Shown here: piece by piece, positions 1 to 64,000 of the stretch
How positions within the stretch are numbered: the first letter of the stretch is position 1
Layout of the letters: each line of letters begins with the position of its first letter
Made by a program: the position numbers and the translations under genes
Assembly (NCBI GenBank): GCA_029560585.1
Contig: JAKQKQ010000049.1
Coordinates: 119,523-183,522 of the forward strand
Direction of reading: 5' to 3'
Origin: Verrucomicrobiota bacterium
GTDB taxonomy: Bacteria; Verrucomicrobiota; Verrucomicrobiia; JADLBR01
Length of the DNA stretch: 64,000 bases
The notes under the pieces: generated by a model
What the model saw: only the letters and a program-made list of their open reading frames with translations
Told to the model about the DNA's origin: nothing
Databases searched by the model: none

Positions 1-253
1 AATCGCACACCCCGGCCTCTTTCAGCCAGCTCTCCCACGTCTGAAAAACGCGCGGGATCTCCCTGTCGGGATCCATCGTCGCCATGTCGGATAGCCCGAG
101 GTTGCGCGTCGCCGACTCCCCGCCGGTCAGGCCGGCCAGATACACTCTGAGATCGCCGTCCGGAAGCGCCTCCGTGACCACGAAAGAGAAGACCGGCCGA
201 TTCGCGCGATAGTAATAGGTCAGTTTGCCGCGCCGCTTGATATCGAATGCCAT
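1..253 (-). CDS. Hypothetical protein, N-terminal part only (runs off the window)
   Basis: An open frame starts at the ATG at 253 and continues past base 1, giving 84 residues with no stop. The start is well supported: an AAAGGAG ribosome site lies 5-6 bases upstream, and the gene begins only 22 bases after the SDR stop. The protein opens MAFDIKRRGKLTYYYRA and has no signal peptide or motif that I recognise. By position it is the last visible gene of the sugar-acid operon. Function unknown. Confidence 0.6.
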   Translation of the reverse strand, partial: MAFDIKRRGKLTYYYRANRPVFSFVVTEALPDGDLRVYLAGLTGGESATRNLGLSDMATMDPDREIPRVFQTWESWLKEAGVCD

Positions 254-275
254 GCGTTTCTCCTTTCGATGGTTC

Positions 276-1043
276 TCACTGCAGCAGCATGCCGCCGTCC
301 ACGTAGAGCGTGGCGCCATTGATGTAATCGGAGGCGGCGGATGAGAGCAGCAGCACTGCCCCCACCACATCCTCCGGCTCGCCCACCCTGCGGGAGGGAA
401 TCTTCGCGAGCACCCTTGCGCGATGCGCGGGATCGGCCAGGCGATCGCGGGTCTCGTCGGTGAGGATCGCCCCGGGCGAGACGCAGTTCACCTGGATGCC
501 CTTCTCGGCCAACTCCAGCGCCAGCGACTGCGTCAACATTACGAGCCCCGCCTTCGTGATGTTGTAGATGGAGTTGTCGGCCATCGGTCGCACGTCATGG
601 ACGCTCGAGATATTGATGATCTTGCCCGATCGCCGCTCGACCATGTGGCGCGCGACCGCCTGTGACAGAAAATAGACGCCCTTGAGGTTGACGTTCATCG
701 TCCGCTCCCAGGCATCGTCGGTCGCCGCAAGGAATGGCTCCCGCCGCGTCATGCCGGCATTGTTGACCAGGACGTCGATGCGCCCGAACCCGTCGCGCGC
801 GGCCGCGATGAGCCGCTCGTGCTGCGAGAGATCGCCGACGTCGGCTTGCAACTCGATCGCGCGCCCACCTTCGGCGACGATCTCGCCCACGACCTCCGCG
901 GCCGCGGTCCGGTTCGCGGCATAGTTCACGATCACGGATGCGCCGGCGCGGGCCAGGCCCAGCGCGATGGCGCGACCAATCCCGCGCGACGCCCCCGTCA
1001 CGATGGCCGCACGGCCTCTCAGATCGAACATGTCCTTGCTCAT
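276..1043 (-). CDS. SDR-family NAD(P)-dependent dehydrogenase
   Basis: Classical short-chain dehydrogenase of 255 residues, the normal family length. It shows the cofactor loop TGASRGIG (16-23), NNAG (94-97), catalytic Ser146/147, and Tyr160-Lys164 in YNITK. The C-terminal YINGATLYVDGG is typical of the FabG/KduD/gluconate 5-dehydrogenase branch. No signal peptide, so cytoplasmic. It lies 98 bases downstream of the secreted hydrolase and 22 bases before the truncated gene. Beside a glucarate-dehydratase-like enzyme and an IclR regulator, oxidation or reduction of a keto-sugar acid is more likely than fatty acid synthesis, but the substrate is inferred from context. Confidence 0.9.
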   Translation of the reverse strand: MSKDMFDLRGRAAIVTGASRGIGRAIALGLARAGASVIVNYAANRTAAAEVVGEIVAEGGRAIELQADVGDLSQHERLIAAARDGFGRIDVLVNNAGMTRREPFLAATDDAWERTMNVNLKGVYFLSQAVARHMVERRSGKIINISSVHDVRPMADNSIYNITKAGLVMLTQSLALELAEKGIQVNCVSPGAILTDETRDRLADPAHRARVLAKIPSRRVGEPEDVVGAVLLLSSAASDYINGATLYVDGGMLLQ

Positions 1044-1141
1044 GCCAGAATATCGCCTCGAATATCCCTTGTTGCCGTCGGGTTGATGGGATCGGTGCCG
1101 ATTCCGCGCCCGATCATCCCGCGACGGCTCCGACGCCGGGG

Positions 1142-3772
1142 TTACCTCATGTCGAGTTCATACCAGACGGTCTCGTATTCCGGTTTCAAAACAATCCTTG
1201 CGCCGGCGCCCACCCTCTCGACCGAGATCTCCTTTTTCCGGTTGCCGCCCGGATCGAGGGCAAAACAGCGGACCCTGGCGGAATCGGCAGGCACGTTGAT
1301 CGTGGCGGGTATGCCTTCGACACACACCGGACCCTCGCCCCATTTATCGCGGATGGTGATGACGTCCTTCGCCAAGGTCGTGATCGTCATGCCCTTGTTC
1401 TCGGACACGCCGGTGGCCGCGACGAGGATGTTTGCGGGTTTGCCCGATTCGCCGAAGCCGGTGGCATTTCGCGAGACGAGCGAGATCGTGGCCCAACCCA
1501 GGCGCGTCCTGCCGATGTCGAGCGTGACCCCGCCAAGCATGATCATCCGCCCTTCCGGAAAACCGGTGAAGAGCTTGGTGTTGGGGGTGTTCACCGTCAG
1601 GTAACCGGCCCCGGCCCGCTCCACGTTCCAAGTCAGCTCGCCGGTGTCGCTGACAAAAATCTTCTGATCCCCGGAGATCGCCGGAAGGCTGGCGGGATCC
1701 GTGCCCCCTTCGCCCGACAGATCGACCGCCGTCTTGCGCAACAGGGTCAGCCGCTCATCCAGACCGGCGGAACCGATGGCCGCCCCAACGGCCTTGGCCC
1801 TGACCAGTCGATCGAAATACCCCGCGTAATCGATCGCGGCGACAGCCGTAGACTTCGCCTCCTGGACATCACCTCGCAGGAAGATCGCCGCGCAGGCCGG
1901 AAGATGTGCCAGGACGTCGGTCCGCGCGATCATGTCGAAGTACCGCGGATTAATACTGGGCTCGAAGTCGGGGTGGTGATTGTACGTGTACTGGAACACG
2001 CCGTCCCACCCTTGGAGTCGGCCGTATGCGCGGAGCATCGGCTGGCCCTCCGCGCCGTATTGATTCGGGAACGGATGATTGTACTCGCTGACGGTAAAGG
2101 GCTTGCCGAGGACCCGGGAGGCGGCCAGCCCCCTGATGCACGCCATCGAGTTGACCATGGGGTCGTTCCCAATCCGCCAATTGTATCGGTCGTGCAGCAG
2201 GTCCGCACCGCTCGGGTGCCGCCAGTAAGAATGGGCGTCTATATAATCCAGCTGGGCCTGGATGTGCGCCGGGCTGTAGCCGAGCTGCGTGCCCGAGATC
2301 AGGGATTTGACCTTCAGTTCCCGTTTGAGGAAATCGGACATGCCGAGCCAGTACTTTCGCTCCGTGTCCATCAGGAACTGGCAGAAATCGCGAGCGGCCT
2401 GCGGGGGCGCGTAGGCGCCGACCTTGATCACCGGGATGGTGCCGTCCTCGAGCCGCGCGTCCGCGTCGAAATCGCTCTCCGCGCCGCTCTGGAATGACAG
2501 GTCATCGACCTCGTACGTTCCCACCTTGAAGCGCGTCAGCTGGAACTGCGCGCGATCGGAATCGTCCGCGGCGGAAAACACGTGGTGGCACATCTGCCAG
2601 TCCGGCCCCACCTTAATCAGCCCATGTGTGCCCAGCGACCGCCAGCCGCCTTTCGTGTCCGCCACGGCCATGCCGAGTGCCGTTGCCGGCGTGCCTTTCC
2701 CGCAGCGGATCTTGAACGACAGCGTATAGGGCCGGTCCTTCCGGACCACCAGATCCCGGAACAGCTTGGGAAAATATTCACTCCCATCCCGCGTGACGGT
2801 GACTTTCAGGACGCCGTCTTCGGCCTTGAACGTGGCGTCCGCGGACCCGAGGGCCAAGGTCCATCGCTTGCCCTCGGCGGGGATCGGCCCATCAAATCTT
2901 CCCTCGGGAATCTGCTCGTCGGACAACGGGGTCGGGGTCCACTTCCACGCATCGAGCACGGCGGCCGTCGATGCGTGCTTTTCGCGCAACCAGCCGTTCC
3001 ACTGCCTGCGGAATTCCGCCGCATACGGTTCGGGTAGCCGATCGATGTCCCCCCCGATATAGCCGCGAAAGAGCGCGTTCTCGTTGTTGATCTCGACCAG
3101 GGCCACGCAAGGGTCATCGGTGTAGGCCAGGCCGGTGTGCGGATTGACGTGCGCCAGCAACTTCCGGGCGTATTCCTTTTGCAGCTCGATCATCCGGGGC
3201 TCGAAATTGTCGAGGCCCTTATCGAAGCCGGGTCGCTTATCCTTTCCGGTGAAGCCGTCGCGCTCATCCCACCAGCGCCCGACATGCAGGTTGATGTCCA
3301 CGTAGATACCCCGCCGCTTGAACGCCGCGATCATGTAGTCCAACCGCTCCACCTGGGCGGGATCGAAATTGCGCTGGGTGGCCGGATCGTCCGCGATGAT
3401 GCCCGGCCACTTCCAATACGTGTCCATGTGGTGCAACCGCACGCAGTTGATGCCGAATCGCGCGAGTCGGGCCGCCAGCCGGTCGGCCTGCTCGCGGGTG
3501 GGAAAATTCGCCGGCCCGGTGAGATTCGTGGCGTTGAGACGGACCGGACCCGCATCGTTGACGAACCGCCCATGCTCCTCCCGGATGAAGCCGTGCTTGC
3601 CGGCCGGGGCCTCCAGCAAGTGGGCCATGCTCGATGCGTTGTCAGGGCCATCGTACGTGATCACGAAGGAAAACAGCGGCGGAAAGTCATCGGCCACCGA
3701 CGGCATCGGGGCGAGAACCGTCAAGGCGAGACCCAAGGTCGCCAGTGCCGGCAGCAGGGGTCCGCCGGGCAT
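1142..3772 (-). CDS. Secreted clan GH-A glycoside hydrolase (GH5-like) with an inserted carbohydrate-binding domain
   Basis: The 876-residue form starts at the ATG at 3772, which opens a clear signal peptide (MPGGPLLPALATLGLAL, cut near SVADD). A longer frame upstream is rejected because it would overlap the epimerase gene. The barrel begins near residue 75. VRLHHMD (111-117) matches strand 2 of GH5-like enzymes, NNEN puts the acid/base at Glu231, and VSEYNHPFPN puts the nucleophile near Glu563. Residues about 305-430 look like a CBM4/9-type jelly roll, so the binding domain sits inside the catalytic barrel between the two glutamates. It is probably exported to cut an oligosaccharide that feeds the neighbouring AGE, enolase-family and SDR enzymes. 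Polysaccharide substrate unknown. Confidence 0.8.
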   Translation of the reverse strand: MPGGPLLPALATLGLALTVLAPMPSVADDFPPLFSFVITYDGPDNASSMAHLLEAPAGKHGFIREEHGRFVNDAGPVRLNATNLTGPANFPTREQADRLAARLARFGINCVRLHHMDTYWKWPGIIADDPATQRNFDPAQVERLDYMIAAFKRRGIYVDINLHVGRWWDERDGFTGKDKRPGFDKGLDNFEPRMIELQKEYARKLLAHVNPHTGLAYTDDPCVALVEINNENALFRGYIGGDIDRLPEPYAAEFRRQWNGWLREKHASTAAVLDAWKWTPTPLSDEQIPEGRFDGPIPAEGKRWTLALGSADATFKAEDGVLKVTVTRDGSEYFPKLFRDLVVRKDRPYTLSFKIRCGKGTPATALGMAVADTKGGWRSLGTHGLIKVGPDWQMCHHVFSAADDSDRAQFQLTRFKVGTYEVDDLSFQSGAESDFDADARLEDGTIPVIKVGAYAPPQAARDFCQFLMDTERKYWLGMSDFLKRELKVKSLISGTQLGYSPAHIQAQLDYIDAHSYWRHPSGADLLHDRYNWRIGNDPMVNSMACIRGLAASRVLGKPFTVSEYNHPFPNQYGAEGQPMLRAYGRLQGWDGVFQYTYNHHPDFEPSINPRYFDMIARTDVLAHLPACAAIFLRGDVQEAKSTAVAAIDYAGYFDRLVRAKAVGAAIGSAGLDERLTLLRKTAVDLSGEGGTDPASLPAISGDQKIFVSDTGELTWNVERAGAGYLTVNTPNTKLFTGFPEGRMIMLGGVTLDIGRTRLGWATISLVSRNATGFGESGKPANILVAATGVSENKGMTITTLAKDVITIRDKWGEGPVCVEGIPATINVPADSARVRCFALDPGGNRKKEISVERVGAGARIVLKPEYETVWYELDMR

Positions 3773-3834
3773 GGGATGCGCGCGGGCGACGATCTGTCTC
3801 GCGAGAGTCCTCCCCAAGCCTGTTGGCCTGCGGT

Positions 3835-5151
3835 TCACCGGTCCGCCTTCCCTCTGGCGCCGTCGGCGGATAGCTCCCGAAGGACGCCCGTGCAGTGGAT
3901 CAGCGACCGCGCCAGATGGAACGGGTCTTTCACGGGCATCGCCGCGATGTTGTCGATGCGTTTGCCGCGCCGATCGAGCCTCTGGACCCACTCCCCGTGC
4001 GGTGAAGGGAAATGGCCGAATGAATAATCGTGCACGCGCGCGAACCAATCCATGCACCAGGGTTCGCCGACGATCGAATGCGCCAACAACAGCGCATAGA
4101 GCGCCTCCGCGTGCGGCCACCAGATCTTCGTGTCCTCCTTGTCCGTCCAAAATGTCCCCGCCGCGTCGCGCGCCAACAGGATCCCACCAAACTCACCATC
4201 CCAACCCAGTTCGATGTGCCAGCGGATGCACTCGATGGCCTGCCGCACGCGCTCCCGGTCGCCAAGCCGCCGGAAGATGTGGATCATGAACCACATCGCC
4301 TCGATCGCGTGACCTGGAACCACGGCAGTCCCGGGCGGCGTTTCCCAGAGGCTGTTGTCGAACCGGACGAACTCGTAGACCCTGCGTCGTTCCGGACGCC
4401 GGAAGATATCCATGACCTGCCCCGCATGATCCAGGCCGACGCGGCAGATCTCGGCGTCGTCCAGGAGCGATCCGAGGTCGTGAAACGCCTTCGCGAAAAT
4501 CATCGAAATCCCGTGCGCCTTGCACCCCGCCGGGATGGGCAGCGGCTCGGTGGGATACGTGCCGGGATGGGCCAGCCGCTCCCGGACATTGCGATAGGTA
4601 TCGCGCGCAAGCCGGATCGCTTCCTCGCTGCCTGTCGCCTTCGCATATTCGGTTAATCCGCCGATGGCAAACCCATCCGCGTAGATGCTCGTGGCCCCCT
4701 GGATGGGCCTGCCATCCTTTTCCACCGAAAACACCCAGTTCCCCCGTCCGTCGCGGCCGAATCTCTTGGCGAACTCGTATATGTGTCGCGCCGCATCGAG
4801 CCACTCGGTCCTGCGCTCGATCCGATTATAGAGCGCCGAGAAGGTCCAGATCGCGCGCAATTGCGACCACATGTACTTGTCGCGGCTCAGGACCACGCCG
4901 TCATCCGAGAGCACTGTGCAGATGCCGCCGTTCTCCCAATCCATGCCGTGCCCCAGCCAGAACGGCACCGTGCGGTCCAGCAGCTCGGAACGATATAGCG
5001 CCAACAGCGCCGCGAAGTCCGTCATCATCGGACTCCCGCCAGAGTGAAGCGCCGCCGGCAGGCACGCGGCGGCTTGCAGGAAACGACGGCGCGTGCAAGG
5101 TCGCCCGCGCAGCCATCCCTCGCGTTTGTCGGCCGACTTCGTGGCATTCAA
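3835..5151 (-). CDS. AGE-family sugar 2-epimerase/isomerase with a Tat-like N-terminus
   Basis: N-acylglucosamine 2-epimerase superfamily (alpha/alpha-6 barrel), 438 residues. Family blocks include LLALYRSELLDRTVPFWL near residue 49, KYMWSQLRAIWTFSALYNRI, GHAIEAMWFM and KIWWPHAEALYALL, the last two carrying the conserved histidines. I chose the TTG at 5151 as start because an extended Shine-Dalgarno, GAGGAGGTGAT, lies just upstream and the residues after it read CTRRRFLQAAACLPAAL, a Tat-type signal. The alternative is the ATG-ATG pair (MMTDF, residues 42-43), giving a cytoplasmic enzyme of usual length but with a weak ribosome site. It probably interconverts a released aldose or disaccharide. 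It lies 62 bases upstream of the hydrolase gene. Confidence 0.85.
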   Translation of the reverse strand: MNATKSADKREGWLRGRPCTRRRFLQAAACLPAALHSGGSPMMTDFAALLALYRSELLDRTVPFWLGHGMDWENGGICTVLSDDGVVLSRDKYMWSQLRAIWTFSALYNRIERRTEWLDAARHIYEFAKRFGRDGRGNWVFSVEKDGRPIQGATSIYADGFAIGGLTEYAKATGSEEAIRLARDTYRNVRERLAHPGTYPTEPLPIPAGCKAHGISMIFAKAFHDLGSLLDDAEICRVGLDHAGQVMDIFRRPERRRVYEFVRFDNSLWETPPGTAVVPGHAIEAMWFMIHIFRRLGDRERVRQAIECIRWHIELGWDGEFGGILLARDAAGTFWTDKEDTKIWWPHAEALYALLLAHSIVGEPWCMDWFARVHDYSFGHFPSPHGEWVQRLDRRGKRIDNIAAMPVKDPFHLARSLIHCTGVLRELSADGARGKADR

Positions 5152-5170
5152 CTTTCCAATCACCTCCTCA
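5152..5170 (-). promoter_or_regulatory. Extended Shine-Dalgarno that decides a TTG start
   Basis: On the minus strand GAGGAGGTGATT (5159-5170) is complementary to almost the whole anti-Shine-Dalgarno end of 16S rRNA. It is followed by seven bases and TTG (5149-5151). No ATG lies at a suitable distance, so this site is the argument for the TTG start and the Tat-like leader of the epimerase. Confidence 0.65.
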
Positions 5171-5280
5171 GAGGCGCTTCTCTCAAAACGGGTCCTGTGC
5201 CGCGTCTCGTTTGGTTCTGAAACGTCCGGCGGGAAGACCTGCGGCCTCGCGGGCCGTGTCGGCCCCAAAACTCGGGGTCG

Positions 5281-5352
5281 ATCGGACGCGGACGCCGGGG
5301 CCGGCGTCCCTCCCATGCCAAAGCCGATTGTGGGGCAGGTTTTTCAACGGGT
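5281..5352. repeat. Repeat family A, copy 1
   Basis: About 70 bp. In the direction of the enolase-family gene it reads CTAGGAACCCGTTGAAAAAC, then GGGAGGGACGCC, then GGCGTCCGCG. GGACGCC and GGCGTCC form a hairpin. It begins at the TAG stop of that gene (5355-5357). Copies 2-5 lie at 10999-11045, 14271-14353, 15525-15599 and 49760-49797. Confidence 0.8.
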
Positions 5353-5354
5353 TC

Positions 5355-6545
5355 CTAGGTTCCACCCACGATCGGGTACCACTCCGGCCGCCGCGGGTCC
5401 TGGTGGAAACGGGCGTAGTAGTCGCCCTTCTCCTCAAAGTATTTTTCGTAACGGCGCATCTTCTCCTCGTCGAGTTTCACGCCCAGGCCCGGCCCGGTCG
5501 GGACCGCGATCTTGCCATCCACATATTTCATGAGGCCGCCCTCGATGATGTCATCGGTCAGGAAGTGATAGTGTGCGTCCCCGGCAAAATGCATCTCAGG
5601 TATGGTCGAGGCGGTGTGGAGCATCGCGGCCAGTTCGATGCCAAATTCCGCGCCGCTGTGCATCGCCACCCCGAGGTTGAAGGTGCGGCAGACCGCGACG
5701 AGATCCTTCACCCCGCGCGGGCCCTCCCAGTAGTGGATGTCCGTCAGCACGATATCGACGGCGCCCAGCCGGATGGCCGGGCCGAGGTCGTCGAATTTGT
5801 TCGGGTACATGTTCGTTGCGACGGGGATGCGCACGGCCTTGCGGACCGCGGCGTTGCCCTCGAGGCCCCAGGCCGGATCCTCAAAGTACTCCAGATTCAG
5901 TGGCTCGAGGCGCCTGCCGATCCGGCTCGCGGTGGCCACGGACCAGGTGCCATTCGGGTCGATGCGCAGCCCGAACCCCGGCCCGAGCCGCTCGCGGCAG
6001 AGTTCCAGCACGCGGGCCTCTTCGTCGGGCGGCATCACCCCGGCCTTCAGCTTCATGGCCTTGACGCCGAGGGTGGTGTGCAATTCCTCGCAGAGGTCGG
6101 CCATGTCCTCGGCGCTGGTATCGTCGCCGCCACCCGGCCGGTCGTAGCGCCAGAATAGATACGCGATCATGGGTATCGCGTCCCGGACCCGGCCCCCGAT
6201 CAGGTCCGACAGGGGTCGGCCCAGCGCCTTGCCCTGAATGTCGAGGCAGGCCATCTCGATCGCCGCATAGAGCCTGGAGTTCGACAGGTAATATATACTG
6301 CGCAGCACCTTGAGCTTGATCGTCTCCAGGTGGAAGGGATCCAAGCCCAGGATGCGCGGTTTCAGTTTCAGGATCGCCCCCCTCTGGTCGCCCCCCCCGA
6401 CCTCGCCCAGCCCGACGATCCCCTCGTCGGTGACGATCTCGATCACGGTCCGCAGGAAGTATCCGGGATGAACGCCCGTGTTGTGCCGCAGCTGCGCGTT
6501 CAGCGGTATGGCCACCGCCCTCACCTTGACATCGACTATCTTCAT
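5355..6545 (-). CDS. Enolase-superfamily sugar acid dehydratase, glucarate-dehydratase-like
   Basis: 396 residues, full length for the mandelate racemase/muconate lactonizing group. An N-terminal capping domain is followed by the barrel: KLK catalytic pair Lys165/Lys167, metal ligands Asp196 (IDPNG), Glu222 (YFEDP) and Asn245 (ATNM), and His296 (MHSG). Asparagine as third metal ligand together with a KxK motif is characteristic of the glucarate dehydratase subgroup, so dehydration of an aldarate or related acid sugar to a 2-keto-3-deoxy acid is the best guess. No signal peptide. Its ATG overlaps the IclR stop in an ATGA junction, implying coupled translation. Confidence 0.88.
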   Translation of the reverse strand: MKIVDVKVRAVAIPLNAQLRHNTGVHPGYFLRTVIEIVTDEGIVGLGEVGGGDQRGAILKLKPRILGLDPFHLETIKLKVLRSIYYLSNSRLYAAIEMACLDIQGKALGRPLSDLIGGRVRDAIPMIAYLFWRYDRPGGGDDTSAEDMADLCEELHTTLGVKAMKLKAGVMPPDEEARVLELCRERLGPGFGLRIDPNGTWSVATASRIGRRLEPLNLEYFEDPAWGLEGNAAVRKAVRIPVATNMYPNKFDDLGPAIRLGAVDIVLTDIHYWEGPRGVKDLVAVCRTFNLGVAMHSGAEFGIELAAMLHTASTIPEMHFAGDAHYHFLTDDIIEGGLMKYVDGKIAVPTGPGLGVKLDEEKMRRYEKYFEEKGDYYARFHQDPRRPEWYPIVGGT

Positions 6546-7429
6546 CGCTTGCTCCTCTTGCCCTTGCGCGCGCCAGCCGCCGGGGCCGACTCGGCCGCGG
6601 GATTGAATTTCAGGCGGCGCCGCAAAACCCCTAGCTCTCGCATCAGTTCACGCGCCAGATCGGGCAGATTCTGTCGCGTGATCTCTTGGGGGAAACCCAC
6701 GAGCGTGGCGGCCCCGCAGACGATCCCCGCCCCATCGACCACCGGTGCTGAAACCGCATGACAGTTCGTCCGGTAGCCCCCGAAATCCCACGAGTAACCC
6801 TTGGCCCTCACCTGCCGGATCCGCTGCCAGACATCCCCCGGACGCTGGTGCTCCCAGCAAACCGCCGGGGCCCGTGCAATGACATCCGCGATCTCGTCGC
6901 GCCCCAGGGCCGACAGCAGTGCCGAACCGGATGAGCCCAGCGCCAGATGGAATGCCGCGCCAATCCGCACCGCGATGTGCGCCGCCTGAGGCGATTCCTG
7001 CCGCGCGACGGTGACCGCATGATCCCCGCGGCGCACCGACAGCTTCGCCGTGAGCCCCGTTCGGGCGGCCAGCGCCTCAAGCTCGCGCCGCGCCGCCGCC
7101 ACGAGCCCCTCCACCGACCGCAGCGGCTCCACCAATGGCAACAGGCCCAGGGAAACCTCGTGCCTCCCCCCCTCCAGAGGCCGCACCCAATCGCACGCCA
7201 TCAGCGAGCGCAATATCCGATAACAGCTCGTCCTCGGGATACCCAGCGACGCGGCCAGCCCGCGAATGGTCGTGTCCGAGCCCTCCCGCGCAATCAGAGC
7301 CAGCATCCCCGCCGCCTTCAGGACGGCCGGGACCGTGTGCCGCACCGGGGGTTCCACCGTGTCCACGGACCCACGATGCGCCCGGCGCACCGCCCCGGTC
7401 AAATAGAAATATGAACTATGTCCGTTCAT
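6542..7429 (-). CDS. IclR-family transcriptional regulator
   Basis: 295 residues from the ATG at 7429. The N-terminal winged helix reads AVLKAAGMLALIA, TTIRGLAASLGI and PRTSCYRILRSL; the effector domain follows, with GLTAKLSVRRGDHAVTVAR and GSSGSALLSALG typical of the family. The start is uncertain: the ATG lies inside a perfect palindrome that looks like an operator and has no ribosome site, and the GTG at 7366 would give a 274-residue protein of standard length. The stop overlaps the next gene by four bases (ATGA). It probably regulates the downstream dehydratase/epimerase/hydrolase/SDR genes in response to a sugar-acid intermediate. Confidence 0.88.
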   Translation of the reverse strand: MNGHSSYFYLTGAVRRAHRGSVDTVEPPVRHTVPAVLKAAGMLALIAREGSDTTIRGLAASLGIPRTSCYRILRSLMACDWVRPLEGGRHEVSLGLLPLVEPLRSVEGLVAAARRELEALAARTGLTAKLSVRRGDHAVTVARQESPQAAHIAVRIGAAFHLALGSSGSALLSALGRDEIADVIARAPAVCWEHQRPGDVWQRIRQVRAKGYSWDFGGYRTNCHAVSAPVVDGAGIVCGAATLVGFPQEITRQNLPDLARELMRELGVLRRRLKFNPAAESAPAAGARKGKRSKR

Positions 7430-7431
7430 AT
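7409..7431. promoter_or_regulatory. Palindromic operator, probable IclR autoregulatory site
   Basis: ATATGAAC and GTTCATAT, perfect 8-base arms separated by TATGTCC, lie at the 5' end of the IclR-type gene. AT-rich palindromes of this size in their own promoters are usual for IclR proteins. Binding itself is inferred. Confidence 0.55.
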
Positions 7432-7512
7432 CTGAAATCCGGGAGTCGCGTCCCGCCCTGCTGGCGCCCTGCCTGCGGCGCGGTCCTCTCTGGGAAATCC
7501 CCGCCGTGAATT

Positions 7513-7610
7513 GCCGGGGCCTGCTCGCGGGCGATTCGAATCGAGCGCAAGCGCGCTCCTGCGTCTCATTCCCACCCCCGGTGGTCCGGCGACCGCCGGA
7601 TGGGGATCTG
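7513..7610. repeat. Repeat family D, divergent copy
   Basis: It contains GGGGCCTGCTCGCGGGCGAT, CGCAAGCGCGCTCCTGCGT and the shared end CCCCGGTGGT followed by a TCCGGC/GCCGGA hairpin and TGGGGATC. It matches the elements at 15605 and 57323 but lacks a clear CTGACTCGAAAA end. No gene is evident between the IclR gene and the tRNA. Confidence 0.65.
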
Positions 7611-7660
7611 ACCCGAAATCATGCAACGGCGCGGCGCAGATTCGGGCCCAAATCGGAGAC

Positions 7661-7692
7661 TTGAAATCTGCCGCTCGCTGGTCCAATATTAT
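7661..7692 (+). promoter_or_regulatory. Possible tRNA-Leu promoter
   Basis: TTGAAA (7661-7666) and TATTAT (7687-7692) lie just before the tRNA. The 20-base spacer is longer than ideal, and the tRNA would begin about seven bases after the -10 box. Weak assignment. Confidence 0.3.
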
Positions 7693-7699
7693 TTTTTAC

Positions 7700-7781
7700 G
7701 CGCGCGTGGCGGAACTGGCAGACGCGCTAGATTCAGGTTCTAGTGGGTAACACCGTGGAGGTTCGAGTCCTCTCGCGCGCA
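7700..7781 (+). tRNA. tRNA-Leu (anticodon CAG)
   Basis: A class II tRNA of 82 bases. The acceptor stem is GCGCGCG with CGCGCGC. The anticodon arm is CUAGA-UUCAGGU-UCUAG with CAG in the loop, the extra arm is GGGUAACACC, and the T arm is GGAGG-UUCGAGU-CCUCU. A is the discriminator base. The CCA end is not encoded. It stands alone, not in a tRNA cluster. Confidence 0.95.
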
Positions 7782-7831
7782 GAATGTCGTTTTGCCCTCG
7801 CCCCCGAATGCTCCCCGTCGCGAGGGTCTTC

Positions 7832-7880
7832 AGCGTTCGGCGCCCCGCCCGTCGCGGTTCCAGCGAGATCTTGGCCCTCA
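7832..7880. repeat. Repeat family C, copy 1
   Basis: About 49 bp, AGCGTTCGGCG to GAGATCTTGGCCCT, nearly matched at 11151-11200. On the minus strand it reads as AKISLEPRRAG. It lies in the otherwise featureless 228-base gap after the tRNA. Confidence 0.7.
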
Positions 7881-8009
7881 TCCGGCCGCTGAGAACACCG
7901 TTGGGTAGGTCAGTTCGAACTTGCATCCCAAATACCCGAGGCGGCCGGATGGTCGCTAATGCGACACCACGGCAATCGCATCCGCCGTCGTTCGGGATGC
8001 CATAATCAG

Positions 8010-9290
8010 CTATTTCTTAGGTTCGATCACGTTCGAATTCATGGATGACTTCGCGGATCTTGCGGTTTCAGCGGCCAGCGTGCCCGAGTATTTCTCGATA
8101 AAATCCGATAGGTCATCTTTTGCCTTCAGTAGCTTTTTTGCGTCATTTCTGCTGGCCGCCTCGTCAAACTTCTCCAGCACCGGTCGGAGCGCGACCCCCG
8201 CGGCCACCTCGGCAAGGTAGTCTTCGCTTCTTGTCATTTCTGAGTAAGGCCCCGAGAACTCGTTTCTGTATGATGCGGGCATCGCCCTTACGAGTTTGTC
8301 CACGAACGGGTCGCTCAAAATCGTAAATGCCTCCTTGGCAGTGGCGGATCTGAATGCCTCGACAAAGGCCTTGTACCATTCCTCGGTCAATGTTTTGGAG
8401 AACTTGAGGGATTCGAGTCGCGGCATCTTGACAAAGGCGGTCAACGTGTCGAGCCGGTCCCGGGCGCTCTCACTGATTGCCGCCCCCGCAATTGTCTTGT
8501 CTGCGCGGGCAAGGTTCTCTTGGACTTCCTTGTTGCTGAGTCCCGGATTTGTCACGGATTGGTAGATGAAGGCGGCGTCCAGCAGATTCTGGAACGTTTT
8601 GACATCAGGTACGGCGGTGGCGGTCTTCCCGCTCATGACGTGGACCATCACATTGTAGGTTTTCTTCTGGAGCCTATCGAGTCCGGCCCTGATTTCGGAT
8701 GGCCTCGCCAAGCTGTCCGGCTGATCGCCGAATATGGCAACGACCGTGGTATGTCTCCCCACCTCGGCCGAATCCGTGTAATAGCGGACGCCCGAAAGGA
8801 TTAGGCCCGCCACCGCTTTCGGGTTGTTGCCGTACATGAAAAAGGCCTGTTGGCCGACCCAGCGATCAACGGCGAGAATAAATTGGAGGCTTGGGTGTAT
8901 TCGAATGTGCGAGAGAAACTTTTCGGCGTCCTTGAGCATCTCGCGGGCTTCTGCTGGATTGGTGTTCCACTCGACTTTAGGCAAATCGGCAAGGATAAAT
9001 TCGTTTTTCTCGGCCCATGCCTCGAGCTTGTTGAAATCCTTGCAACCCCAGCAGCCGATCATCCAAAGAACCGGGAATCTCTTGTCCTTCTTTTCCGCGT
9101 AGGCCTTGGGGATGAAGAGATCGACCGCGTTTCCGTGCTGTTTGTCGCCCGTCGTGAGCATCTTGTATGAGCCGGGATCCTGCGGATTCGAAGAGGCGTC
9201 CGCGTGATCGGCGTCCTTCTTGATGTTCTCAGCGCGCAGCAGAGAAACGGCAAGAACAACGAGAAGAATGGATGCGGTGGTGGATTTCAT
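8010..9290 (-). CDS. Secreted protein of unknown function
   Basis: 426 residues from the ATG at 9290, chosen because it opens a signal peptide (MKSTTASILLVVLAVSLLRA). The next part, VDLFIPKAYAEKKDKRFPVLWMIG followed by a Cys-rich GCWGCKDFN, resembles the start of esterase or dienelactone-hydrolase-like folds. A later GLILSGVRYYTDSAEVGRHTTVVAIFGDQPD would fit strands of such a fold. I see no convincing GxSxG nucleophile, so it may be non-catalytic. The C-terminal third is charged and helical and ends SSMNSNVIEPKK. It stands alone, between the tRNA and an SGNH-like gene. Confidence 0.7.
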   Translation of the reverse strand: MKSTTASILLVVLAVSLLRAENIKKDADHADASSNPQDPGSYKMLTTGDKQHGNAVDLFIPKAYAEKKDKRFPVLWMIGCWGCKDFNKLEAWAEKNEFILADLPKVEWNTNPAEAREMLKDAEKFLSHIRIHPSLQFILAVDRWVGQQAFFMYGNNPKAVAGLILSGVRYYTDSAEVGRHTTVVAIFGDQPDSLARPSEIRAGLDRLQKKTYNVMVHVMSGKTATAVPDVKTFQNLLDAAFIYQSVTNPGLSNKEVQENLARADKTIAGAAISESARDRLDTLTAFVKMPRLESLKFSKTLTEEWYKAFVEAFRSATAKEAFTILSDPFVDKLVRAMPASYRNEFSGPYSEMTRSEDYLAEVAAGVALRPVLEKFDEAASRNDAKKLLKAKDDLSDFIEKYSGTLAAETARSAKSSMNSNVIEPKK

Positions 9291-9713
9291 GATTCGCGGC
9301 TGACTTTCGGATAGGAAATTGCTTTGGGCACCCCTGCGGCCAGAAACCGATCCCAGTCGCCGTCCGGCGGCCTGCCGGACCCGACTGAACCCGTTCCATA
9401 GTGAAAATAGCGTAGCAGACGGGCCACCGGAGGTCGAGCGGGAATGCCGCCGGTGACCCTCATTCCTGTCTTCGTGAGTTCCAGATAGGAAACCCGCGGG
9501 GATTCGGGTGCCGCCATCAGGCCGGGGCAACCCGCTAAGTGAATCGGGTCCAGCCGCCGGCGCGATTGGACTGGAAACTCGCCACAGAACCCGATGCGCT
9601 CGGGAGGCGATTTTCAAGTTTCAAGGGCTGACCCCTTTGGCCAACCCTTGGCCGACATCTTGTCGGCCGCGGGTCCGCCAACCATCGGCGATTCCAATCA
9701 TTCTCGGTCATCT
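9291..9713. other. Intergenic region without a convincing gene
   Basis: 423 bases between two minus-strand genes. Short frames here show no motif or ribosome site. A GGCCGAC/GTCGGCC hairpin at 9650-9668, with two weaker ones beside it, lies 46-64 bases past the stop of the next gene and may end its transcript, though it has no T-run. Confidence 0.5.
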
Positions 9714-10886
9714 CTACTGTCGCACCAGCACGCGGTAGAACCACCTCGCGCCACCGACCGCGTTGGTGTCGTTGTATGTATTGCCGGGCGGCGTGGCGGC
9801 AATACCGGAGACCAAGTTGCTCCAGGATCCGGCCAAATCGGCGGTGCGCTGCACGCCGTAGACTCGGTTTGTGTTACTCGGCCACATCAGGCGCACTGTG
9901 CCGTTCGTGGGTGTCGCGATGCCGGTCACGCGAAACGCGGAAGCCGCCCGCGTGGGGCAAGTGCCAGAAATCAGTTCGTCGCCATCGCGAAGACCGTCGC
10001 CGTCACGGTCTGCCTCAAATAGCGCCGCGGCCAGGGCGTAGAATCCTTTCGCAACCAAGTCGCGCCCCCGGTTGCCGGCATCATCGAGATGCCCACCGTC
10101 GGTGGTGTAGCCGCCGAAGAGCTTTTCGCAGGTCCTGCTGTTGTACAGATACGTCTGGACCACGCCGTTCGTGTCGTGGCTCTCGATGTCGGCGATGTCG
10201 AACAGGGCACAGCCATTGGTGGCAACCCAAGAACGGACGGTCTCGTTAAAGACGGAGCGCAGGTAGTTATCGTAATCCTGGCCCGTGGTGAGCGGCATCG
10301 TCATGTAGACAAACACGGTCTCCGGGTAGTTTGTTTCCAATGCGCGCATGGCATTCAGGTAGGTGGCGGCATCGGCATCCTGATCGATGTAACAGAGCTT
10401 GTTGACGGCGAGGTTGACGCGCGGGAACCGCCAGCCGTTCTGGACACAAGCCGTGAAGTCGGTGGTCTTGGCCAACCAACCGGGATTGCCTCGGTTGTAC
10501 TCGTAAATGACACCGTTGGCCGTCGATGTCGGCGGCATGCTGTCATCGGAGGCGGTGACCACCGGGTAGTGAGATGCGTCCAGCGCATGCAAGTCGCCCA
10601 CCCCATCGCGCATGTTCTGGCCGACGGAAGCATGGGTGAAGTACCAGCGGAGTTGCGCGATCTGCATGATCGCGGTCTGGCCAAGGAGCGCCACCGATTG
10701 GCAATTGCTATAGCCAATCGTAATCCCGCCGGCTTCCGACGAGGCGATGATCCCCAAAAAAACTCGCGCGACAGCAACTGCCACCAGAATCATCGAGAGG
10801 CGCGTGCGCCCTGCGGCTCTGGAGACCGAACGCGCCTGCACCGGCCCCGCGAAGGAAGGAATCCCAAACCCGCCTCCTTCAACCAT
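9714..10886 (-). CDS. Secreted SGNH/GDSL-like protein with a C-terminal immunoglobulin-like domain
   Basis: 390 residues as drawn. After a hydrophobic stretch (MILVAVAVARVFLGII, cut near SSEAGG) comes YFTHASVGQNM, a motif of SGNH-hydrolase-like secreted proteins, and later TDGGHLDDAGN, which would supply the Asp/His end of the active site. Residues about 295-390 carry DRDGDGLRDGDE and a RVYGVQRTADLAGSWSNL module ending WFYRVLV, a tail common in Verrucomicrobiota/Lentisphaerota exported proteins. The start is uncertain. The GTG at 10841 or the ATG at 10793 give better signal peptides, and a GAAGGAGG motif lies inside the first codons of the longer form. Confidence 0.7.
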   Translation of the reverse strand: MVEGGGFGIPSFAGPVQARSVSRAAGRTRLSMILVAVAVARVFLGIIASSEAGGITIGYSNCQSVALLGQTAIMQIAQLRWYFTHASVGQNMRDGVGDLHALDASHYPVVTASDDSMPPTSTANGVIYEYNRGNPGWLAKTTDFTACVQNGWRFPRVNLAVNKLCYIDQDADAATYLNAMRALETNYPETVFVYMTMPLTTGQDYDNYLRSVFNETVRSWVATNGCALFDIADIESHDTNGVVQTYLYNSRTCEKLFGGYTTDGGHLDDAGNRGRDLVAKGFYALAAALFEADRDGDGLRDGDELISGTCPTRAASAFRVTGIATPTNGTVRLMWPSNTNRVYGVQRTADLAGSWSNLVSGIAATPPGNTYNDTNAVGGARWFYRVLVRQ

Positions 10887-10998
10887 AACTGTAATCTTGC
10901 AGAAGAACCGCCACCCGTCGAGTCGGAAACCTGACCGCCCATTTCATACGATACCGGTTGGAACCGGACACAACCATAATGCACTTGCGGTCACGTCT

Positions 10999-11045
10999 GG
11001 CAGGGGAGGGACACCGGCCCCGGCGTCCGCGTTCCACCCGGGCAC
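10999..11045. repeat. Repeat family A, copy 2 (partial)
   Basis: GGGGAGGGACACCGG followed by CCCCGGCGTCCGCG, the hairpin half of family A. The GTTGAAAAACC half is missing. The rest of the 10887-11148 gap shows no gene. Confidence 0.7.
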
Positions 11046-11148
11046 CAGAGGCACTTGATATGCGCGGCCCGCGAGGCCGCGGGCCCTCCCGGCGGAATCG
11101 CACCACGCACACCGTCATGGGCATTCAATGACGCTGTTCAACGGGCCC

Positions 11149-11391
11149 TTAGCGTTCGGCGGCCCCTGCCCGTCGCGCTTCCAATGAGATCTTGGCCCTG
11201 CATTCGGGATGCGGCATCAGGACAGTCCTGTCCTTGATCGCCTTGTCCTTGCACTCGACGGGCTGAAAAGTCCCCACGAGTTCGATCGGGGCGGGCTGCC
11301 GATCGGCGTCTCCAGCGGCGGCACGCAGGAGCGCAGCTGCGGTCGCGAGGATCGGCATGACCGCAACCTGAAGGAGTGTGGCCTGTTTCAT
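11149..11391 (-). CDS. Small secreted protein of unknown function
   Basis: 80 residues. MKQATLLQVAVMPILATAAALLRAAAGDA is a clear signal peptide. The mature part IELVGTFQPVECKDKAIKDRTVLMPH has no family that I recognise. The last 17 residues (CRAKISLEARRAGAAER) are encoded by repeat family C, so the original C-terminus may have been replaced or extended. It starts 31 bases after the sulfatase stop on the same strand, so it is probably co-transcribed. Confidence 0.45.
   Translation of the reverse strand: MKQATLLQVAVMPILATAAALLRAAAGDADRQPAPIELVGTFQPVECKDKAIKDRTVLMPHPECRAKISLEARRAGAAER
11151..11200. repeat. Repeat family C, copy 2
   Basis: A 50-base near match to 7832-7880 in the same orientation. 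It overlaps the 3' end of the small secreted gene and encodes its last 17 residues. Confidence 0.7.
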
Positions 11392-11421
11392 GTCATTCTG
11401 TCTTGCGGTCTTGCTCGGCGG

Positions 11422-12753
11422 TCACTGCTGGCGCTTTTTCTTCCGTCTCCCCTCGCCCTTGCCCCGCTTTGCCTTGCCGTCGGGTCCGCCGGGAGCGGCG
11501 GGATGCGACACAAGGATCTCCTGCAACTTCTTGCGCGCGGCGATGGCTGCTTCGTCGGATGTTTCCTTCGCGACGGGGATCTCGCGGAACGGCGCCTCCG
11601 AAAGGTCGAATAGCTCGTTGCCGTTGGTGAGTTTGAAGCGCCCATCGCGGGCATAGGACTTGCCGTTCAGTTCGACATACACCCAGTCGCGCGGCGTCCC
11701 CGTCTGGCCCCTGATCTGCGGGGCGAAACTGTGGCTGTCGAGGACAACGTCGTCCGGGAGTTTCGCGCCGCCCAACTCGGCCAGTGTCGCGAAGAAATCG
11801 CTGAAATCGACGAGGTCTTTACTGACCTTGGCGGGAGGCGTGACACCGGGCCAATTGACGACCAGCGGCACGCGGCTCCCGCCCTCCAGCATGGTGCCCT
11901 TCTGCCCGCTGATGGGCTTGCCGTTCACGGTCGCGGCCTCGACACCGAAGCGCGCGGTGCCGTTGTCGCCGGCGAACAGGACCACCGTCTTTTCGCGCAG
12001 CTTCAGGCGATCCAGCTCGGCCATGAGTTTACCCACCAGCCTGTCCATGTACTCGACGTTGTCGGTGTAGAGCTGGCCCGCGGTGGCACCCTCCTTGCTG
12101 AGTGGGGTACGAAGGATTGGACCGTGAACGTGCGACATCGGGTAATAGATGAAGAACGGCCCGTCCTTGTGCTTCTCGATAAACTCCACCACGAACTCGT
12201 GCATCACGTCGGGCAGGTACTTGTCCGCCGGCAGGTCTTTCTGCTGGCCGTTGACGGTGTACAAGGGGGACTGGCTGGCCCAGTAGTGGCCGCTGCCCCG
12301 AAAGACCAGATACTCGTCGAAGCCCCATTCGCCGGGACCCAGGCAGATCTGACCCCACTTGCCCACGCTGGCGGTGGCGTAGCCGGCCATCTTCATGACG
12401 GTGGGGATCATGACCTCCCGCTTTGGGTCGACCGCGTCCGCACTGTGGTTGCTATTCAGGCCGGTGCGGAACGGATAGCGGCCGGTCAGCAGCTGGCAGC
12501 GCGAGGGGCCGCACAGCGGCGTCGAATAACAGCATTCGAATCGCATTCCGCCCTTGGCCAGCGCATCGATCTCCGGCGTCTTGAATGGTCCGCCACAACA
12601 ACCGATATCCCCAAGACCCACGTCATCGGTCAAGATGAGGACGATGTTCGGCTTCTGTGCCTCGGCGGCGTCCGCCGCGATCGCCCCGGAGCACTGGCAT
12701 GATATCGCCGCCAGCATGGCGACCAAATATCTCCACGCATCATTTCGTTTCAT
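11422..12753 (-). CDS. Secreted type I sulfatase
   Basis: 443 residues from the ATG at 12753, which follows AGAGAGG and opens a signal peptide (MKRNDAWRYLVAMLAAISCQCSGAIA). It has the formylglycine site CGPSR with Cys81, the metal-binding pair in LILTDDVG (43-44), and GKWGQICLGPGEWGFDEY and DNGTARFG later. Length and motifs are standard for the arylsulfatase family. It would remove sulfate esters from a glycan outside the cytoplasm after Cys81 is oxidised by a maturase, which is not in this window. The C-terminus is an unusual Lys/Arg-rich tail (KAKRGKGEGRRKKKRQQ). The small secreted gene follows in the same operon. Confidence 0.92.
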   Translation of the reverse strand: MKRNDAWRYLVAMLAAISCQCSGAIAADAAEAQKPNIVLILTDDVGLGDIGCCGGPFKTPEIDALAKGGMRFECCYSTPLCGPSRCQLLTGRYPFRTGLNSNHSADAVDPKREVMIPTVMKMAGYATASVGKWGQICLGPGEWGFDEYLVFRGSGHYWASQSPLYTVNGQQKDLPADKYLPDVMHEFVVEFIEKHKDGPFFIYYPMSHVHGPILRTPLSKEGATAGQLYTDNVEYMDRLVGKLMAELDRLKLREKTVVLFAGDNGTARFGVEAATVNGKPISGQKGTMLEGGSRVPLVVNWPGVTPPAKVSKDLVDFSDFFATLAELGGAKLPDDVVLDSHSFAPQIRGQTGTPRDWVYVELNGKSYARDGRFKLTNGNELFDLSEAPFREIPVAKETSDEAAIAARKKLQEILVSHPAAPGGPDGKAKRGKGEGRRKKKRQQ

Positions 12754-12942
12754 CGCTTTGCCTCTCTGTCTCTGTTGAAAATCATAATAGCGGAGGAATA
12801 CCATAATCGGGACATCGGTCTCGGAGAGGGTCCCCGCAGGCCACGGCCGAACTCATGAACTCTGGCAGCCCATTTAAACACGTCATCGGGCGCCAGACGC
12901 GGCGCCCATCGCAGGATGAGGATTCGAGTGATCGCACTATCA

Positions 12943-12970
12943 TCGACAACCCCGCGTCAACCCCTATCCT
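12943..12970 (+). promoter_or_regulatory. Promoter of the M14 peptidase gene, probably giving a leaderless mRNA
   Basis: TCGACA (12943-12948), a 16-base spacer, then TATCCT (12965-12970). The predicted transcript start seven bases later falls on the ATG at 12977, and no ribosome site precedes that ATG. Confidence 0.5.
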
Positions 12971-12976
12971 CTAGCA

Positions 12977-14269
12977 ATGCCAAGATTGCCCCTGGCCGCG
13001 CCCGCGCATCGCACGGGGCCCGGCCGGATCGTTGTCGCACCCCCGATCACCACGGGGCAGATTTCGCACGCCATCGGCGTCGCGTGTCTTGGGATGCTGA
13101 TCGCGACTCTGCCCCTCCCGACGGCCATGTCGGCTTCCGATGACGTACTCGACGAGAGCCACCGCTCCCTCGTCGATCTATCCACGCGCATCTATCCCCA
13201 TGCCAAGATCAACGCGGACCTCGCCGACCTGTGCCGCAGGTTCCCCGACCGCGCCCGGCTGGAACCGGTGGGCAAGAGCGTCTGGGGCAGGGAGATCATC
13301 GCCCTCGCGCTGGGCCAATCGGGGAAGCGGCCGAAGCACCGGGTCCTGATCATCGGCAACATGCACGCGCGCGAGGTGCATTCGGCGCCCCTCATGGTCA
13401 AGCAGATTGAACTCTATCTCCACAACTGGGACCGGACATTCAAGGGCCGGAGGATCGGGGAACTCTTCTCCGAGAATGCCATCTACTACATCCCCACCAC
13501 GAACCCCGACGGGAATGAGATCGTCTATGATGGCATCCGATGCATGGAGGGGAACACCGACACGTGGGAGGGCCAGTGCATTCCGCACACCGTCCCCAAT
13601 CGCGAGGCCACCATGGAGCGCATCAAGCGCATGATCGCCGAAAGCGCCATCCAGGTGAAACAATTCTACGGGCGGAAGATCACCCCCTACGTCTTCAGCG
13701 GAAAGGATCTCGTCATCTACAAGGCCAACGCCAACGGCGTCGATCTTCACTACAATTTCCACGAGCCCGGCATCAACAGCGAGTACATCCTCGCGCAGCG
13801 GGGCAAGTCCAAGTTCGCGTTCTCCAAGACATCACCCGGCACGCAAGGCTTCACCGGAGATAAAGGAATCGATCAGCCCGAGACGATGGCCGTTCGCGAC
13901 TTCATAGAGAGACATGCCCTGCGCGAGTTCTCGATCACATACCACGGCCGCTTCCCCAAGATCTTTTACAACTTCACGCTCAAGTGGGGTCCTGACGCCC
14001 CGCTCGAGAAGCGGGCTTTTTTCAAGAAAGTCGCCACAGAATTGGCCGAACTGTCGGGCTCACCGCTCTACGCCGAGGGCAGTGGCCCGGTCGGATTCTG
14101 TGGCTGGTTCCAGCAGAAGTACCATGCCCTGTCCTTCAACATCGAGACCGGCTACGAGGTCTTCAATGGAAAGCCCGCCTACTGTCCACTCCCCGCGGAA
14201 CAGTTGCCGGTGATCTGGAAGGCGCAGAAACTCGTGCCGCTCCAGTTCCTGTTGAGCGTCGGGGGCTAG
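12977..14269 (+). CDS. Secreted M14-family zinc carboxypeptidase
   Basis: 430 residues. After about 27 polar residues a hydrophobic segment (ISHAIGVACLGMLIATLPLPTAMSA) acts as signal. The zinc motif HARE gives His130 and Glu133, with NPDGNE and NFHEPG following at the expected spacing. NIETGYEVF near residue 393 supplies the likely general base. These are the hallmarks of metallocarboxypeptidases. GNMHAREVHSAP is particularly family-like. It probably trims peptides or peptidoglycan fragments outside the cell. It is divergent from the sulfatase gene and convergent with the channel gene. Confidence 0.88.
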   Translation: MPRLPLAAPAHRTGPGRIVVAPPITTGQISHAIGVACLGMLIATLPLPTAMSASDDVLDESHRSLVDLSTRIYPHAKINADLADLCRRFPDRARLEPVGKSVWGREIIALALGQSGKRPKHRVLIIGNMHAREVHSAPLMVKQIELYLHNWDRTFKGRRIGELFSENAIYYIPTTNPDGNEIVYDGIRCMEGNTDTWEGQCIPHTVPNREATMERIKRMIAESAIQVKQFYGRKITPYVFSGKDLVIYKANANGVDLHYNFHEPGINSEYILAQRGKSKFAFSKTSPGTQGFTGDKGIDQPETMAVRDFIERHALREFSITYHGRFPKIFYNFTLKWGPDAPLEKRAFFKKVATELAELSGSPLYAEGSGPVGFCGWFQQKYHALSFNIETGYEVFNGKPAYCPLPAEQLPVIWKAQKLVPLQFLLSVGG

Positions 14270-14270
14270 C

Positions 14271-14353
14271 AGCCCGTTGAAAAACCCACACAACAGCCGC
14301 GGCCGCGCTGGGTATGGGAGGGACGCCAGCCCTTGCGTCCGCGTCCCACCGGG
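14271..14353. repeat. Repeat family A, copy 3
   Basis: It fills the whole gap between the M14 stop (TAG, 14267-14269) and the channel gene. CAGCCCGTTGAAAAACCC follows the stop directly, and the GGACGC hairpin lies at the far end. On the minus strand it ends in GTGGGTTTTTC, so it could also end channel transcripts. Confidence 0.8.
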
Positions 14354-15436
14354 TCAATCCAGATACTTGCTCCGAACCTGCAGCCAGTCTGGGTTGGAGA
14401 CGGTTTCCACGATCGCTTGATTCAACGGGATACGCAGGGGGCTGCCGACTCTCAAGGCAAAAACATGCAGTGTCTGCCTGTGCGGGACGGGAGTCACGTC
14501 CAAATGGCCCCCGAATGCCTTGGTCACCTCGTGCCGCAAGACCGGCTCGCTGCCGACGCAGACGTCCGCACGACCCCCGGCCACGGCGGCGACCGCCTCC
14601 TGTTCGGAGCCGACGATCTCCACGCGTCCCCCCATGCGCAAGAGCGCGTCCTCAAAGGTCCCCTTGGGCACGGCCACCCGAAGCCGCGGCAGATCGGAAC
14701 GGGTCGGGGCCCTATCGATGATCGCCTCGGCAGTCACGTTGCTGGTGATCGCCGCCGTGAAACTGCTGGTTATGAAAATGCCCATGAAGATCCACACCAG
14801 CGCAAGCGCCCGACCCCGAACGGTGGTCGGGGTGCGCTCACCCACGCCGCTCATCATGGCCGCGGCCCAGTAAATGCCATACAGCGCACCGCGGCTCCGC
14901 CCTTGGCCAAACTCCTCATTCCGCCAATTCCGCTCGATCAAGAGAATGATGCCGCCGACCAGAACCAGGACGCCCAGCATGGACAGCACCACCTTCAGGA
15001 AACCGACCGAAACAAACGTCCGGAAGAGAACACCCAACGTCCCGAGCTTCGCCCGCGGTTTGTATGCGATGCCGATGTTGGACACAAAAAACGGGATCGT
15101 GGAGTCGATGCCGTTCACCAGGGCCGGCGACACAACGACATCGCCGATCACGGCGTCCAGGTCGCCCTGCTGCAATCGTTCGACCGCCGCCTCGTAATCC
15201 AACGGCTGGAGGGTGTAGGACCAGCCGAGCGCGCGCGCCGCACGCTGCCACGCCTCCACAGCCAGGCCGACGTGCCTGCCTTGGCCGCCGGCCATCGCGA
15301 ACGGGGCCGCCTCGACGACCCCGACCTTCAACTCGCCGCCGGGATCGTATCGGGACGTATCAGCGCCACACGCGATCCCCGCGCCGCCCAGGGATATCAC
15401 CAGGAACGCGACGCACGAATGACTGTGAATGGCCAT
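14354..15436 (-). CDS. Prokaryotic ionotropic glutamate receptor-like ion channel
   Basis: 360 residues from the ATG at 15436. A longer frame is rejected because its first part is translated repeat A. The layout is GluR0-like: signal peptide, first half of a solute-binding domain (ELKVGVVEAAPFAM to about 140), membrane helix about 143-167, pore loop 186-201, membrane helix about 208-231, second half of the binding domain to the end. The pore loop reads MMSGVGERTP, aligning with TVGYGDRTP of potassium-selective relatives but with GVGE in place of GYGD. It probably binds an amino acid or other small ligand on the outer face and gates cation flow. It has no obvious partner gene. Confidence 0.82.
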   Translation of the reverse strand: MAIHSHSCVAFLVISLGGAGIACGADTSRYDPGGELKVGVVEAAPFAMAGGQGRHVGLAVEAWQRAARALGWSYTLQPLDYEAAVERLQQGDLDAVIGDVVVSPALVNGIDSTIPFFVSNIGIAYKPRAKLGTLGVLFRTFVSVGFLKVVLSMLGVLVLVGGIILLIERNWRNEEFGQGRSRGALYGIYWAAAMMSGVGERTPTTVRGRALALVWIFMGIFITSSFTAAITSNVTAEAIIDRAPTRSDLPRLRVAVPKGTFEDALLRMGGRVEIVGSEQEAVAAVAGGRADVCVGSEPVLRHEVTKAFGGHLDVTPVPHRQTLHVFALRVGSPLRIPLNQAIVETVSNPDWLQVRSKYLD

Positions 15437-15524
15437 GTCCAAGACAACTACACGACCGCCTCCCCAAAGCGAATAAAGATCCCCTCTGGGCATTCTGGGC
15501 CGCGCATGACAGGTGGCTTTCGCT

Positions 15525-15599
15525 ACCCGGTGGCACGCGGACGCCGGGGCGGCGTCCCTCCCATACCCAGCGCGGCTGCTGCGTGGGTTTTTCAACTGG
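15525..15599. repeat. Repeat family A, copy 4
   Basis: CACGCGGACGCC, GGCGTCCCTCCCATACCC and GTGGGTTTTTCAACTGG, the full family A unit, upstream of the channel gene. It continues directly into the family D and E elements. Confidence 0.8.
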
Positions 15600-15604
15600 C
15601 GAGG

Positions 15605-15729
15605 CTGACTCGAAAATTCAGATACCGAATCGTAGGAGCCTGCTTGCAGGCGATTCGAATCGCGCGCAAGCGCGCTCCTACGTCCCCTTTTCTTCCCCGG
15701 TGGTGCCCGGCCGCCGACGCGCGGGGGCA
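15605..15729. repeat. Fixed-end modular element, family D core, copy 1
   Basis: It opens with CTGACTCGAAAAT. The core palindrome is GGAGCCTGCTTGCAGGCGAT with GCGCAAGCGCGCTCCTACG. It ends with CCCCGGTGGTGCCC and a loose hairpin. The other full copy with the same core is 57323-57447. The ends are shared with the B-type elements at 31115 and 37652. Confidence 0.8.
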
Positions 15730-15732
15730 GAG

Positions 15733-15940
15733 CGGTTTTGGACTGCGGTGGCAGAGCGAAGCGACGGCACCGCTTTGGCCTCCGGCGGAGCCGAGGCCGA
15801 TGGCGCCGGCTCGCGCTTCGCGCGCTGCCAAAGCGGTGGCGCCGTCCGGCGGTTGCCGGACTCTGCCACCGCAGTCCAAAGCCCTCCCGGCCCGGATCCT
15901 GGGTCGGGACACGAGCCGCGCCCCCGGACAGCGGCGTGAA
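15733..15940. repeat. Repeat family E, copy 1
   Basis: About 210 bp, inverse orientation to 57023-57295 and roughly 90% identical by eye. TTTGGACTGCGGTGGCAGAG and its complement lie near the two ends, so the unit can fold into a long hairpin. Its outer end is the TGA stop region of the histidine kinase gene (TGAAACTTCA). Confidence 0.85.
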
Positions 15941-15943
15941 GTT

Positions 15944-17389
15944 TCAGGTCAGCGCCGCCGCATCCGCCCGCTGTTCTCGCCCCGGCGCATCGGCCGCAAT
16001 CTTGGGCAGGCGCACCGTGAACTCGGAGCCCTTCCCCGGCTGGCTGGACAGAGACACCCGACCGTCATGCGCCTCGACGACGGCCTTGACCAGGCTGAGC
16101 CCCAGGCCCAAACCGCGCTGGGATCGGCTCTTGTCGCCCCGGTAGAGACGCTCCCAGATCTTCGCCTGCTCTTCGGGCGGGACACCGGCTCCGGTATCCG
16201 CAAAGGTCACGCATGCCTCATCCCCCTGTTCGGAGGCGGTGATCGCGACGCGCCCGCCGCGCGGCGTGTACTTGATGGCATTGTCGATGAGATTCCCAAA
16301 TACCTGGCGCACGCGCGCCGCATCCACCCACGCGAGGCAGCCCGATGACAGGCGGCCCTCGACCGCCACCCCCTTCTCTTCCGCGACGTACTCGTACAGC
16401 TCGATGACCTCGCGAACGATCCGGCAGAGGTCCGTGGGCTCGCGGCGAAGCCGCATCGTCCCGGCCTCCGCCTCGGCAATATCCATGAGCGTGTTGAGCA
16501 TGCTCAGGACGCGCTCGCTCTCCTCGATGCAGTCGGCCAGCGCCTCGCGCGCGGACTCGGGACCGCCATCTTCCCGCAGCCCCATCTCCGCCGCCCCGCG
16601 CAAACGCGCCAGGGGCGTCCGCAGATCGTGGGCGACATTATCGAGCGACTCTCGCATCGCGCGGATCAGCGCCTGGTTCTTGTCGAGCATCGTGTTGAAA
16701 AGGCGGGATAGCTCGTTCAACTCATCGCCGGAGGGACGGGTCGGGACGCGGGCATCAAGATTCCCGGTGCGTATGATCGATTGGGCCGTGGCAATGATCT
16801 GCCGGACCGGCCGAAACGCCCGGTGGGCAAATCCCGCGCCAAGCACGAGCCCCGCCGCGATGATTGCGAGACTGGCCGGCACGATCGTTCGCCGGAACGG
16901 GCGCCACAGCTCCGCGAGGCTGTTGGTGCTGCGCCCCACCTGGAGCACCGCCCCGTTCGAGATGCGCGCCTGAGCCAGCGCAAAATCTTTCGTCGGATCC
17001 TGCGGAATCCGATTGACCTGGAACTGGACCCATTGGCGCGTCGCCTCGGGCGTCAGTCGGAATGTGCCCCAGGCATTCGGCATGTGGATCACGGTGACCG
17101 CGTTGTAGGGGCTGACCAGATTGACGTAGAAGGACTTCTCGTCGGCCGGATTGTTCTCCTTCTCCGCGCGGGCCTTCAGGGCGTCAAACCCACCCGCCTG
17201 ATACACGGCGACATACTCCTTGAGCCGCGCCAGGATGATCTCTTTCTCCTTCGCCTCCAATTCGTGGGCCACCAGATAGAACACCCCGGTGAAGAGGCCC
17301 GCGGTGCTGAGCGTGAAAATCAGCGCGTACCAGAGGCTGAGCCGATAGACGACGCTGCGCCCCAACCGCCTAATCCGACCGAAGGACAT
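15944..17389 (-). CDS. Two-component sensor histidine kinase, CusS/heavy-metal-sensor-like architecture
   Basis: 481 residues from the ATG at 17389 ([11 protein letters not shown]), which overlaps the end of the regulator gene by 20 bases. Membrane helix about 20-41, a periplasmic domain of about 125 residues, second helix about 168-187, HAMP about 190-240. HisKA reads [10 protein letters not shown] with phospho-acceptor His254. The HATPase domain has [23 protein letters not shown] and [18 protein letters not shown]. Everything needed for autophosphorylation is present. The signal is unknown; the context of Bat and Prc genes suggests an envelope signal rather than a metal. Confidence 0.92.
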
Positions 17390-18038
17390 AGCCAACCCCG
17401 CGAATCGTCTGCAGGCATGTCTTCTCTGGATCCACCTTCGCACGCAGGCGGTGGACCAGCACGTCAATGACACTGGTCTGCGGATCGAAACTGTAGTCGA
17501 AGACGTGCTCCAGAATCATGGTCTTCGTGACGGTGCGCCCCGCGTTGCGCATGAGGTATTCCAGGAGGGAGAACTCGCGCGGCTGGAGCTCGATCTTCCT
17601 GCCCGCACGGGTCACCTCGCGGGTCAGCAGATCCATCGTGATGTCGCCGGCCGCCAGGCGCGTGGGCTCGGACACCTGCGACGCGCGCCGGATCAGCGCC
17701 TGGATCCGCGCCAAGAGTTCGGAAAATGCAAAGGGCTTCGTGACATAGTCGTCGCCGCCCGCCTGTAGCCCGCGCACCCGATCATCGACGCTCGCCTTTG
17801 CGCTGAGGATGATGACGGGCGTCCGGATGCCCGCCGCCCGCATGCGCGCAATGAGCGCCAATCCGTCGAGGCGGGGAAGCATCAGATCCACCACCGCCAC
17901 ATCAAACGGCGTGGTTTCGGCGAGGACGAGCCCCTGTTCGCCATCGCCCGCATGATCCACGGCAAAACCGGCCTGCTTCAGCCCCTTCACGACAAAGGAG
18001 GCGATCTTCAAATCATCCTCGACCACCAAGATGCGCAT
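17370..18038 (-). CDS. OmpR/PhoB-family response regulator
   Basis: 222 residues from the ATG at 18038 (MRILVVEDD), with GGGGTGG just upstream. A GTG two codons earlier is possible. The receiver domain carries the acidic pair in VEDD, phospho-acceptor Asp51 (VVDLMLP) and Lys101 (VTKPF). A winged-helix domain follows, with [29 protein letters not shown] and [14 protein letters not shown]. It forms an operon with the histidine kinase. An array of three 11-base-spaced boxes lies directly upstream and recurs before the Prc protease gene, fitting OmpR-type DNA binding. Confidence 0.94.
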
Positions 18039-18082
18039 ACCCACCCCATCTTGGCGGGACGACGCCGCGGTGCAAGCGAGCC

Positions 18083-18122
18083 TTTCAAAGGTGTAAGCCC
18101 CCGGTAAGGCACCCGCAAACCC
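18083..18122. promoter_or_regulatory. Probable response-regulator operator, copy 1
   Basis: CAAAGGTGTAAGC followed by boxes GTAAG (18093), GTAAG (18104) and GCAAA (18115), each exactly 11 bases apart. It lies between the divergent regulator and MoxR genes. A second copy with the same spacing is at 27162-27198. Confidence 0.6.
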
Positions 18123-18192
18123 ACCATGTTTGATTGCTCACAGAGAGACGGGCTGGCGCCCGTGGAAGACGCAACGCGAAGGAGACACGAAA

Positions 18193-19317
18193 ATGAGCGA
18201 CCAGGAAGTGATGGAACTTGGGAATCGCAACGGCGGGGCGGAATGGGGGCCGGCCACGGAGACGGAGCTCGAAAGGCTGCGCTATCAGGGCGTGCCACCC
18301 AGAAAGGCACAGGCCCAAACCTCGGGCCACAACGCGCGCATCCAGTCGATCAACGCGGCCGTGCGCGACGCTTCCGCATGGGTCCCGCCCTTGCGTCAGG
18401 AGATCGGGCGCGTGATCGTGGGCCAGGTGCACCTGATCGACCGCCTGCTGGTCGGCCTCGTGACCAACGGCCACATCCTGCTGGAGGGCGTGCCGGGCCT
18501 CGCCAAGACGCTCTCCCTCAAGACGCTGGCAGCGGCCGTGCAGCTCCGCTTCCACCGGATCCAGTTCACGCCGGACATGCTGCCGGCCGACATCATCGGG
18601 ACGATGATTTACAACCCGCGGGACGGCGGGTTCCACGTCAAGTGCGGGCCGGTGTTCAGCAACTTCATCCTCGCGGATGAGATCAACCGGGCCCCTGCCA
18701 AAGTGCAGAGCGCCCTCCTGGAGGCCATGCAGGAACACCAGGTGACCATCGGCGACGAGACGCACGCGCTGCCGGAGCCCTTCCTCGTGATGGCGACGCA
18801 AAATCCCCTCGAGCAGGAGGGGACATACCCGTTGCCCGAGGCGCAGGTCGATCGCTTCATGCTCAAGGTGATCGTGGGCTACCCGGATCGAACGGAGGAA
18901 CGCGCGATCCTGGAGGCGATGTCCACGAGTCATCCGGACCTGACGGTGTCACCCGTGGTGTCGGCCGAGGAGATCATGAATTCACGGCAGGTCGTGGACG
19001 CGGTCCACGTGGATGACCGGATCAAGGATTACATCGTGGATCTCGTCTGGGCGACGCGGGCGCCCGCCGAATACGGCCTCGGGCTGGACGGCCACGTGCG
19101 CTATGGCGCATCGCCCCGGGCCACGATCGCGCTCACGCACGCGGCCAAGGCCTGGGCGTTCCTGCACGGCCGGGGCTATGTCACCCCCCAGGACGTGAAA
19201 CATCTTGCTCCCGACGTGCTCCGGCACCGGGTTGCCGTGAGCTACGAGGCGGAGGCCGAAAACATCACACCCGAAGACATCGTGCGAAAGGTGCTCGAGA
19301 CGTTGCCCGTGCCCTAG
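18193..19317 (+). CDS. MoxR-family AAA+ ATPase
   Basis: 374 residues from the ATG at 18193, which follows GAAGGAGA. Walker A is GVPGLAKT (99-106) and Walker B ILADEIN (159-165). NRAPAKVQSALLEAMQE, ATQNPLEQEGTYPLPEAQ and DRFMLKV are diagnostic for MoxR. The 50-odd residues before the core are longer than usual and polar. MoxR ATPases act as chaperones for VWA-domain partners, and the following genes encode exactly those. First gene of a seven-gene operon. Confidence 0.95.
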   Translation: MSDQEVMELGNRNGGAEWGPATETELERLRYQGVPPRKAQAQTSGHNARIQSINAAVRDASAWVPPLRQEIGRVIVGQVHLIDRLLVGLVTNGHILLEGVPGLAKTLSLKTLAAAVQLRFHRIQFTPDMLPADIIGTMIYNPRDGGFHVKCGPVFSNFILADEINRAPAKVQSALLEAMQEHQVTIGDETHALPEPFLVMATQNPLEQEGTYPLPEAQVDRFMLKVIVGYPDRTEERAILEAMSTSHPDLTVSPVVSAEEIMNSRQVVDAVHVDDRIKDYIVDLVWATRAPAEYGLGLDGHVRYGASPRATIALTHAAKAWAFLHGRGYVTPQDVKHLAPDVLRHRVAVSYEAEAENITPEDIVRKVLETLPVP

Positions 19318-19344
19318 ACCTGCAGCCGGCGGAGGGAGGTGCCG

Positions 19345-20256
19345 ATGACACATTCCGAAAAAGTCAAAGAGATCCTGGGGCGGGTGCGGCAGATCGAGAT
19401 ACGCACCCGTCGCCTGGTGAACGATTCCCTGGCCGGGCAGTACCATTCGGTATTCAAGGGACGCGGGATGGACTTCGACGAGGTGCGGGAATACGTGCCG
19501 GGCGACGAGGTGCGCTCGATCGACTGGAACGTGACCGCGCGGGCGGGCCGACCCTACGTCAAGAAACACACCGAGGAGCGGGAGCTCACGATCCTGCTGG
19601 CGGTCGATGTCAGCGCCTCGGGAAATTTCGGTTCAGGGACGCGCAGCAAGAGAGAGGTGGCCGCGGAGCTGGCCAGCGCGCTCGCCTTCTCCGCGATCCG
19701 CAACAGCGATAAGGTGGGCCTCATCCTGTTCTCGGATCAGATCGAGCAGTACATACCGCCCAAGAAGGGCCGCCAGCATGTCCTGCGCGTGATTCGCGAG
19801 GTGCTGTTCTTCGAGCCAGAGCGACGGGGCACGGACATCGCGCGGGCGCTGAATTTCGTCAACCTGGTCACGACGCGCCGGGCAGTCGTTTTCCTGATAT
19901 CCGATTTCCAGGCGGGGGACGGGGACGGGCCGGTGGCCAACCTGCGCCGGGCGCTGGCGCTGGCCAACCGGCGCCACGATCTCGTTGCCATGCATATCCG
20001 CGACCCGCACGAGGCGGGCCTGCCAGAGGTGGGCACGCTGGTCATCGAGGATGCCGAGACGGGGGAAGTGCTGGAGATCGACACGGTCGATGCGCGCGTT
20101 CGCCAGCGCTATGCGGAGATCGCTGGCGCGCGTCTCAACGCACTGCGGCGCGCTTTCCGGGGCGAGGGCGTGGATACCCTGGAACTCGACACCCGGGAAT
20201 CCTTCGTCCCCGCCCTGCTCGGATTTTTCAAGAACCGCGAGCGGAGGATGCGATGA
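19345..20256 (+). CDS. DUF58 family protein (VWA-like fold)
   Basis: 303 residues from the ATG at 19345, six bases after GGAGGGAGG. The DUF58 signature GMDFDEVREYVPGDEVRSIDWNVTAR is followed by PYVKKHTEERE. A VWA-like half with AVDVSASG holds the metal-binding motif. No signal peptide, so cytoplasmic or membrane-attached. It normally works with MoxR and the Bat proteins. Its stop overlaps the next start (ATGA). Confidence 0.93.
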   Translation: MTHSEKVKEILGRVRQIEIRTRRLVNDSLAGQYHSVFKGRGMDFDEVREYVPGDEVRSIDWNVTARAGRPYVKKHTEERELTILLAVDVSASGNFGSGTRSKREVAAELASALAFSAIRNSDKVGLILFSDQIEQYIPPKKGRQHVLRVIREVLFFEPERRGTDIARALNFVNLVTTRRAVVFLISDFQAGDGDGPVANLRRALALANRRHDLVAMHIRDPHEAGLPEVGTLVIEDAETGEVLEIDTVDARVRQRYAEIAGARLNALRRAFRGEGVDTLELDTRESFVPALLGFFKNRERRMR

Positions 20257-20963
20257 GGGCGCGATGGAGAGAGTACGGAATGTTTGCCGCGCTGACGCTC
20301 GGCCTCGTAATGGCGGGGGCCGCAGCGCCGACCAGGGGAGGTCAGGGAGCCGCGCCGGCGACGCCGGGTGCCCCACCCGACCCCAAGCCGATGTCGCCGC
20401 CCGCGGTCACCGCAGCCAGCGAGGACATCCGGGACATCCGCGCACCGAAATCCATGCCCCGGATCTGGCCATGGATCGCCCTCGGAGGCGGGGTGACGGC
20501 CGCCGCCGTGGCCGCATGGCTGGCATGGAGACGGCGGAAACCGGCGCGCGCCCCATCGCCCCGCGACATCGCCCTCGACCGACTGGAGGCCGCGCGCCGC
20601 TGGATGACTCCGGGGCACGTCAGGGATTTCTGTTATGAGGTCTCCGAAATAGTCCGCGGCTATATCGAGCAGCGATTCCAGATTCTGGCGCCGAGGGAGA
20701 CCACCGAGGAATTCCTCCGGGAACTGCTCGGGTCCACCGAATCGACACTGGTTGCGCACCGCGAGGCACTCTCCGACTTCCTTGGGCACTGTGACCTCGC
20801 AAAATACGCGGGCTGGCAGTTCGCCGTCCCCGAGATGGAGTCGATGCACGCGAGCGCCCGCGCATTCGTGACGCTGACCTCGGACGACGGCGGCGCAAAG
20901 GCCCAGTACGAGAGACGGAACGAGGGGGAGCATCGCCCGGCCGCCGTCGGGGAGGCCGCATGA
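20253..20963 (+). CDS. DUF4381-like membrane protein of the Bat operon
   Basis: 236 residues. An N-terminal hydrophobic segment (MFAALTLGLVMAGAAA), a Pro-rich linker, a membrane helix IWPWIALGGGVTAAAVAAWLAW, then a soluble domain with DFCYEVSEIVRGYIEQRFQ and ETTEEFLREL. The arrangement and the position between the DUF58 and BatA genes match the DUF4381 proteins of aerotolerance operons. It overlaps both neighbours by ATGA. Role in the complex not known. Confidence 0.8.
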   Translation: MRARWREYGMFAALTLGLVMAGAAAPTRGGQGAAPATPGAPPDPKPMSPPAVTAASEDIRDIRAPKSMPRIWPWIALGGGVTAAAVAAWLAWRRRKPARAPSPRDIALDRLEAARRWMTPGHVRDFCYEVSEIVRGYIEQRFQILAPRETTEEFLRELLGSTESTLVAHREALSDFLGHCDLAKYAGWQFAVPEMESMHASARAFVTLTSDDGGAKAQYERRNEGEHRPAAVGEAA

Positions 20964-21958
20964 TACGGTTCCTGCAACCCGAACTGCTCTGGTTGCTGCT
21001 CCTGCCCCCCCTGGTGGCCCTGTGGCTTGGCGCGCGCGGCAGGGTCGCCGCCGTGGAATTCTCGAGCACCGAAATCGCACGCGCCGTGGCTCGCGAGACG
21101 AGGGCGCGCCCGGGTCGCTGGATGTCCCTCCTGCGTGTCCTCGTCGCCCAGGCGCTGGTCCTTGGTCTCGCAAGGCCGCAATGGGTCTCGGGCCATAGCG
21201 AGATCCAGGCCAGCGGCATCGACCTCATGCTGGCCGTCGACGTCTCCGGGTCTATGGATGCCCGCGATTTCGAACTCGGCGGCCGGCCAGCGAGCCGCGT
21301 CGACGTGGTCAAATCGGTCGTGGCGGATTTCATCGGCGCCAGGTCGAACGACCGCATCGGCGTGATCGCATTCTCCGCTGCGCCGTACCTGGTCAGCCCT
21401 CTCACGCTAAATCACGACTGGCTCAAGCAGAACCTGGAGCGACTGCACACGGGCATGGTCGAGGATGGCACGGCAATCGGCTCGGCGCTGGCAACGGGCG
21501 TTAACCGCCTGCGGGAACAGCCCGCCAAATCCAAGATCCTCGTGCTGCTCACGGACGGGATGAACAACGCCGGCAAGGTCGCGCCGCAGACCGCCGCAGA
21601 GGCCGCCAAGGCCATGGGGATCAAGGTCTACACCATCGCGGCCGGCACGCGCGGCGAGGCCCCCATCCCGATGAAAGACCAGTTTGGAAACACGCGCATC
21701 ATGATGGCCAAGGTGGACGTGGACGAGGACACCCTGCGCAAGATTGCGGACGAGACGGGGGGAAAGTTCTTCCGCGCCACGGACACGGACTCGCTGAAGA
21801 AGATCTATGCGGAGATCGACCGGATGGAGAAGACGACCCGCTCCGTCCGCAAGTTCGAAAACCACCGCGAGCTGTTCGCGTTCGCCGTCCTGCCGGCCAT
21901 GGCGCTGCTCGCGGTCAACCTGGGTCTGGAGCAAACACGATATAGGCGCTTGCCCTGA
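20960..21958 (+). CDS. batA: BatA-like VWA-domain membrane protein
   Basis: 332 residues. Two N-terminal membrane segments (about 7-24 and 56-73) and one near the C-terminus (LFAFAVLPAMALLAVNLGL) flank a VWA domain with intact MIDAS motif DVSGS (94-98). VEDGTAIGSALATGVNRL and LLTDGMNNAG are standard Bat features. It probably forms part of a membrane complex remodelled by the MoxR ATPase. Symbol assigned by position and domain order. Confidence 0.9.
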   Translation: MIRFLQPELLWLLLLPPLVALWLGARGRVAAVEFSSTEIARAVARETRARPGRWMSLLRVLVAQALVLGLARPQWVSGHSEIQASGIDLMLAVDVSGSMDARDFELGGRPASRVDVVKSVVADFIGARSNDRIGVIAFSAAPYLVSPLTLNHDWLKQNLERLHTGMVEDGTAIGSALATGVNRLREQPAKSKILVLLTDGMNNAGKVAPQTAAEAAKAMGIKVYTIAAGTRGEAPIPMKDQFGNTRIMMAKVDVDEDTLRKIADETGGKFFRATDTDSLKKIYAEIDRMEKTTRSVRKFENHRELFAFAVLPAMALLAVNLGLEQTRYRRLP

Positions 21959-21966
21959 GGATCGTC

Positions 21967-24096
21967 ATGAATTTCTCTGAGCCAAAATGGTTACTCGCGG
22001 GTTCGGCCGCCTGCCTTGCCCTGCTGTGGCTCTACAGGCGAGGCGACGCCCGCCGGATGGCGGATCTGGCAACCTTCGCGGCGGCGAGTCTGATCTACAA
22101 CCTAACGCGCTCCCTGAGCCCGGGGCGGCGGGCCATCAAACGGGGCCTCGTGGCGCTGGCCATCGCGTGTTCTGCCATGGCGCTGGCGAGGCCGCAATGG
22201 GGCTTCGTCTGGGAAGAGACCCACCGCAAGGGACTCGACCTCCTGATCGCCGTGGACACGTCCAAGAGCATGCTCGCCCAAGATGTCCGGCCCGACCGCC
22301 TGACGCGCGCGAAGATGGCCGTCGAGGACCTGCTTGAGAAGCTCGAGGGGGATCGCGTGGGCCTCGTGGCGTTCGCGGGGACCGCATTTCTTCAGTGTCC
22401 GATGACACTTGACTACGACGCGTTCCGACAGTCGCTTGATGCGCTTGACGTGAACGTCATCCCGCGGGGCGGGACGGATATCGCCTCGGCCATCCACGAG
22501 GCGGTTGCAGCGCTGGAAGGAAAGGGCGAGGGCGAGCGCATCCTGGTCCTGCTCACCGATGGTGAGGATCTGGAGGGACGGGCACTGGATGCGGCCCGGG
22601 AGGCGCGTGCGGCCGGCCTGAAGATATTCACGGTCGGCGTCGGCAGCGCGACGGGCGAACTTGTGCCGGTGCCAGATGGTTCGGGGGGCACGACGTTCGC
22701 GCGCGACAAAGACGGCCAGTTCGTGAAATCCCGCCTGGACGAGCGGATGCTCCGCCAGATCGCCGAGGTCACCGGCGGGCAGTACGAACCGCTGGGCGCG
22801 GGCTCGCTCGGGCTCGAAACGATCTATGAGAAGGGCCTGGCACCATTCACGCGCCACGATGTGGCGTCCCGGATGCACAAGGTAGCCATCGAACGGTTCC
22901 AGTGGCCTCTGGCCATCGCCCTGCTCTGCCTGGTGGTCGAGCCATTGATCGGACTGCGCCGCCGCAACGCCGGCCGCATCTTCGCGGCGCGGATGGCCGG
23001 AACGAACGCGCTCATCGCCGCATGGAATCGCTTGGCACGCCCCTCGATGACCATCGCGCTGATGGCCATTTTTATGGGCAGCCGAACGCTCGCGTCCACG
23101 CGGGTGGCAGAGGAGGCATACAAAAAGGGGGACTACGGCCGCGCCGCCGAGGCCTACGGCCAGGCCGCAGCAAAGAACCCGGACCGGCCCGTGTTGCACT
23201 TCAACCAGGGGGCGGCCGAATACAAATCTGGCAACTTCGATGCCGCCGCACAGGCATTCTCAAAGGCGCTGAAAAGCAACGACGTCAAACTGCAGCAGGA
23301 CGACTACTATAATCTGGGAAACGCCAAATTCCGGATCGGCCAACACACGGAAAAATCCGATGCCGGGGCAACCATCAAGTCGTGGGAGGAAGCCGTGCAG
23401 TCCTACGAGACCGCGCTGCAACTCAACCCGGCGGACGCGGACGCCAAATTCAACCACGACCTCGTGAAACGCAAACTCGAGGACATCAAACAGCAACAGC
23501 AAGAGCAGAAGCAACAACAGCAGCAGGACCAAAAGCAGGATCAGCAACAGAATCCCCAGCAGCAACCGCAGCAGCAGGGTCAGAAACAGGACCAGCAGCA
23601 AAGCTCACAGAATCAGAACCAGCAACAGGGCGATAATTCACAACATCAAAACGCCCAGCAGCAACCACAGGACAAATCGGGTGGCGCAACCGCACAAAAT
23701 TCGGGGACCCAACAGGACCAAGACAAGTCGGCCAACGCCCCGCAGGAAGGGGGCCAGGGATCCAGAGAACAACCGCCCAAGAACGACGGCCAACAGGCGG
23801 GAGACGACCGGCGGCCCGATCAGAACGATCACCAACCCGCGCCATCGGCACAGGCCGACGGGGACCAGAAAGACGATCGGGGCATCCGAAAGGGAAAACC
23901 TGTCGCGCGGAACGCGCAGGAACCGGACGGAGATGCGACCAAGGCCGAGGCACCGATGGCACCGGGCGAAATGTCCCGCGAAGAGGCCCGGCAATTGCTC
24001 GATTCCCTCAAAGAGGGTGACCGGAGAATGCCGCTGGTTCCCTACGCCCGAAGCGGGGGTCATGCCCGGGACAACGAGCCCGTGAAAGACTGGTGA
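21967..24096 (+). CDS. BatB-BatC fusion: VWA membrane protein with TPR and Gln-rich tail
   Basis: 709 residues. The first half is BatB: membrane segments near 7-23 and 58-73 and a VWA domain with MIDAS DTSKS (97-101) and LLTDGEDLEG. A membrane stretch near 315-330 and another near 360 lead into a TPR domain (AYKKGDYGRAAEAYGQAAAKNP, then FNQGAAEYKSGNFDAAAQAF), which is BatC. From about 490 to 600 the chain is very rich in Gln and then turns charged, low-complexity. In many operons BatB and BatC are separate; here they are one chain. It starts eight bases after BatA. Confidence 0.9.
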   Translation: MNFSEPKWLLAGSAACLALLWLYRRGDARRMADLATFAAASLIYNLTRSLSPGRRAIKRGLVALAIACSAMALARPQWGFVWEETHRKGLDLLIAVDTSKSMLAQDVRPDRLTRAKMAVEDLLEKLEGDRVGLVAFAGTAFLQCPMTLDYDAFRQSLDALDVNVIPRGGTDIASAIHEAVAALEGKGEGERILVLLTDGEDLEGRALDAAREARAAGLKIFTVGVGSATGELVPVPDGSGGTTFARDKDGQFVKSRLDERMLRQIAEVTGGQYEPLGAGSLGLETIYEKGLAPFTRHDVASRMHKVAIERFQWPLAIALLCLVVEPLIGLRRRNAGRIFAARMAGTNALIAAWNRLARPSMTIALMAIFMGSRTLASTRVAEEAYKKGDYGRAAEAYGQAAAKNPDRPVLHFNQGAAEYKSGNFDAAAQAFSKALKSNDVKLQQDDYYNLGNAKFRIGQHTEKSDAGATIKSWEEAVQSYETALQLNPADADAKFNHDLVKRKLEDIKQQQQEQKQQQQQDQKQDQQQNPQQQPQQQGQKQDQQQSSQNQNQQQGDNSQHQNAQQQPQDKSGGATAQNSGTQQDQDKSANAPQEGGQGSREQPPKNDGQQAGDDRRPDQNDHQPAPSAQADGDQKDDRGIRKGKPVARNAQEPDGDATKAEAPMAPGEMSREEARQLLDSLKEGDRRMPLVPYARSGGHARDNEPVKDW

Positions 24097-24120
24097 AGCG
24101 ATGGAAAGGAGGCACAGATC

Positions 24121-26130
24121 ATGAGGACGGTCACCGGAGATGATTTCGCTGGCGCGAACATAGGGGATTCGAACAGGGTGGTTTCAGCCCCATCCAGGGA
24201 GGGACGTCGGCCAGCGCTCCAATCCTTCACCAGGCCATTCTTACCCGCGGTAATTCTTGCTGTTCTGATGGGGTGGCGTGCACCCGCGGTCGCCGACGAC
24301 GTCACCGCATCTCTGCAGCCCGCGGAGATCGCCCCGGGAGAAGCCGCGCAGCTCACCGTGACCTCCAACAGGCAGGGCGCGGGCCAGCCGCAGATCGCGG
24401 ATGTGCACGGGCTAGCTTTCCAGCACGTCGGTCAGTCCAGCCAGGTGCAGATCATCAACGGCGCCATGTCGGCAAGCGTGACGCACACCTATCTGGTCAC
24501 GGCCGAGCGCGTCGGCGATTACACGATCCCGGCCATCCGCATCGGCGAAGGCCGCGATGCGGCCGCATCGCAACCGCTCACACTCAAGGTCAGGGACGGA
24601 TCTGCGGGCACCACACCCCAGCGATCTGGCCCCTACGGCACATGGAGGCACACCGGACCACCTCCCCGGCTGGTGCCCCCGACGGCGAACGTCCCCGGTA
24701 ACAGCGCAGATGGCCCCGAAGCGAGCGGTATCGGTTTCCTCCGGATCGATTCGCCAAAGAAGACTCTCTTCGTGGGAGAGACGGTGGCAGTCGAACTGCA
24801 GGCATTCTTCCGGGAGGGCGCGGATCTCCGGGTGGACGGTTTGCCAAAATTTGACAGCGATGCGTTCACCATGAAGAAGTTGGGTGATCAGCCCCTCAGG
24901 CGCAGGGAGCTGGTCAATGGCATCCCGTACACCGTTCTTGCCTGGCCGACGGCGATAACGGCCGTGAAAGCGGGCACCCACGAACTGGCGCTCGAGATCC
25001 CAACCACCGTGACGATCCGCGTCAAGACCCAGAGACCCACATCCCGCATGCGCGGCCTCTTCGGTGATTCCCTCTTCGACCACTTTTTCGACGATCCGTT
25101 CTTCAACGATTTCTTTGGAGCAGCGACACAGAAACAGGTGTCATTGCGCAGCGAACCGATGGCGGTGGACGTCGCGCCCCTCCCGGCGGCGGGGAAACCA
25201 GGGGGATTCGGTGGCGCGGTGGGGCGATTCGCGATCTCCGCGACGGCGACGCCAACGCGGGCGAACTCAGGCGACCCGGTGGCGCTCAAGGTGACCGTGA
25301 CCGGGGAAGGCAACTTCGACCGGGTCAACATCAATGGCGTTGAGAGGGACGGGACTTGGAAGAGCTACAAGCCCACGACCGCCTTCGAGCCGGGCAGCGG
25401 GCCACTTTTGGGCTCGAAGGTGTTCGAGCAGGCACTCGTGCCACTGGAGGGCGGACGACTGGAGATCCCGCCCGTCTCCTTCAGCTACTTCGATCCGGAG
25501 AAGCGCGAGTACGCCACCATCGCAACCCAGCCCATCTCGATCGAGGTGACGCCCTCGGGCAATCCGACGCCGCCCGTGGCGGCAATCCCTGTCGCATCAC
25601 CGAATCCCGCCAGTCCAGCGCCCCATCCGGGCGCCAACGAGATTCTGCCGGATAAGGTGGAGACCGGATGGCCCGTCGTATCGCTGGTGCCGTGGTTTCT
25701 GCAGCCCGATCGAATGGCGGTCGCGCTGGCACCGAGCCTTGGCGCCCTTGGCCTGTGGGCGGGCCTGCTGTGGCACCGCCGTCGGAAGAACGATGTGGGG
25801 CGCCAGATCGAGGCCGAGGCACGGCGGCGCGTCCGCGAAGAGCTGGCCATCATGAGGGGGGCAGCAGAGCGCGGCGCGGCAGTGGAGTTCTTTGCCGCCG
25901 CCCGCGATGCGTTTCGCCACCGGCTCGCCGCGCGCTGGGGAATGCCGGCCTCCGCCATCACGCTCGCCGAGATCGACGCGCGATGCAATGGCCAGGCCTC
26001 GGGGTTCCGAGAGATCTTCGAACTCGCCGACGAGGCAATCTTTGCGGGGCGCACGTTCCCTCCCGAAATGCTGAAATCGTGGCTCCGCAAGGTGGACGAT
26101 GAACTCGACAGATTGGAGACAACGTCATGA
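24121..26130 (+). CDS. batD: BatD-like protein
   Basis: 669 residues with a good ribosome site (GGAAAGGAGG). After a leader it shows the BatD pattern: DDVTASLQPAEIAPGEAAQLTVTSN, then INGAMSASVTHTYLV, a GNFDRVNINGVE repeat, a membrane helix near 535-552 (VALAPSLGALGLWAGLLW), and a cytoplasmic tail ending in the BatE start by an ATGA overlap. The extracytoplasmic part consists of beta-sandwich repeats. Long low-complexity loop SLFDHFFDDPFFNDFFG near 320. A scaffold role in the Bat complex is inferred. Confidence 0.88.
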   Translation: MRTVTGDDFAGANIGDSNRVVSAPSREGRRPALQSFTRPFLPAVILAVLMGWRAPAVADDVTASLQPAEIAPGEAAQLTVTSNRQGAGQPQIADVHGLAFQHVGQSSQVQIINGAMSASVTHTYLVTAERVGDYTIPAIRIGEGRDAAASQPLTLKVRDGSAGTTPQRSGPYGTWRHTGPPPRLVPPTANVPGNSADGPEASGIGFLRIDSPKKTLFVGETVAVELQAFFREGADLRVDGLPKFDSDAFTMKKLGDQPLRRRELVNGIPYTVLAWPTAITAVKAGTHELALEIPTTVTIRVKTQRPTSRMRGLFGDSLFDHFFDDPFFNDFFGAATQKQVSLRSEPMAVDVAPLPAAGKPGGFGGAVGRFAISATATPTRANSGDPVALKVTVTGEGNFDRVNINGVERDGTWKSYKPTTAFEPGSGPLLGSKVFEQALVPLEGGRLEIPPVSFSYFDPEKREYATIATQPISIEVTPSGNPTPPVAAIPVASPNPASPAPHPGANEILPDKVETGWPVVSLVPWFLQPDRMAVALAPSLGALGLWAGLLWHRRRKNDVGRQIEAEARRRVREELAIMRGAAERGAAVEFFAAARDAFRHRLAARWGMPASAITLAEIDARCNGQASGFREIFELADEAIFAGRTFPPEMLKSWLRKVDDELDRLETTS

Positions 26131-26831
26131 AAAGCGAACGCGAAGGACGGCCGCGCGGCGCACGGTGGCTCCGGGCCCTGTTCGTCATTGCGGGATCCCT
26201 GTTGGCCACAGGGGGCGTCATCGCCATGGATGGCGGCACTCCTGCGGTGTCGGGGGCGAAACTTTTCAACGCCGGGAACGCCTGCCTTCGGGAGGGCCGG
26301 ATCGGGGAAGCGATCCTCAACTACGAGCGCGCGTCGTTGCTGGCACCCCAGGATCCAGACATTGCCGCCAACCTGATGTTCGCGCGCTCAAAGGCCGGCC
26401 TGTGGACTGGTGAACCGTCCGCGCTGGAACGACTCGTCCATAAGGCGGCACTCCATGATTGGGCGACGATCGCGGCCACGGCGCTGGCCGTCATGGTGGC
26501 CACCTTGCCTTTCGCGCTCCTGATGCCGCGGGGTCGCCCCCTCTGGCTGGGCGTCCGGGTGACGGCGGGGCTCGTTCTTGCCATCTCGCTTGCTGGCGTC
26601 GCCATGGGGTTGCCCGACCTGCGCGGCGCGGTGACAGTCGCGAAGGAGGCCGTGGCGCATGTGGCACCGGCTCCCGCGGCGGGCACCGTATTCCACCTCC
26701 GGGAAGGTGAGACCGTGCTCATCAGTAGGGCGCTGGGTGACTTCCTGCTGGTCCGCACCCGAGACGGCAGACAGGGCTGGGTGAAAGCCGGAGAGGTCAT
26801 TCCGATCATCCCCTCCCGAAAAGGGGCATGA
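26127..26831 (+). CDS. batE: BatE-like TPR/SH3 protein
   Basis: 234 residues. Signal or membrane segment near 16-33, a short TPR unit (FNAGNACLREGRIGEAILNYERASLLAP), two membrane helices (WATIAATALAVMVATLPFALL and WLGVRVTAGLVLAISLAGVAMGL), then an SH3-like domain (TVFHLREGETVLISRALGDFLLVRTRDGRQGWVKAGEV). Last gene of the operon; BatD and BatE overlap by four bases. Confidence 0.88.
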   Translation: MKSEREGRPRGARWLRALFVIAGSLLATGGVIAMDGGTPAVSGAKLFNAGNACLREGRIGEAILNYERASLLAPQDPDIAANLMFARSKAGLWTGEPSALERLVHKAALHDWATIAATALAVMVATLPFALLMPRGRPLWLGVRVTAGLVLAISLAGVAMGLPDLRGAVTVAKEAVAHVAPAPAAGTVFHLREGETVLISRALGDFLLVRTRDGRQGWVKAGEVIPIIPSRKGA

Positions 26832-26904
26832 TCACGCGCATCCCACCGGTGCCCTCACTTGCAGGATTTCGACCGTTGGCAAGAATACCCTTCGCCACCG
26901 GTGC

Positions 26905-27134
26905 CTAGCCCGGATATTTCACAGCCTTTCGGCTGTGAAATATCCGGGCTCTGGGAAAACCGCGCCATGAAAGCCATTTATTGGGAGAGGTCGGGCAATG
27001 ACTGGGATCTTTCGTGGGTGCAGAATGTGTTTCGCGGATCGGTGGCCCCAAACCCTCCAAAATCGCATTTTTCAGAGCGCGGTTTTCCTTTGAGCCTGCA
27101 TGTTTCACGCGGGAGCGTGAAACATGCAGGCTAG
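26905..27134. mobile_element. 230-bp twin-hairpin element, copy 1 (CTAG-bounded)
   Basis: It starts CTAGCCCGGATATTTCACAG and ends with the complement of CTAGCCTGCATGTTTCACGC. Each end is followed at once by its own complement, giving two long perfect hairpins with 4-base loops. The middle 140 bases are AT-richer. An inverted copy, about 90% identical, is at 63772-64000. No transposase gene is present, so this is presumably non-autonomous. It lies between the BatE stop and the Prc gene. Confidence 0.85.
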
Positions 27135-27161
27135 GGTCGCCCCCCTGGTTGCCGCAGCTGA

Positions 27162-27198
27162 CAAAGGTGTAAGCTTCCCGAAAGACTACCGAAAGCCC
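27162..27198 (+). promoter_or_regulatory. Probable response-regulator operator, copy 2
   Basis: CAAAGGTGTAAGC followed by GTAAG (27169), GAAAG (27180) and GAAAG (27191), 11 bases apart as in 18083-18122. GATATT (27206-27211) ten bases further could be the -10 box, placing the transcript start next to the ATG at 27219. Confidence 0.6.
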
Positions 27199-27218
27199 AT
27201 GCGGCGATATTAGGCATC

Positions 27219-29459
27219 ATGAACACCACACGAATCTTGAGACCGATCACGGCACTCGGGCTGCTGGCACTCTCCCTCGCCCCGCGCGCGGAATCCGCGG
27301 CGCCACAGGCAAATACAACGCCGGGCGAGGACCAGAGCGAGGCCCGCATATCCGCCCTCACCGCCCGGCTCCTGGACCGATCCCATTTTCTGGGCCAGCG
27401 ATTCGACGATGCGGTCTCCGAAAAATTTTTCGACAACTACCTGAAGGCCCTCGATCGCGGCAGGCTGCACCTGCTCCAATCGGACATTGATGAGTTCGCG
27501 GTCTATCGCGATGCGCTCGATGACCTGACACTGGCGCGGGGCGACACCAGCCCCGCACACAAGATCTACGCGCGATTCGCGGAACGCCTCGCGCAGCGCA
27601 TCGCGTTCGCCAAGGAGGCCCTCGCCAAGAACCACTTCGACTTTTCCGGGGATGACAGCTGGCTCGCGCAGAGGGACAAAGAACCCTGGCCGAAAGACAT
27701 GGCGGTGGCCAAGGAACTCTGGTTCGGCGAACTGCGAAACGAATACCTGCAAGAAAAACTCGCGGGCAAGAAGCCCGGCGAAATCACCCGCACGCTGCAA
27801 CGGCGCTATGATCGGATGGCCCGCACCGCGGAGGAGATGAGCCGCAAGGAGGTCTTCGATGTCTACATGAATGCGCTCGCCCACGCGTATGACCCACACT
27901 CGGACTACATGGGCCCGAGCCAGATGGAAGATTTCGCCATCCAGATGAACCTCAAACTCTGCGGCGTCGGCGCGACCCTCCAGTCCGACGATGGCTACTG
28001 CCGGGTCAAAGAACTGGTTGCCGGCGGACCGGCCGCCCGAAGCGGGCAAATCCACCCAGGCGATCGCATCGTTGCGGTGCGACAAAATCAAGACGAGCCC
28101 ACCGACATCGTGGACATGCCTCTGCACAAGGCCGTGGAACTCATCCGCGGCCCCAAGGGAACGCGTGTCGAGTTAACCCTCATCCCGGCCAACGCCGCGG
28201 ATGATTCCGTGCGCAAGATCGTTCCCATCGTCCGCGACGAGATCAAACTGGAAGAGCAGGAGGCCAAAGCCCGAATCGTGGACATGCCCTGGGACGGCGG
28301 GCGGGTCCGGCTCGGGGTGATCGATCTCCCGGCATTCTACGCGGATATGGACGGACAGCGCGGGACGTCGGGCAAGAGCGCGACGGAGGACGTCGCCCGC
28401 CTGCTCCTGAAACTGAACGCGGAGGGGACCGAGGGCGTGGTCCTCGATCTCCGGAGGAACGGGGGAGGATCCCTCGACGAGGCCATTGGGCTCGCGGGTC
28501 TGTTCATCCCCACGGGACCGGTGGTCCAGACGAAAGATGCGGCGGGCCGCCTGCAGGTGGGCGTCGATAACGATCCGCGCGTCCTGTACACCGGCCCCCT
28601 GGTGGTGCTCACCAGCCGATTGAGCGCATCGGCATCCGAAATCGTCGCCGGCGCACTCCAAGATCTGGGGCGCGCCCTGATCGTAGGCGATCCCTCCACT
28701 TTCGGAAAGGGCACCGTCCAGTCGCTGATCCCGTTGGCCGACCTGATGAAGCGGAATGGCGTGACGCCGGTCGCGGACCCGGGCTCGCTGAAGATGACCA
28801 TCGCAAAATTCTACAGGCCCGGCGGCGCATCGACGCAGTTGCGGGGGGTGGTGCCCGACATCGTCCTGTCTTCACCCACGGACGTGCCCAAAATCGCGGA
28901 ACAGGAGATGGATAATGCAATGGCCTGGGACGCCGTGGCCCCGTCCAGATATGAGCCCCTCAACCTCGTCGGCCCGTATCTGCCCGCGCTGAGGTCCCGG
29001 TCAGCCGTGCGCGTGGAAGCGGACCCACAATTCGCCTGGCTGCGCGAGGATGCGGTCGCCCTTCAGAAGAAAATGACGGATCCCACCGTCTCCCTGAACG
29101 AGGCGAATCGGGCCAAAGAGAAGAAGGCCGCCGAGGAACGGATCGAGGAACACAAGCGGCTGCTGGCGAAACAGCCGCCGCCCGATGAGACGGTGTACGC
29201 GATCAATTTGGCGTCGGCCGGAAAACGCGGCTTGCCCGCGCCAGAACCACGCGCCTCCGAAAAGAAGGATCAGCCCAAGGTCAACGCGGGAGGCGCGGAC
29301 GGCGAAGATTCGCTGGATGCCGAGGCCACCGGCACCGACCCGGTTCTCACGGAGACCAAACACATCCTCGCGGACTATATCGGCATGGCGCGGCACCCCC
29401 TGCCGAAGGATGTCGTGCGCCACGAGCACGGCGAAATCCGCACGGGTTTTGGCGGGTGA
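27219..29459 (+). CDS. S41 family tail-specific protease (Prc/Tsp-like)
   Basis: 746 residues. Signal peptide (ITALGLLALSLAPRAESA), N-terminal helical domain, PDZ domain near 240-330 (CGVGATLQSDDGYCRVKELVAGGPAARSG), then the S41 core. LSASASEI gives catalytic Ser471 and STFGKGTVQ gives Lys497, one residue further apart than in E. coli Prc owing to an extra Ser. The long C-terminal region with EANRAKEKKAAEERIEEHK is the Prc-type tail. It degrades or processes envelope proteins. The ribosome site is weak, and the promoter lies very close, so the mRNA may be nearly leaderless. Confidence 0.93.
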   Translation: MNTTRILRPITALGLLALSLAPRAESAAPQANTTPGEDQSEARISALTARLLDRSHFLGQRFDDAVSEKFFDNYLKALDRGRLHLLQSDIDEFAVYRDALDDLTLARGDTSPAHKIYARFAERLAQRIAFAKEALAKNHFDFSGDDSWLAQRDKEPWPKDMAVAKELWFGELRNEYLQEKLAGKKPGEITRTLQRRYDRMARTAEEMSRKEVFDVYMNALAHAYDPHSDYMGPSQMEDFAIQMNLKLCGVGATLQSDDGYCRVKELVAGGPAARSGQIHPGDRIVAVRQNQDEPTDIVDMPLHKAVELIRGPKGTRVELTLIPANAADDSVRKIVPIVRDEIKLEEQEAKARIVDMPWDGGRVRLGVIDLPAFYADMDGQRGTSGKSATEDVARLLLKLNAEGTEGVVLDLRRNGGGSLDEAIGLAGLFIPTGPVVQTKDAAGRLQVGVDNDPRVLYTGPLVVLTSRLSASASEIVAGALQDLGRALIVGDPSTFGKGTVQSLIPLADLMKRNGVTPVADPGSLKMTIAKFYRPGGASTQLRGVVPDIVLSSPTDVPKIAEQEMDNAMAWDAVAPSRYEPLNLVGPYLPALRSRSAVRVEADPQFAWLREDAVALQKKMTDPTVSLNEANRAKEKKAAEERIEEHKRLLAKQPPPDETVYAINLASAGKRGLPAPEPRASEKKDQPKVNAGGADGEDSLDAEATGTDPVLTETKHILADYIGMARHPLPKDVVRHEHGEIRTGFGG

Positions 29460-29474
29460 CTCACAACCAGGGAC

Positions 29475-29501
29475 GCGCCCGCCCCTTGCACGGGTGGGCG
29501 C
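29475..29501. terminator. GC-rich hairpin between convergent genes
   Basis: GCGCCCGCCC and GGGTGGGCGC pair over 10 base pairs (one G-U) around a 7-base loop, 15 bases after the Prc stop and 38 before the sulfatase stop. There is no T-run, so a classical intrinsic terminator is unproven. Confidence 0.4.
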
Positions 29502-29538
29502 CATCCCCGGACAACCCACGTTTGAAGCTTTCCGCCGG

Positions 29539-31104
29539 TCACTCCGTGCGCCCACCGACCGGCCCCTGCCCCGCCCAGGGGGGTGTCCCAAACCAGTCGT
29601 GCATCTCCTTCTCAAATGGCGCGACAACGTCGCGCGGCTCTGGCCACTGGCCGCGATCACCGGTCTCGGCGATCCACGCGTCCAGCGCGGCGCGCATGCG
29701 GAGCAAAGCCTCGCGGTGACCGGGAATTGACGAGTCGGCCAGATTGCGGACCTCGTGCGGGTCGATCGCGGTGTCGTAGAGCTCCTCGGATGGACCGCGC
29801 ATCGCCATGAGTTCGGCGGCTGGACCCGTCAGTTTTCCCTGCGCCATCAGCTCTCGCATCAACGGGACGATTATAAAACACTTCTCTTTATAGCGATTGA
29901 GCGACGCAAATGTCGGTCCGGGCGTGAAGTTGCGAATGTAATGCCAGCGCGCGTCTCGCACGGAACGCACCCTTTGGACGGTTTCGTCGATGCGATCCCG
30001 CGCCGAGAAGGCGTACTGCCGCGGCGGATCGGCCCCCTCGCCGAGGAAGGTGCGTCCCTGCATTGTCGGCGGCCGCGATTCGCCGGCGATCGCGAGCGTG
30101 GTCGCGGTCACGTCGATCAGGCTGATGACCTGATCGCAGACCCCGCCCGGCATGATCTGCGCGGGTCGGGGGAAGTTCTTGGGCCACCGGATGATGAGGG
30201 GCACGTGCAGCCCACTGTCGTAACACCAGTGAATTCCCCGCGGCTCGAGGCGGCCGTTGTCCGCAAAGAAGATGACCGCCGTGTCATCCTCCAGCCCGTC
30301 CTCGCGGAGGCGCTCCAGGACCCAGCCTATGCGACGATCCATCCCAGAAACGGAATTGAGGTACCGCGCCCATTCCTCGCGCACCACCGGATGGTCCGGG
30401 TAGTACGGCGGTGGGGTGACGTTTTCGGGCGTGGCCACGCGCGGGTGCTCCCGCTCCCCCACCCATTCCACGCGATCCTTCTTCGCGCTTTTCCGATCAT
30501 AGATGTCGTACTCGACCTCGTGCGAATTGACGACCGCGAAGAAAGGCCGACGCAATTTCAGCGTCGACCAGTCGTCTGACATGTAGATGGGGCCCTCGTT
30601 GGCGAAGTTGAGATCCAGTTTCCCGGTCCCGACCGGGAGATCGCCGATCGTCTTGATATTGGCCGTGAAATAGCCCGCGTCCCGGAGCCAATGGGTGATC
30701 GGCCGCACGCCCGCGGGCAACCTGAAATCATCCTCGCGATGCGACCGCATGTTGTGCGTGTCGGTGGTCGTCTGGTACATGCCGGTGAAGAACGCCGACC
30801 GGCTCGGCGCGCAGGCCGGATTCGTGGAAAACACCCGCGTGTAGCGCACGCCTTCCGCGGCAAGGCGGTCGAGATTTGGCGTCGCCACCCCTTTCGCCCC
30901 ATAGCAGCCGAGGTCGAGACAGATGTTCTCCCCGATCAGCCATAGGATGTTGGGCCGGCGGGGAGCGTCGGCGGCCGATGCCTGTGCGGCCAGGAGAATC
31001 GGGAGCGCGATCAATCGCCAGAGGCGGTGAATGGGCAGGTGGCCGCGGGCACGGGCGATCGAAGAGACGGCTCGCCCATGCTCGCCGCCACAGCCTTCGG
31101 CCAT
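29539..31104 (-). CDS. Secreted sulfatase, heparan N-sulfatase-like branch
   Basis: 521 residues from the ATG at 31104. Earlier starts are rejected because they read through repeat B (ATG 31122 is part of the repeat end). A signal segment (RLWRLIALPILLAAQASAADA) precedes PNILWLIGEN. The formylglycine site is CAPSR, Cys98, followed by FFTGMYQTTT as in sulfamidase-like family members. VIFFADNG carries the later metal ligands. The N-terminal metal motif is GEN-ICLDLG where relatives usually have an acidic pair (SED), so Asn60 replaces one ligand position. It would desulfate a glycan in the periplasm or outside. Confidence 0.88.
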   Translation of the reverse strand: MAEGCGGEHGRAVSSIARARGHLPIHRLWRLIALPILLAAQASAADAPRRPNILWLIGENICLDLGCYGAKGVATPNLDRLAAEGVRYTRVFSTNPACAPSRSAFFTGMYQTTTDTHNMRSHREDDFRLPAGVRPITHWLRDAGYFTANIKTIGDLPVGTGKLDLNFANEGPIYMSDDWSTLKLRRPFFAVVNSHEVEYDIYDRKSAKKDRVEWVGEREHPRVATPENVTPPPYYPDHPVVREEWARYLNSVSGMDRRIGWVLERLREDGLEDDTAVIFFADNGRLEPRGIHWCYDSGLHVPLIIRWPKNFPRPAQIMPGGVCDQVISLIDVTATTLAIAGESRPPTMQGRTFLGEGADPPRQYAFSARDRIDETVQRVRSVRDARWHYIRNFTPGPTFASLNRYKEKCFIIVPLMRELMAQGKLTGPAAELMAMRGPSEELYDTAIDPHEVRNLADSSIPGHREALLRMRAALDAWIAETGDRGQWPEPRDVVAPFEKEMHDWFGTPPWAGQGPVGGRTE

Positions 31105-31114
31105 TTTGCGGCTA

Positions 31115-31310
31115 GATCCCATGCCGCCCGAGGGCGGCACCACCGGGGCGGAAAATCGTAGCGAAGCCGCTTCCGGCTTCGGAGATCGCTCGGCCGCCAC
31201 GGGCGGGACGCCCGTGCCACAGGACCGTGGCATGGGCATCTTGCCCATGGCCCCCGCCGAAGGGCGCAAGCCCTTTGCTACTCGGTCGTTACGCCCTATT
31301 TTCGAGTCAG
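31115..31310. repeat. Fixed-end modular element, family B core, copy 1
   Basis: On the minus strand it opens CTGACTCGAAAAT and ends CCGGTGGTGCCGCC, a TGCCGCC/GGCGGCA hairpin and CATGGGATC. The core holds GCAAAGGGCTTGCGCCCTTC, CATGGGCAAGATGCCCATG and GGCACGGGCGTCCCGCCCGTG. The second B-type copy is 37652-37870. Confidence 0.85.
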
Positions 31311-31331
31311 CCACAGTCTGTCCCATCGCCA

Positions 31332-33479
31332 TCACTGCGAGGATCGGAATACCGCCTCGCCCGGTTCCAGCACCAGCTTTTCGTTGCGGAACGTGAACTC
31401 GGCGGGCTTGTCGGCGATGCAGGCAAAGATGGTTCCCGAACGACCGTCCGCCAATCTCCATGCCCCATGCAAAATCGACGGCACGGCGAGCGTGCGGCGC
31501 GTCTTCCCATCCTTCTCAGTGAACACCATCTCCACGGCAGGGACATCCAGGTCCGGCGAGGCCATCCGCCGCCCGAAGTTGAGAAATTCGCCCGCCGGCC
31601 CGCGCCAAAGGTCAAGGTGCGCCCGAAGCAGGCGCCGCTGGTTCGCCTCCAGTTTCTTGGGGTCGAGCCATCGGCCCCAGAGGGCGATGGCGGGGATCTT
31701 GCCGCAAACCAGATTCATGCCGATCTGGTACAGTGCCAATTGGCTGGGTCTGTCGGTGGCGTAACAGCCCTCGCTGCCGTATCCGGCGATGTAATCGTGA
31801 TAGACGTGCGTGAACAGGGGCACGCCCATCACGCCCGCCCCAGAACGCGGCCAGCGCCCCTGATGCAGATCGCGGGCGTGATACGTGTCGAGGAGCGGGA
31901 GATAGAACTCGCCCGGCTCCTCGATGGAGAACGCGAAATTCGGATCGCGGGCCTTTCCCTCCTTGCGGATTTCGCCAAACAGCCGATACAGGGCCTCGCT
32001 GCACCAATTCCCACCGCCCGGTGGATGATCGTGCCGCGGGTGAAGGCATTCCTTCATCCCGCCGCCGACGATCTGGTCCACCTGCACGCAGTCGATGCCC
32101 AACTGTTGGCACCGCATGGACGCCCCCAACAGGATCTCCCGCGCCAGCGGCGTGCTGGAGCATATGGTCGCGGTCTGCCCGACGCCTTCGGTCGGCTTGC
32201 CGCTGATCACGGCCTGGCCCAGCGCATCGCTGATCGCCGATGTCCGCCCACGCCGATCGAACTCGGCCTGCTGATCCACGAGGACGCGTGGGCGGTCGGG
32301 GCCCGCCAGATCCTTGTGCAGAGTCCAGTGCAAGCCCGAGAGAAACACCATCGTATGATGCCCCCGGGCATGAAGCGCCTTCGTCATCGCGGCAAATTCA
32401 CTCTCGCCGCCGTAGGGCGGAAAATAATCGGGCGTCACCCAGGTGTCGAGTTTCTCCCATGATATGATCAGGCAGGTGATCGGCGCGCCCACCAACTCCC
32501 GCCAGCCGTCCACCTGTTCGACCACCGTGGACCTTCGATCCCCCACGGTCCCATCCGGCATCTGACCTCGGAGCGAGTACGTCAGGATCAGCGAAGGCTC
32601 CGTCATCCATTTCGGAACATCTCCCGCCGCCACGCGCCGCGCCATCGTCTGCCGACACCACGACTGCTCGACCGCCCACTGCCGATAGAGATCGGCGGCC
32701 GCCTCCCAGGTCATCGTCTCCAGGCCCGCCGACGGTCGCAGGCCCGCGAGGTCAACATCATAGCCCAACTCCCACCGGCTCACGGGCGACTGCGGCAACA
32801 GATGCGCGACGCTCAGCTCAAGGGCCTTCCCGATGCGCCGCGAGCAGAACATCTTCGCGTGGGCTCGCTGGTCCCGGCTCGCCATGTACAGCCCGGCCCT
32901 CGAATCGAAAGCGGCCATCATCTGCAGCGAGGCGACGCCCGGATACCTGAATTCGCGGTCCGCCCGGTTCTGGGTGGGGTTGCGGAGCACCGTCCCGTCA
33001 CACTCCGGCCACAGGAGCCGATCCTCTTCGCCAGAACCCGAGAACGGTAATCGCAGCGCCACCAGGGGAAACCGGACCTCCGCGATTGTGCAGGGCGCCG
33101 GTGCCCTGATCGCGATGCGCCCGAGCACGTGCGGGGAGGTCTTGTCCGACCTGAACCGGCAAGTCACGGTCAGATTTACCGGCTTGTCGTGGTTAGCCTC
33201 GATGATCACCTCGCCCTTCTCCTGACGGACGGCGATCGCCATGGCGTTGGTCGAGGAGATCACCCGGGACTCGCCGGCCAATTTCACAGTGTAGAGGGGC
33301 GCCGCCCCGGCCGGATCGAGCCACTCCCGTCCAGAGGCCATATCCTTCATGGAAACCATCGCCCCGCGTCCCGTGTCCCAGTCGATCCTCAGGATCTCAT
33401 TCGTCAGCGAGACAACCTCCCCCGAAAGGGCCGCCCGCGCCATCGCGAGGAGGATTGACGAAAGGAAGAGGATTCTCAT
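31332..33479 (-). CDS. Secreted DUF6259-type glycoside-hydrolase-like protein
   Basis: 715 residues from the ATG at 33479, which starts a signal peptide (MRILFLSSILLAMARAALS). The N-terminal beta region (LRIDWDTGRGAMVSMKDMASGREWL, residues about 28-230) resembles the galactose-mutarotase-like domain of DUF6259 proteins. The barrel contains WEKLDTWVTPDYFPPYGGE, QQLGIDCVQVDQIVGGG (candidate Asp) and FAFSIEEPGEFYLPLLD (candidate Glu). The C-terminal sandwich follows. It is probably a clan GH-D-like exo-acting hydrolase, but I cannot name the substrate. It is followed by repeat B and the sulfatase on the same strand. Confidence 0.78.
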   Translation of the reverse strand: MRILFLSSILLAMARAALSGEVVSLTNEILRIDWDTGRGAMVSMKDMASGREWLDPAGAAPLYTVKLAGESRVISSTNAMAIAVRQEKGEVIIEANHDKPVNLTVTCRFRSDKTSPHVLGRIAIRAPAPCTIAEVRFPLVALRLPFSGSGEEDRLLWPECDGTVLRNPTQNRADREFRYPGVASLQMMAAFDSRAGLYMASRDQRAHAKMFCSRRIGKALELSVAHLLPQSPVSRWELGYDVDLAGLRPSAGLETMTWEAAADLYRQWAVEQSWCRQTMARRVAAGDVPKWMTEPSLILTYSLRGQMPDGTVGDRRSTVVEQVDGWRELVGAPITCLIISWEKLDTWVTPDYFPPYGGESEFAAMTKALHARGHHTMVFLSGLHWTLHKDLAGPDRPRVLVDQQAEFDRRGRTSAISDALGQAVISGKPTEGVGQTATICSSTPLAREILLGASMRCQQLGIDCVQVDQIVGGGMKECLHPRHDHPPGGGNWCSEALYRLFGEIRKEGKARDPNFAFSIEEPGEFYLPLLDTYHARDLHQGRWPRSGAGVMGVPLFTHVYHDYIAGYGSEGCYATDRPSQLALYQIGMNLVCGKIPAIALWGRWLDPKKLEANQRRLLRAHLDLWRGPAGEFLNFGRRMASPDLDVPAVEMVFTEKDGKTRRTLAVPSILHGAWRLADGRSGTIFACIADKPAEFTFRNEKLVLEPGEAVFRSSQ

Positions 33480-33710
33480 GACCAAAGAAAGTGCATCCAG
33501 GCTGGCAGGATGCACCTTACGGCTCCCGCGGGAACCGCGCAAGGATGCAACGGCTCATACTACCATCGCCAGACCCTCGATCACCCCCGTCCCATGGACG
33601 ATGCCACACGTCGGGTTCGGCCCAGGCGACGATCCGGGCGAATCCCCATCGTCTCTGTTAAAATGATTGAACCGGAGCAGCCCCCCAACCGACTCTGATT
33701 CTGGAACCAC

Positions 33711-34271
33711 ATGGACGGCACCGATTCGCTGCGAGACGATTTGCTGGTCCTGCAATGCCAGCAGGGTGACGCCGCGGCCTTCGATCAACTGGTCGAACGG
33801 TGGCAACAGCCGCTGATGAACTATGCCTTTCGGCTCACGGGTGACCGAACGACCGCGCAGGACGTCGTACAGGAGACTTGGATGGCGGTCATCCGAGGGC
33901 TCATCACATTGAAGGACATGACCCTCTTCCGCGCATGGCTGTTCCGCATCGCCAGCCACAAATGCCAGGACCACTGGAGGCGCAACCGGTCCAGAGAACG
34001 GTTTGTCACAGAGGTGCAGAACCAGCCCGAACCCTGCTGCACCGCCTCCGGATCACCGGGCGCTGTCCGCACGGACGTTGCTGCCGCATTCCGACGCCTC
34101 CCTCCAGAAAGCCGGGTCGTCCTGGCCCTGATGTACCTGGAGGATTTTTCCGTTGGCGAGATTGCCGACATGCTCTCATTGCCGGAAGGCACGGTCAAAT
34201 CGAGGCTCTTTCACGCCCGCAAACAACTGCGACAACTCATGGAGAAAGACTATGGAACCGATAGACGTTGA
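33711..34271 (+). CDS. ECF-type RNA polymerase sigma factor
   Basis: 186 residues. Region 2 spans about 18-88 (AAAFDQLVERWQQPLMNYAFRLTGDRTTAQDVVQETWMAV, then FRAWLFRIASHKCQDHWRR). Region 4 spans about 127-180 (LPPESRVVLALMYLEDFSVGEIADMLSLPEGTVKSRLFHARKQLR). The linker contains a Cys pair, EPCCTASG. The gene overlaps the membrane-protein gene by 20 bases, the usual sign of a sigma/anti-sigma pair. TAAAAT at 33659-33664 may be its -10 element. Confidence 0.94.
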   Translation: MDGTDSLRDDLLVLQCQQGDAAAFDQLVERWQQPLMNYAFRLTGDRTTAQDVVQETWMAVIRGLITLKDMTLFRAWLFRIASHKCQDHWRRNRSRERFVTEVQNQPEPCCTASGSPGAVRTDVAAAFRRLPPESRVVLALMYLEDFSVGEIADMLSLPEGTVKSRLFHARKQLRQLMEKDYGTDRR

Positions 34272-35205
34272 ACTGAAGAATGCGTTTGCCCGCCAGGACC
34301 CAATCCCCGCCGCCGAATCGGCGGCCATCAAACATCGGATCATCGAGGCGTTTGCACGCAAACAGAAGAGTGTTTTCAGCCTGATGACGGTCTATCTGGT
34401 CGCATTGGTGCTGGTCATCATCGCGCTGATCGCCTTGTACACATGCACATCGAGCATCAAGGACTGCCTCCTGTACGGCATCGGCATCTTGATCATGTTC
34501 GAGAGTACGGTGCTGATGAAACTCTGGTACTGGGTCATGCACAGCAAGATCGCCACGGTGCGCGAGATCAAGCTGGTGCAGCTGTCGATCGCAGAATTGA
34601 AGGCGCGGCTTTCTCCCGAAGAGCGCAGGACGACCGAGGCCCTCCCGCAAGAGAACACACCCGAACCGCCTCCAGTCCCGGCGGCACCAGCCCCGTCGAC
34701 GCCGTGGTGGACAATCCTCTCAATCGTCTGGCTGCTGGCGGTGGGCGGCTGCATCTATTTTGGCCGACTACACTCACCGGCGGAACCGCGGGGCGTCACC
34801 CCCTACTACGAAAGAACCATCGCGGCAGAAGAACCGGAATGGCGGGGAAGCTTCGAGGTCACAAAGGGACGCGTGCGATTCTATCCGCAGTTGATGACCC
34901 CCGAGAGAACCTCACGGGTCTGGATCAGCGTGGCACAGGAAGGCCGTGAACCGATGTATGCCGGCTCCCTCGAATGCGGAGCCAGAATCAGTTTCGGCCA
35001 CGCCGTGCCGGGCCGTTACGTCGTCAGAGGCCGGAACGAAAGAGTGCATGGCAGTCTGGTCTTTCGCATCGGGGGCGTGGACGAAATCCCGGGTCAACCA
35101 TCGTTCGGACGCATCCTGCTCCTGATGCTGAGCGCGGCGTTGACCGTCGTGATTCCGATCGCCTGGTTCCAACATCGCTGGTTACGACGCGCCGATCTGG
35201 CATAA
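34252..35205 (+). CDS. DUF6768-like membrane protein, probable partner of the ECF sigma factor
   Basis: 317 residues from the ATG at 34252. The cytoplasmic N-terminus (VELKNAFARQDPIPAAESA) is followed by two helices (FSLMTVYLVALVLVIIALIALY and CLLYGIGILIMFESTVLMKLWYWV), then KIATVREIKLVQLSIAEL. This matches the DUF6768 pattern often encoded after ECF sigma factors. A Pro-rich linker, a third helix (WWTILSIVWLLAVGGCIYF), an extracytoplasmic beta-rich domain and a C-terminal helix follow. The translational overlap with the sigma gene suggests that it controls sigma availability; it lacks a zinc-finger anti-sigma motif. Confidence 0.75.
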   Translation: MEPIDVELKNAFARQDPIPAAESAAIKHRIIEAFARKQKSVFSLMTVYLVALVLVIIALIALYTCTSSIKDCLLYGIGILIMFESTVLMKLWYWVMHSKIATVREIKLVQLSIAELKARLSPEERRTTEALPQENTPEPPPVPAAPAPSTPWWTILSIVWLLAVGGCIYFGRLHSPAEPRGVTPYYERTIAAEEPEWRGSFEVTKGRVRFYPQLMTPERTSRVWISVAQEGREPMYAGSLECGARISFGHAVPGRYVVRGRNERVHGSLVFRIGGVDEIPGQPSFGRILLLMLSAALTVVIPIAWFQHRWLRRADLA

Positions 35206-35266
35206 GGCCAGAGCGAGACGGTTGACGCCGCTCCTCGGCCGCTCGTTGGCCCCCCGCGATGCCCCG

Positions 35267-36094
35267 TCAGCCCCCGACTCGCGGGGGCGGTCTCCGGCCA
35301 GAGCTGGGCTGCTGCGGCCGCGCGGCCAGGGCTTCCGGGGTCGCACCGTAATTCCGGCGATAGGCCGCGGGCGCGAGTCCGATGTGCGCGCGGAAGGCGT
35401 GGGTCAATGCGCTCTGGTCGTAGAAACCGCAGTCCAGCGCGATGGTGCCGGCCGTGTGATCCGTGGTGATCAGGGCATGGGCGGCCGCCCGGATGCGCTG
35501 TCGCACGAGGTAGCGCATGGGAGGCACCCCGAGCCATCGCCGGAATAGGCGGACCAGATGGCGCTCCGACATGTGCGCGAGCGCCGCAAGATCTCGGACG
35601 GACAATCGCTCGCGAAAGTGGTCGTGGATATGGCGCAGCGCGGGCTGAAGTCGGCGGAAGGGTTGCAGCACACCCGCCACCTCGGAGATCTCGTGCATCG
35701 CCCCCGCAACCCCGCACACGCGACCGCGCGCATCCCGCAGCGGCACCTTGGAGACCACCTGCCATCGTATGGCACCGCCAACATCCGGCACCATCTGGAT
35801 GTGTGGCGACACCGCCCGACCCGTGCGCATCACGCGGCGGTCCTCCTCAATGTATGTCGCCGCCACCTCCGGCGGACGAAAATCCAGATCCGTTTTCCCT
35901 ATCACCTCCCACTCGTGCCGGCAGCAGAGGATGCGCACCAGCGCCTCATTCGCCCGCACAAAACGGCTGGACTCGTCCTTCGCAAAAAAGGCCACCATGG
36001 GCAACGACCCAAATAGCTCGGCGACCTGCAGCCCCGGGCCAAGCCGCGCGAGGAAATCACGCTGAAAACGGAGGGCCCGCAGGCGCGGCGTCAT
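35267..36094 (-). CDS. AraC-family transcriptional regulator with PAS sensor domain
   Basis: 275 residues. The PAS domain (about 25-135) includes LPMVAFFAKDESSRFVRANEALVRIL, IGKTDLDFRPPEVAATYIEEDRRVM and VVSKVPLRDARGRVCGVAGAMHEIS. The C-terminal double HTH (about 165-260) includes LSVRDLAALAHMSERHLVRLFRRWLG and GTIALDCGFYDQSALTHAFRAHIGLAPAAYRR. It is divergent from a Gfo/Idh/MocA gene across 71 bases, so that gene is its likely target. Confidence 0.92.
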   Translation of the reverse strand: MTPRLRALRFQRDFLARLGPGLQVAELFGSLPMVAFFAKDESSRFVRANEALVRILCCRHEWEVIGKTDLDFRPPEVAATYIEEDRRVMRTGRAVSPHIQMVPDVGGAIRWQVVSKVPLRDARGRVCGVAGAMHEISEVAGVLQPFRRLQPALRHIHDHFRERLSVRDLAALAHMSERHLVRLFRRWLGVPPMRYLVRQRIRAAAHALITTDHTAGTIALDCGFYDQSALTHAFRAHIGLAPAAYRRNYGATPEALAARPQQPSSGRRPPPRVGG

Positions 36095-36165
36095 GGCAGA
36101 AAATTACAAAGGCCCGTCGCTTCTGACCAAGACTTTTCCCGCCCGCCGAGGCATATTATTATCCA

Positions 36166-37614
36166 ATGAGCATGAGCACGAACATGAAAACCCGAAAAGA
36201 CAATTACCCGGAGCCCGGAACCCGCAGCGTCTCGCGGCGCGCGTTCCTCGGGCGGGCCGCGATGATCGCCGCCCCCATGATCTTGCCCAGGCGGGTGCTC
36301 GGCGGCCCGGGCCAAGTCTCGCCAAATTCCAAAACGACCGTGGCATTCATCGGCACCGGTGGCCAGGGCCTGATCAACCTCACGAACTTTCTCAATTTCG
36401 AAGAGGTGCAGGTCGTGGCCGTGTGCGATGTGAACCGCGAGAGCGTCGGCTACATCTCATGGAACTGGGCCCAGGGCGGAGAACAGAGACCGGGGGGCCG
36501 CGAACCGGCCAAGCGCATGGTCGACGAACACTACGCGGCGAAGCAGGCATCGGGCGGATATCGGGGCTGCACCGCCTACGCCGACTATCGCGAGTTGCTG
36601 GCGAAGGAGGATGCCGATGCGGTGGTGGTATCGACGCCGGACCACGCGCACGCCGTGATCACGATGGCGGCCCTCAAGAAGCGCAAACACGTCTACTGCG
36701 AGAAGCCGATGACGTGGTCGGTCCAAGAGGCGCGCGCCATAGCGGAGGAAGCGCGGCGCGCGGGCGTCGCCACTCAGTTGGGCAACCAGGGTCAGGCGTC
36801 GGAAGAGGATCGTGTGGTGCGGGAGATGATCAAGGACGGGGCGATCGGAAAAGTGCACGAGGTGCAGGTCGCCATCGGCGCACGTTTCTGGCACTATCCG
36901 GCTTTGCAGGATCGGCCGACCGAAACGCCACCGGTCCCGCCCGGCCTGGAGTGGGACCTGTGGCTGGGACCCGCCGCGCAGCGGCCCTATCACCCCGAAT
37001 ATCATCCGTGGACATGGAGAAACTGGTGGGACTTCGGCACCGGCCAGCTCGGCGACCTGGGCTGCCACAAGCTCACGACCGTCTTCAAGGCCCTCGACCT
37101 GCGGCACCCTACAAGCGTCGAGGCCAGCTCGACCAAGATTTTCCCCGAGGTCTATCCGCTGGGCGTGATCGCCCGGTACGAGTTTCCCGCAAGGGGCGAC
37201 CAGCCCCCGGTTAAGCTCAACTGGTTTGACGGTGGACTCTTGCCACCCCTGCCGCAAGAGATGGAACCGCGACAGCGGGGCTACGAGACCATCTTCATCG
37301 GAGAGACCGGCAAGATCTACGGGCACCAGATCATCCCCGAAGACAAGAGGAAGGCTTACGGCCGACCCCCCAAGACAATCCCGAGATCACCGGGCCACTA
37401 CAACGAGTTCGTGGACGCCTGCCGGGGCGGACCAGCACCGGGCGCCAACTTTGTGGACCACGCGGGCATCCTCACCGAAACATGCCTCCTCGGCAACGTG
37501 GCGCTCCGCGCCGGCAAGAAACTCTTCTGGGACGGGCCGAACATGAAGGTCACCAACGACGAGGGCGCCAACCGTTTCCTGCGCCGCGAATATCGCGAGG
37601 GATGGAGTCTCTGA
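36166..37614 (+). CDS. Tat-exported Gfo/Idh/MocA-family oxidoreductase
   Basis: 482 residues. Tat signal SVSRRAFLGRAAMIAAPMILP (about 21-41), Rossmann motif VAFIGTGGQG (59-68), the conserved EKP motif YCEKPMTW, and QVAIGARFWHYP in the substrate domain. Proteins of this type with Tat signals carry their NAD(P) bound across the membrane, as known for glucose-fructose oxidoreductase. The ATG at 36166 lies seven bases after a TATTAT box and has no ribosome site; ATGs at 36172 and 36184 are alternatives. The sugar substrate is unknown. Confidence 0.9.
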   Translation: MSMSTNMKTRKDNYPEPGTRSVSRRAFLGRAAMIAAPMILPRRVLGGPGQVSPNSKTTVAFIGTGGQGLINLTNFLNFEEVQVVAVCDVNRESVGYISWNWAQGGEQRPGGREPAKRMVDEHYAAKQASGGYRGCTAYADYRELLAKEDADAVVVSTPDHAHAVITMAALKKRKHVYCEKPMTWSVQEARAIAEEARRAGVATQLGNQGQASEEDRVVREMIKDGAIGKVHEVQVAIGARFWHYPALQDRPTETPPVPPGLEWDLWLGPAAQRPYHPEYHPWTWRNWWDFGTGQLGDLGCHKLTTVFKALDLRHPTSVEASSTKIFPEVYPLGVIARYEFPARGDQPPVKLNWFDGGLLPPLPQEMEPRQRGYETIFIGETGKIYGHQIIPEDKRKAYGRPPKTIPRSPGHYNEFVDACRGGPAPGANFVDHAGILTETCLLGNVALRAGKKLFWDGPNMKVTNDEGANRFLRREYREGWSL

Positions 37615-37651
37615 CAGCCGCACCCGCCCACCCGCCCGAAACCGGCAGGTG

Positions 37652-37870
37652 CATCCCATGCCCCCGCGGCAGTGCCATCGGGGAAGAAAATTCGTAGCGA
37701 AGCCGATCGCCAGAGGCGACTTTACCAACATTCCGGCTTCGGCCCTCGCTCGGTCGCCACGGGCGGGACGCCCGTGCCACAGGACCGTGGCATGGGCATC
37801 TTGCCCATGGCCGCCGCCGAAGGGCGCACGCCCTTCGCTACCCGACCGATACGCCCGCTTTTCGAGTCAG
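37652..37870. repeat. Fixed-end modular element, family B core, copy 2
   Basis: Same orientation and core as 31115-31310, with about 25 extra bases near GATCGCCAGAGGCGAC. Its CTGACTCGAAAA end contains the TGA stop codon of the porin gene (37867-37869). Confidence 0.85.
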
Positions 37871-39318
37871 AACGTGTAGCTGAGGTTGAGGATGAAGGTG
37901 TGCTGCTGGCCCTGATTATTGGTGAAGACGTCTTGTTCGACGCCATCCTCCGTGCCATCTGGGCCCTCGATGGCGTTCCCGCCGTCGGAGCTGGCGATGT
38001 CCATGCGGTACTCGAGACGCATGAGCATGTTCTCCCAGAGGTCAAACCCGAGAGTCGCGGTGAGGCTCCAGAGGTCCGTGCTGTTCACGTAATATCGGGA
38101 CCAGTCGTTATCGGACCAATTCTCGTTGTCGGCATAGTTGGCCGCGAGGTCCTGAACGCGTGCGGTGCCGTCGCCGTCGCGAAAATACTCCGCGCGCAGG
38201 GCGAGACTGAGCACGTCGGTGAGACGATATCGGGCATAGATGGCGGCGCCCCACCAGGTGTCGGTGTTCTCATCGACACCGACAGCGTCGGCGAGGGTGG
38301 TCTCAGTCCAGTGACCCTGGTGATCGTCGAAGGTCTTGCCGATGCCCGCATTGAAGGCGAGCAGCAGCCTGTCCTGGAACGCGACGGGGGCCCACTGGCC
38401 CCAGATGTTCCACAGGAACACGCCGCCATTTTCGTAGGCCGGCACGGTGGCGATCTCGCCGATGGGCTCGAGGCTGCTGCTGGTCAAGCCGACGAGCCGC
38501 TCGCCCTCCGTGCTGTAGATGAAGTTATTGAAAAGGTCGGCGTTTCCACCGGGGGCGTGGAGCGCGAGCTGCGCCAGGATGGCCTTGGCGAAATCGGAAG
38601 GACCATCGTCGCCATTTTCGCCGTCGACAAAGCCATCCAAAAAATTGCTGTCGCTGTTGTTCCAGCCGTTGACCAGGCCAAGCTTGGCGTCCAGCCACTC
38701 ATTGAACCGATAGCCCATCAGGAAGCCGGTATGCAACAGCGGCGCACCGACGGTGGCCCAGTAGCTCCGGCTCACGTTGACGTTGGCCGGGGTGGGGACC
38801 ACCTCGAAACCCAGCATCGGGGAAGCGAATTTGCCAAACTGGAAATCCAACCCGTTGCCCACCGGCACGCGAAAGTTCACGTACCCCTGGATGATGGTCA
38901 CGCCGTTGCCACCCAGACCAGGATCATTCTCACCGAAGCGTTTGACGTCCTCGCCGAAGCCGATATCGACGTGAAAGCCCCCCGCCCAGGTGTTCTCCTG
39001 CGGCAGCGCCTTGTCCAACGAGATGTCGACCTGGTTGACGTTGAAATCGTTGCTGTCGATGTCGAGGGCGTGCGTCCTGATCGGCCCGGGGCTGCCATTG
39101 ATGCCCATGTCAGTGCCGCCACCGTTGAAGTTGTAAGTATAGCTGGCGTCCACCCAACCGCTGAGGACGACGCCCTTCTTGGCGGTCTCGATGTAGATGC
39201 CCGCATCCTCGATCATCTTCTCAAGCTCCTTGACCCTCTTCTCATTAAAGATCTCGCCAGCGGGCGCGAAGCAGCACGCCAGCAGGAGCACAAGAAGCCC
39301 TCCGATTTCCATCCTCAT
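37867..39318 (-). CDS. Outer-membrane beta-barrel porin-like protein
   Basis: 483 residues. Signal peptide MRMEIGGLLVLLLACCFAPAG, a short coiled region (KRVKELEKMIEDAG), then a barrel of alternating strands from VVLSGWVDASYTYNF to the C-terminal LNLSYTF. The final Phe is the usual outer-membrane insertion signal. The layout fits the OmpL/BBP2-like porins of PVC bacteria. Start chosen by GGAAAGGAG eight bases upstream. It probably lets sugars or small solutes into the periplasm; no SusC/SusD or TonB receptor is seen in the window. Confidence 0.85.
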   Translation of the reverse strand: MRMEIGGLLVLLLACCFAPAGEIFNEKRVKELEKMIEDAGIYIETAKKGVVLSGWVDASYTYNFNGGGTDMGINGSPGPIRTHALDIDSNDFNVNQVDISLDKALPQENTWAGGFHVDIGFGEDVKRFGENDPGLGGNGVTIIQGYVNFRVPVGNGLDFQFGKFASPMLGFEVVPTPANVNVSRSYWATVGAPLLHTGFLMGYRFNEWLDAKLGLVNGWNNSDSNFLDGFVDGENGDDGPSDFAKAILAQLALHAPGGNADLFNNFIYSTEGERLVGLTSSSLEPIGEIATVPAYENGGVFLWNIWGQWAPVAFQDRLLLAFNAGIGKTFDDHQGHWTETTLADAVGVDENTDTWWGAAIYARYRLTDVLSLALRAEYFRDGDGTARVQDLAANYADNENWSDNDWSRYYVNSTDLWSLTATLGFDLWENMLMRLEYRMDIASSDGGNAIEGPDGTEDGVEQDVFTNNQGQQHTFILNLSYTF

Positions 39319-39565
39319 GCCATCTCCTTTCCTTGGTGCGACCGCCGTTCGCCCGACAAACCGGCCGCCGCCGATTTCCTCTTTTGATTGAGGGATGCGT
39401 ATTATCTCGGTGCCCTTCTCACCGTCAACGGATTTCGGGCCGTCCCGCGCGCGGGGTGAATCGGGAACGCAGGCGGTTGGGAGTCACCCCACTGCCACGC
39501 CGTTATTGCAGGGATTCGGGTCTGTGCCTGGCTCCCCCGTCGCGATGTCTCTCCGGGTCCCCACC
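39319..39565. other. Intergenic region, no feature recognised
   Basis: 247 bases between the porin start and the GH39-like stop. The porin promoter should be here, but I see no convincing -35/-10 pair and no repeat-family member. Confidence 0.4.
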
Positions 39566-41953
39566 TCAAAACTTCACCCACCGCAAATCGCGGAGGAGCA
39601 ACTTCACGCGGGAATTTTGACGGGAGTTGATGCCGATCATTAGTCGTCGGATGTTTGCCGGTTCGAGGGCGCCACTCGGATCGGGTTTTGAATGACTGCC
39701 CCACTTGGCGGTATTGAAGAAGGCGATCAGTCGCTGTGGTTGGCGGTTCTCCCGGTCCGCATCAAATTCGGACACGTAGGAGGCTCCGGACTCCTCGACA
39801 AACTGCGCCCTGAGCGTGCCCTCGCCCTCAAGGAGCTGGAGCGTAGCCTCTAGTCCGTCGAAGCCTTCCCCGGGGATTTCGGCCTTGGCCAGATTGATGT
39901 AGGGGTACGCCCACGGATCCGAGCCACCGAAATCCATGGTGAAGACGACGGCGCCGTCGGGTCGCCCTTCGGCCGTCATCCTTGCTCCGCCGACGACGTT
40001 TTTGACCCACGCCACCCCATTCGTCGCAGAAGCGATGTCGCGAACGGCCGCGGCTTTGAGATCGCGGACGTCGCCACACAATCGGAAGGCACAGACGGGC
40101 CGCCCCGCCCCGCCGAATTCCCCTCGCACCGTGATCCAATCGCCCCGAAGTCCTCCCCTTCCAGACGCGGGCAGTTGGGCAGCCATCTCGATGCTGCGGC
40201 GCTCTCCGGGTGCAATGGACAAGTTTTCGCGCGGAAGCCTCGCCGTCCATCCCTCCGGCGCGATTGCGGTGATGACGCCCGCCGCCTGCGCATTCCCAAA
40301 ATTGTAAATCCACAGGGGAATGGCCACGTCCTTTCCCAATGCCACACGGTGGGCCTGATTCTGCAAGACGGTCGCCCCGTGTGAAAACTCTGCCTGGATC
40401 ACAAGGGCCGAGGCAGTCCCAGAACGCAAAGGCGACACGTGCCTCGGCGGTTCAAGCGCCAGGCGCCCAGCGGCCTCCAACGGCAAAATTAGAAATATGG
40501 GCCGCGGGCCCAGGGCGGGCGCCGCGGGACGCCCGAAACAATCGTAGCAGGCCTCGGGGCGGATGTCGGACGGCAAGCCGAGGTCCGTGGCCTTCTCGGC
40601 CCAGGCGATGATGACGCACTTGGCCTCCCCATCGGGCGAGGCCCGAAACACCACCATCTCGCCGCCGCTCTCGCCCCTCAGGCGACCCAGGCATTCGGCA
40701 CCGGCCAGGAAACGCCCCGTGGCGGCCAAAGCGAGGAAGCCCGGGCGCGGCGTCTGATCGTGCCGCAGAAGGCCGAATTGAATGCCACGCTCCCAGAAGT
40801 TGCCGAGGATGAAGAAGAAGTGGCGGCTGACACCCGCAAATAGGCTCGACGCGAATGACTTTGGCAGAAACTCCGCCTGGCGGATCGCATCCTGCGGTTT
40901 GAGTTCTGCCAACGGCTTCTCGGTTGCCGCGGGCAGGCGGATACCGCACTCGGTGATCCAGATCGGTCTGCCACAGGCCGCCTCGAGCGCGGTTTCAAAC
41001 TCGGAAAGATACTTTTCGGTCGTCGAATACGAGTGGATGTTAAACGTGTCGAAATACGGCCAAGTCTCGTTGCGCAGGACGCCCTCCGTGTGCAGTGGCG
41101 ACCCGCTGCCCGCATAGACGTTCCAGCAGACAGCGATGGCGGGATCCACCGCCTTGATTCCGAGAAATGCGGCCTTCTGCAGCGCGCACATCTCGTCGAT
41201 AGTGTGTCCCCCGAAGTTGGAAATATTCGCTTCATTCCATGGCTCCCAGGCCCCGATGCGGCCTCTGAACCGCACGGCTGCCGCGCCGACAAAACGGTGG
41301 AGATCGCGCAGGTCCCTGGGAAATCGGTGCCCCGCATCCTCGCCGTCGAGCCGTTTGTCGACTGCCCATCGAGGGGTGGCGTGAAACACCTGAAGGACCT
41401 GCAGGCCGACACCCGACAGCGCACTGGCGGAATCGTCATAAGCTGTGCCGGGTGGCGCATAGGTGCCGCGGGCGATTTCGATCGCGCCCCAACTCATGCG
41501 ATCGCGTATCCAGTTCACGCCCGCCAGAGATGCGAGATAGGCGAACTCTCGCCGGCGCTGCTCGTCATTGCGCGCGAACCAAGATGTCGCCGAATCCACG
41601 CAGACGGGAGACGCCAACGGAACGGGTGCTTTCGGCCGGGCGATGACGCCGACGCTGGTCCAGCCGATCTCGGCGACCGTCCCATCCTGGAAGGATACCC
41701 GATACCATCCCACGGGAAGGGTGCCCAGGTCGCACGCCTCGCCTTCGCCGCCGCCGATGCGCTTGCCATCGACATCCTCCGCGAGCCAAGCCGTTGCCTT
41801 CGACCTCAGATGCACCGGGACGCGGACGGAAACGGATTCCCCCGCCAGAAACACGTTCCCCGGATGATCGGGCAGGGCGACCGGAATCCGGCGCGGCGTT
41901 TCCCCGGATACACCCGAAACCGCCAAAACCAGAATGACAGGCAGGAGCCTCAT
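39566..41953 (-). CDS. Secreted clan GH-A hydrolase, GH39-like, with C-terminal sandwich domains
   Basis: 795 residues. Signal peptide MRLLPVILVLAVSGVSG, an N-terminal beta domain to about 110, then a barrel. WEPWNEANIS gives acid/base Glu241 and PIWITECGI gives nucleophile Glu335. FNIHSYS and MSWGAIEIARGTY fit GH39-like strands. From about 530 a NEW3-like domain (PLWIYNFGNAQAAGVITAIAPEGW, NLSIAPGERRSIEM) and a further jelly roll follow. The substrate is probably a beta-linked sugar or uronide. Divergent from the GH42-like gene over 274 bases. Confidence 0.8.
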   Translation of the reverse strand: MRLLPVILVLAVSGVSGETPRRIPVALPDHPGNVFLAGESVSVRVPVHLRSKATAWLAEDVDGKRIGGGEGEACDLGTLPVGWYRVSFQDGTVAEIGWTSVGVIARPKAPVPLASPVCVDSATSWFARNDEQRRREFAYLASLAGVNWIRDRMSWGAIEIARGTYAPPGTAYDDSASALSGVGLQVLQVFHATPRWAVDKRLDGEDAGHRFPRDLRDLHRFVGAAAVRFRGRIGAWEPWNEANISNFGGHTIDEMCALQKAAFLGIKAVDPAIAVCWNVYAGSGSPLHTEGVLRNETWPYFDTFNIHSYSTTEKYLSEFETALEAACGRPIWITECGIRLPAATEKPLAELKPQDAIRQAEFLPKSFASSLFAGVSRHFFFILGNFWERGIQFGLLRHDQTPRPGFLALAATGRFLAGAECLGRLRGESGGEMVVFRASPDGEAKCVIIAWAEKATDLGLPSDIRPEACYDCFGRPAAPALGPRPIFLILPLEAAGRLALEPPRHVSPLRSGTASALVIQAEFSHGATVLQNQAHRVALGKDVAIPLWIYNFGNAQAAGVITAIAPEGWTARLPRENLSIAPGERRSIEMAAQLPASGRGGLRGDWITVRGEFGGAGRPVCAFRLCGDVRDLKAAAVRDIASATNGVAWVKNVVGGARMTAEGRPDGAVVFTMDFGGSDPWAYPYINLAKAEIPGEGFDGLEATLQLLEGEGTLRAQFVEESGASYVSEFDADRENRQPQRLIAFFNTAKWGSHSKPDPSGALEPANIRRLMIGINSRQNSRVKLLLRDLRWVKF

Positions 41954-42227
41954 ATCCTATCTTCTTGTCAGAAACGCTGTGACCAAAGCGCTGATCTGGA
42001 AGTTTGCTTCACACGACACCGCGCAGAACTGTAGGACGCCCTTGCGGGACGGCGAGCACGCTCTTCCTGAACAGCACAAGACCAACGCCCAGGGAGTCAT
42101 CGAATCGGATGCCCGGTAAGGATGCAAGATGCCGGGGCCGGCGGTCCACGGATTCCCACTCGACCGACCGCGATCCGTTTGTGATGCTGCGCCCATGGTC
42201 GATGAGGCTGCCCCGGAGCATGGGGTG

Positions 42228-45200
42228 ATGATCCCAGGAACTTGTCGGCCAAGGTCCGGCAAACTCATATTCTTGGGCGGGCTGAGCTGCCTGCTCGCCA
42301 CCGGCTTGCATGCCGGGCAGAACCTTGCGCCCAACTCCAGTTTCGAGCAGGGCCTGACTTCATGGTCGCTGTGGCATGAGCCCGGCGCGCGAGCGGAAGC
42401 CATTGTCTCCACCAACGGGTCACGCCACGGAAACGCCTGCGCCGAGGTCCGCCCGGGTGGCATGGCCGTGCTGCACTCGATCCCAATTCCAGTCCGCGGC
42501 AACACCGACTATACGCTCTCTGCGTATGTCCGCACCCGAGGTGCCACGGATGCGGGCTTGTCGCTGTGGATGCTCGCCGACGAGAAGTCGCCGACCCAGC
42601 CCTGGGACCCGGATGGGGGCCCTGATTCAGCCAAGGGCAACCTTCTCTCCAATGGTGACTTCGAGGATGGCAAACGAAGCTGGCAACTCTGGCACGGGAA
42701 TCCCGGGATGTCTTCGGGCGGGATCGTGGCCGAAGGCCGCGGGGCTGGTCACGCGTTCCACGTGCTCAATGCCGGGACGCAGGGAGCCAACCTTCATTCC
42801 GATCCTGTCCGATGCGAGCCGGGAACAGCCTACACCCTAACCGTCCACGCCAAGGTCCGATCAGGCAAGGGCATCGGCATCGGTGTCTGGGCCAAGGACG
42901 CGACTGGCAAAACGCTGAGTTACGCGGTGGGCGACACCCTCGAGTTGCCCGCGGAAGTCCCCGAATTCCGGCGTTTCGCCGTCACCATCATTGCCCCGCC
43001 GGGCAGTGCAGAACTCAAGGCACACCTGACCTGCAATGGCGGCGATGTCTGGTGGAACGACTGCCGACTCGTGCCGCAGTCCCTCGCCACTGGATACGAG
43101 GTCCGCAATTACCTCGACCTGCCTGCCGATCAGCCAGCGTGGGCCCGATTCAAGCACATGATTCGCACGCCTCCCGCCTGCCATGCCATGAAGATCCTGT
43201 TCGCCAGCGGCGGGGGCGAGGTGCGATGGGACGCCGTGCAACTGGAGGCAGGGCGGGATACGACTCCCTATGCCTGCGTTCAGCCACCTTCGGGCGCCAA
43301 TCGGTTGCCGAATTCCGGTTTCGAGGATGGCAACGGCGGCTGGACGTTTTGGCGACAGACCCCCGGCCAGTCGGATGGCGGCATCGAAGAAGCCTGCGGG
43401 CGCAACGGTGGCCACGCTTTCCACGTCCACAATGTCGGCGCCGGCGGCGCCAACCTGCATTCCGACCCGATCCCTTGCCCGCCGGGCGCGACCGTCACCG
43501 TGAGCGCGTTTGCACGCGTGCGTGGCGGCAAGGGCGTGCGCTTGGCGGCATGGGCCCTCGATGGCGAAGGCAGGACGCTCAACCATGCCATCGACGGCCA
43601 CGCGGCGCTGCCCGATGACGTGCCCGACTACACTCGCCTCCAGAAAACCGTGGTGGCGCCCAAAAATGCGGCCGGCATCAAGGCGCACCTCATCTGCAAT
43701 GGGGGCGACGTCTGGTGGGACGACGTCCAGATCGAACACGGGGCTCCCGCCAGCAATTACACGCCGGGGCCCCGGTGCGATATCCTGCGGCCAACCCGCG
43801 AGCCCGCGGCCGTCGACTACACCCGGGCCATCATCCGAGAGGCGCAGCTTCGCGACGTGCTCGCGCAAACCGAGCGGTTGGCCGCATATGCATCACCCGC
43901 CGACCAAACCAATTCGACTGCGCTCCTCATCGCGGCGCGGGCCGCGGTGTACGCAGTGACGCAAGCCTTGGGCGCGTCTTATCTGGTGCCACCGTACCGC
44001 GCGGTTGACTACGCCAACATGGCGCGCCTTGCAGACTCGGCCGCCGGGAAGCTTGCCTCCCTGTGGCGCGAGCTGGGCTACGACCCCGCCCAAGCCTTCG
44101 CACCATGGGACCCCGCGCCGCTGCCCGACAACGCGGACCGCGAACAACTCGCGCGGGAGTTCCTGATCTTTCCCTGTTTCACGCGGCCCGGGTTCTTTCA
44201 GGGCGATGGCAGCTGGGATGTTTTGACACCGTTCCACTTCCGCCTCGTCAGCGGCTGGTGGGGCATCGGCTGCGATGGCGATGGTACGCCAAGAACAGAG
44301 GGCATAGCCCCCATCCTGTCGCTCTGTCGCGAGCACGGTTATCCCTGCGATATCATTGTCGATCCGGCCGGGGCGGCGGCCTCCGCCCTCGGCGGCGGGG
44401 AGGAACTCTTCCTGCACAACGCCGAGGGCGGATGGTCGCCCGGCGGGAATTGCCACAACACCGTCAGCATCTGGCATCCCGACATCCGACGGCTCGCGGC
44501 CCTTTTCGCGGAACGCGTGGCGGCGCGGTTTGCCTCGGAACCCGCGGTCCTGTGCTACGAGATGACCAATGAGCCGTCTTTGACCATCGAGAGGCATGAG
44601 CATGGCTACCACTACCGGCCCGCGGGCGTCGGCGGCTACGAGCCTCCAGCCATCGCTGCCTGGCACACCTGGCTCGAGGCGCGCCACGGCAACCTCGCCC
44701 AACTCAACCGCCGCTGGCGCACCGCGCACATCAGATTTGCCGACATCATCCCGCCCGCGGACCTGCGCCCGCCGCCGCCCTCGACGGGCAAGGCGCCGGT
44801 GGACACGGGGCCACTGTACGATTTTCAGACCTTCCGCGCCGAGAGCCACGCCGCCTGGTTCCGCCTCTGCATCGAGGCGTTCCGTCGCGGTGATCCGCGC
44901 AAGGCGCTGATCTCACAGTTCGTCTCCCCGCCCATCGAACGCCGAGACGCAGCCGTCGACCTGCGCGCCCTGACCGAGGAGGCGCCGTGGGATATCTACG
45001 GCACGCACGACTGGCCCGGCGACCGGCCCGCCTCGGGAAGCCTCTACGCGGTGTCCATGAACCGCCGCGCCCGCCGCCCGCACTGGGAGGACGAGTTCAT
45101 TTGGAGCCAGTGGGAGCGCAAGGGGACCCCGGAACCCATCATGCGCGCCGCCCTCGAGCGCAACCTGTGGCGCCAAATCGCCTGGGGCAAGCGCGGCATC

Positions 45201-46175
45201 TCCCTTTTCAACCTCGAATCCGAGTGGGATCACGACTCGCCCAAGAACTGGAACAACTCGCTGCTCAATCTCGAGGCCGACCTCGCGATCCCGCGCTACT
45301 GCACCGGCGTCATCCCCACAATCGAACGAAAGGTGAACCGCTTCAAAGACATCCTGTACGCCACGGAACTGGGGCCCGCGGAAGTCGCCATCCTGCGGCC
45401 TGCCACCGCCACGCTGGTGGCCGCCCCCGATGGCCGCGCGCGGACCGAAGGGACGGCCGTCGCCGAATTTCTCCTTCGCCGGCATTGCCTGCCGCTGCTG
45501 ATTCCAGAAGAGCACATCGACGGCAGAGCGGCGAGCGCGTTGCGGGGCGTGCGGTTCCTCGTGGCACCATGGGCCACCCACGTGCCGGTGGCCGTGCAGG
45601 AGCGGCTGTTGGCGTGGGTCCGCGCCGGCGGCGCGCTGGCCTGCTCGGGTCCCTTCGGCCTGTTCGACGAATATGGGGCACCGGCGGGCCATCTGCTGCG
45701 GGCGGCTTTCGGCGACCTGGATTGGGCCTATGATCGCGACAGCGCGCGCTGGCAATCTCTCCCAAAGGCAACGGACCCGTCGGGATTTCGCTCGACCGAG
45801 TGCGGCGCGGGCCGGGTGCTGCTCTCTGCGGAACCGTTCGCCAATCCGGAGCAACAGGACGCGCTTGCCGCCCTGCAGGCGACCATGGCGCCGGTGCCCC
45901 TGGTGAGCGCCGACGTGCCCGACATCGAAATCCTGCCGCGCCAGGGCGCGGCGGACGAGATGTTCCTCTTCGTCGTCAACCTGAGCGCGCGCGAACAGCG
46001 CGAAGGGGCACTGCGCGTGCGCGGCCGTTTCAATGCGGTCACGGAATTGACCAGCGACTGCAGGCCGGAGGTCCCGGTGGCGCACGCTGGCGGCACGACG
46101 CGCATCCCCCTCCGCCTGGCGCCCGGCACGGCGGTGTTCCTCCGGCTCGGGCGCCCGATCCCACCCGGCGCCTGA
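42228..46175 (+). CDS. Very large secreted GH42-like hydrolase with three carbohydrate-binding modules
   Basis: 1315 residues from the ATG at 42228 (signal peptide KLIFLGGLSCLLATGLHA); an upstream in-frame ATG has only unstructured sequence. Three CBM4/9-like modules begin at NLAPNSSFEQG, NLLSNGDFEDG and NRLPNSGFEDG. The catalytic barrel carries YEMTNEPS with acid/base Glu782, and HWEDEFIWSQWE with the nucleophile at Glu954 or Glu956. From about 1050 a GATase-like domain (FLVAPWATHVPVAVQERLLAWVRAGGALACSG) matches the trimerisation domain of GH42 beta-galactosidases. Probably cleaves galactose- or arabinose-type side chains; convergent with the next gene with a gap of only 16 bases. Confidence 0.82.
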   Translation: MIPGTCRPRSGKLIFLGGLSCLLATGLHAGQNLAPNSSFEQGLTSWSLWHEPGARAEAIVSTNGSRHGNACAEVRPGGMAVLHSIPIPVRGNTDYTLSAYVRTRGATDAGLSLWMLADEKSPTQPWDPDGGPDSAKGNLLSNGDFEDGKRSWQLWHGNPGMSSGGIVAEGRGAGHAFHVLNAGTQGANLHSDPVRCEPGTAYTLTVHAKVRSGKGIGIGVWAKDATGKTLSYAVGDTLELPAEVPEFRRFAVTIIAPPGSAELKAHLTCNGGDVWWNDCRLVPQSLATGYEVRNYLDLPADQPAWARFKHMIRTPPACHAMKILFASGGGEVRWDAVQLEAGRDTTPYACVQPPSGANRLPNSGFEDGNGGWTFWRQTPGQSDGGIEEACGRNGGHAFHVHNVGAGGANLHSDPIPCPPGATVTVSAFARVRGGKGVRLAAWALDGEGRTLNHAIDGHAALPDDVPDYTRLQKTVVAPKNAAGIKAHLICNGGDVWWDDVQIEHGAPASNYTPGPRCDILRPTREPAAVDYTRAIIREAQLRDVLAQTERLAAYASPADQTNSTALLIAARAAVYAVTQALGASYLVPPYRAVDYANMARLADSAAGKLASLWRELGYDPAQAFAPWDPAPLPDNADREQLAREFLIFPCFTRPGFFQGDGSWDVLTPFHFRLVSGWWGIGCDGDGTPRTEGIAPILSLCREHGYPCDIIVDPAGAAASALGGGEELFLHNAEGGWSPGGNCHNTVSIWHPDIRRLAALFAERVAARFASEPAVLCYEMTNEPSLTIERHEHGYHYRPAGVGGYEPPAIAAWHTWLEARHGNLAQLNRRWRTAHIRFADIIPPADLRPPPPSTGKAPVDTGPLYDFQTFRAESHAAWFRLCIEAFRRGDPRKALISQFVSPPIERRDAAVDLRALTEEAPWDIYGTHDWPGDRPASGSLYAVSMNRRARRPHWEDEFIWSQWERKGTPEPIMRAALERNLWRQIAWGKRGISLFNLESEWDHDSPKNWNNSLLNLEADLAIPRYCTGVIPTIERKVNRFKDILYATELGPAEVAILRPATATLVAAPDGRARTEGTAVAEFLLRRHCLPLLIPEEHIDGRAASALRGVRFLVAPWATHVPVAVQERLLAWVRAGGALACSGPFGLFDEYGAPAGHLLRAAFGDLDWAYDRDSARWQSLPKATDPSGFRSTECGAGRVLLSAEPFANPEQQDALAALQATMAPVPLVSADVPDIEILPRQGAADEMFLFVVNLSAREQREGALRVRGRFNAVTELTSDCRPEVPVAHAGGTTRIPLRLAPGTAVFLRLGRPIPPGA

Positions 46176-46191
46176 ACCCCACCGCGGGGAC

Positions 46192-47748
46192 TCAAGCTTC
46201 CTGAATCAACTCGAACTTCAACCGACTGGCCAGTTCGGCGACGGTATCCCTGATGTCGCCGTAAAATGTGACGCGATGCCAGCCCAGCCGCCATTCCTCC
46301 GTCAGTTTCTCGATGCTGCCTTTGACGGCGGCCCGGAGCTTGGTCCGGCAAGCCATGTCGCTGTCGCTGTTCCCCGTCGTCTTGGCCTGATGCACCAGCA
46401 CCTGCCGGGCGATCGGATTGATCTCGAGCGTCGTGGTCATGTAACCCGCCGGAAGCAGGGACTGGATCGCGGCGCCCTTGCGGTCCTCGGAATGGGTCCG
46501 GATCCGGTAGGGATTGGACTTCCCGCCGGTTCCGAACGGCTTGGTCATCGCCACGCAGTGGGCATAGATGATCTCATTCTTTGAGGTGTCGATCACCGGA
46601 TCGGAGATGAAACCAGGACGCTGGATCAAAGCCCCCATCGTCGCCATGGTGAGCGCCGACATCTGGTCCGCCTCGCAACCGCCGACGAAACCATCGTTAT
46701 TGAGTTGGCTGAAACCCAAACAGGGATACGCCTCCATGTGCCCGCCGTAAAACCCGCCGAGGCAGTTGACGCTGATCCCGCGGGCGCCGTGCTTCTCCAT
46801 CAGCAGTTTCATGGCGCCATACATCGCACCGCATCTTTCCAGTTCGGCGCCGCCGATGCCTGTTGCCGACTCGGCGGCATCGGCCCAGCAAGCGGCAAAC
46901 TTCGCCGCGGCGGAGCGATCCGCCTCGCGATATGCGGCCGCCAACTCCTCGAAGGGGACCTGCACGAATTCGATCCCCACCGTGTTCTTCGCCGCGTCGC
47001 AAAACGCGGGACCGCCGCGCCCGCCGCCGACCACGACCAGCTTCGTCTCGCGCAGCCTGCGGAGAACCTCGTCAAAGTTCGGCGGCGGGATCTCGTCGGA
47101 TACGCAGTCCCAGTCCTTGATCTCGGGCGTGCCCTCCCGGCGAGTGGCCCGAAATGCGGCGGCAACTTCCTCCGCGCTCTTTCCTTTGCCGATCAGCGCG
47201 AAGTTCCGGGCCGACGCCACGATATCCTCATCCTTCGAGGAACTCACCCAGTCCACCGGTTTCGCCGCGCGCATGATCGCGGGGAGGCGCGTCAGGAACA
47301 GGCCCGAACCACCGAAGAGATTGTCGGCCAGCAGCGTCGGTTTTCCCGTGGCGCACAACTTGGCGATATCGTTGCGCCAGCCGAGCCCCTGAACGCAGAT
47401 GAGGTAGCCGTCCACCGCCGCGTCATCCTTGAGCACGCCGGCCGCTTCGTCCGGCGCGTCCATCAGCGTCACCGGCAAGAATTCGATTTCGGGGCATGCC
47501 CGCGTCAGCAGATCCGTCAGCAGCCGGCGACGCACCCCGAAGTCATATCCGATGTTGGGCCAGATCGGCTTGTCGTTCGACGTCTCACAAAACACGAGTC
47601 GGACACGCGGTCGTCGCTCGCTCGCGCCGGCGGCCCGGCCGGTTCGCGGCACGAGCAACCCCCCCGCGGCGAGGGACCCCATGCAGGCGGCACAGCGCGC
47701 AAGAAACCGACGACGGGAACAGCCAACGCATACGGGGGATGAATTCAT
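46192..47748 (-). CDS. Tat-exported protein with L-fucose/L-arabinose isomerase-like fold
   Basis: 518 residues from the ATG at 47748, preceded by AAAGGAG. Tat signal SRRRFLARCAACMGSLAAGG (11-30). The body resembles the fucose isomerase fold: PRVRLVFCETSND, NLFGGSGLFLTR, and the C-terminal half with YPCLGFSQLNNDGFVGGCEADQMSALTM, where Glu and Asp residues could bind metal. Isomerases of this fold are normally cytoplasmic, so export is unusual, and it may be a binding protein or a new enzyme. Divergent from the second Gfo/Idh/MocA gene. Confidence 0.75.
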   Translation of the reverse strand: MNSSPVCVGCSRRRFLARCAACMGSLAAGGLLVPRTGRAAGASERRPRVRLVFCETSNDKPIWPNIGYDFGVRRRLLTDLLTRACPEIEFLPVTLMDAPDEAAGVLKDDAAVDGYLICVQGLGWRNDIAKLCATGKPTLLADNLFGGSGLFLTRLPAIMRAAKPVDWVSSSKDEDIVASARNFALIGKGKSAEEVAAAFRATRREGTPEIKDWDCVSDEIPPPNFDEVLRRLRETKLVVVGGGRGGPAFCDAAKNTVGIEFVQVPFEELAAAYREADRSAAAKFAACWADAAESATGIGGAELERCGAMYGAMKLLMEKHGARGISVNCLGGFYGGHMEAYPCLGFSQLNNDGFVGGCEADQMSALTMATMGALIQRPGFISDPVIDTSKNEIIYAHCVAMTKPFGTGGKSNPYRIRTHSEDRKGAAIQSLLPAGYMTTTLEINPIARQVLVHQAKTTGNSDSDMACRTKLRAAVKGSIEKLTEEWRLGWHRVTFYGDIRDTVAELASRLKFELIQEA

Positions 47749-48110
47749 CGATCGCTCCTTTCTCTTGTTGGACCGAGATACGCTCAAATCGTAACGCCGC
47801 TCGCCAGAAAAACCCAACATCCATTTCAGGCGCCCTGGTCTGTTCTCCGGACAGCGGGGCCCAAGCGATCAGCGCGGTGCCTCAGAACGATCTGAACGCT
47901 CATGGCATTCGCGTCGCCCCCGGGACTGGATCCGACCGCCGCGCCCCCATCCCACTGGCGCTTGCCCCACGACGGATGCGCCAGAACCGACTGGGATCCC
48001 CTGCCCGCTTGACCCGCGCCCGCTAACTTAGCACTCTCCCCAGTGCGGCTCTTATCATCGCATCGGATCCAGAGTTCACAGCAGACACGGGCCCAGCCGG
48101 AGCAAGAGAC
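47749..48110. other. Divergent intergenic region, no gene recognised
   Basis: 362 bases between the isomerase-fold and Gfo/Idh/MocA genes. It holds the AAAGGAG site of the former and a GCACT/AGTGC hairpin at 48031-48046. A shared regulatory region is likely, but I can identify no operator. Confidence 0.4.
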
Positions 48111-49607
48111 ATGAGACATCTGACTCGCAGGGAATTCTTGAAACAATCGGCCGGTGCTGGTCTCGCCCTCGGGATTCCGATGCTGGTCCGCGGGGGCGAT
48201 CCCAACAGCGAGATCCGGATCGCCATCGTCGGGCTGGGAGGCATCGACACCGTCGGCGGCGTCGGGGGACGCGGGCGGCAACTCATCACCCGGTTCCGCC
48301 AGGTTCCGGGCGCGAAGATCGTGGCGCTGTGTGACGTGGACAAGGCAATCCTCGACCACGGGGCGCGACTGTTCAGGGACCAGGGGGAAAATGTCTCCAC
48401 GCACATGGATTTCCGGCGGGTGCTCGACGACAAGACCATCGACGCGGTGGTGCTCGCCACGCCCAATCATTGGCACGGCCTCGGGACGATCTGGGCCTGT
48501 CAGGCCGGCAAGGATGTCTATGTCGAAAAGCCGTTCTCCTACAACATCTGGGAGGGCCGGCAGATGGTCGCCGCCGCGCGCAAGTATGGTCGCATCGTGC
48601 AGGTCGGCACGCAGCGCCGCTCCAGCACGGTCCTGCCAAAGGCCTTCGAATATCTGCGCAGCGGCCAGATCGGCCCCATCCGCTTCGCGCACGCGCTGGT
48701 GTATCGTGCGCGGGCCAGCATCGGGAAAGTCGACGCGCCCACGCCGGTGCCCGACACGGTGGACTACGATCTCTGGTGCGGGCCGGCCCCCAAGGGGCCG
48801 CTCACGCGCAAGCAACTCCACTATGAGTGGCATTGGATGTGGCCGACCGGCAATGGCGAAATGGGTAACAACGGCGTGCACATGACCGACATCTGCCGCT
48901 GGGGTCTGGGGCAGGACGGACCGCCGCCGCGCGCCATGAGCATCGGAGGGCGGTTCGCGTTTGACGATGCCGGCGAGACACCGAACACGCAGGTCGCCAT
49001 CTTCGATTACCAGCCCGCGCCAATCATCTGTGAGATCCGCAACGTGTCCAAGAACACGACCCCCAAGGCCCCCAGCACGCTGGGGAAATTCCGAAACACC
49101 GACCGCGGCATCGTGATCGTCTGCGAGGGCGGCTATCTGGCCGCCGACTTCACCGGCGCAGCGGCCTTCGATAACGACGGCAAGAAGATCCAGGACTTCC
49201 AGGATGGCCGGAAGTCAGGCGAGATCGAGACCTCCCACGCGGCCAACTTCATCGCCGCCATCCGAAGCCGGAAGGCTGATTCGCTGGCGGCCGACGCGTC
49301 GGTCGGACACGCGTCCGCCGCCTGCTGCCACATGGCAAACATTTCCCATAGGCTGGGCAAACAAAGCGCCTGCGGCGAAATCCGGGAGAGGATCCGCTCC
49401 AACGGCGAACTGTTGGACGCCTTCGAGCGGTGCCGCGCGAACCTGCTCGAGAATGGCGTCAATCTGGATGCCACCCCCGCGGTCCTCGGGCCATGGGTGA
49501 CGTTCGATGCGAGGCAGGAATGCTTCACCGGGGAGTTTGCGGATCAGGCCAACCAGCTGTCCAGGCGCGAGGATCGGGCGCCGTTCATCGTTCCGAAGAT
49601 CGTGTGA
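48111..49607 (+). CDS. Tat-exported Gfo/Idh/MocA-family oxidoreductase
   Basis: 498 residues, start ATG 48111 after GGAGCAAGAGAC. Tat signal LTRREFLKQSAGAGLALGIPML (4-25), Rossmann motif IAIVGLGG (37-44), VEKPFSYNIWEG with the conserved EKP, and EWHWMWPTGNGEMGNNGVHMTD in the substrate domain. Only distantly similar by eye to the protein at 36166, so the two probably act on different sugars. Location periplasmic by its signal. Confidence 0.9.
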   Translation: MRHLTRREFLKQSAGAGLALGIPMLVRGGDPNSEIRIAIVGLGGIDTVGGVGGRGRQLITRFRQVPGAKIVALCDVDKAILDHGARLFRDQGENVSTHMDFRRVLDDKTIDAVVLATPNHWHGLGTIWACQAGKDVYVEKPFSYNIWEGRQMVAAARKYGRIVQVGTQRRSSTVLPKAFEYLRSGQIGPIRFAHALVYRARASIGKVDAPTPVPDTVDYDLWCGPAPKGPLTRKQLHYEWHWMWPTGNGEMGNNGVHMTDICRWGLGQDGPPPRAMSIGGRFAFDDAGETPNTQVAIFDYQPAPIICEIRNVSKNTTPKAPSTLGKFRNTDRGIVIVCEGGYLAADFTGAAAFDNDGKKIQDFQDGRKSGEIETSHAANFIAAIRSRKADSLAADASVGHASAACCHMANISHRLGKQSACGEIRERIRSNGELLDAFERCRANLLENGVNLDATPAVLGPWVTFDARQECFTGEFADQANQLSRREDRAPFIVPKIV

Positions 49608-50250
49608 CGGGCCACCGACCTCGCGGACCACAACGGGTGTCCGGAGGGAGCCACACCCCATGTCCCCGTTCATCCGGAGCGAGTCTGCCTCAGAACCCCA
49701 GACCATCACCTCGACGCCGGCGTCTCACGGAGACGCCGTACAGCATTTGCCGCCCGTACCGGCTGGGAGGGACGCCGACCTCGGCGTCCGCGAACCACCA
49801 GTCGCGCGACACCTGGGCCAACCCGGCCCGCGGGGCGAGCGTGTCTCAAAACCTCTGAACCGCGCCGCCTGGCACAGGCGGCCTACAAATTTTGTAGGGC
49901 ATCTCTGTAAGATGCCGTGCATTGTCGCGCGCCGCACACCATTGGAAGTCCCCCCTATCATCAGATGGGCATTGATTGTTGGGTGTTCCGTGTTGGGCGT
50001 TTGAGTTTTGAGACAGCCTCGGGCCGCGGGCCCTCCCCAGGACGCTCGCATGAGCACCCGACGCCGCCTGTGTCAGGCGGCATTCGGAGGGCGAAAGCGC
50101 CGCTCCATCGAGTCCGTCCTTCGACAGGCACAGGACGAAAGGAGAATTCAGCGCCGCGAAAAAACCCGGTGGCTCAAGCCGACGCTTCCACCGAAGTGCC
50201 ATGCCCTCCGGGACGATCGGGTATTGAGACAGGCTCGGACGCTGTATCCC
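49608..50250. other. Intergenic graveyard of decayed repeats
   Basis: 643 bases without a gene. It includes repeat A copy 5, a stretch near 49970-50012 reading ATTGATTGTTGGGTGTTCCG (translated as the well-known spurious NTEHPTIN string), and CCTTCGACAGGCACAGGACG near 50117. It looks like accumulated fragments of intergenic repeats. Confidence 0.55.
49760..49797. repeat. Repeat family A, copy 5 (partial)
   Basis: GGCTGGGAGGGACGCCGACC then TCGGCGTCCGCG, the hairpin half of family A. Confidence 0.65.
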
Positions 50251-52146
50251 TCACCTCGTTCCCTCGGTGGGCACCCTCGCCAACCGGCCCAGCGGTTCGC
50301 TGGTCAGCGTCACGATGGCCCCGGGAGCGACGGAAGGCGAGTTGCCCGCGTCGAACGGCCGAATGGTGTTGGGCTGAAATGGATCGGCGGTCTCGACGTC
50401 CGTGAAACGCGCGCCGGGCCAGTGGATATCCAGCGCCATGGGACGGGTGGCGCGATTGAGAGCCACCAATGTTTTCTGGCCCTGTCGCCCCTGAAAGGCC
50501 GTGACGAGCAGGTCGGGACTACTGGATATGGCGTCCACGCGAACCATGCCCTCGTGGACGCGGCGGCTGTAGGCACCAAACACCCGCAACTGGTGGCTCG
50601 ATGCCGTCGGCAGGAACCCCAAGGCCGGATCCGGCACGCAGAGGGCGCGCGTCCAGCCGTACGAGGGTTGCTCCACATTAAGCAGAGTCCAGCAGTAACA
50701 GATGGCCGCGGCATCGGCCATGACGAGATTCTTGTGGTAGAGTTCACCCATCAGGAGGGCGACCCGATAGCAGGGCAACTGATAGCGGGCATCGTTGACG
50801 CATAACTCCGTCGAGAGAAACGGCTTGTCGCCAACCGCCTCCTTCCATGTTGCCAGCGTCGCATCGAAACCATCGGGATCGGCGAAGTGTTTCTGATAGT
50901 CGTACATATGGGTCGCCGCGAAATCGATCGCCGCCCAGGCGTCCGGGTTCGCGCGAAAGGCCGCAGCCCGTTTGATGCCGCCGGCGAGCGTGCCATCGTC
51001 GCTCATGTGGATGCGCACCGATGCGAAACCCGCGGCGTCGAGGCCGCGGCGCAGCGCGATCGTCATGCGGTGCCACCGCTCGGTGCTCTGCGGGACCTCG
51101 TTCTGGATGCCGACGATCTCGGGCGGCGCGCCGACCTTCTCGTGCGACACCTGGCAGTAGTGCACCATGGCGGCGGCATACTTTTCGACATCGTCGCCGA
51201 CCCACTGCGGCAGCGCCCAAAACTCGAACCAAACTTTTCCGCCGAGGCCACGCAGCTTCTTGATGTAGGCGAAATCGCTAATCTCGCCATTGGGGAAGTT
51301 ATCGCCATAATAATGCGGCGTGGCATCGGTGAGCCGATCCCAGTTGTCCATCGCCTCGTTGAGACGCTGACCGTTGGGATACTCCCGCTGGATCAGGAGG
51401 TTGTACTCGCATACGAGTTGCCACCAGCGGCGGCAGCCCTCGTCACTGAGCTGGGCGTAGGCCGTCGGCGTGGCGATTCCCCCGAAACCGATCATCGTCT
51501 GGTGCCGCACCGCCGGATCGATTCGGATGGACACCGGTTCCGCCCGGGGCTGGAGAAGTGCGCCGCGCACGTCGCCTTTGCCGTCGAGGCGCAACTGGTG
51601 TCGGCTGACGTCCAGCCAACACGTCCGTCGCAACACCTCGCGACCGTTCAGCGCAAGTCCCAGTCCGAGCCTGTGGTCCAGCGTCACCGTCATCGCACGG
51701 AGCGCGCCGCGGTAGCCCACGGCGGTTGCCGGCGCCTTCCACTCCGGGTGACGGGACGGTTTGACCCCGGCGATGTCGTTGAACGCGGGCGAATCGTAGA
51801 ACCGTTGCGCCAGTTCGACCCGACCCGATTTCGCGGTGATCGTGAAACCGCCGCGCTCTCCGGTGAAGATCCATGTCAGCGCGGCATCGCCGTCGAGTTT
51901 TTCCAGGATGAGCGTCCGCTCGAAAACCGCGGGCAACAACCCCTCGAAGTAATGCCGGGCACCGGTGCCCCCGCCCCAGATCCTGAATCCGGTCGAAGCC
52001 TGACCCAGTTCAAACGGGGTCGCTTCGACGCCATCGGGCATGCGCCAGGAAGGTAACTCCACAACGGTGGCAACCGCGTCGGGCGCTCCGGCCGCCGGGC
52101 ATGCCACCACCGCAAGCAGGAACAGGATCGAGGATTGTCGCGTCAT
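50251..52146 (-). CDS. Secreted GH30-like glycoside hydrolase
   Basis: 631 residues. Signal peptide MTRQSSILFLLAVVACPAAG, an N-terminal beta domain of about 190 residues, then a GH30-type barrel: QTMIGFGGIATP (217-227), GIQNEVPQS with acid/base Glu350, THMYDYQKHF, and FLSTELCVND with nucleophile Glu447. The C-terminal sandwich (LLVTAFQGRQGQKTLVALNRATRP) is typical of GH30. Likely target is a beta-linked glucan, xylan or fucosidic side chain. It lies 63 bases downstream of the FAD protein on the same strand, probably one operon. Confidence 0.82.
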   Translation of the reverse strand: MTRQSSILFLLAVVACPAAGAPDAVATVVELPSWRMPDGVEATPFELGQASTGFRIWGGGTGARHYFEGLLPAVFERTLILEKLDGDAALTWIFTGERGGFTITAKSGRVELAQRFYDSPAFNDIAGVKPSRHPEWKAPATAVGYRGALRAMTVTLDHRLGLGLALNGREVLRRTCWLDVSRHQLRLDGKGDVRGALLQPRAEPVSIRIDPAVRHQTMIGFGGIATPTAYAQLSDEGCRRWWQLVCEYNLLIQREYPNGQRLNEAMDNWDRLTDATPHYYGDNFPNGEISDFAYIKKLRGLGGKVWFEFWALPQWVGDDVEKYAAAMVHYCQVSHEKVGAPPEIVGIQNEVPQSTERWHRMTIALRRGLDAAGFASVRIHMSDDGTLAGGIKRAAAFRANPDAWAAIDFAATHMYDYQKHFADPDGFDATLATWKEAVGDKPFLSTELCVNDARYQLPCYRVALLMGELYHKNLVMADAAAICYCWTLLNVEQPSYGWTRALCVPDPALGFLPTASSHQLRVFGAYSRRVHEGMVRVDAISSSPDLLVTAFQGRQGQKTLVALNRATRPMALDIHWPGARFTDVETADPFQPNTIRPFDAGNSPSVAPGAIVTLTSEPLGRLARVPTEGTR

Positions 52147-52209
52147 GTTTCAAGATCCGGGAACTCGCATGGCCAGTTTATAATAGGGCGCCAACCCGCA
52201 GAACGCGCG

Positions 52210-53664
52210 TCAACCCGTCGAAGGCTTCGGCGCGTCTTCCAGGTACACGCCGTCCTTGCGGAGCACCGACTGAAGCCTGGCCACATCGATCTGGGCCATG
52301 TCCACGCCGGCGTCCAGGGCCATCGCGGCGCAGGTGCCAACGCCCTGGCCCATGACCATGCAGTGGGATTGCAGGCGACATGAGGCCATGCCCTCGTGCG
52401 TGGCCGACACGCAGCGCCCCACCACCGCCAAGTTGCGTATCTGTCCATTCAGGCAAATGCCCAGAGGGATGTGATAGCTTTCGCCCGGCTTCAGCCACAT
52501 GCCGGGTTTCTGGTCGCTGTGGGTGGTGTAGCCGGTGCCGGTCGGGTCGTGGATGTCGATCATCCAGAAGCCGTGACCGATGGCGTCCGGCTGTTTGGCC
52601 GCGGTGATGACCATCTGGGCATCGAGAGTCTTCATGCCCCGCACGCGCCGCGATTCGCGAATGCCGATGCCGTGGCCCATCTGCACGATCTCGGCCCCGG
52701 CAAAGGCGGGGAGTTCCTTGCGCCAAAGGTCAAGATACGCATAGACGTGCGCCCGCGCATCCGCCGAAAGCCGCGCCAGTTCCTCTTCATTCAAGGGATC
52801 GCCGGATGCCGGGCATAGATTATACAATCCGTTGGTGCCGTTGGCCAAATAATGCTGCGCGTGCCGATCGTTGAACTGGGGAAAGCGGCCCTGATCGCGC
52901 AAGTCGCGCATGGTTTGCAGCACGCGTTGCGCCTGTTCCCGCGCCGCTTTGTCGCCGCCGGTGGGCACGGCCCCACGGAGTTCGAACATCATGGTCATGC
53001 CCTGCACGCGCCCGTCGCCCGGCCGCCCAAAATCGTAGGGCAGCCCCGCGTTCACGGCCACATCGCCGTCACCCGTCGCGTCGATCACGATCCGCCCCAG
53101 CACCGCCTTCCGCCCCGTTTTCGTGTCGACCAACACGCCCCGGGTGCGGTTGCCCTCGATGATCGACTCGACCGCCTTGAGGTCGCAGAACACGCGCACG
53201 CCCGAGTCCCGGAGCATCCGGTCAAACACGACCTTCATGCCCTCGCAATCGAAGTCGTGCGTCTCGTAGGTGGTGGGATACTTGGCGTTTCGCCGCACGA
53301 ACGATCCGCCGCGGTCGATAGCCTCCTGAACAAACCCAAAGATGACCTGTTTGACGCGATCACTGGTGTGCCAAATATTCACCAGGGCGTTGGTGGCCAT
53401 GCCGCCCAGGCTGGGCCAGCGCTCCAGCAGGATTACCTTCGCCCCGTGCCGGGCCGCGCAACAGGCGGCCGAGATGCCCGCCGTGCCGCCACCGCAGACC
53501 AATACATCAGCTTCCGCCAGCACGGGGACTTTGCGCGCCGGAACCATCACAGTGCGCGCATCGCAGACGGCCGCTCGGTCACGACCGGACCCACATGAGC
53601 CCAACATCGATAGCGCAGATACTCCAGTGGCTGTTTGCAGGAATTGGCGCCGGCCGGTTTTCAT
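52210..53664 (-). CDS. FAD-dependent oxidoreductase, predicted Tat lipoprotein
   Basis: 484 residues from the ATG at 53664, eight bases after GAGGAA. The leader GRRQFLQTATGVSALSMLGSC combines a twin-arginine motif with a lipobox (LGSC, Cys24). The FAD site is VCGGGTAGISAACCAARHGAKVILLE (57-81), followed by GGMATN and later VIDATGDGDVAVNAG, as in the FAD_oxidored family (Pfam PF12831). It is probably anchored in a membrane and oxidises a sugar or related alcohol. Expressed with the GH30-like gene and divergent from the receptor kinase. Confidence 0.88.
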   Translation of the reverse strand: MKTGRRQFLQTATGVSALSMLGSCGSGRDRAAVCDARTVMVPARKVPVLAEADVLVCGGGTAGISAACCAARHGAKVILLERWPSLGGMATNALVNIWHTSDRVKQVIFGFVQEAIDRGGSFVRRNAKYPTTYETHDFDCEGMKVVFDRMLRDSGVRVFCDLKAVESIIEGNRTRGVLVDTKTGRKAVLGRIVIDATGDGDVAVNAGLPYDFGRPGDGRVQGMTMMFELRGAVPTGGDKAAREQAQRVLQTMRDLRDQGRFPQFNDRHAQHYLANGTNGLYNLCPASGDPLNEEELARLSADARAHVYAYLDLWRKELPAFAGAEIVQMGHGIGIRESRRVRGMKTLDAQMVITAAKQPDAIGHGFWMIDIHDPTGTGYTTHSDQKPGMWLKPGESYHIPLGICLNGQIRNLAVVGRCVSATHEGMASCRLQSHCMVMGQGVGTCAAMALDAGVDMAQIDVARLQSVLRKDGVYLEDAPKPSTG

Positions 53665-53903
53665 TGTGGGATTCCTCGAAATACGATGGCCATTCCGATG
53701 TCGGTCGCGCAACGCAAAACTCGGCACGGGATCGCGCCCGCCTGGAGTTCCGCGAATCCGGACCCCGCCTGAACCTCACCGGGAGAGGATCGTCTTGTTG
53801 CGGTGATCCGTTCTCGCGGCCTCGCCGGCCCCGGCCAGCCCTTTCTCCGGTTTTTTCCGTTCCTGCCCTCCGATCCTTGGCCTATACTCCGGCCGTGACT
53901 CAA

Positions 53904-56900
53904 ATGGGTTTGGGCGCCGCGATGGCGGGGGCCGATGGTGGCGAGGAGCGGTTCTGCCGGTGCGGGACGTGCGGCGGGGAGTGGCGGATCCCCGCGGCGC
54001 AGTGGGGCGGGGACATGGTGTGCCCGGGGTGCGGGGGGTTCATCGGCCGGGGCGTGTTCCTCGGCCACTTTCAGGCGGTGCGGCGGGTGGCGTCGGGGGG
54101 CTTCGGCGACGTGATCGAGGGCATCGATTCGGTCATTGGCCGGCGGGTGGCGATCAAGACCCTGCGCCACAGGCTGCTGGAGAACCCCCAATTCGTCGCG
54201 CGATTCGCCCGGGAGGCGGAGGTCCTGGCGGGCCTGTCGCACCCCAATGTCGCGGAAGTCTACGGCTTCTTCGGGCAGGGCGACACCCACTACCTGGTCA
54301 TGGAGTTCGTGGAGGGCGGCAGTCTCCTGGCCCGCATCCAGCGGGGGGGCCGGGTGCCGGAAGAGGAGCTGCTGCGCATCGCCACCGGCGCGGTCCGGGG
54401 GCTGCTGGCCGCCCTGGCCAAGCGGGTGCTGCACCGCGACATCAAGCCGGCCAACATGCTCTTCGCCGGGCAGGGGCGCATCAAGCTCGTGGATTTCGGC
54501 CTGGCGGTCTCGGTCGAGGAGGCCATCGCCGGCATGGGCGAAAGGATCGGCTCGCCCCACTACACGGCGCCGGAGCGGATCGAGGGCGCCGCGGAGGATT
54601 TTCGCGGCGACATGTACAGCCTCGGGGTCACCCTGTTCCACGCCGCCGCGGGCCGCACCCCCTTCCAGGCCACCGACGCCACCGTCATGGCCTGGAAGCA
54701 CCTCAAGGCCCAGCGCGTCTCGGTCAAGACCTTCGCCCCGGGGCTCTCCGACGACACCGTCGCGCTCATCAACCGCTGCATGGCCCGCCGGCCCGAGGAC
54801 CGCTTCCGCACCTACTTCGAGCTGCTCGATGCCCTGGAGTCCGCGCAAAAGGAACTGGTCTTCGCCCCCACCAAGAAAGCCGCCCCGCCCCCCGACCTCG
54901 TCGGCGCCTCGCCCGAATCCTCCTGGGCCCTGCGCTGGCTCGGGATCGGCGCCGCCGCCGTGCTGCTGTTCGCCGGAGGCATCTTCGCGCTCAAATCCCG
55001 CGACCGCGGGCCAGAGTTCGACGACACCGTCGCGCCGCCGGCCGATCAACGGCAACGAGAGGACCACACGACCGCCGGCAACGAAGCCCCCAATCCCCTT
55101 TCCCCAGGCCCGACCGCGCACACCGGCGGCCTCGGCCCGGAAATGCTCGCCAATCCCTCCTTCGAGACAGCCGCCGAGCCCGGGACCCTCTACGTCCACC
55201 CGCCGGCCTCCGCCACCGGCACCAGGACGATACGCGAGTACGACACGGCCCCGGCCGGATATAGGATCGACTGCTATCAAATCGGCCCCAACTACACTTA
55301 CATCCAATTCTCTCGGCCGCTCAACCTCCCGATTGGCGTCGGCACCAACTACGTGCTGACCTTCCGCGCCAGGTCCACGGAACCCTTCAGGGTTGGCCGC
55401 ATAAGCGTGCAGAAGAGAACGCACCCATTTTCGGACTACATGTCGCGGTACGAAGGGGAGACGCCCGTCATATCGGACCAGTGGGCCACCTACAGGATGG
55501 TATGTGCCGCCAGCACAAATGCCCAGGATGCGCGCGTCATGTTTTTCCTTGGAAACACGTTGCCCCCCGGATCGACCCTCTACATAGATACGCTGAGTCT
55601 TCGTGCCTCTGCGCAGCGGCAGGCACCCTCGACAGTGCAGAAGGCCACCCTGCCTGCCGCGGGGCAGAGCGCCGCGGGGCTAACCGATGCCGAGCGCGGT
55701 CTGGTCGCACGCTGGAAGTTGGATGAGACGAACGGGACCACGGCGGTAGATAGTTCCGCCATGGGCAACGATCTGACGATTTTCGGAACGACCGACCCGG
55801 CGGCCTGGGCGGGCTGTGCCGGAAGTTTTCGGGGTGGGAACACCAACTATTACCTGATCCGACGACCGATCAACGGTTTGTGTGGCGATGCCATCACGTT
55901 TGGCTGCTGGATCAAGACCACGGGCAGCGCGGCACCTCATGCGATACTTTCCTATCAGACTTCCACCACCGCGGCTGATATCGATAAGGAGTTCCTCGTG
56001 AGCCGCCCGTCGGATATAAGGGTGTTTCGGGGCCGCACCTTTCTGCGCTCCACCGGTGTGAACGTCAATGACGGGAGGTGGCATCACCTCGCGGTGACGT
56101 GGAAGAGTTTGGATGGCGCGCTCAACTTATATAAGGATGGGGTGAGGGCCTATTCGGGTACGCTGGAGGTAGGCACGCCGTTGCGTTGCGATGGCGCGTT
56201 GGTCATCGGGCAGGACCAAGACGCCGTTGGGGGCGGATTCGACCCCGCGCAAGCGTTCGCCGGCTCCCTGGGTGATTACCGGATCTATACCAACGTCCTA
56301 AACCCGGAGGCGATCGCCGAGATGGCGAAGTCCCCGCCGCCAACGCGGGCCGAGGCGCCACCGGGAATGACGCCCTATATCGCCGTCAATGAGTCGCCAT
56401 ATGCCTATGGCGGTTCTCTGGCCGCGCACTGGAAATTGGATGAGACGGACGGCCTGATCGCGAATGATTCCTCGCGCAACGGAGTCCCCGGGTCGCTGAA
56501 GAATGGACCGACGTGGACAACAAATGGGATGGCTGGCGGGGCACTCGGTTTCGATGGAAGGGATGACTGTGTCGTGGCGGACGGTGTCGGCGTGAATTCG
56601 ACTCCCGGAGGATGCAACACGATAGCGTTTTGGATGTACTGGAACGGCGATGGTTCCCGTGCTCAGATGCCGTTTTCATGGGATGGTCTTTATTGTCTTT
56701 TGTTCTTCCACGGCTCTTTCGGTATCAACACGGGCACTGGCGACCTGCTGGGTATCCCCTCGACAGGCCTCGCGGGACAGTGGAGACATGTGGCGGTGGT
56801 ATTCCCGAATGGAATACCCAGCCCGGATAATGCGAAGATATACATTGACGGGGTTCGGCAGACCGTGACTCAGCGGTTCGGTTCACCCTTGAGCCGCGCG

Positions 56901-57026
56901 GCGTCTCGAAAGATTTTTCTTTCCGGATGCGGCTACTCTGCGGGTTACAAGTTTGGTGGAATCGTGGATGATGTTCGGGTGTATAATCGGGAACTCACTC
57001 GAGAGGAAGTGCAGGGACTCTACTAG
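53904..57026 (+). CDS. Receptor-type Ser/Thr protein kinase with external CBM-like and two LamG domains
   Basis: 1040 residues from the ATG at 53904; a longer frame overlaps the FAD gene. Zinc-ribbon-like N-terminus with CRCGTCGG and CPGCGG (18-45). Kinase domain about 53-315: ASGGFGDV loop, Lys85 in VAIK, HRD at 177-179, DFG at 197-199, TAPERI. One membrane helix at 342-363. Outside follow a CBM4/9-like domain (about 405-575, MLANPSFETA), LamG 1 (about 595-770, ARWKLDETNGTTAVDSS) and LamG 2 (about 805-1040, AHWKLDETDGLIANDSS). The kinase half is much more GC-rich than the LamG half. A -10-like TATACT lies at 53883. Probably a glycan-sensing kinase; repeat E supplies its stop codon. Confidence 0.9.
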   Translation: MGLGAAMAGADGGEERFCRCGTCGGEWRIPAAQWGGDMVCPGCGGFIGRGVFLGHFQAVRRVASGGFGDVIEGIDSVIGRRVAIKTLRHRLLENPQFVARFAREAEVLAGLSHPNVAEVYGFFGQGDTHYLVMEFVEGGSLLARIQRGGRVPEEELLRIATGAVRGLLAALAKRVLHRDIKPANMLFAGQGRIKLVDFGLAVSVEEAIAGMGERIGSPHYTAPERIEGAAEDFRGDMYSLGVTLFHAAAGRTPFQATDATVMAWKHLKAQRVSVKTFAPGLSDDTVALINRCMARRPEDRFRTYFELLDALESAQKELVFAPTKKAAPPPDLVGASPESSWALRWLGIGAAAVLLFAGGIFALKSRDRGPEFDDTVAPPADQRQREDHTTAGNEAPNPLSPGPTAHTGGLGPEMLANPSFETAAEPGTLYVHPPASATGTRTIREYDTAPAGYRIDCYQIGPNYTYIQFSRPLNLPIGVGTNYVLTFRARSTEPFRVGRISVQKRTHPFSDYMSRYEGETPVISDQWATYRMVCAASTNAQDARVMFFLGNTLPPGSTLYIDTLSLRASAQRQAPSTVQKATLPAAGQSAAGLTDAERGLVARWKLDETNGTTAVDSSAMGNDLTIFGTTDPAAWAGCAGSFRGGNTNYYLIRRPINGLCGDAITFGCWIKTTGSAAPHAILSYQTSTTAADIDKEFLVSRPSDIRVFRGRTFLRSTGVNVNDGRWHHLAVTWKSLDGALNLYKDGVRAYSGTLEVGTPLRCDGALVIGQDQDAVGGGFDPAQAFAGSLGDYRIYTNVLNPEAIAEMAKSPPPTRAEAPPGMTPYIAVNESPYAYGGSLAAHWKLDETDGLIANDSSRNGVPGSLKNGPTWTTNGMAGGALGFDGRDDCVVADGVGVNSTPGGCNTIAFWMYWNGDGSRAQMPFSWDGLYCLLFFHGSFGINTGTGDLLGIPSTGLAGQWRHVAVVFPNGIPSPDNAKIYIDGVRQTVTQRFGSPLSRAASRKIFLSGCGYSAGYKFGGIVDDVRVYNRELTREEVQGLY

Positions 57027-57295
57027 CCAGAAACTTCATGCTGTTCGCGGGCGCGACTCGTGCCCTGGCCCAGGATCCGGGCCGGTAGGGTTTTGGACTG
57101 CGGTGGCAGAGTCCGGCAACCGCCGGACGGCGCCACCGCTTTGGCGGCGCGCGAAGCGCGGGCCGGGACCATCGGCTTCGGCTCCGCCGGAGGCAAAAGC
57201 GGTGGCGCAGCTCCGCTCTGCCACCGCAGTCCAAAACGGCCCCGCCCCCAGAAGTTTCATCATGAATAATCCGGCGCGTGGACGTTTCTGGCTAG
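57023..57295. mobile_element. MITE-like repeat E, copy 2, with 15-base inverted ends
   Basis: CTAGCCAGAAACTTC (57023-57037) and GACGTTTCTGGCTAG (57281-57295) are inverted with one mismatch, enclosing 273 bp. The inner part can fold into a long hairpin (GGACTGCGGTGGCAGAG and complement). The TAG of the first end is the kinase stop codon. Copy 1 is at 15733-15940, inverted. Confidence 0.75.
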
Positions 57296-57322
57296 CGCCG
57301 CCCCGGCGCGCCGGGGGCGGCG

Positions 57323-57447
57323 CTGACTCGAAAATCCAGGGCTTAGGAGCCTGCTTGCAGGCGATTCCAGGCGCGAATCGCGCGCAAGCGCGCTCCTACG
57401 TTCGATTCTCATCCCCGGTGGTGCCGCGCCGCGCGGGGCATGGGATC
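57323..57447. repeat. Fixed-end modular element, family D core, copy 2
   Basis: CTGACTCGAAAATCC, core GGAGCCTGCTTGCAGGCGAT and GCGCAAGCGCGCTCCTACG, end CCCCGGTGGTGCCGC and CATGGGATC. It follows repeat E, as copy 1 adjoins repeat E at 15.7 kb. Confidence 0.85.
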
Positions 57448-57494
57448 CGAAATTCGCCACATGCAGGCGGCTCAAGATCGACGGGCGCGCGGCA

Positions 57495-60400
57495 TTATCT
57501 CCGATCAGTGCCAAACCCGAATTCCAGCAGATTGGGGATGCCATCCGGGTCGGGGTCGGCGGGGCTGTCCGCATCGCCCGAGTCCACGCCAATGCCGAAA
57601 TGCCGGAGTTGCCATGCCTCCTGCGCCGTTAGCCCCATGCCAATCAGGCTAATGTCGTACGGGTGTTTGCCTGGGTCGTCATCGCTGGCGATGTGCAGCT
57701 CAGCCGCCTTGTCCCCGGCGTCGGTCGGGGCGAACCGCACCGAGAACTCCGTGCTCGCCAACGGCGGCACGGAGGCGGAAGGTCCCACCGAGACCGTGAA
57801 CGTGTCCGCATCCGCGCCATCGATGGAGACGCCCAGTCCCGTGAGGTCCGCAGGCCCCGTGTTGCGGATCGTGAAGGTCAACCTCCTACTCGCGCCCGGC
57901 AGCAGGCCACCAAAGTCCCTCGTGCCTCCATCCGGGATCCCCGCCCCCGCCGCGCCCTCCACCGCCATCTCCGGCACCCATTCCAGCCGGGACCGATGTG
58001 CGCCACCGACGCCGTGCCCGGGCGCGCCGAACCCCGGCACCGGCACGTCAGATGCCGGCGCAAGCATCAGCGCACCGTCACCCATCGGACTCCCCGCGCT
58101 GGCGACACCATTGGTGCCATCGGCGGACGCTGTTTTGGCCTCGGATACCTTCTCGTCCGTTTTTACCGTGGGCGCTGCGACGGCGCCCAACGGCAGCGCC
58201 GCCTTCGACGCGGCCCCGGACGGCATTATTACTACCGCCATCGGAGATAGGCCGGAAACGTTGCCGTCGCCGTCATACGCGGTAACTCTATAGCTGTACA
58301 CCATGTTGGGCTTCGCGCCGGTATCGCCAAAGGACGCCGAAGCAGTGCTCCCGATAAGGACGTCGTTCCTAAACACCCTATACCCCACGACGGCCACGTT
58401 ATCTGCCGAGGGTCTCCAGATTATACTGACGGCGGTCGGCGATATAGCCTTTGCCGCAATCTTCTGGGGCGTCGTCGGCGTACTGGGGGCAAACACCTTC
58501 CGCACGGCGCCCAGGTAGCCGGTCCCCCAGCGCTCCGTCGGGGCGAGGACGGCGCCCTCGCCCCACTCGTCCCACGCCTCGTTGAGGATCGTTCGCAGTC
58601 CCTTCCCATCACAAAAGGCCTTGGCCTTTGAAAGCATCTGCCCGAATTTCTCCGGATCGCCGTTGATGACCGCAGTTCCGTTCGTTCCGTGCCAGGAGGT
58701 GGTGTCCCATCCTGGAGAGACAATAGGAATATAGTTGGTGTTCACGCCGTAGTCGGCCTGCCATTTGGATTCAAAAGTGCTGCAAAAGTTGGTATACGTC
58801 GTGTAGCGGACGCCCTCGGCGGTGCGATCAATCGCGCAGCTCCCAATATAGTTATAGGCGGTCAGCCCAGGAATGTTCCTTCGGGATCCATCCTTATAAA
58901 CAGAAACAAAATAAATGCCGGGATATCCGGCGCTCTTCGCCTGTTGGTTCCAGTACGCCAGCAGATCGCCGACCTCGTCCTTCCGCGTGATATTCACATA
59001 ATTGCCATCCTCGTCATAGCCCCACACCTCGATCTCGACCCAATGGTTCCAGGGATTCGCGGTGCTGCCGGAAATGGTATCCCGCACATATCGGACGGCC
59101 CGCGAAGGGAACGTGATCGTCTTCCCTTCTGCGGTCTCCTGATACTCGCCAGAAACGGCGCCGTCAAAGACCGTATACCAATTCTTTCCGTCCTTGCTCA
59201 CCTCCGTCTTCATATTGTGATACTTGCGGTGATCCGCATAATAGTGCCAGATCTTCACTTTGTCGACGGAGGCGTAGAGTTTCCCTAGATGGATCGTCGC
59301 GGCCCGAGTTCCGCTCCCGGATTCGGCGTAATGGGATGTACTCTTGTCGCCATCGATGACCCGGGACGGGTTGCTGGGGCCCGTGACAGTCTTGTAACCC
59401 GGCATGCGTGCGTAGTCCCAAATGATCCACACCGGCTTGCCCCCGATCCGGTGATATTGAGGCTTGGAAAAGTAGTTCTGGATCGCATAGCTCATCATGT
59501 TGCGCAGGTTCTTTATGGCGGGAGACGTTTCGGTGCCGTAGTAGTTTGCATGATTGCACCACATCACGGCGAAGTGAATATTATTTGGATACTTGGCGAG
59601 ATACTTGGACTTTAAGAAACAATTCTCAAGCGACTGCTGGAGGGAGATTCCCGCCACATCCAGCCAGTACCAATCGTATACATAGAGTGACACGCCGTTC
59701 TCGAGACCCCATTTAAGCATCCAGTCAACCGCGATCGGATTGGTGTCGGAATAGTAATTCTGCAACGGCTTCTTTGGAACGTCCTGATCCTGTCCCGGCC
59801 CGTTTACGTAGTTCGTCGCGTATCGGATGGGGTTCCAGATCGCGTAGATGTCTTTTCCGGGTCGCGCGCTCCAGCCGGGATAGACGTAGGTCCCGACCGT
59901 GTATCCGGCCGTATTATAGACGACATCAAGATCTTCCGGGGGTGAGATGGAATATCCGTTCGCGTCCTCCGGGCAATTGTACAGCGTTTCACCCTGTTGC
60001 CATATGCCATCGCCCGCGGTGGACGGTTTCGGTAGCGGGTACGGCTTCACATAGTCGGAGAAGATGACCTCTCCGATTGTGCCGCCGGATGGCTGCCTCC
60101 AGGTATTGTCTAGGCCGACGATATATTTGTCAGAGGTCAGGGTGGCCGGCGTATAAGAGCGTGTTGATGCCAGGACGTTGTCGGCATAGCACTTGGCCGT
60201 GCCATTGCTCCATGTGACTGCGATAGAGTGCCATTTTCCCCGTTTCCAATTGGAGGTGTTAATGGCTCCGGCCTCCCAGTTAAATAATCGAATCATCAGC
60301 GAGGAGCGGTCCCACCATTTGGCGACTGTAAATTGGCCGCCGCCATATTGGACGTTTCCATTGACGGTGAATAGGAAACGGTTGACGTTTCGCTCGGTGC

Positions 60401-60629
60401 CATCCCAGGTTTCGGGTTTGAACAGGAGTTCTATGGTGCCCCGGTTGGCATTGAGCGCGCCGTTCAGGGGGTATTCACCCTTGAGGGGGTAGTGAAATAC
60501 GGAGGGGGCGGCGGTGGCGCAGTGGGCAACGGCCAGTGCTGCGGCCAGCAGTGCGGCGGTGCGGATGCGGCGGTAACGGGCGAGTGCAGGGCCAACAGAC
60601 AGGGTTCGCAAAGATGCGGGCGTTTGCAT
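57495..60629 (-). CDS. Secreted LamG protein with GH99/WbsX-like barrel, inserted F5/8C domain, FN3 and ASH-like domains
   Basis: 1044 residues. Signal peptide (IRTAALLAAALAVAHCATAA), LamG about 45-205, then a barrel like GH99/WbsX (GTYVYPGWSARPGKDIYAIWNPIRY, WMLKWGLENGVSLYVYDWYW). The barrel is interrupted at about 425-545 by a discoidin-like domain (NPSRVIDGDKSTSHYAESGSGTRAATIHLG) and resumes at LAYWNQQAKSAGYPGIYFVSVYK and GLRTILNEAWDEWGEG. FN3 about 735-815, ASH-like domain about 920-1005, and a short tail with DADSPADPDPDGIPNLLEFGFGTDRR. That tail normally continues for some tens of residues, so the C-terminus may be cut. Lower GC than most neighbours. Substrate unknown. Confidence 0.82.
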   Translation of the reverse strand: MQTPASLRTLSVGPALARYRRIRTAALLAAALAVAHCATAAPSVFHYPLKGEYPLNGALNANRGTIELLFKPETWDGTERNVNRFLFTVNGNVQYGGGQFTVAKWWDRSSLMIRLFNWEAGAINTSNWKRGKWHSIAVTWSNGTAKCYADNVLASTRSYTPATLTSDKYIVGLDNTWRQPSGGTIGEVIFSDYVKPYPLPKPSTAGDGIWQQGETLYNCPEDANGYSISPPEDLDVVYNTAGYTVGTYVYPGWSARPGKDIYAIWNPIRYATNYVNGPGQDQDVPKKPLQNYYSDTNPIAVDWMLKWGLENGVSLYVYDWYWLDVAGISLQQSLENCFLKSKYLAKYPNNIHFAVMWCNHANYYGTETSPAIKNLRNMMSYAIQNYFSKPQYHRIGGKPVWIIWDYARMPGYKTVTGPSNPSRVIDGDKSTSHYAESGSGTRAATIHLGKLYASVDKVKIWHYYADHRKYHNMKTEVSKDGKNWYTVFDGAVSGEYQETAEGKTITFPSRAVRYVRDTISGSTANPWNHWVEIEVWGYDEDGNYVNITRKDEVGDLLAYWNQQAKSAGYPGIYFVSVYKDGSRRNIPGLTAYNYIGSCAIDRTAEGVRYTTYTNFCSTFESKWQADYGVNTNYIPIVSPGWDTTSWHGTNGTAVINGDPEKFGQMLSKAKAFCDGKGLRTILNEAWDEWGEGAVLAPTERWGTGYLGAVRKVFAPSTPTTPQKIAAKAISPTAVSIIWRPSADNVAVVGYRVFRNDVLIGSTASASFGDTGAKPNMVYSYRVTAYDGDGNVSGLSPMAVVIMPSGAASKAALPLGAVAAPTVKTDEKVSEAKTASADGTNGVASAGSPMGDGALMLAPASDVPVPGFGAPGHGVGGAHRSRLEWVPEMAVEGAAGAGIPDGGTRDFGGLLPGASRRLTFTIRNTGPADLTGLGVSIDGADADTFTVSVGPSASVPPLASTEFSVRFAPTDAGDKAAELHIASDDDPGKHPYDISLIGMGLTAQEAWQLRHFGIGVDSGDADSPADPDPDGIPNLLEFGFGTDRR

Positions 60630-61086
60630 GGGGGATCCTCTGATTTGTGTTACTTCGGGTGGTGTGATTCAGGGTATTTGCGGTTTGCGTCGCGTGAGCT
60701 GCTCGGTAAATTGGGGCCGAGGGGAGGGAGAAGAGTGTCTCGGCGCGATTGTCGCGAAGAACGATGGCGGTTGCGCCTATTCTGGTTGTTGCGCCCGGCG
60801 GATGCACTGGGCTTGGCGGCGTTTCGTCCGCAATCATCGCCGCGGTCACACCCGGTCCTCGCTCTGCCGTTTTCGCGCGCTGTCCCCGAGCCGGGATCTG
60901 GGCTGGAGCTGCCAGCGCCCCGGCGGCCGGGCCCTGGAGCGCGACGAGGCCGCGGTGCGCCGCAGGCCCCGCCTCGTGGAGGCATTCTGGAAGCAGGCCG
61001 AGCTTTGGTGAAATTACCACTGTTGTCGACAGGACTTCAATAGAAGCAGCAGGGGCTGGAATATGGTCATGTTCATAGGAGGCTGC
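60630..61086. other. Intergenic region upstream of the GH99-like gene
   Basis: 457 bases between two minus-strand genes. It contains repeat H copy 1. I see no gene and no clear promoter. Confidence 0.45.
60808..60862. repeat. Repeat family H, copy 1
   Basis: 55 bases beginning TGGGCTTGGCGGCG and including TCATCGCCGCG, matched in direct orientation at 63218-63272 with about eight differences. It lies upstream of the GH99-like gene. Confidence 0.6.
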
Positions 61087-62892
61087 TTATCGGATGACTT
61101 GTTTCTTGCGACATCCGCTGCGGAGACCGAGCAGCGCCAGTGCGCCCAAGCCCAAGAGCAGGAAGGTGGATGGCTCTGGGATCACCAGCGCGATGCTGTT
61201 GCCACCGAGGTAATTGTAGTCGATCCCATAGCCGTCCGGCAGATTCTGGATGACGCCAAACGCCGAGCCCAGGAGGGTGCCATACGTCGCGAACACGTAC
61301 GCGTCGTCGTCGGGCGCCCCCGCGAGGAGGAAGAAATCCACCGTGGCCGAGGTGATGTCGAGGGAACCCGTCACCACCAGCAGATCGCTCGAGCCGAATC
61401 CGCTGGAATCCAGCTCGATCTGGAGGGTGCCGTCCAGGTCTGCGTTCCCGTTGAAGGTCAGCGTGCCGATCGAGTTGCCCGGGGCGACGATGCCGCCCGT
61501 GAGGCTCGCCAGCGCCGATGAGATCATCCCCGTCCCGCCGAGCGTGGCTGCAGACTCGACGGTATACTGTCCGCCGCCGACGTGGCTGCCGTTGACGAGG
61601 AGAATGCCCCCGGAAACAGTGGTCGCGCCAGAATACGTGTTGCTGCCACCCAGGGTCAGCGTGCCCTCGCCCCCCTTGGTCAGGCCCAGGTTGTTCAAAA
61701 GCCTCCCCCGGAAGGTGGAGTTAAGCGATTGGTTGATCGTGAGCGTCGCCGCCGTGAGGTTGGTCGCGTTGTTGATCACCTCGCCGGCATAGTTGGTGCC
61801 ACCATCCGCCAGCCTGCCGATCGTCGTATCGTAGCCAGAAAGATTCAGCGTGCCCGCGCCCGCGCCGCTGGGGCCGCCAGCGCCAATGATCAGCGAGACA
61901 TTGGTCGGCAAGGCACCGGCGACTTCCGTGCGCAAGTTGCCGCCCCAGTCTATCCTGAGGGTGCTAAAAGTGTTGCTGGCCACCGCCAGCCGGGCGCTGC
62001 TGTTGACCCCGAGCCCACCGGTTCCGAGTTTGATCGGGTTGCCCGTGACGAGGAACGTGCCCTGATCCAGCCGAAGGCCCGCGTTCGTGCTCGTGATGCC
62101 CCCCGTGAGCGTGATCGACCCACCGGCCGCATTGATCCAGGTCTCCGAGGCTCCCGCAACGGTGATGGGGCCCGTCCACACATTGCTGCCGCTGTGGCTG
62201 CGCAAAGCACCGCGACCCATGGCATCGGCTACGCTGCCACTGATGGTGAGCGGTTCCGCGACGGTAATGCCACCGGAGAGGCGGAGCTGGTTTCCGGCCT
62301 GGACCGTGGTCGCCCCGTTGGTGCTGCCAAGCGCACCAGAATTGGTGAAGTACAGTATGCCCCCGCCGCTGACGGTGGTCGGGCCCGAGTAGCTGTTCGA
62401 GGCGGTGAGGATCAGCATGCCCACCCCGGCCTTGGTGAAACCACCGCTCCCGGCTATCTCGGCGCCGATCGTCGCGCTCCTGTCGATCTTGTTGGCGCCC
62501 AGGGCGTTGACCGTGATCGTGGGCGTGGCCCCGGCCAGCGTGAGGATATTGGCGGCGCTGCCGTTATTATCGAGAAACCAGCTCGCGGGCGTATTCGTGG
62601 CCCCGTCTCCGAACGTCAGGTTGCCGATGGTCCGGGCCGTGTCGAGGTGGACCGTATTGTTCGCGGTGATGTCATTCGTGAAATAGGCCGTGGCCCCCGA
62701 GCCGTCGGCCACCGTCCCCGCCGCCCAGTTGCCCGCCCCGCTCCACAGGCCACCACTGATCGCATTCGTCCAACTGCCGCTGGTCTGCGCCATGGCCACG
62801 CTGACAAAACCCACCAGCGGCGCAACCAGCGCAACCAGCAATCTAAGCCCTGCCGCACGGGGCCATCGGGCGCTCTCCGAAATCATGCTCAT
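61087..62892 (-). CDS. PEP-CTERM-anchored protein with autotransporter-type beta-strand repeats
   Basis: 601 residues from the ATG at 62892; the upstream ATG at 62997 adds only polar sequence. Signal peptide LLVALVAPLVGFVSVAMAQ. The body is a repetitive beta-helix with units such as LTKGGEGTLTLGGSNTYSGATTVSGGILLVNG and FTKAGVGMLILTASNSYSGPTTVSGGGILYF. The end is VIPEPSTFLLLGLGALALLGLRSGCRKKQ: PEP motif, membrane helix and basic tail for exosortase processing. No exosortase lies in the window. A cell-surface or matrix role is likely. Confidence 0.93.
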   Translation of the reverse strand: MSMISESARWPRAAGLRLLVALVAPLVGFVSVAMAQTSGSWTNAISGGLWSGAGNWAAGTVADGSGATAYFTNDITANNTVHLDTARTIGNLTFGDGATNTPASWFLDNNGSAANILTLAGATPTITVNALGANKIDRSATIGAEIAGSGGFTKAGVGMLILTASNSYSGPTTVSGGGILYFTNSGALGSTNGATTVQAGNQLRLSGGITVAEPLTISGSVADAMGRGALRSHSGSNVWTGPITVAGASETWINAAGGSITLTGGITSTNAGLRLDQGTFLVTGNPIKLGTGGLGVNSSARLAVASNTFSTLRIDWGGNLRTEVAGALPTNVSLIIGAGGPSGAGAGTLNLSGYDTTIGRLADGGTNYAGEVINNATNLTAATLTINQSLNSTFRGRLLNNLGLTKGGEGTLTLGGSNTYSGATTVSGGILLVNGSHVGGGQYTVESAATLGGTGMISSALASLTGGIVAPGNSIGTLTFNGNADLDGTLQIELDSSGFGSSDLLVVTGSLDITSATVDFFLLAGAPDDDAYVFATYGTLLGSAFGVIQNLPDGYGIDYNYLGGNSIALVIPEPSTFLLLGLGALALLGLRSGCRKKQVIR

Positions 62893-63359
62893 GCGTTTCT
62901 TGGATGACGGTGGTTCTTGCGGGCTTGACGGCGGGATCGTGGCCTGGAACAGGCCGCCTCTTGCGAGATTCTGGTGCAAGGGGAGCTGTTGTTTCATGTG
63001 TTTATGGTCCCCTCGGGCGTGTCACGGAATGCGCCTGCTGTGGCCGCATCAACCTTCTGGCGGCGTTGACGGCCAGCGCTCAATCCGGCGGGTGGCGCGA
63101 CCGTCCAGCCGACGGACATCCCGCGCGCACTCGGACTGGCGTGTTGGCGGAGGATTCGGGTTCTCAACTTCGGGGACCTATGGCTGAAGGCTGGGGGCGA
63201 GCGCACGTCGGGTGTAATGGGCTTGGCGGCGCCTCGTCCGCTGTCATCGCCGCGCTCACATCCGATCCTCGCGCGGTCCCCAAGCCTGGGTCTTTACCAT
63301 GGATACGAGGTTCTCAACTTTCGTGCCAGTTTGCAGGAAATCGAAGCAAGGGGGTGTTT
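62893..63359. other. Intergenic region upstream of the PEP-CTERM gene
   Basis: 467 bases, no gene recognised. It contains repeat H copy 2. Confidence 0.45.
63218..63272. repeat. Repeat family H, copy 2
   Basis: Direct copy of 60808-60862. The two copies bracket the PEP-CTERM gene, and each lies in the upstream region of a minus-strand gene for a secreted protein. Confidence 0.6.
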
Positions 63360-63683
63360 TCACTGGGAGGAAGACCGGTCCCAGGCTGCCAGGGCCATGC
63401 CTGAGGTCCCTGTCCGTGTCCGGCAATCGGACACGCCGGACACGACACGTTCGGAATCCGGACACCACACGCAAGTGGCACAGCCCTCCTGGCATTCAGC
63501 GGCGGATTGGATGCGATTGCGGAGTTCGTGCGACAGGACCCGCGCGGCATCGAGATCGGGGGGGTCTTCCCAGACCGTGCCGAGGCGCCTCTCGACGAGC
63601 TGGAGCTGGAGAAATAATTCCCGGCAGGCGGAGCATTCGAGGGCCGCGCGCCGCAAGATTTCGTCGAACGGGATGATCTTCAT
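63360..63683 (-). CDS. Small Cys-containing hypothetical protein
   Basis: 107 residues from the ATG at 63683, preceded by GAGGAAGG at good distance. MKIIPFDEILRRAALECSACRELFLQLQLVERRLGTVW is a plausible helical protein. CSAC and later CQEGCATCVWC could bind metal. The last 30 residues are read through a cluster of GTGTCCGG palindromes and look non-native. No family recognised. It sits between the PEP-CTERM gene and the twin-hairpin element. Confidence 0.45.
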   Translation of the reverse strand: MKIIPFDEILRRAALECSACRELFLQLQLVERRLGTVWEDPPDLDAARVLSHELRNRIQSAAECQEGCATCVWCPDSERVVSGVSDCRTRTGTSGMALAAWDRSSSQ

Positions 63684-63771
63684 CGCATCGCCTTCCTCTC
63701 CGGGGCGGGGGTTTTGCCGCCGAAGTTGGTTTTTGTGGCACAAGTTGCGTGCCAAGATGCCGAAAACATGC

Positions 63772-64000
63772 CTAGCCTGCATGTTTCACGCTTCCGCGTG
63801 AAACATGCAGGCTCAAAGGAAAACCGCGCTCCGAAAAACGCGATTTTGGAGGGTCTGGCGCCACCGATCCGCGAAACACACTCTGCAACCGCGAAAAATC
63901 CCAGTCTTTGCCAGACCTTTCCCAATAAATGGCTCTCATGGCGCGGTTTTCCCAGAGCCCGGAATTTCACAGCCAGCAAGGCTGTGAAATATCCGGGCTA
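63772..64000. mobile_element. Twin-hairpin element, copy 2, inverted (last base beyond the window)
   Basis: It begins CTAGCCTGCATGTTTCACGC and runs to CCGGGCTA at the last base. The next base would complete CTAG. Reverse complement of 26905-27134 with about 20-25 substitutions and one deletion in the second hairpin. Confidence 0.85.

Follow-up and report, generated by a model that had tools for sequence, protein, structure and literature searches.

Which regulator drives the MoxR-Bat genes of a bacterium, and what else does it drive? Operons of the MoxR-Bat type are found widely, and their role has yet to be settled. In the stretch of Verrucomicrobiota DNA analyzed here—64,000 nucleotides, hereafter the window—this question takes a concrete form. 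A minus-strand pair of regulator and kinase genes and a plus-strand moxR-bat row diverge from each other, one operator-like site (operator A) lies between them, and a similar site (operator B) precedes prc, the gene of a tail-specific protease. We consider operators A and B with their predicted −10 elements (18081–18135 and 27157–27211) to be two copies of one conserved module that the adjacent OmpR-family regulator likely binds, thereby activating moxR-bat and prc. Judged from the sequence comparisons described below, the probability of this reading is roughly 0.86.

The row behind operator A starts with a MoxR-type AAA+ ATPase (18193–19317; Pfam AAA_3) and continues on the plus strand with a DUF58 protein (19339–20256; Pfam), a DUF4381-like protein (20253–20963; at 26.1 bits just under the Pfam cut-off of 27.2), and the vWA protein BatA (20960–21958; Pfam BatA and VWA). 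There follow a BatB/BatC fusion of vWA and TPR parts (21967–24096; Pfam)—whose nearest NCBIfam models, Leptospira BatB and BatC, match below their cut-offs—as well as BatD (24121–26130; Pfam BatD) and, at the end of the row, a TPR-like protein (26127–26831; Pfam TPR models, below cut-offs). With AAA_3, DUF58, BatA, VWA, TPR, and BatD all above the Pfam cut-offs in one row, this is a MoxR-Bat operon. The plus-strand gene behind operator B (27219–29459) encodes a Prc/Tsp protease with TSP_NTD, Peptidase_S41, and DUF3340 domains above Pfam cut-offs and a TIGR00225 score of 284.5 against a cut-off of 218.6. On the minus strand, the genes of the response regulator (17370–18038) and of the sensor histidine kinase (15944–17389; Pfam HAMP, HisKA, and HATPase_c) overlap by 20 nt. 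A preliminary description of this DNA had called the regulator OmpR/PhoB-type; its receiver domain (Response_reg) and its winged-helix domain (Trans_reg_C), with Pfam scores of 94.2 and 83.7 above the cut-offs, agree with this, and the protein is the predicted binder of both operators. Downstream of the kinase, the minus-strand gene at 14354–15437 looks by eye like a fusion of a periplasmic binding protein and an ion channel, similar to glutamate receptors.

The most obvious likeness between the two sites is CAAAGGTGTAAGC, whose only exact copies in the whole window lie at 18086–18098 and 27162–27174. Around it, half-sites recur with a period of 11 bp, as seen in the sequence and in a matrix of 54 foreign sites. 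Operator A (18081–18119, plus strand) consists of CCTTTC (18081–18086), TGTAAG (18092–18097), GGTAAG (18103–18108), and CGCAAA (18114–18119), and operator B (27157–27195, plus strand) of GCTGAC (27157–27162)—a poor first box—TGTAAG (27168–27173), CGAAAG (27179–27184), and CGAAAG (27190–27195). The boxes that had been described at 0, +11, and +22 from 18093 and 27169 are present at both places, including the third one; the count of three fell short, as a fourth box lies 11 bp upstream at 18081–18086 and 27157–27162. The neighboring GATATT (27206–27211, plus strand), with the ATG 7 nt on, is the predicted −10 element of prc and is in register with the −10 conserved among the foreign sites. Its counterpart at operator A had been overlooked: a predicted extended −10 of moxR (18127–18135, plus strand) with TG at 18127–18128 and TTGATT at 18130–18135, likewise in the foreign register. 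The distance from the half-sites to the −10 element is equal in operators A and B, and the earlier idea that the boxes replace a −35 element fits the fixed distance of the −10 throughout the conserved module.

A genome scan for the motif had been proposed as a check, and it yields two sites only, before moxR and before prc. The three-box pattern with up to 3 mismatches matches operators A and B alone in the 7.06-Mb genome. When the consensus is relaxed to take in the relatives' sites, the same two are its only 0-mismatch matches, and at 2 mismatches its 7 further genome matches equal the 7 of the reversed control. An earlier, looser three-box pattern had given 2 exact and 2 one-mismatch matches versus 18 in the reversed control. 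With a 56-column matrix built from 54 sites of other organisms, the window being left out, operator A scores 31.4 bits, operator B 32.8 bits, and the third-best place in the window 0.2 bits; the best scores of 200 dinucleotide shuffles average −5.8, with a maximum of 11.2. With a shorter, 33-column matrix operator A (17.1) stands only just above the highest score among 20 shuffles (16.2), and hence it rests also on box 0 and the −10 element.

Does the module accompany this regulator in other organisms? Close regulators (E <= 1e-92) are encoded in 36 of the 384 sampled genomes of the class, own included, with 63–80% identity in the 35 others. In the genus-mate (G002) the best regulator is 49% identical, and the motif is absent at up to 3 mismatches. 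A search of wider genome contigs with a regulator alignment found at least 80 loci, labelled mostly Verrucomicrobiota and in some cases Deltaproteobacteria, Dadabacteria, Gammaproteobacteria, or Spirochaetes. In most relatives' loci a related kinase gene follows the regulator, and in 21 of 29 a conserved same-strand ORF precedes it; two members of this ORF cluster (L102 and L014) are HtrA/Do-type proteases by Pfam. Immediately in front of the relatives' regulator genes there is no good motif, which first seemed to be counter-evidence, until the site turned up ahead of htrA, with which the row begins. All 45 loci with htrA directly preceding the regulator—that is, htrA-regulator-kinase operons—carry the module before htrA, and in all 45 the regulator is an orthologue of that in the window. 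An iterated matrix, trained partly on the htrA sites it scored, gives these sites 26 to 40 bits versus a shuffled maximum of 4.7.

These 45 sites, together with those of L137, L071, L073, L158, L175 (two sites), L179, L182, and L186, make up the 54 foreign sites. Their alignment describes the module as box 0 (CCTTWC), box 1 (TGTAAK), box 2 (GMAAG), and box 3 (GNMAG) with a period of 11 bp, followed by the −10. Columns that had played no part in finding the sites are conserved as well. One turn upstream of the earlier matrix they read CCTTWCA, the counts out of 54 sites being 53 for T at −7, 52 for T at −6, and 52 for C at −4, with weaker C columns at −9 (36/54) and −8 (37/54). At the other end, A at +41 (39/54) and T at +45 (51/54), the latter being the last base, mark the −10, which in one L175 site is TATAAT itself. 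Tandem half-sites at about one DNA turn, which characterize OmpR/PhoB operators, are thus shared by the 54 foreign sites and operators A and B.

The architecture bears on a different reading, in which an alternative (ECF) sigma factor recognizes the module as its promoter, GTGTAAGC forming the −35 and CGNAA the −10, and the period of 11 is incidental. GGTGTAAGC followed by CGNAA 14–17 bases on does occur at the two sites only in the genome, and the shape of this spacing resembles that of ECF promoters. However, the middle box is conserved like the outer ones (A at +16 and at +17 in 54/54), a fourth box lies 11 bp upstream, a sigma70-like −10 sits at +40 to +45 in fixed register, and the linked regulator is of the OmpR type and no sigma factor. 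Tried with the spaced pattern, the ECF promoter was set aside; we regard it as very improbable.

The link between module and regulator can be put in numbers. The exact consensus has 45 matches in 39 of the 384 class genomes and none in the reversed control. It occurs in 26 of the 36 regulator-bearing genomes (both counts including the window's own) versus 13 of the 348 others (Fisher p = 9e-23), an association that is not fully independent, since some training sites might come from the same species as these genomes and the consensus was drawn with knowledge of operator A. Matrix matches beside regulator, htrA, or moxR add five regulator-bearing genomes (G092, G244, G307, G312, and G324), and exact and matrix matches together cover 31 of the 36; in the remaining ones (G055, G068, G147, G233, and G332) the matrix found no site in the stretches scanned. 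At least 3 of the 13 other genomes encode a more distant regulator (G088 with 66%, G148 with 61%, and G252 with 57% identity). The genes behind the 45 consensus matches are htrA in 27 cases—21 by direct match, five by ORF cluster (G019, G049, G140, G163, and G225), and one by distance only (G080)—and moxR in 7, the window included; 2 matches lie inside Bat rows, 1 precedes a regulator operon, and the remaining 8 stand before other or unknown genes, two of these matches (G124 and G272) being weak. The highest-identity regulator loci without a link to htrA (L109, L110, L111, and G332, the last perhaps on the same contig as L110) gave no site in the stretches scanned. The four matches of the three-box pattern in other genomes (L006–L009) lie inside long ORFs and were dropped as chance matches in coding DNA, and L191 (17.0 bits with the 33-column matrix), which overlaps predicted coding ORFs, was left uncounted.

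For moxR itself, 46 regulator- or site-bearing genomes were searched, giving 64 matches, of which 30 loci were scanned. The module precedes moxR in 9 of these 30, at 26–60 bits (G244, G339, G130, G229, G088, G083, G211, G148, and G234), and the MoxR proteins of these nine loci are 65–72% identical to that of the window; 20 of the 30 loci score 4.4 or less, and one has no upstream DNA. In 4 of the 9 module-bearing genomes the regulator-kinase pair adjoins the moxR-bat genes, be it divergent, at the row end, or beside the row. G244 (L314) repeats the layout of the window with the module between a divergent regulator-kinase pair and moxR-bat. In G088, moxR, DUF58, DUF4381, BatA, BatBC, BatD, TPR, regulator, and kinase run in one direction; the gene order of G130 is like this as far as matched, and in G148 the regulator-kinase pair stands beside the Bat row and faces it. 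G083 has no regulator within 38 kb around moxR. Without recourse to the window, the layouts in other genomes thus connect the operator with the regulator and with moxR-bat. Three further loci (L184, L187, and L188, labelled Gammaproteobacteria and Verrucomicrobia) have a regulator-kinase pair close to Bat genes but no module within the 12.7 kb scanned.

The comparative data strongly support, at the level of sequence, a putative envelope regulon of moxR-bat and prc. The single regulon that had been suggested earlier—Bat operon, kinase/regulator pair, and protease—is supported for moxR-bat by the 45/45 htrA operons and the 9/30 moxR loci. It is in this genome alone that prc figures as a putative target, and since operator A points toward moxR, autoregulation of the regulator-kinase pair would be at most a possibility here.

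HtrA and Prc are both periplasmic quality-control proteases. None of 58 other prc loci scanned—a part of a larger set of prc matches, three of them with short upstream DNA—has the module, and the prc search in wider genome contigs gave no match. Operator A might therefore be the real operator and operator B a likeness in the prc leader that arose by chance or has decayed, with prc no target; besides this absence elsewhere, a dispersed two-hairpin repeat that ends 24 bases upstream of operator B speaks for this. Such a coincidence is nevertheless distinctly unlikely: the score of operator B exceeds the shuffle maximum by far (32.8 versus 11.2 bits), its −10 is in register, and the site, of which the genome has no third copy, lies outside the repeat. 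The own htrA orthologue (G000:C313:16610-18043) has no module upstream, and with the prc copy found only here, the outputs have seemingly been exchanged. With five genomes of the window's order covered, own included, this would be explained most simply by a handover of the output in this lineage, from HtrA to MoxR-Bat and Prc. The dispersed repeat itself is 226 bp long and bounded by hairpins with the arms GTGAAATATCCGGGCT and GTGAAACATGCAGGCT; its copies lie at 26907–27132 (plus strand) and 63774–63999 (minus strand), and a similar hairpin precedes the own htrA (L198).

How might the module work? Envelope stress would prompt the kinase to raise the level of phosphorylated regulator, two dimers of which might fill the four half-sites. 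The proximal dimer would then cover the −35 region and recruit RNA polymerase in the manner of PhoB-type promoters. Counted from a −10 that ends at −7, the approximate spans would be −28 to −23 for box 3, −39 to −34 for box 2, −50 to −45 for box 1, and −61 to −56 for box 0. The moxR transcript is predicted to start about 51 nt before the ATG, with GGAG at 18181–18184, and that of prc one base before the ATG, which would make it a leaderless message; some relatives' moxR genes also begin soon after the −10. Ancestrally the system probably acted on HtrA, whose gene shared an operon with the regulator; the output would have become MoxR-Bat in several lineages, and MoxR-Bat plus Prc in this one, where htrA is left without a site. 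For comparison, the Pho box of E. coli is described as two 7-bp repeats with a 4-bp spacer (PMC3333781).

The overlap of the half-sites with the −35 region would also suit a regulator that binds operators A and B and represses moxR-bat and prc; OmpR-family regulators can act as repressors. By eye, however, there is no −35 hexamer, and the −10 elements are weak and mostly extended (T at +37 in 35 and G at +38 in 37 of the 54 sites), as in activator-dependent promoters. In addition, the relatives' regulator operon lies behind the same site, an arrangement usual for positive feedback. Repression is hence hard to credit, and activation is the reading that we carry on with.

The regulator might itself reflect the variant form of its sites. 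Across 90 regulators, positions 187–193, 197–199, and 201 of the recognition helix are identical in 88–90, and positions 194–196 and 200 are variable. Residue 189 (codon 17472–17474) is Asn in the other 89 of the 90 and Ser in the window, which perhaps matches the GGTGTAAGC variant of the window's own sites. A family name is harder to give. The best NCBIfam matches of the two proteins are the heavy-metal models TIGR01386 and TIGR01387, with scores of 218.9 and 228 below the curated cut-offs of 292.55 and 279.2, respectively; CusSR/CopSR are hence the nearest NCBIfam systems, but the predicted targets of the present system are proteases and MoxR-Bat, not metal efflux. The kinase also stays far below the Legionella CpxA model NF045900, with 126.8 bits against a cut-off of 800; no other CpxA model ranks among the top 25 of its 87 matches. 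In Foldseek its predicted structure (pLDDT 85.4, pTM 0.55) aligns for the most part with the cytoplasmic core of known kinases, and these matches name no sensor type.

In its wiring the system is, as far as sequence features tell, one that works like CpxAR, CssRS, or CiaRH, yet it scores below the CpxA and heavy-metal models. In enterobacteria, CpxAR acts on degP and further envelope genes through the direct repeat GTAAA-N5-GTAAA. The likeness comprises an OmpR-type regulator, direct repeats with GTAA cores, and a periplasmic HtrA/DegP protease as output; the period of 11, the four half-sites, the fixed −10, and the MoxR-Bat and Prc targets are unlike CpxAR. To our knowledge, no MoxR-Bat output is known for CssRS or CiaRH. 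Both are two-component systems that govern HtrA under secretion or envelope stress, a trait shared with the system described here, but in Gram-positive hosts (PMC5157995, PMC10197876). CenKR of Rhodobacter is likewise an OmpR-type envelope regulator with direct repeats, for which cross-species site conservation was used as an argument; it differs by its TGA-N8-TGA repeat and by Tol-Pal among its targets (PMC9275681). RavA-ViaA of Vibrio cholerae, a MoxR AAA+ protein with a vWA partner, resembles the present case in its genetic tie to envelope-stress two-component systems, here Cpx; it belongs to another MoxR family, and the tie consists of deletion phenotypes and no shared operator (PMC10848872).

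The closest precedent is PhoP of Riemerella anatipestifer, an OmpR-type regulator that binds the moxR promoter (by DAP-seq and shift assay) and activates moxR, batA, and batC; a role of the bat genes in oxygen and H2O2 tolerance is proposed (PMC9603813). With this in print, it is already known that a two-component system can control moxR-bat. The precedent also lends weight to an oxidative or oxygen-related signal—oxidative stress being one proposed role of MoxR-Bat there—behind an otherwise real regulon, in place of misfolded envelope proteins. Still, the same module stands before htrA in most relatives and before prc here, and the Riemerella motif TTTAACA differs from the module, so that we think this signal unlikely, albeit worth keeping in mind. 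PhoPR differs further in its host, one of the Bacteroidota, and the paper does not mention HtrA, nor do the passages considered here mention Prc or a four-box module (PMC9603813). Among the open-access papers listed, we found no description of the four-box operator or of a joint HtrA/MoxR-Bat/Prc regulon; on GTAAT-type repeats they include one paper, which concerns VicR.

Taken as an envelope regulon, the module suggests—tentatively, at a little under even odds—an old two-component system that is spread across several phyla with interchangeable outputs: for the majority of lineages HtrA, for others MoxR-Bat, and in the present case MoxR-Bat plus Prc. As the conserved operator would place MoxR-Bat under a regulator that otherwise drives HtrA, Bat is predicted to deal with misfolded or damaged proteins of the envelope. 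If true, MoxR-Bat would be an envelope protein quality-control machine that replaces or aids periplasmic proteases. The motif is sharp enough for listing regulon members, in Verrucomicrobiota as well as in a number of genomes that carry the labels Deltaproteobacteria, Dadabacteria, or Spirochaetes.

Some further copies of the module deserve mention. At about 4560–4620 of L234 (G252), two modules stand back to back with overlapping upstream ends, one directed toward htrA and the other toward the regulator-kinase pair. Another copy precedes an unannotated gene (L240:1121-1231, L227:1499-1610, and L241), which has a probable GTG start at L240:1231; this arrangement is conserved in G130, G229, and G088 (family f32). 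A site of 37.7 bits in the 33-column matrix (L237:1342, G049) lies before a phosphoglycerate dehydrogenase gene; the next gene encodes a prolyl isomerase of the PPIC type, which might be a target with a foldase role in the envelope. In the window itself, the sole Rfam match above the gathering score is a tRNA gene at 7700–7781 on the plus strand.
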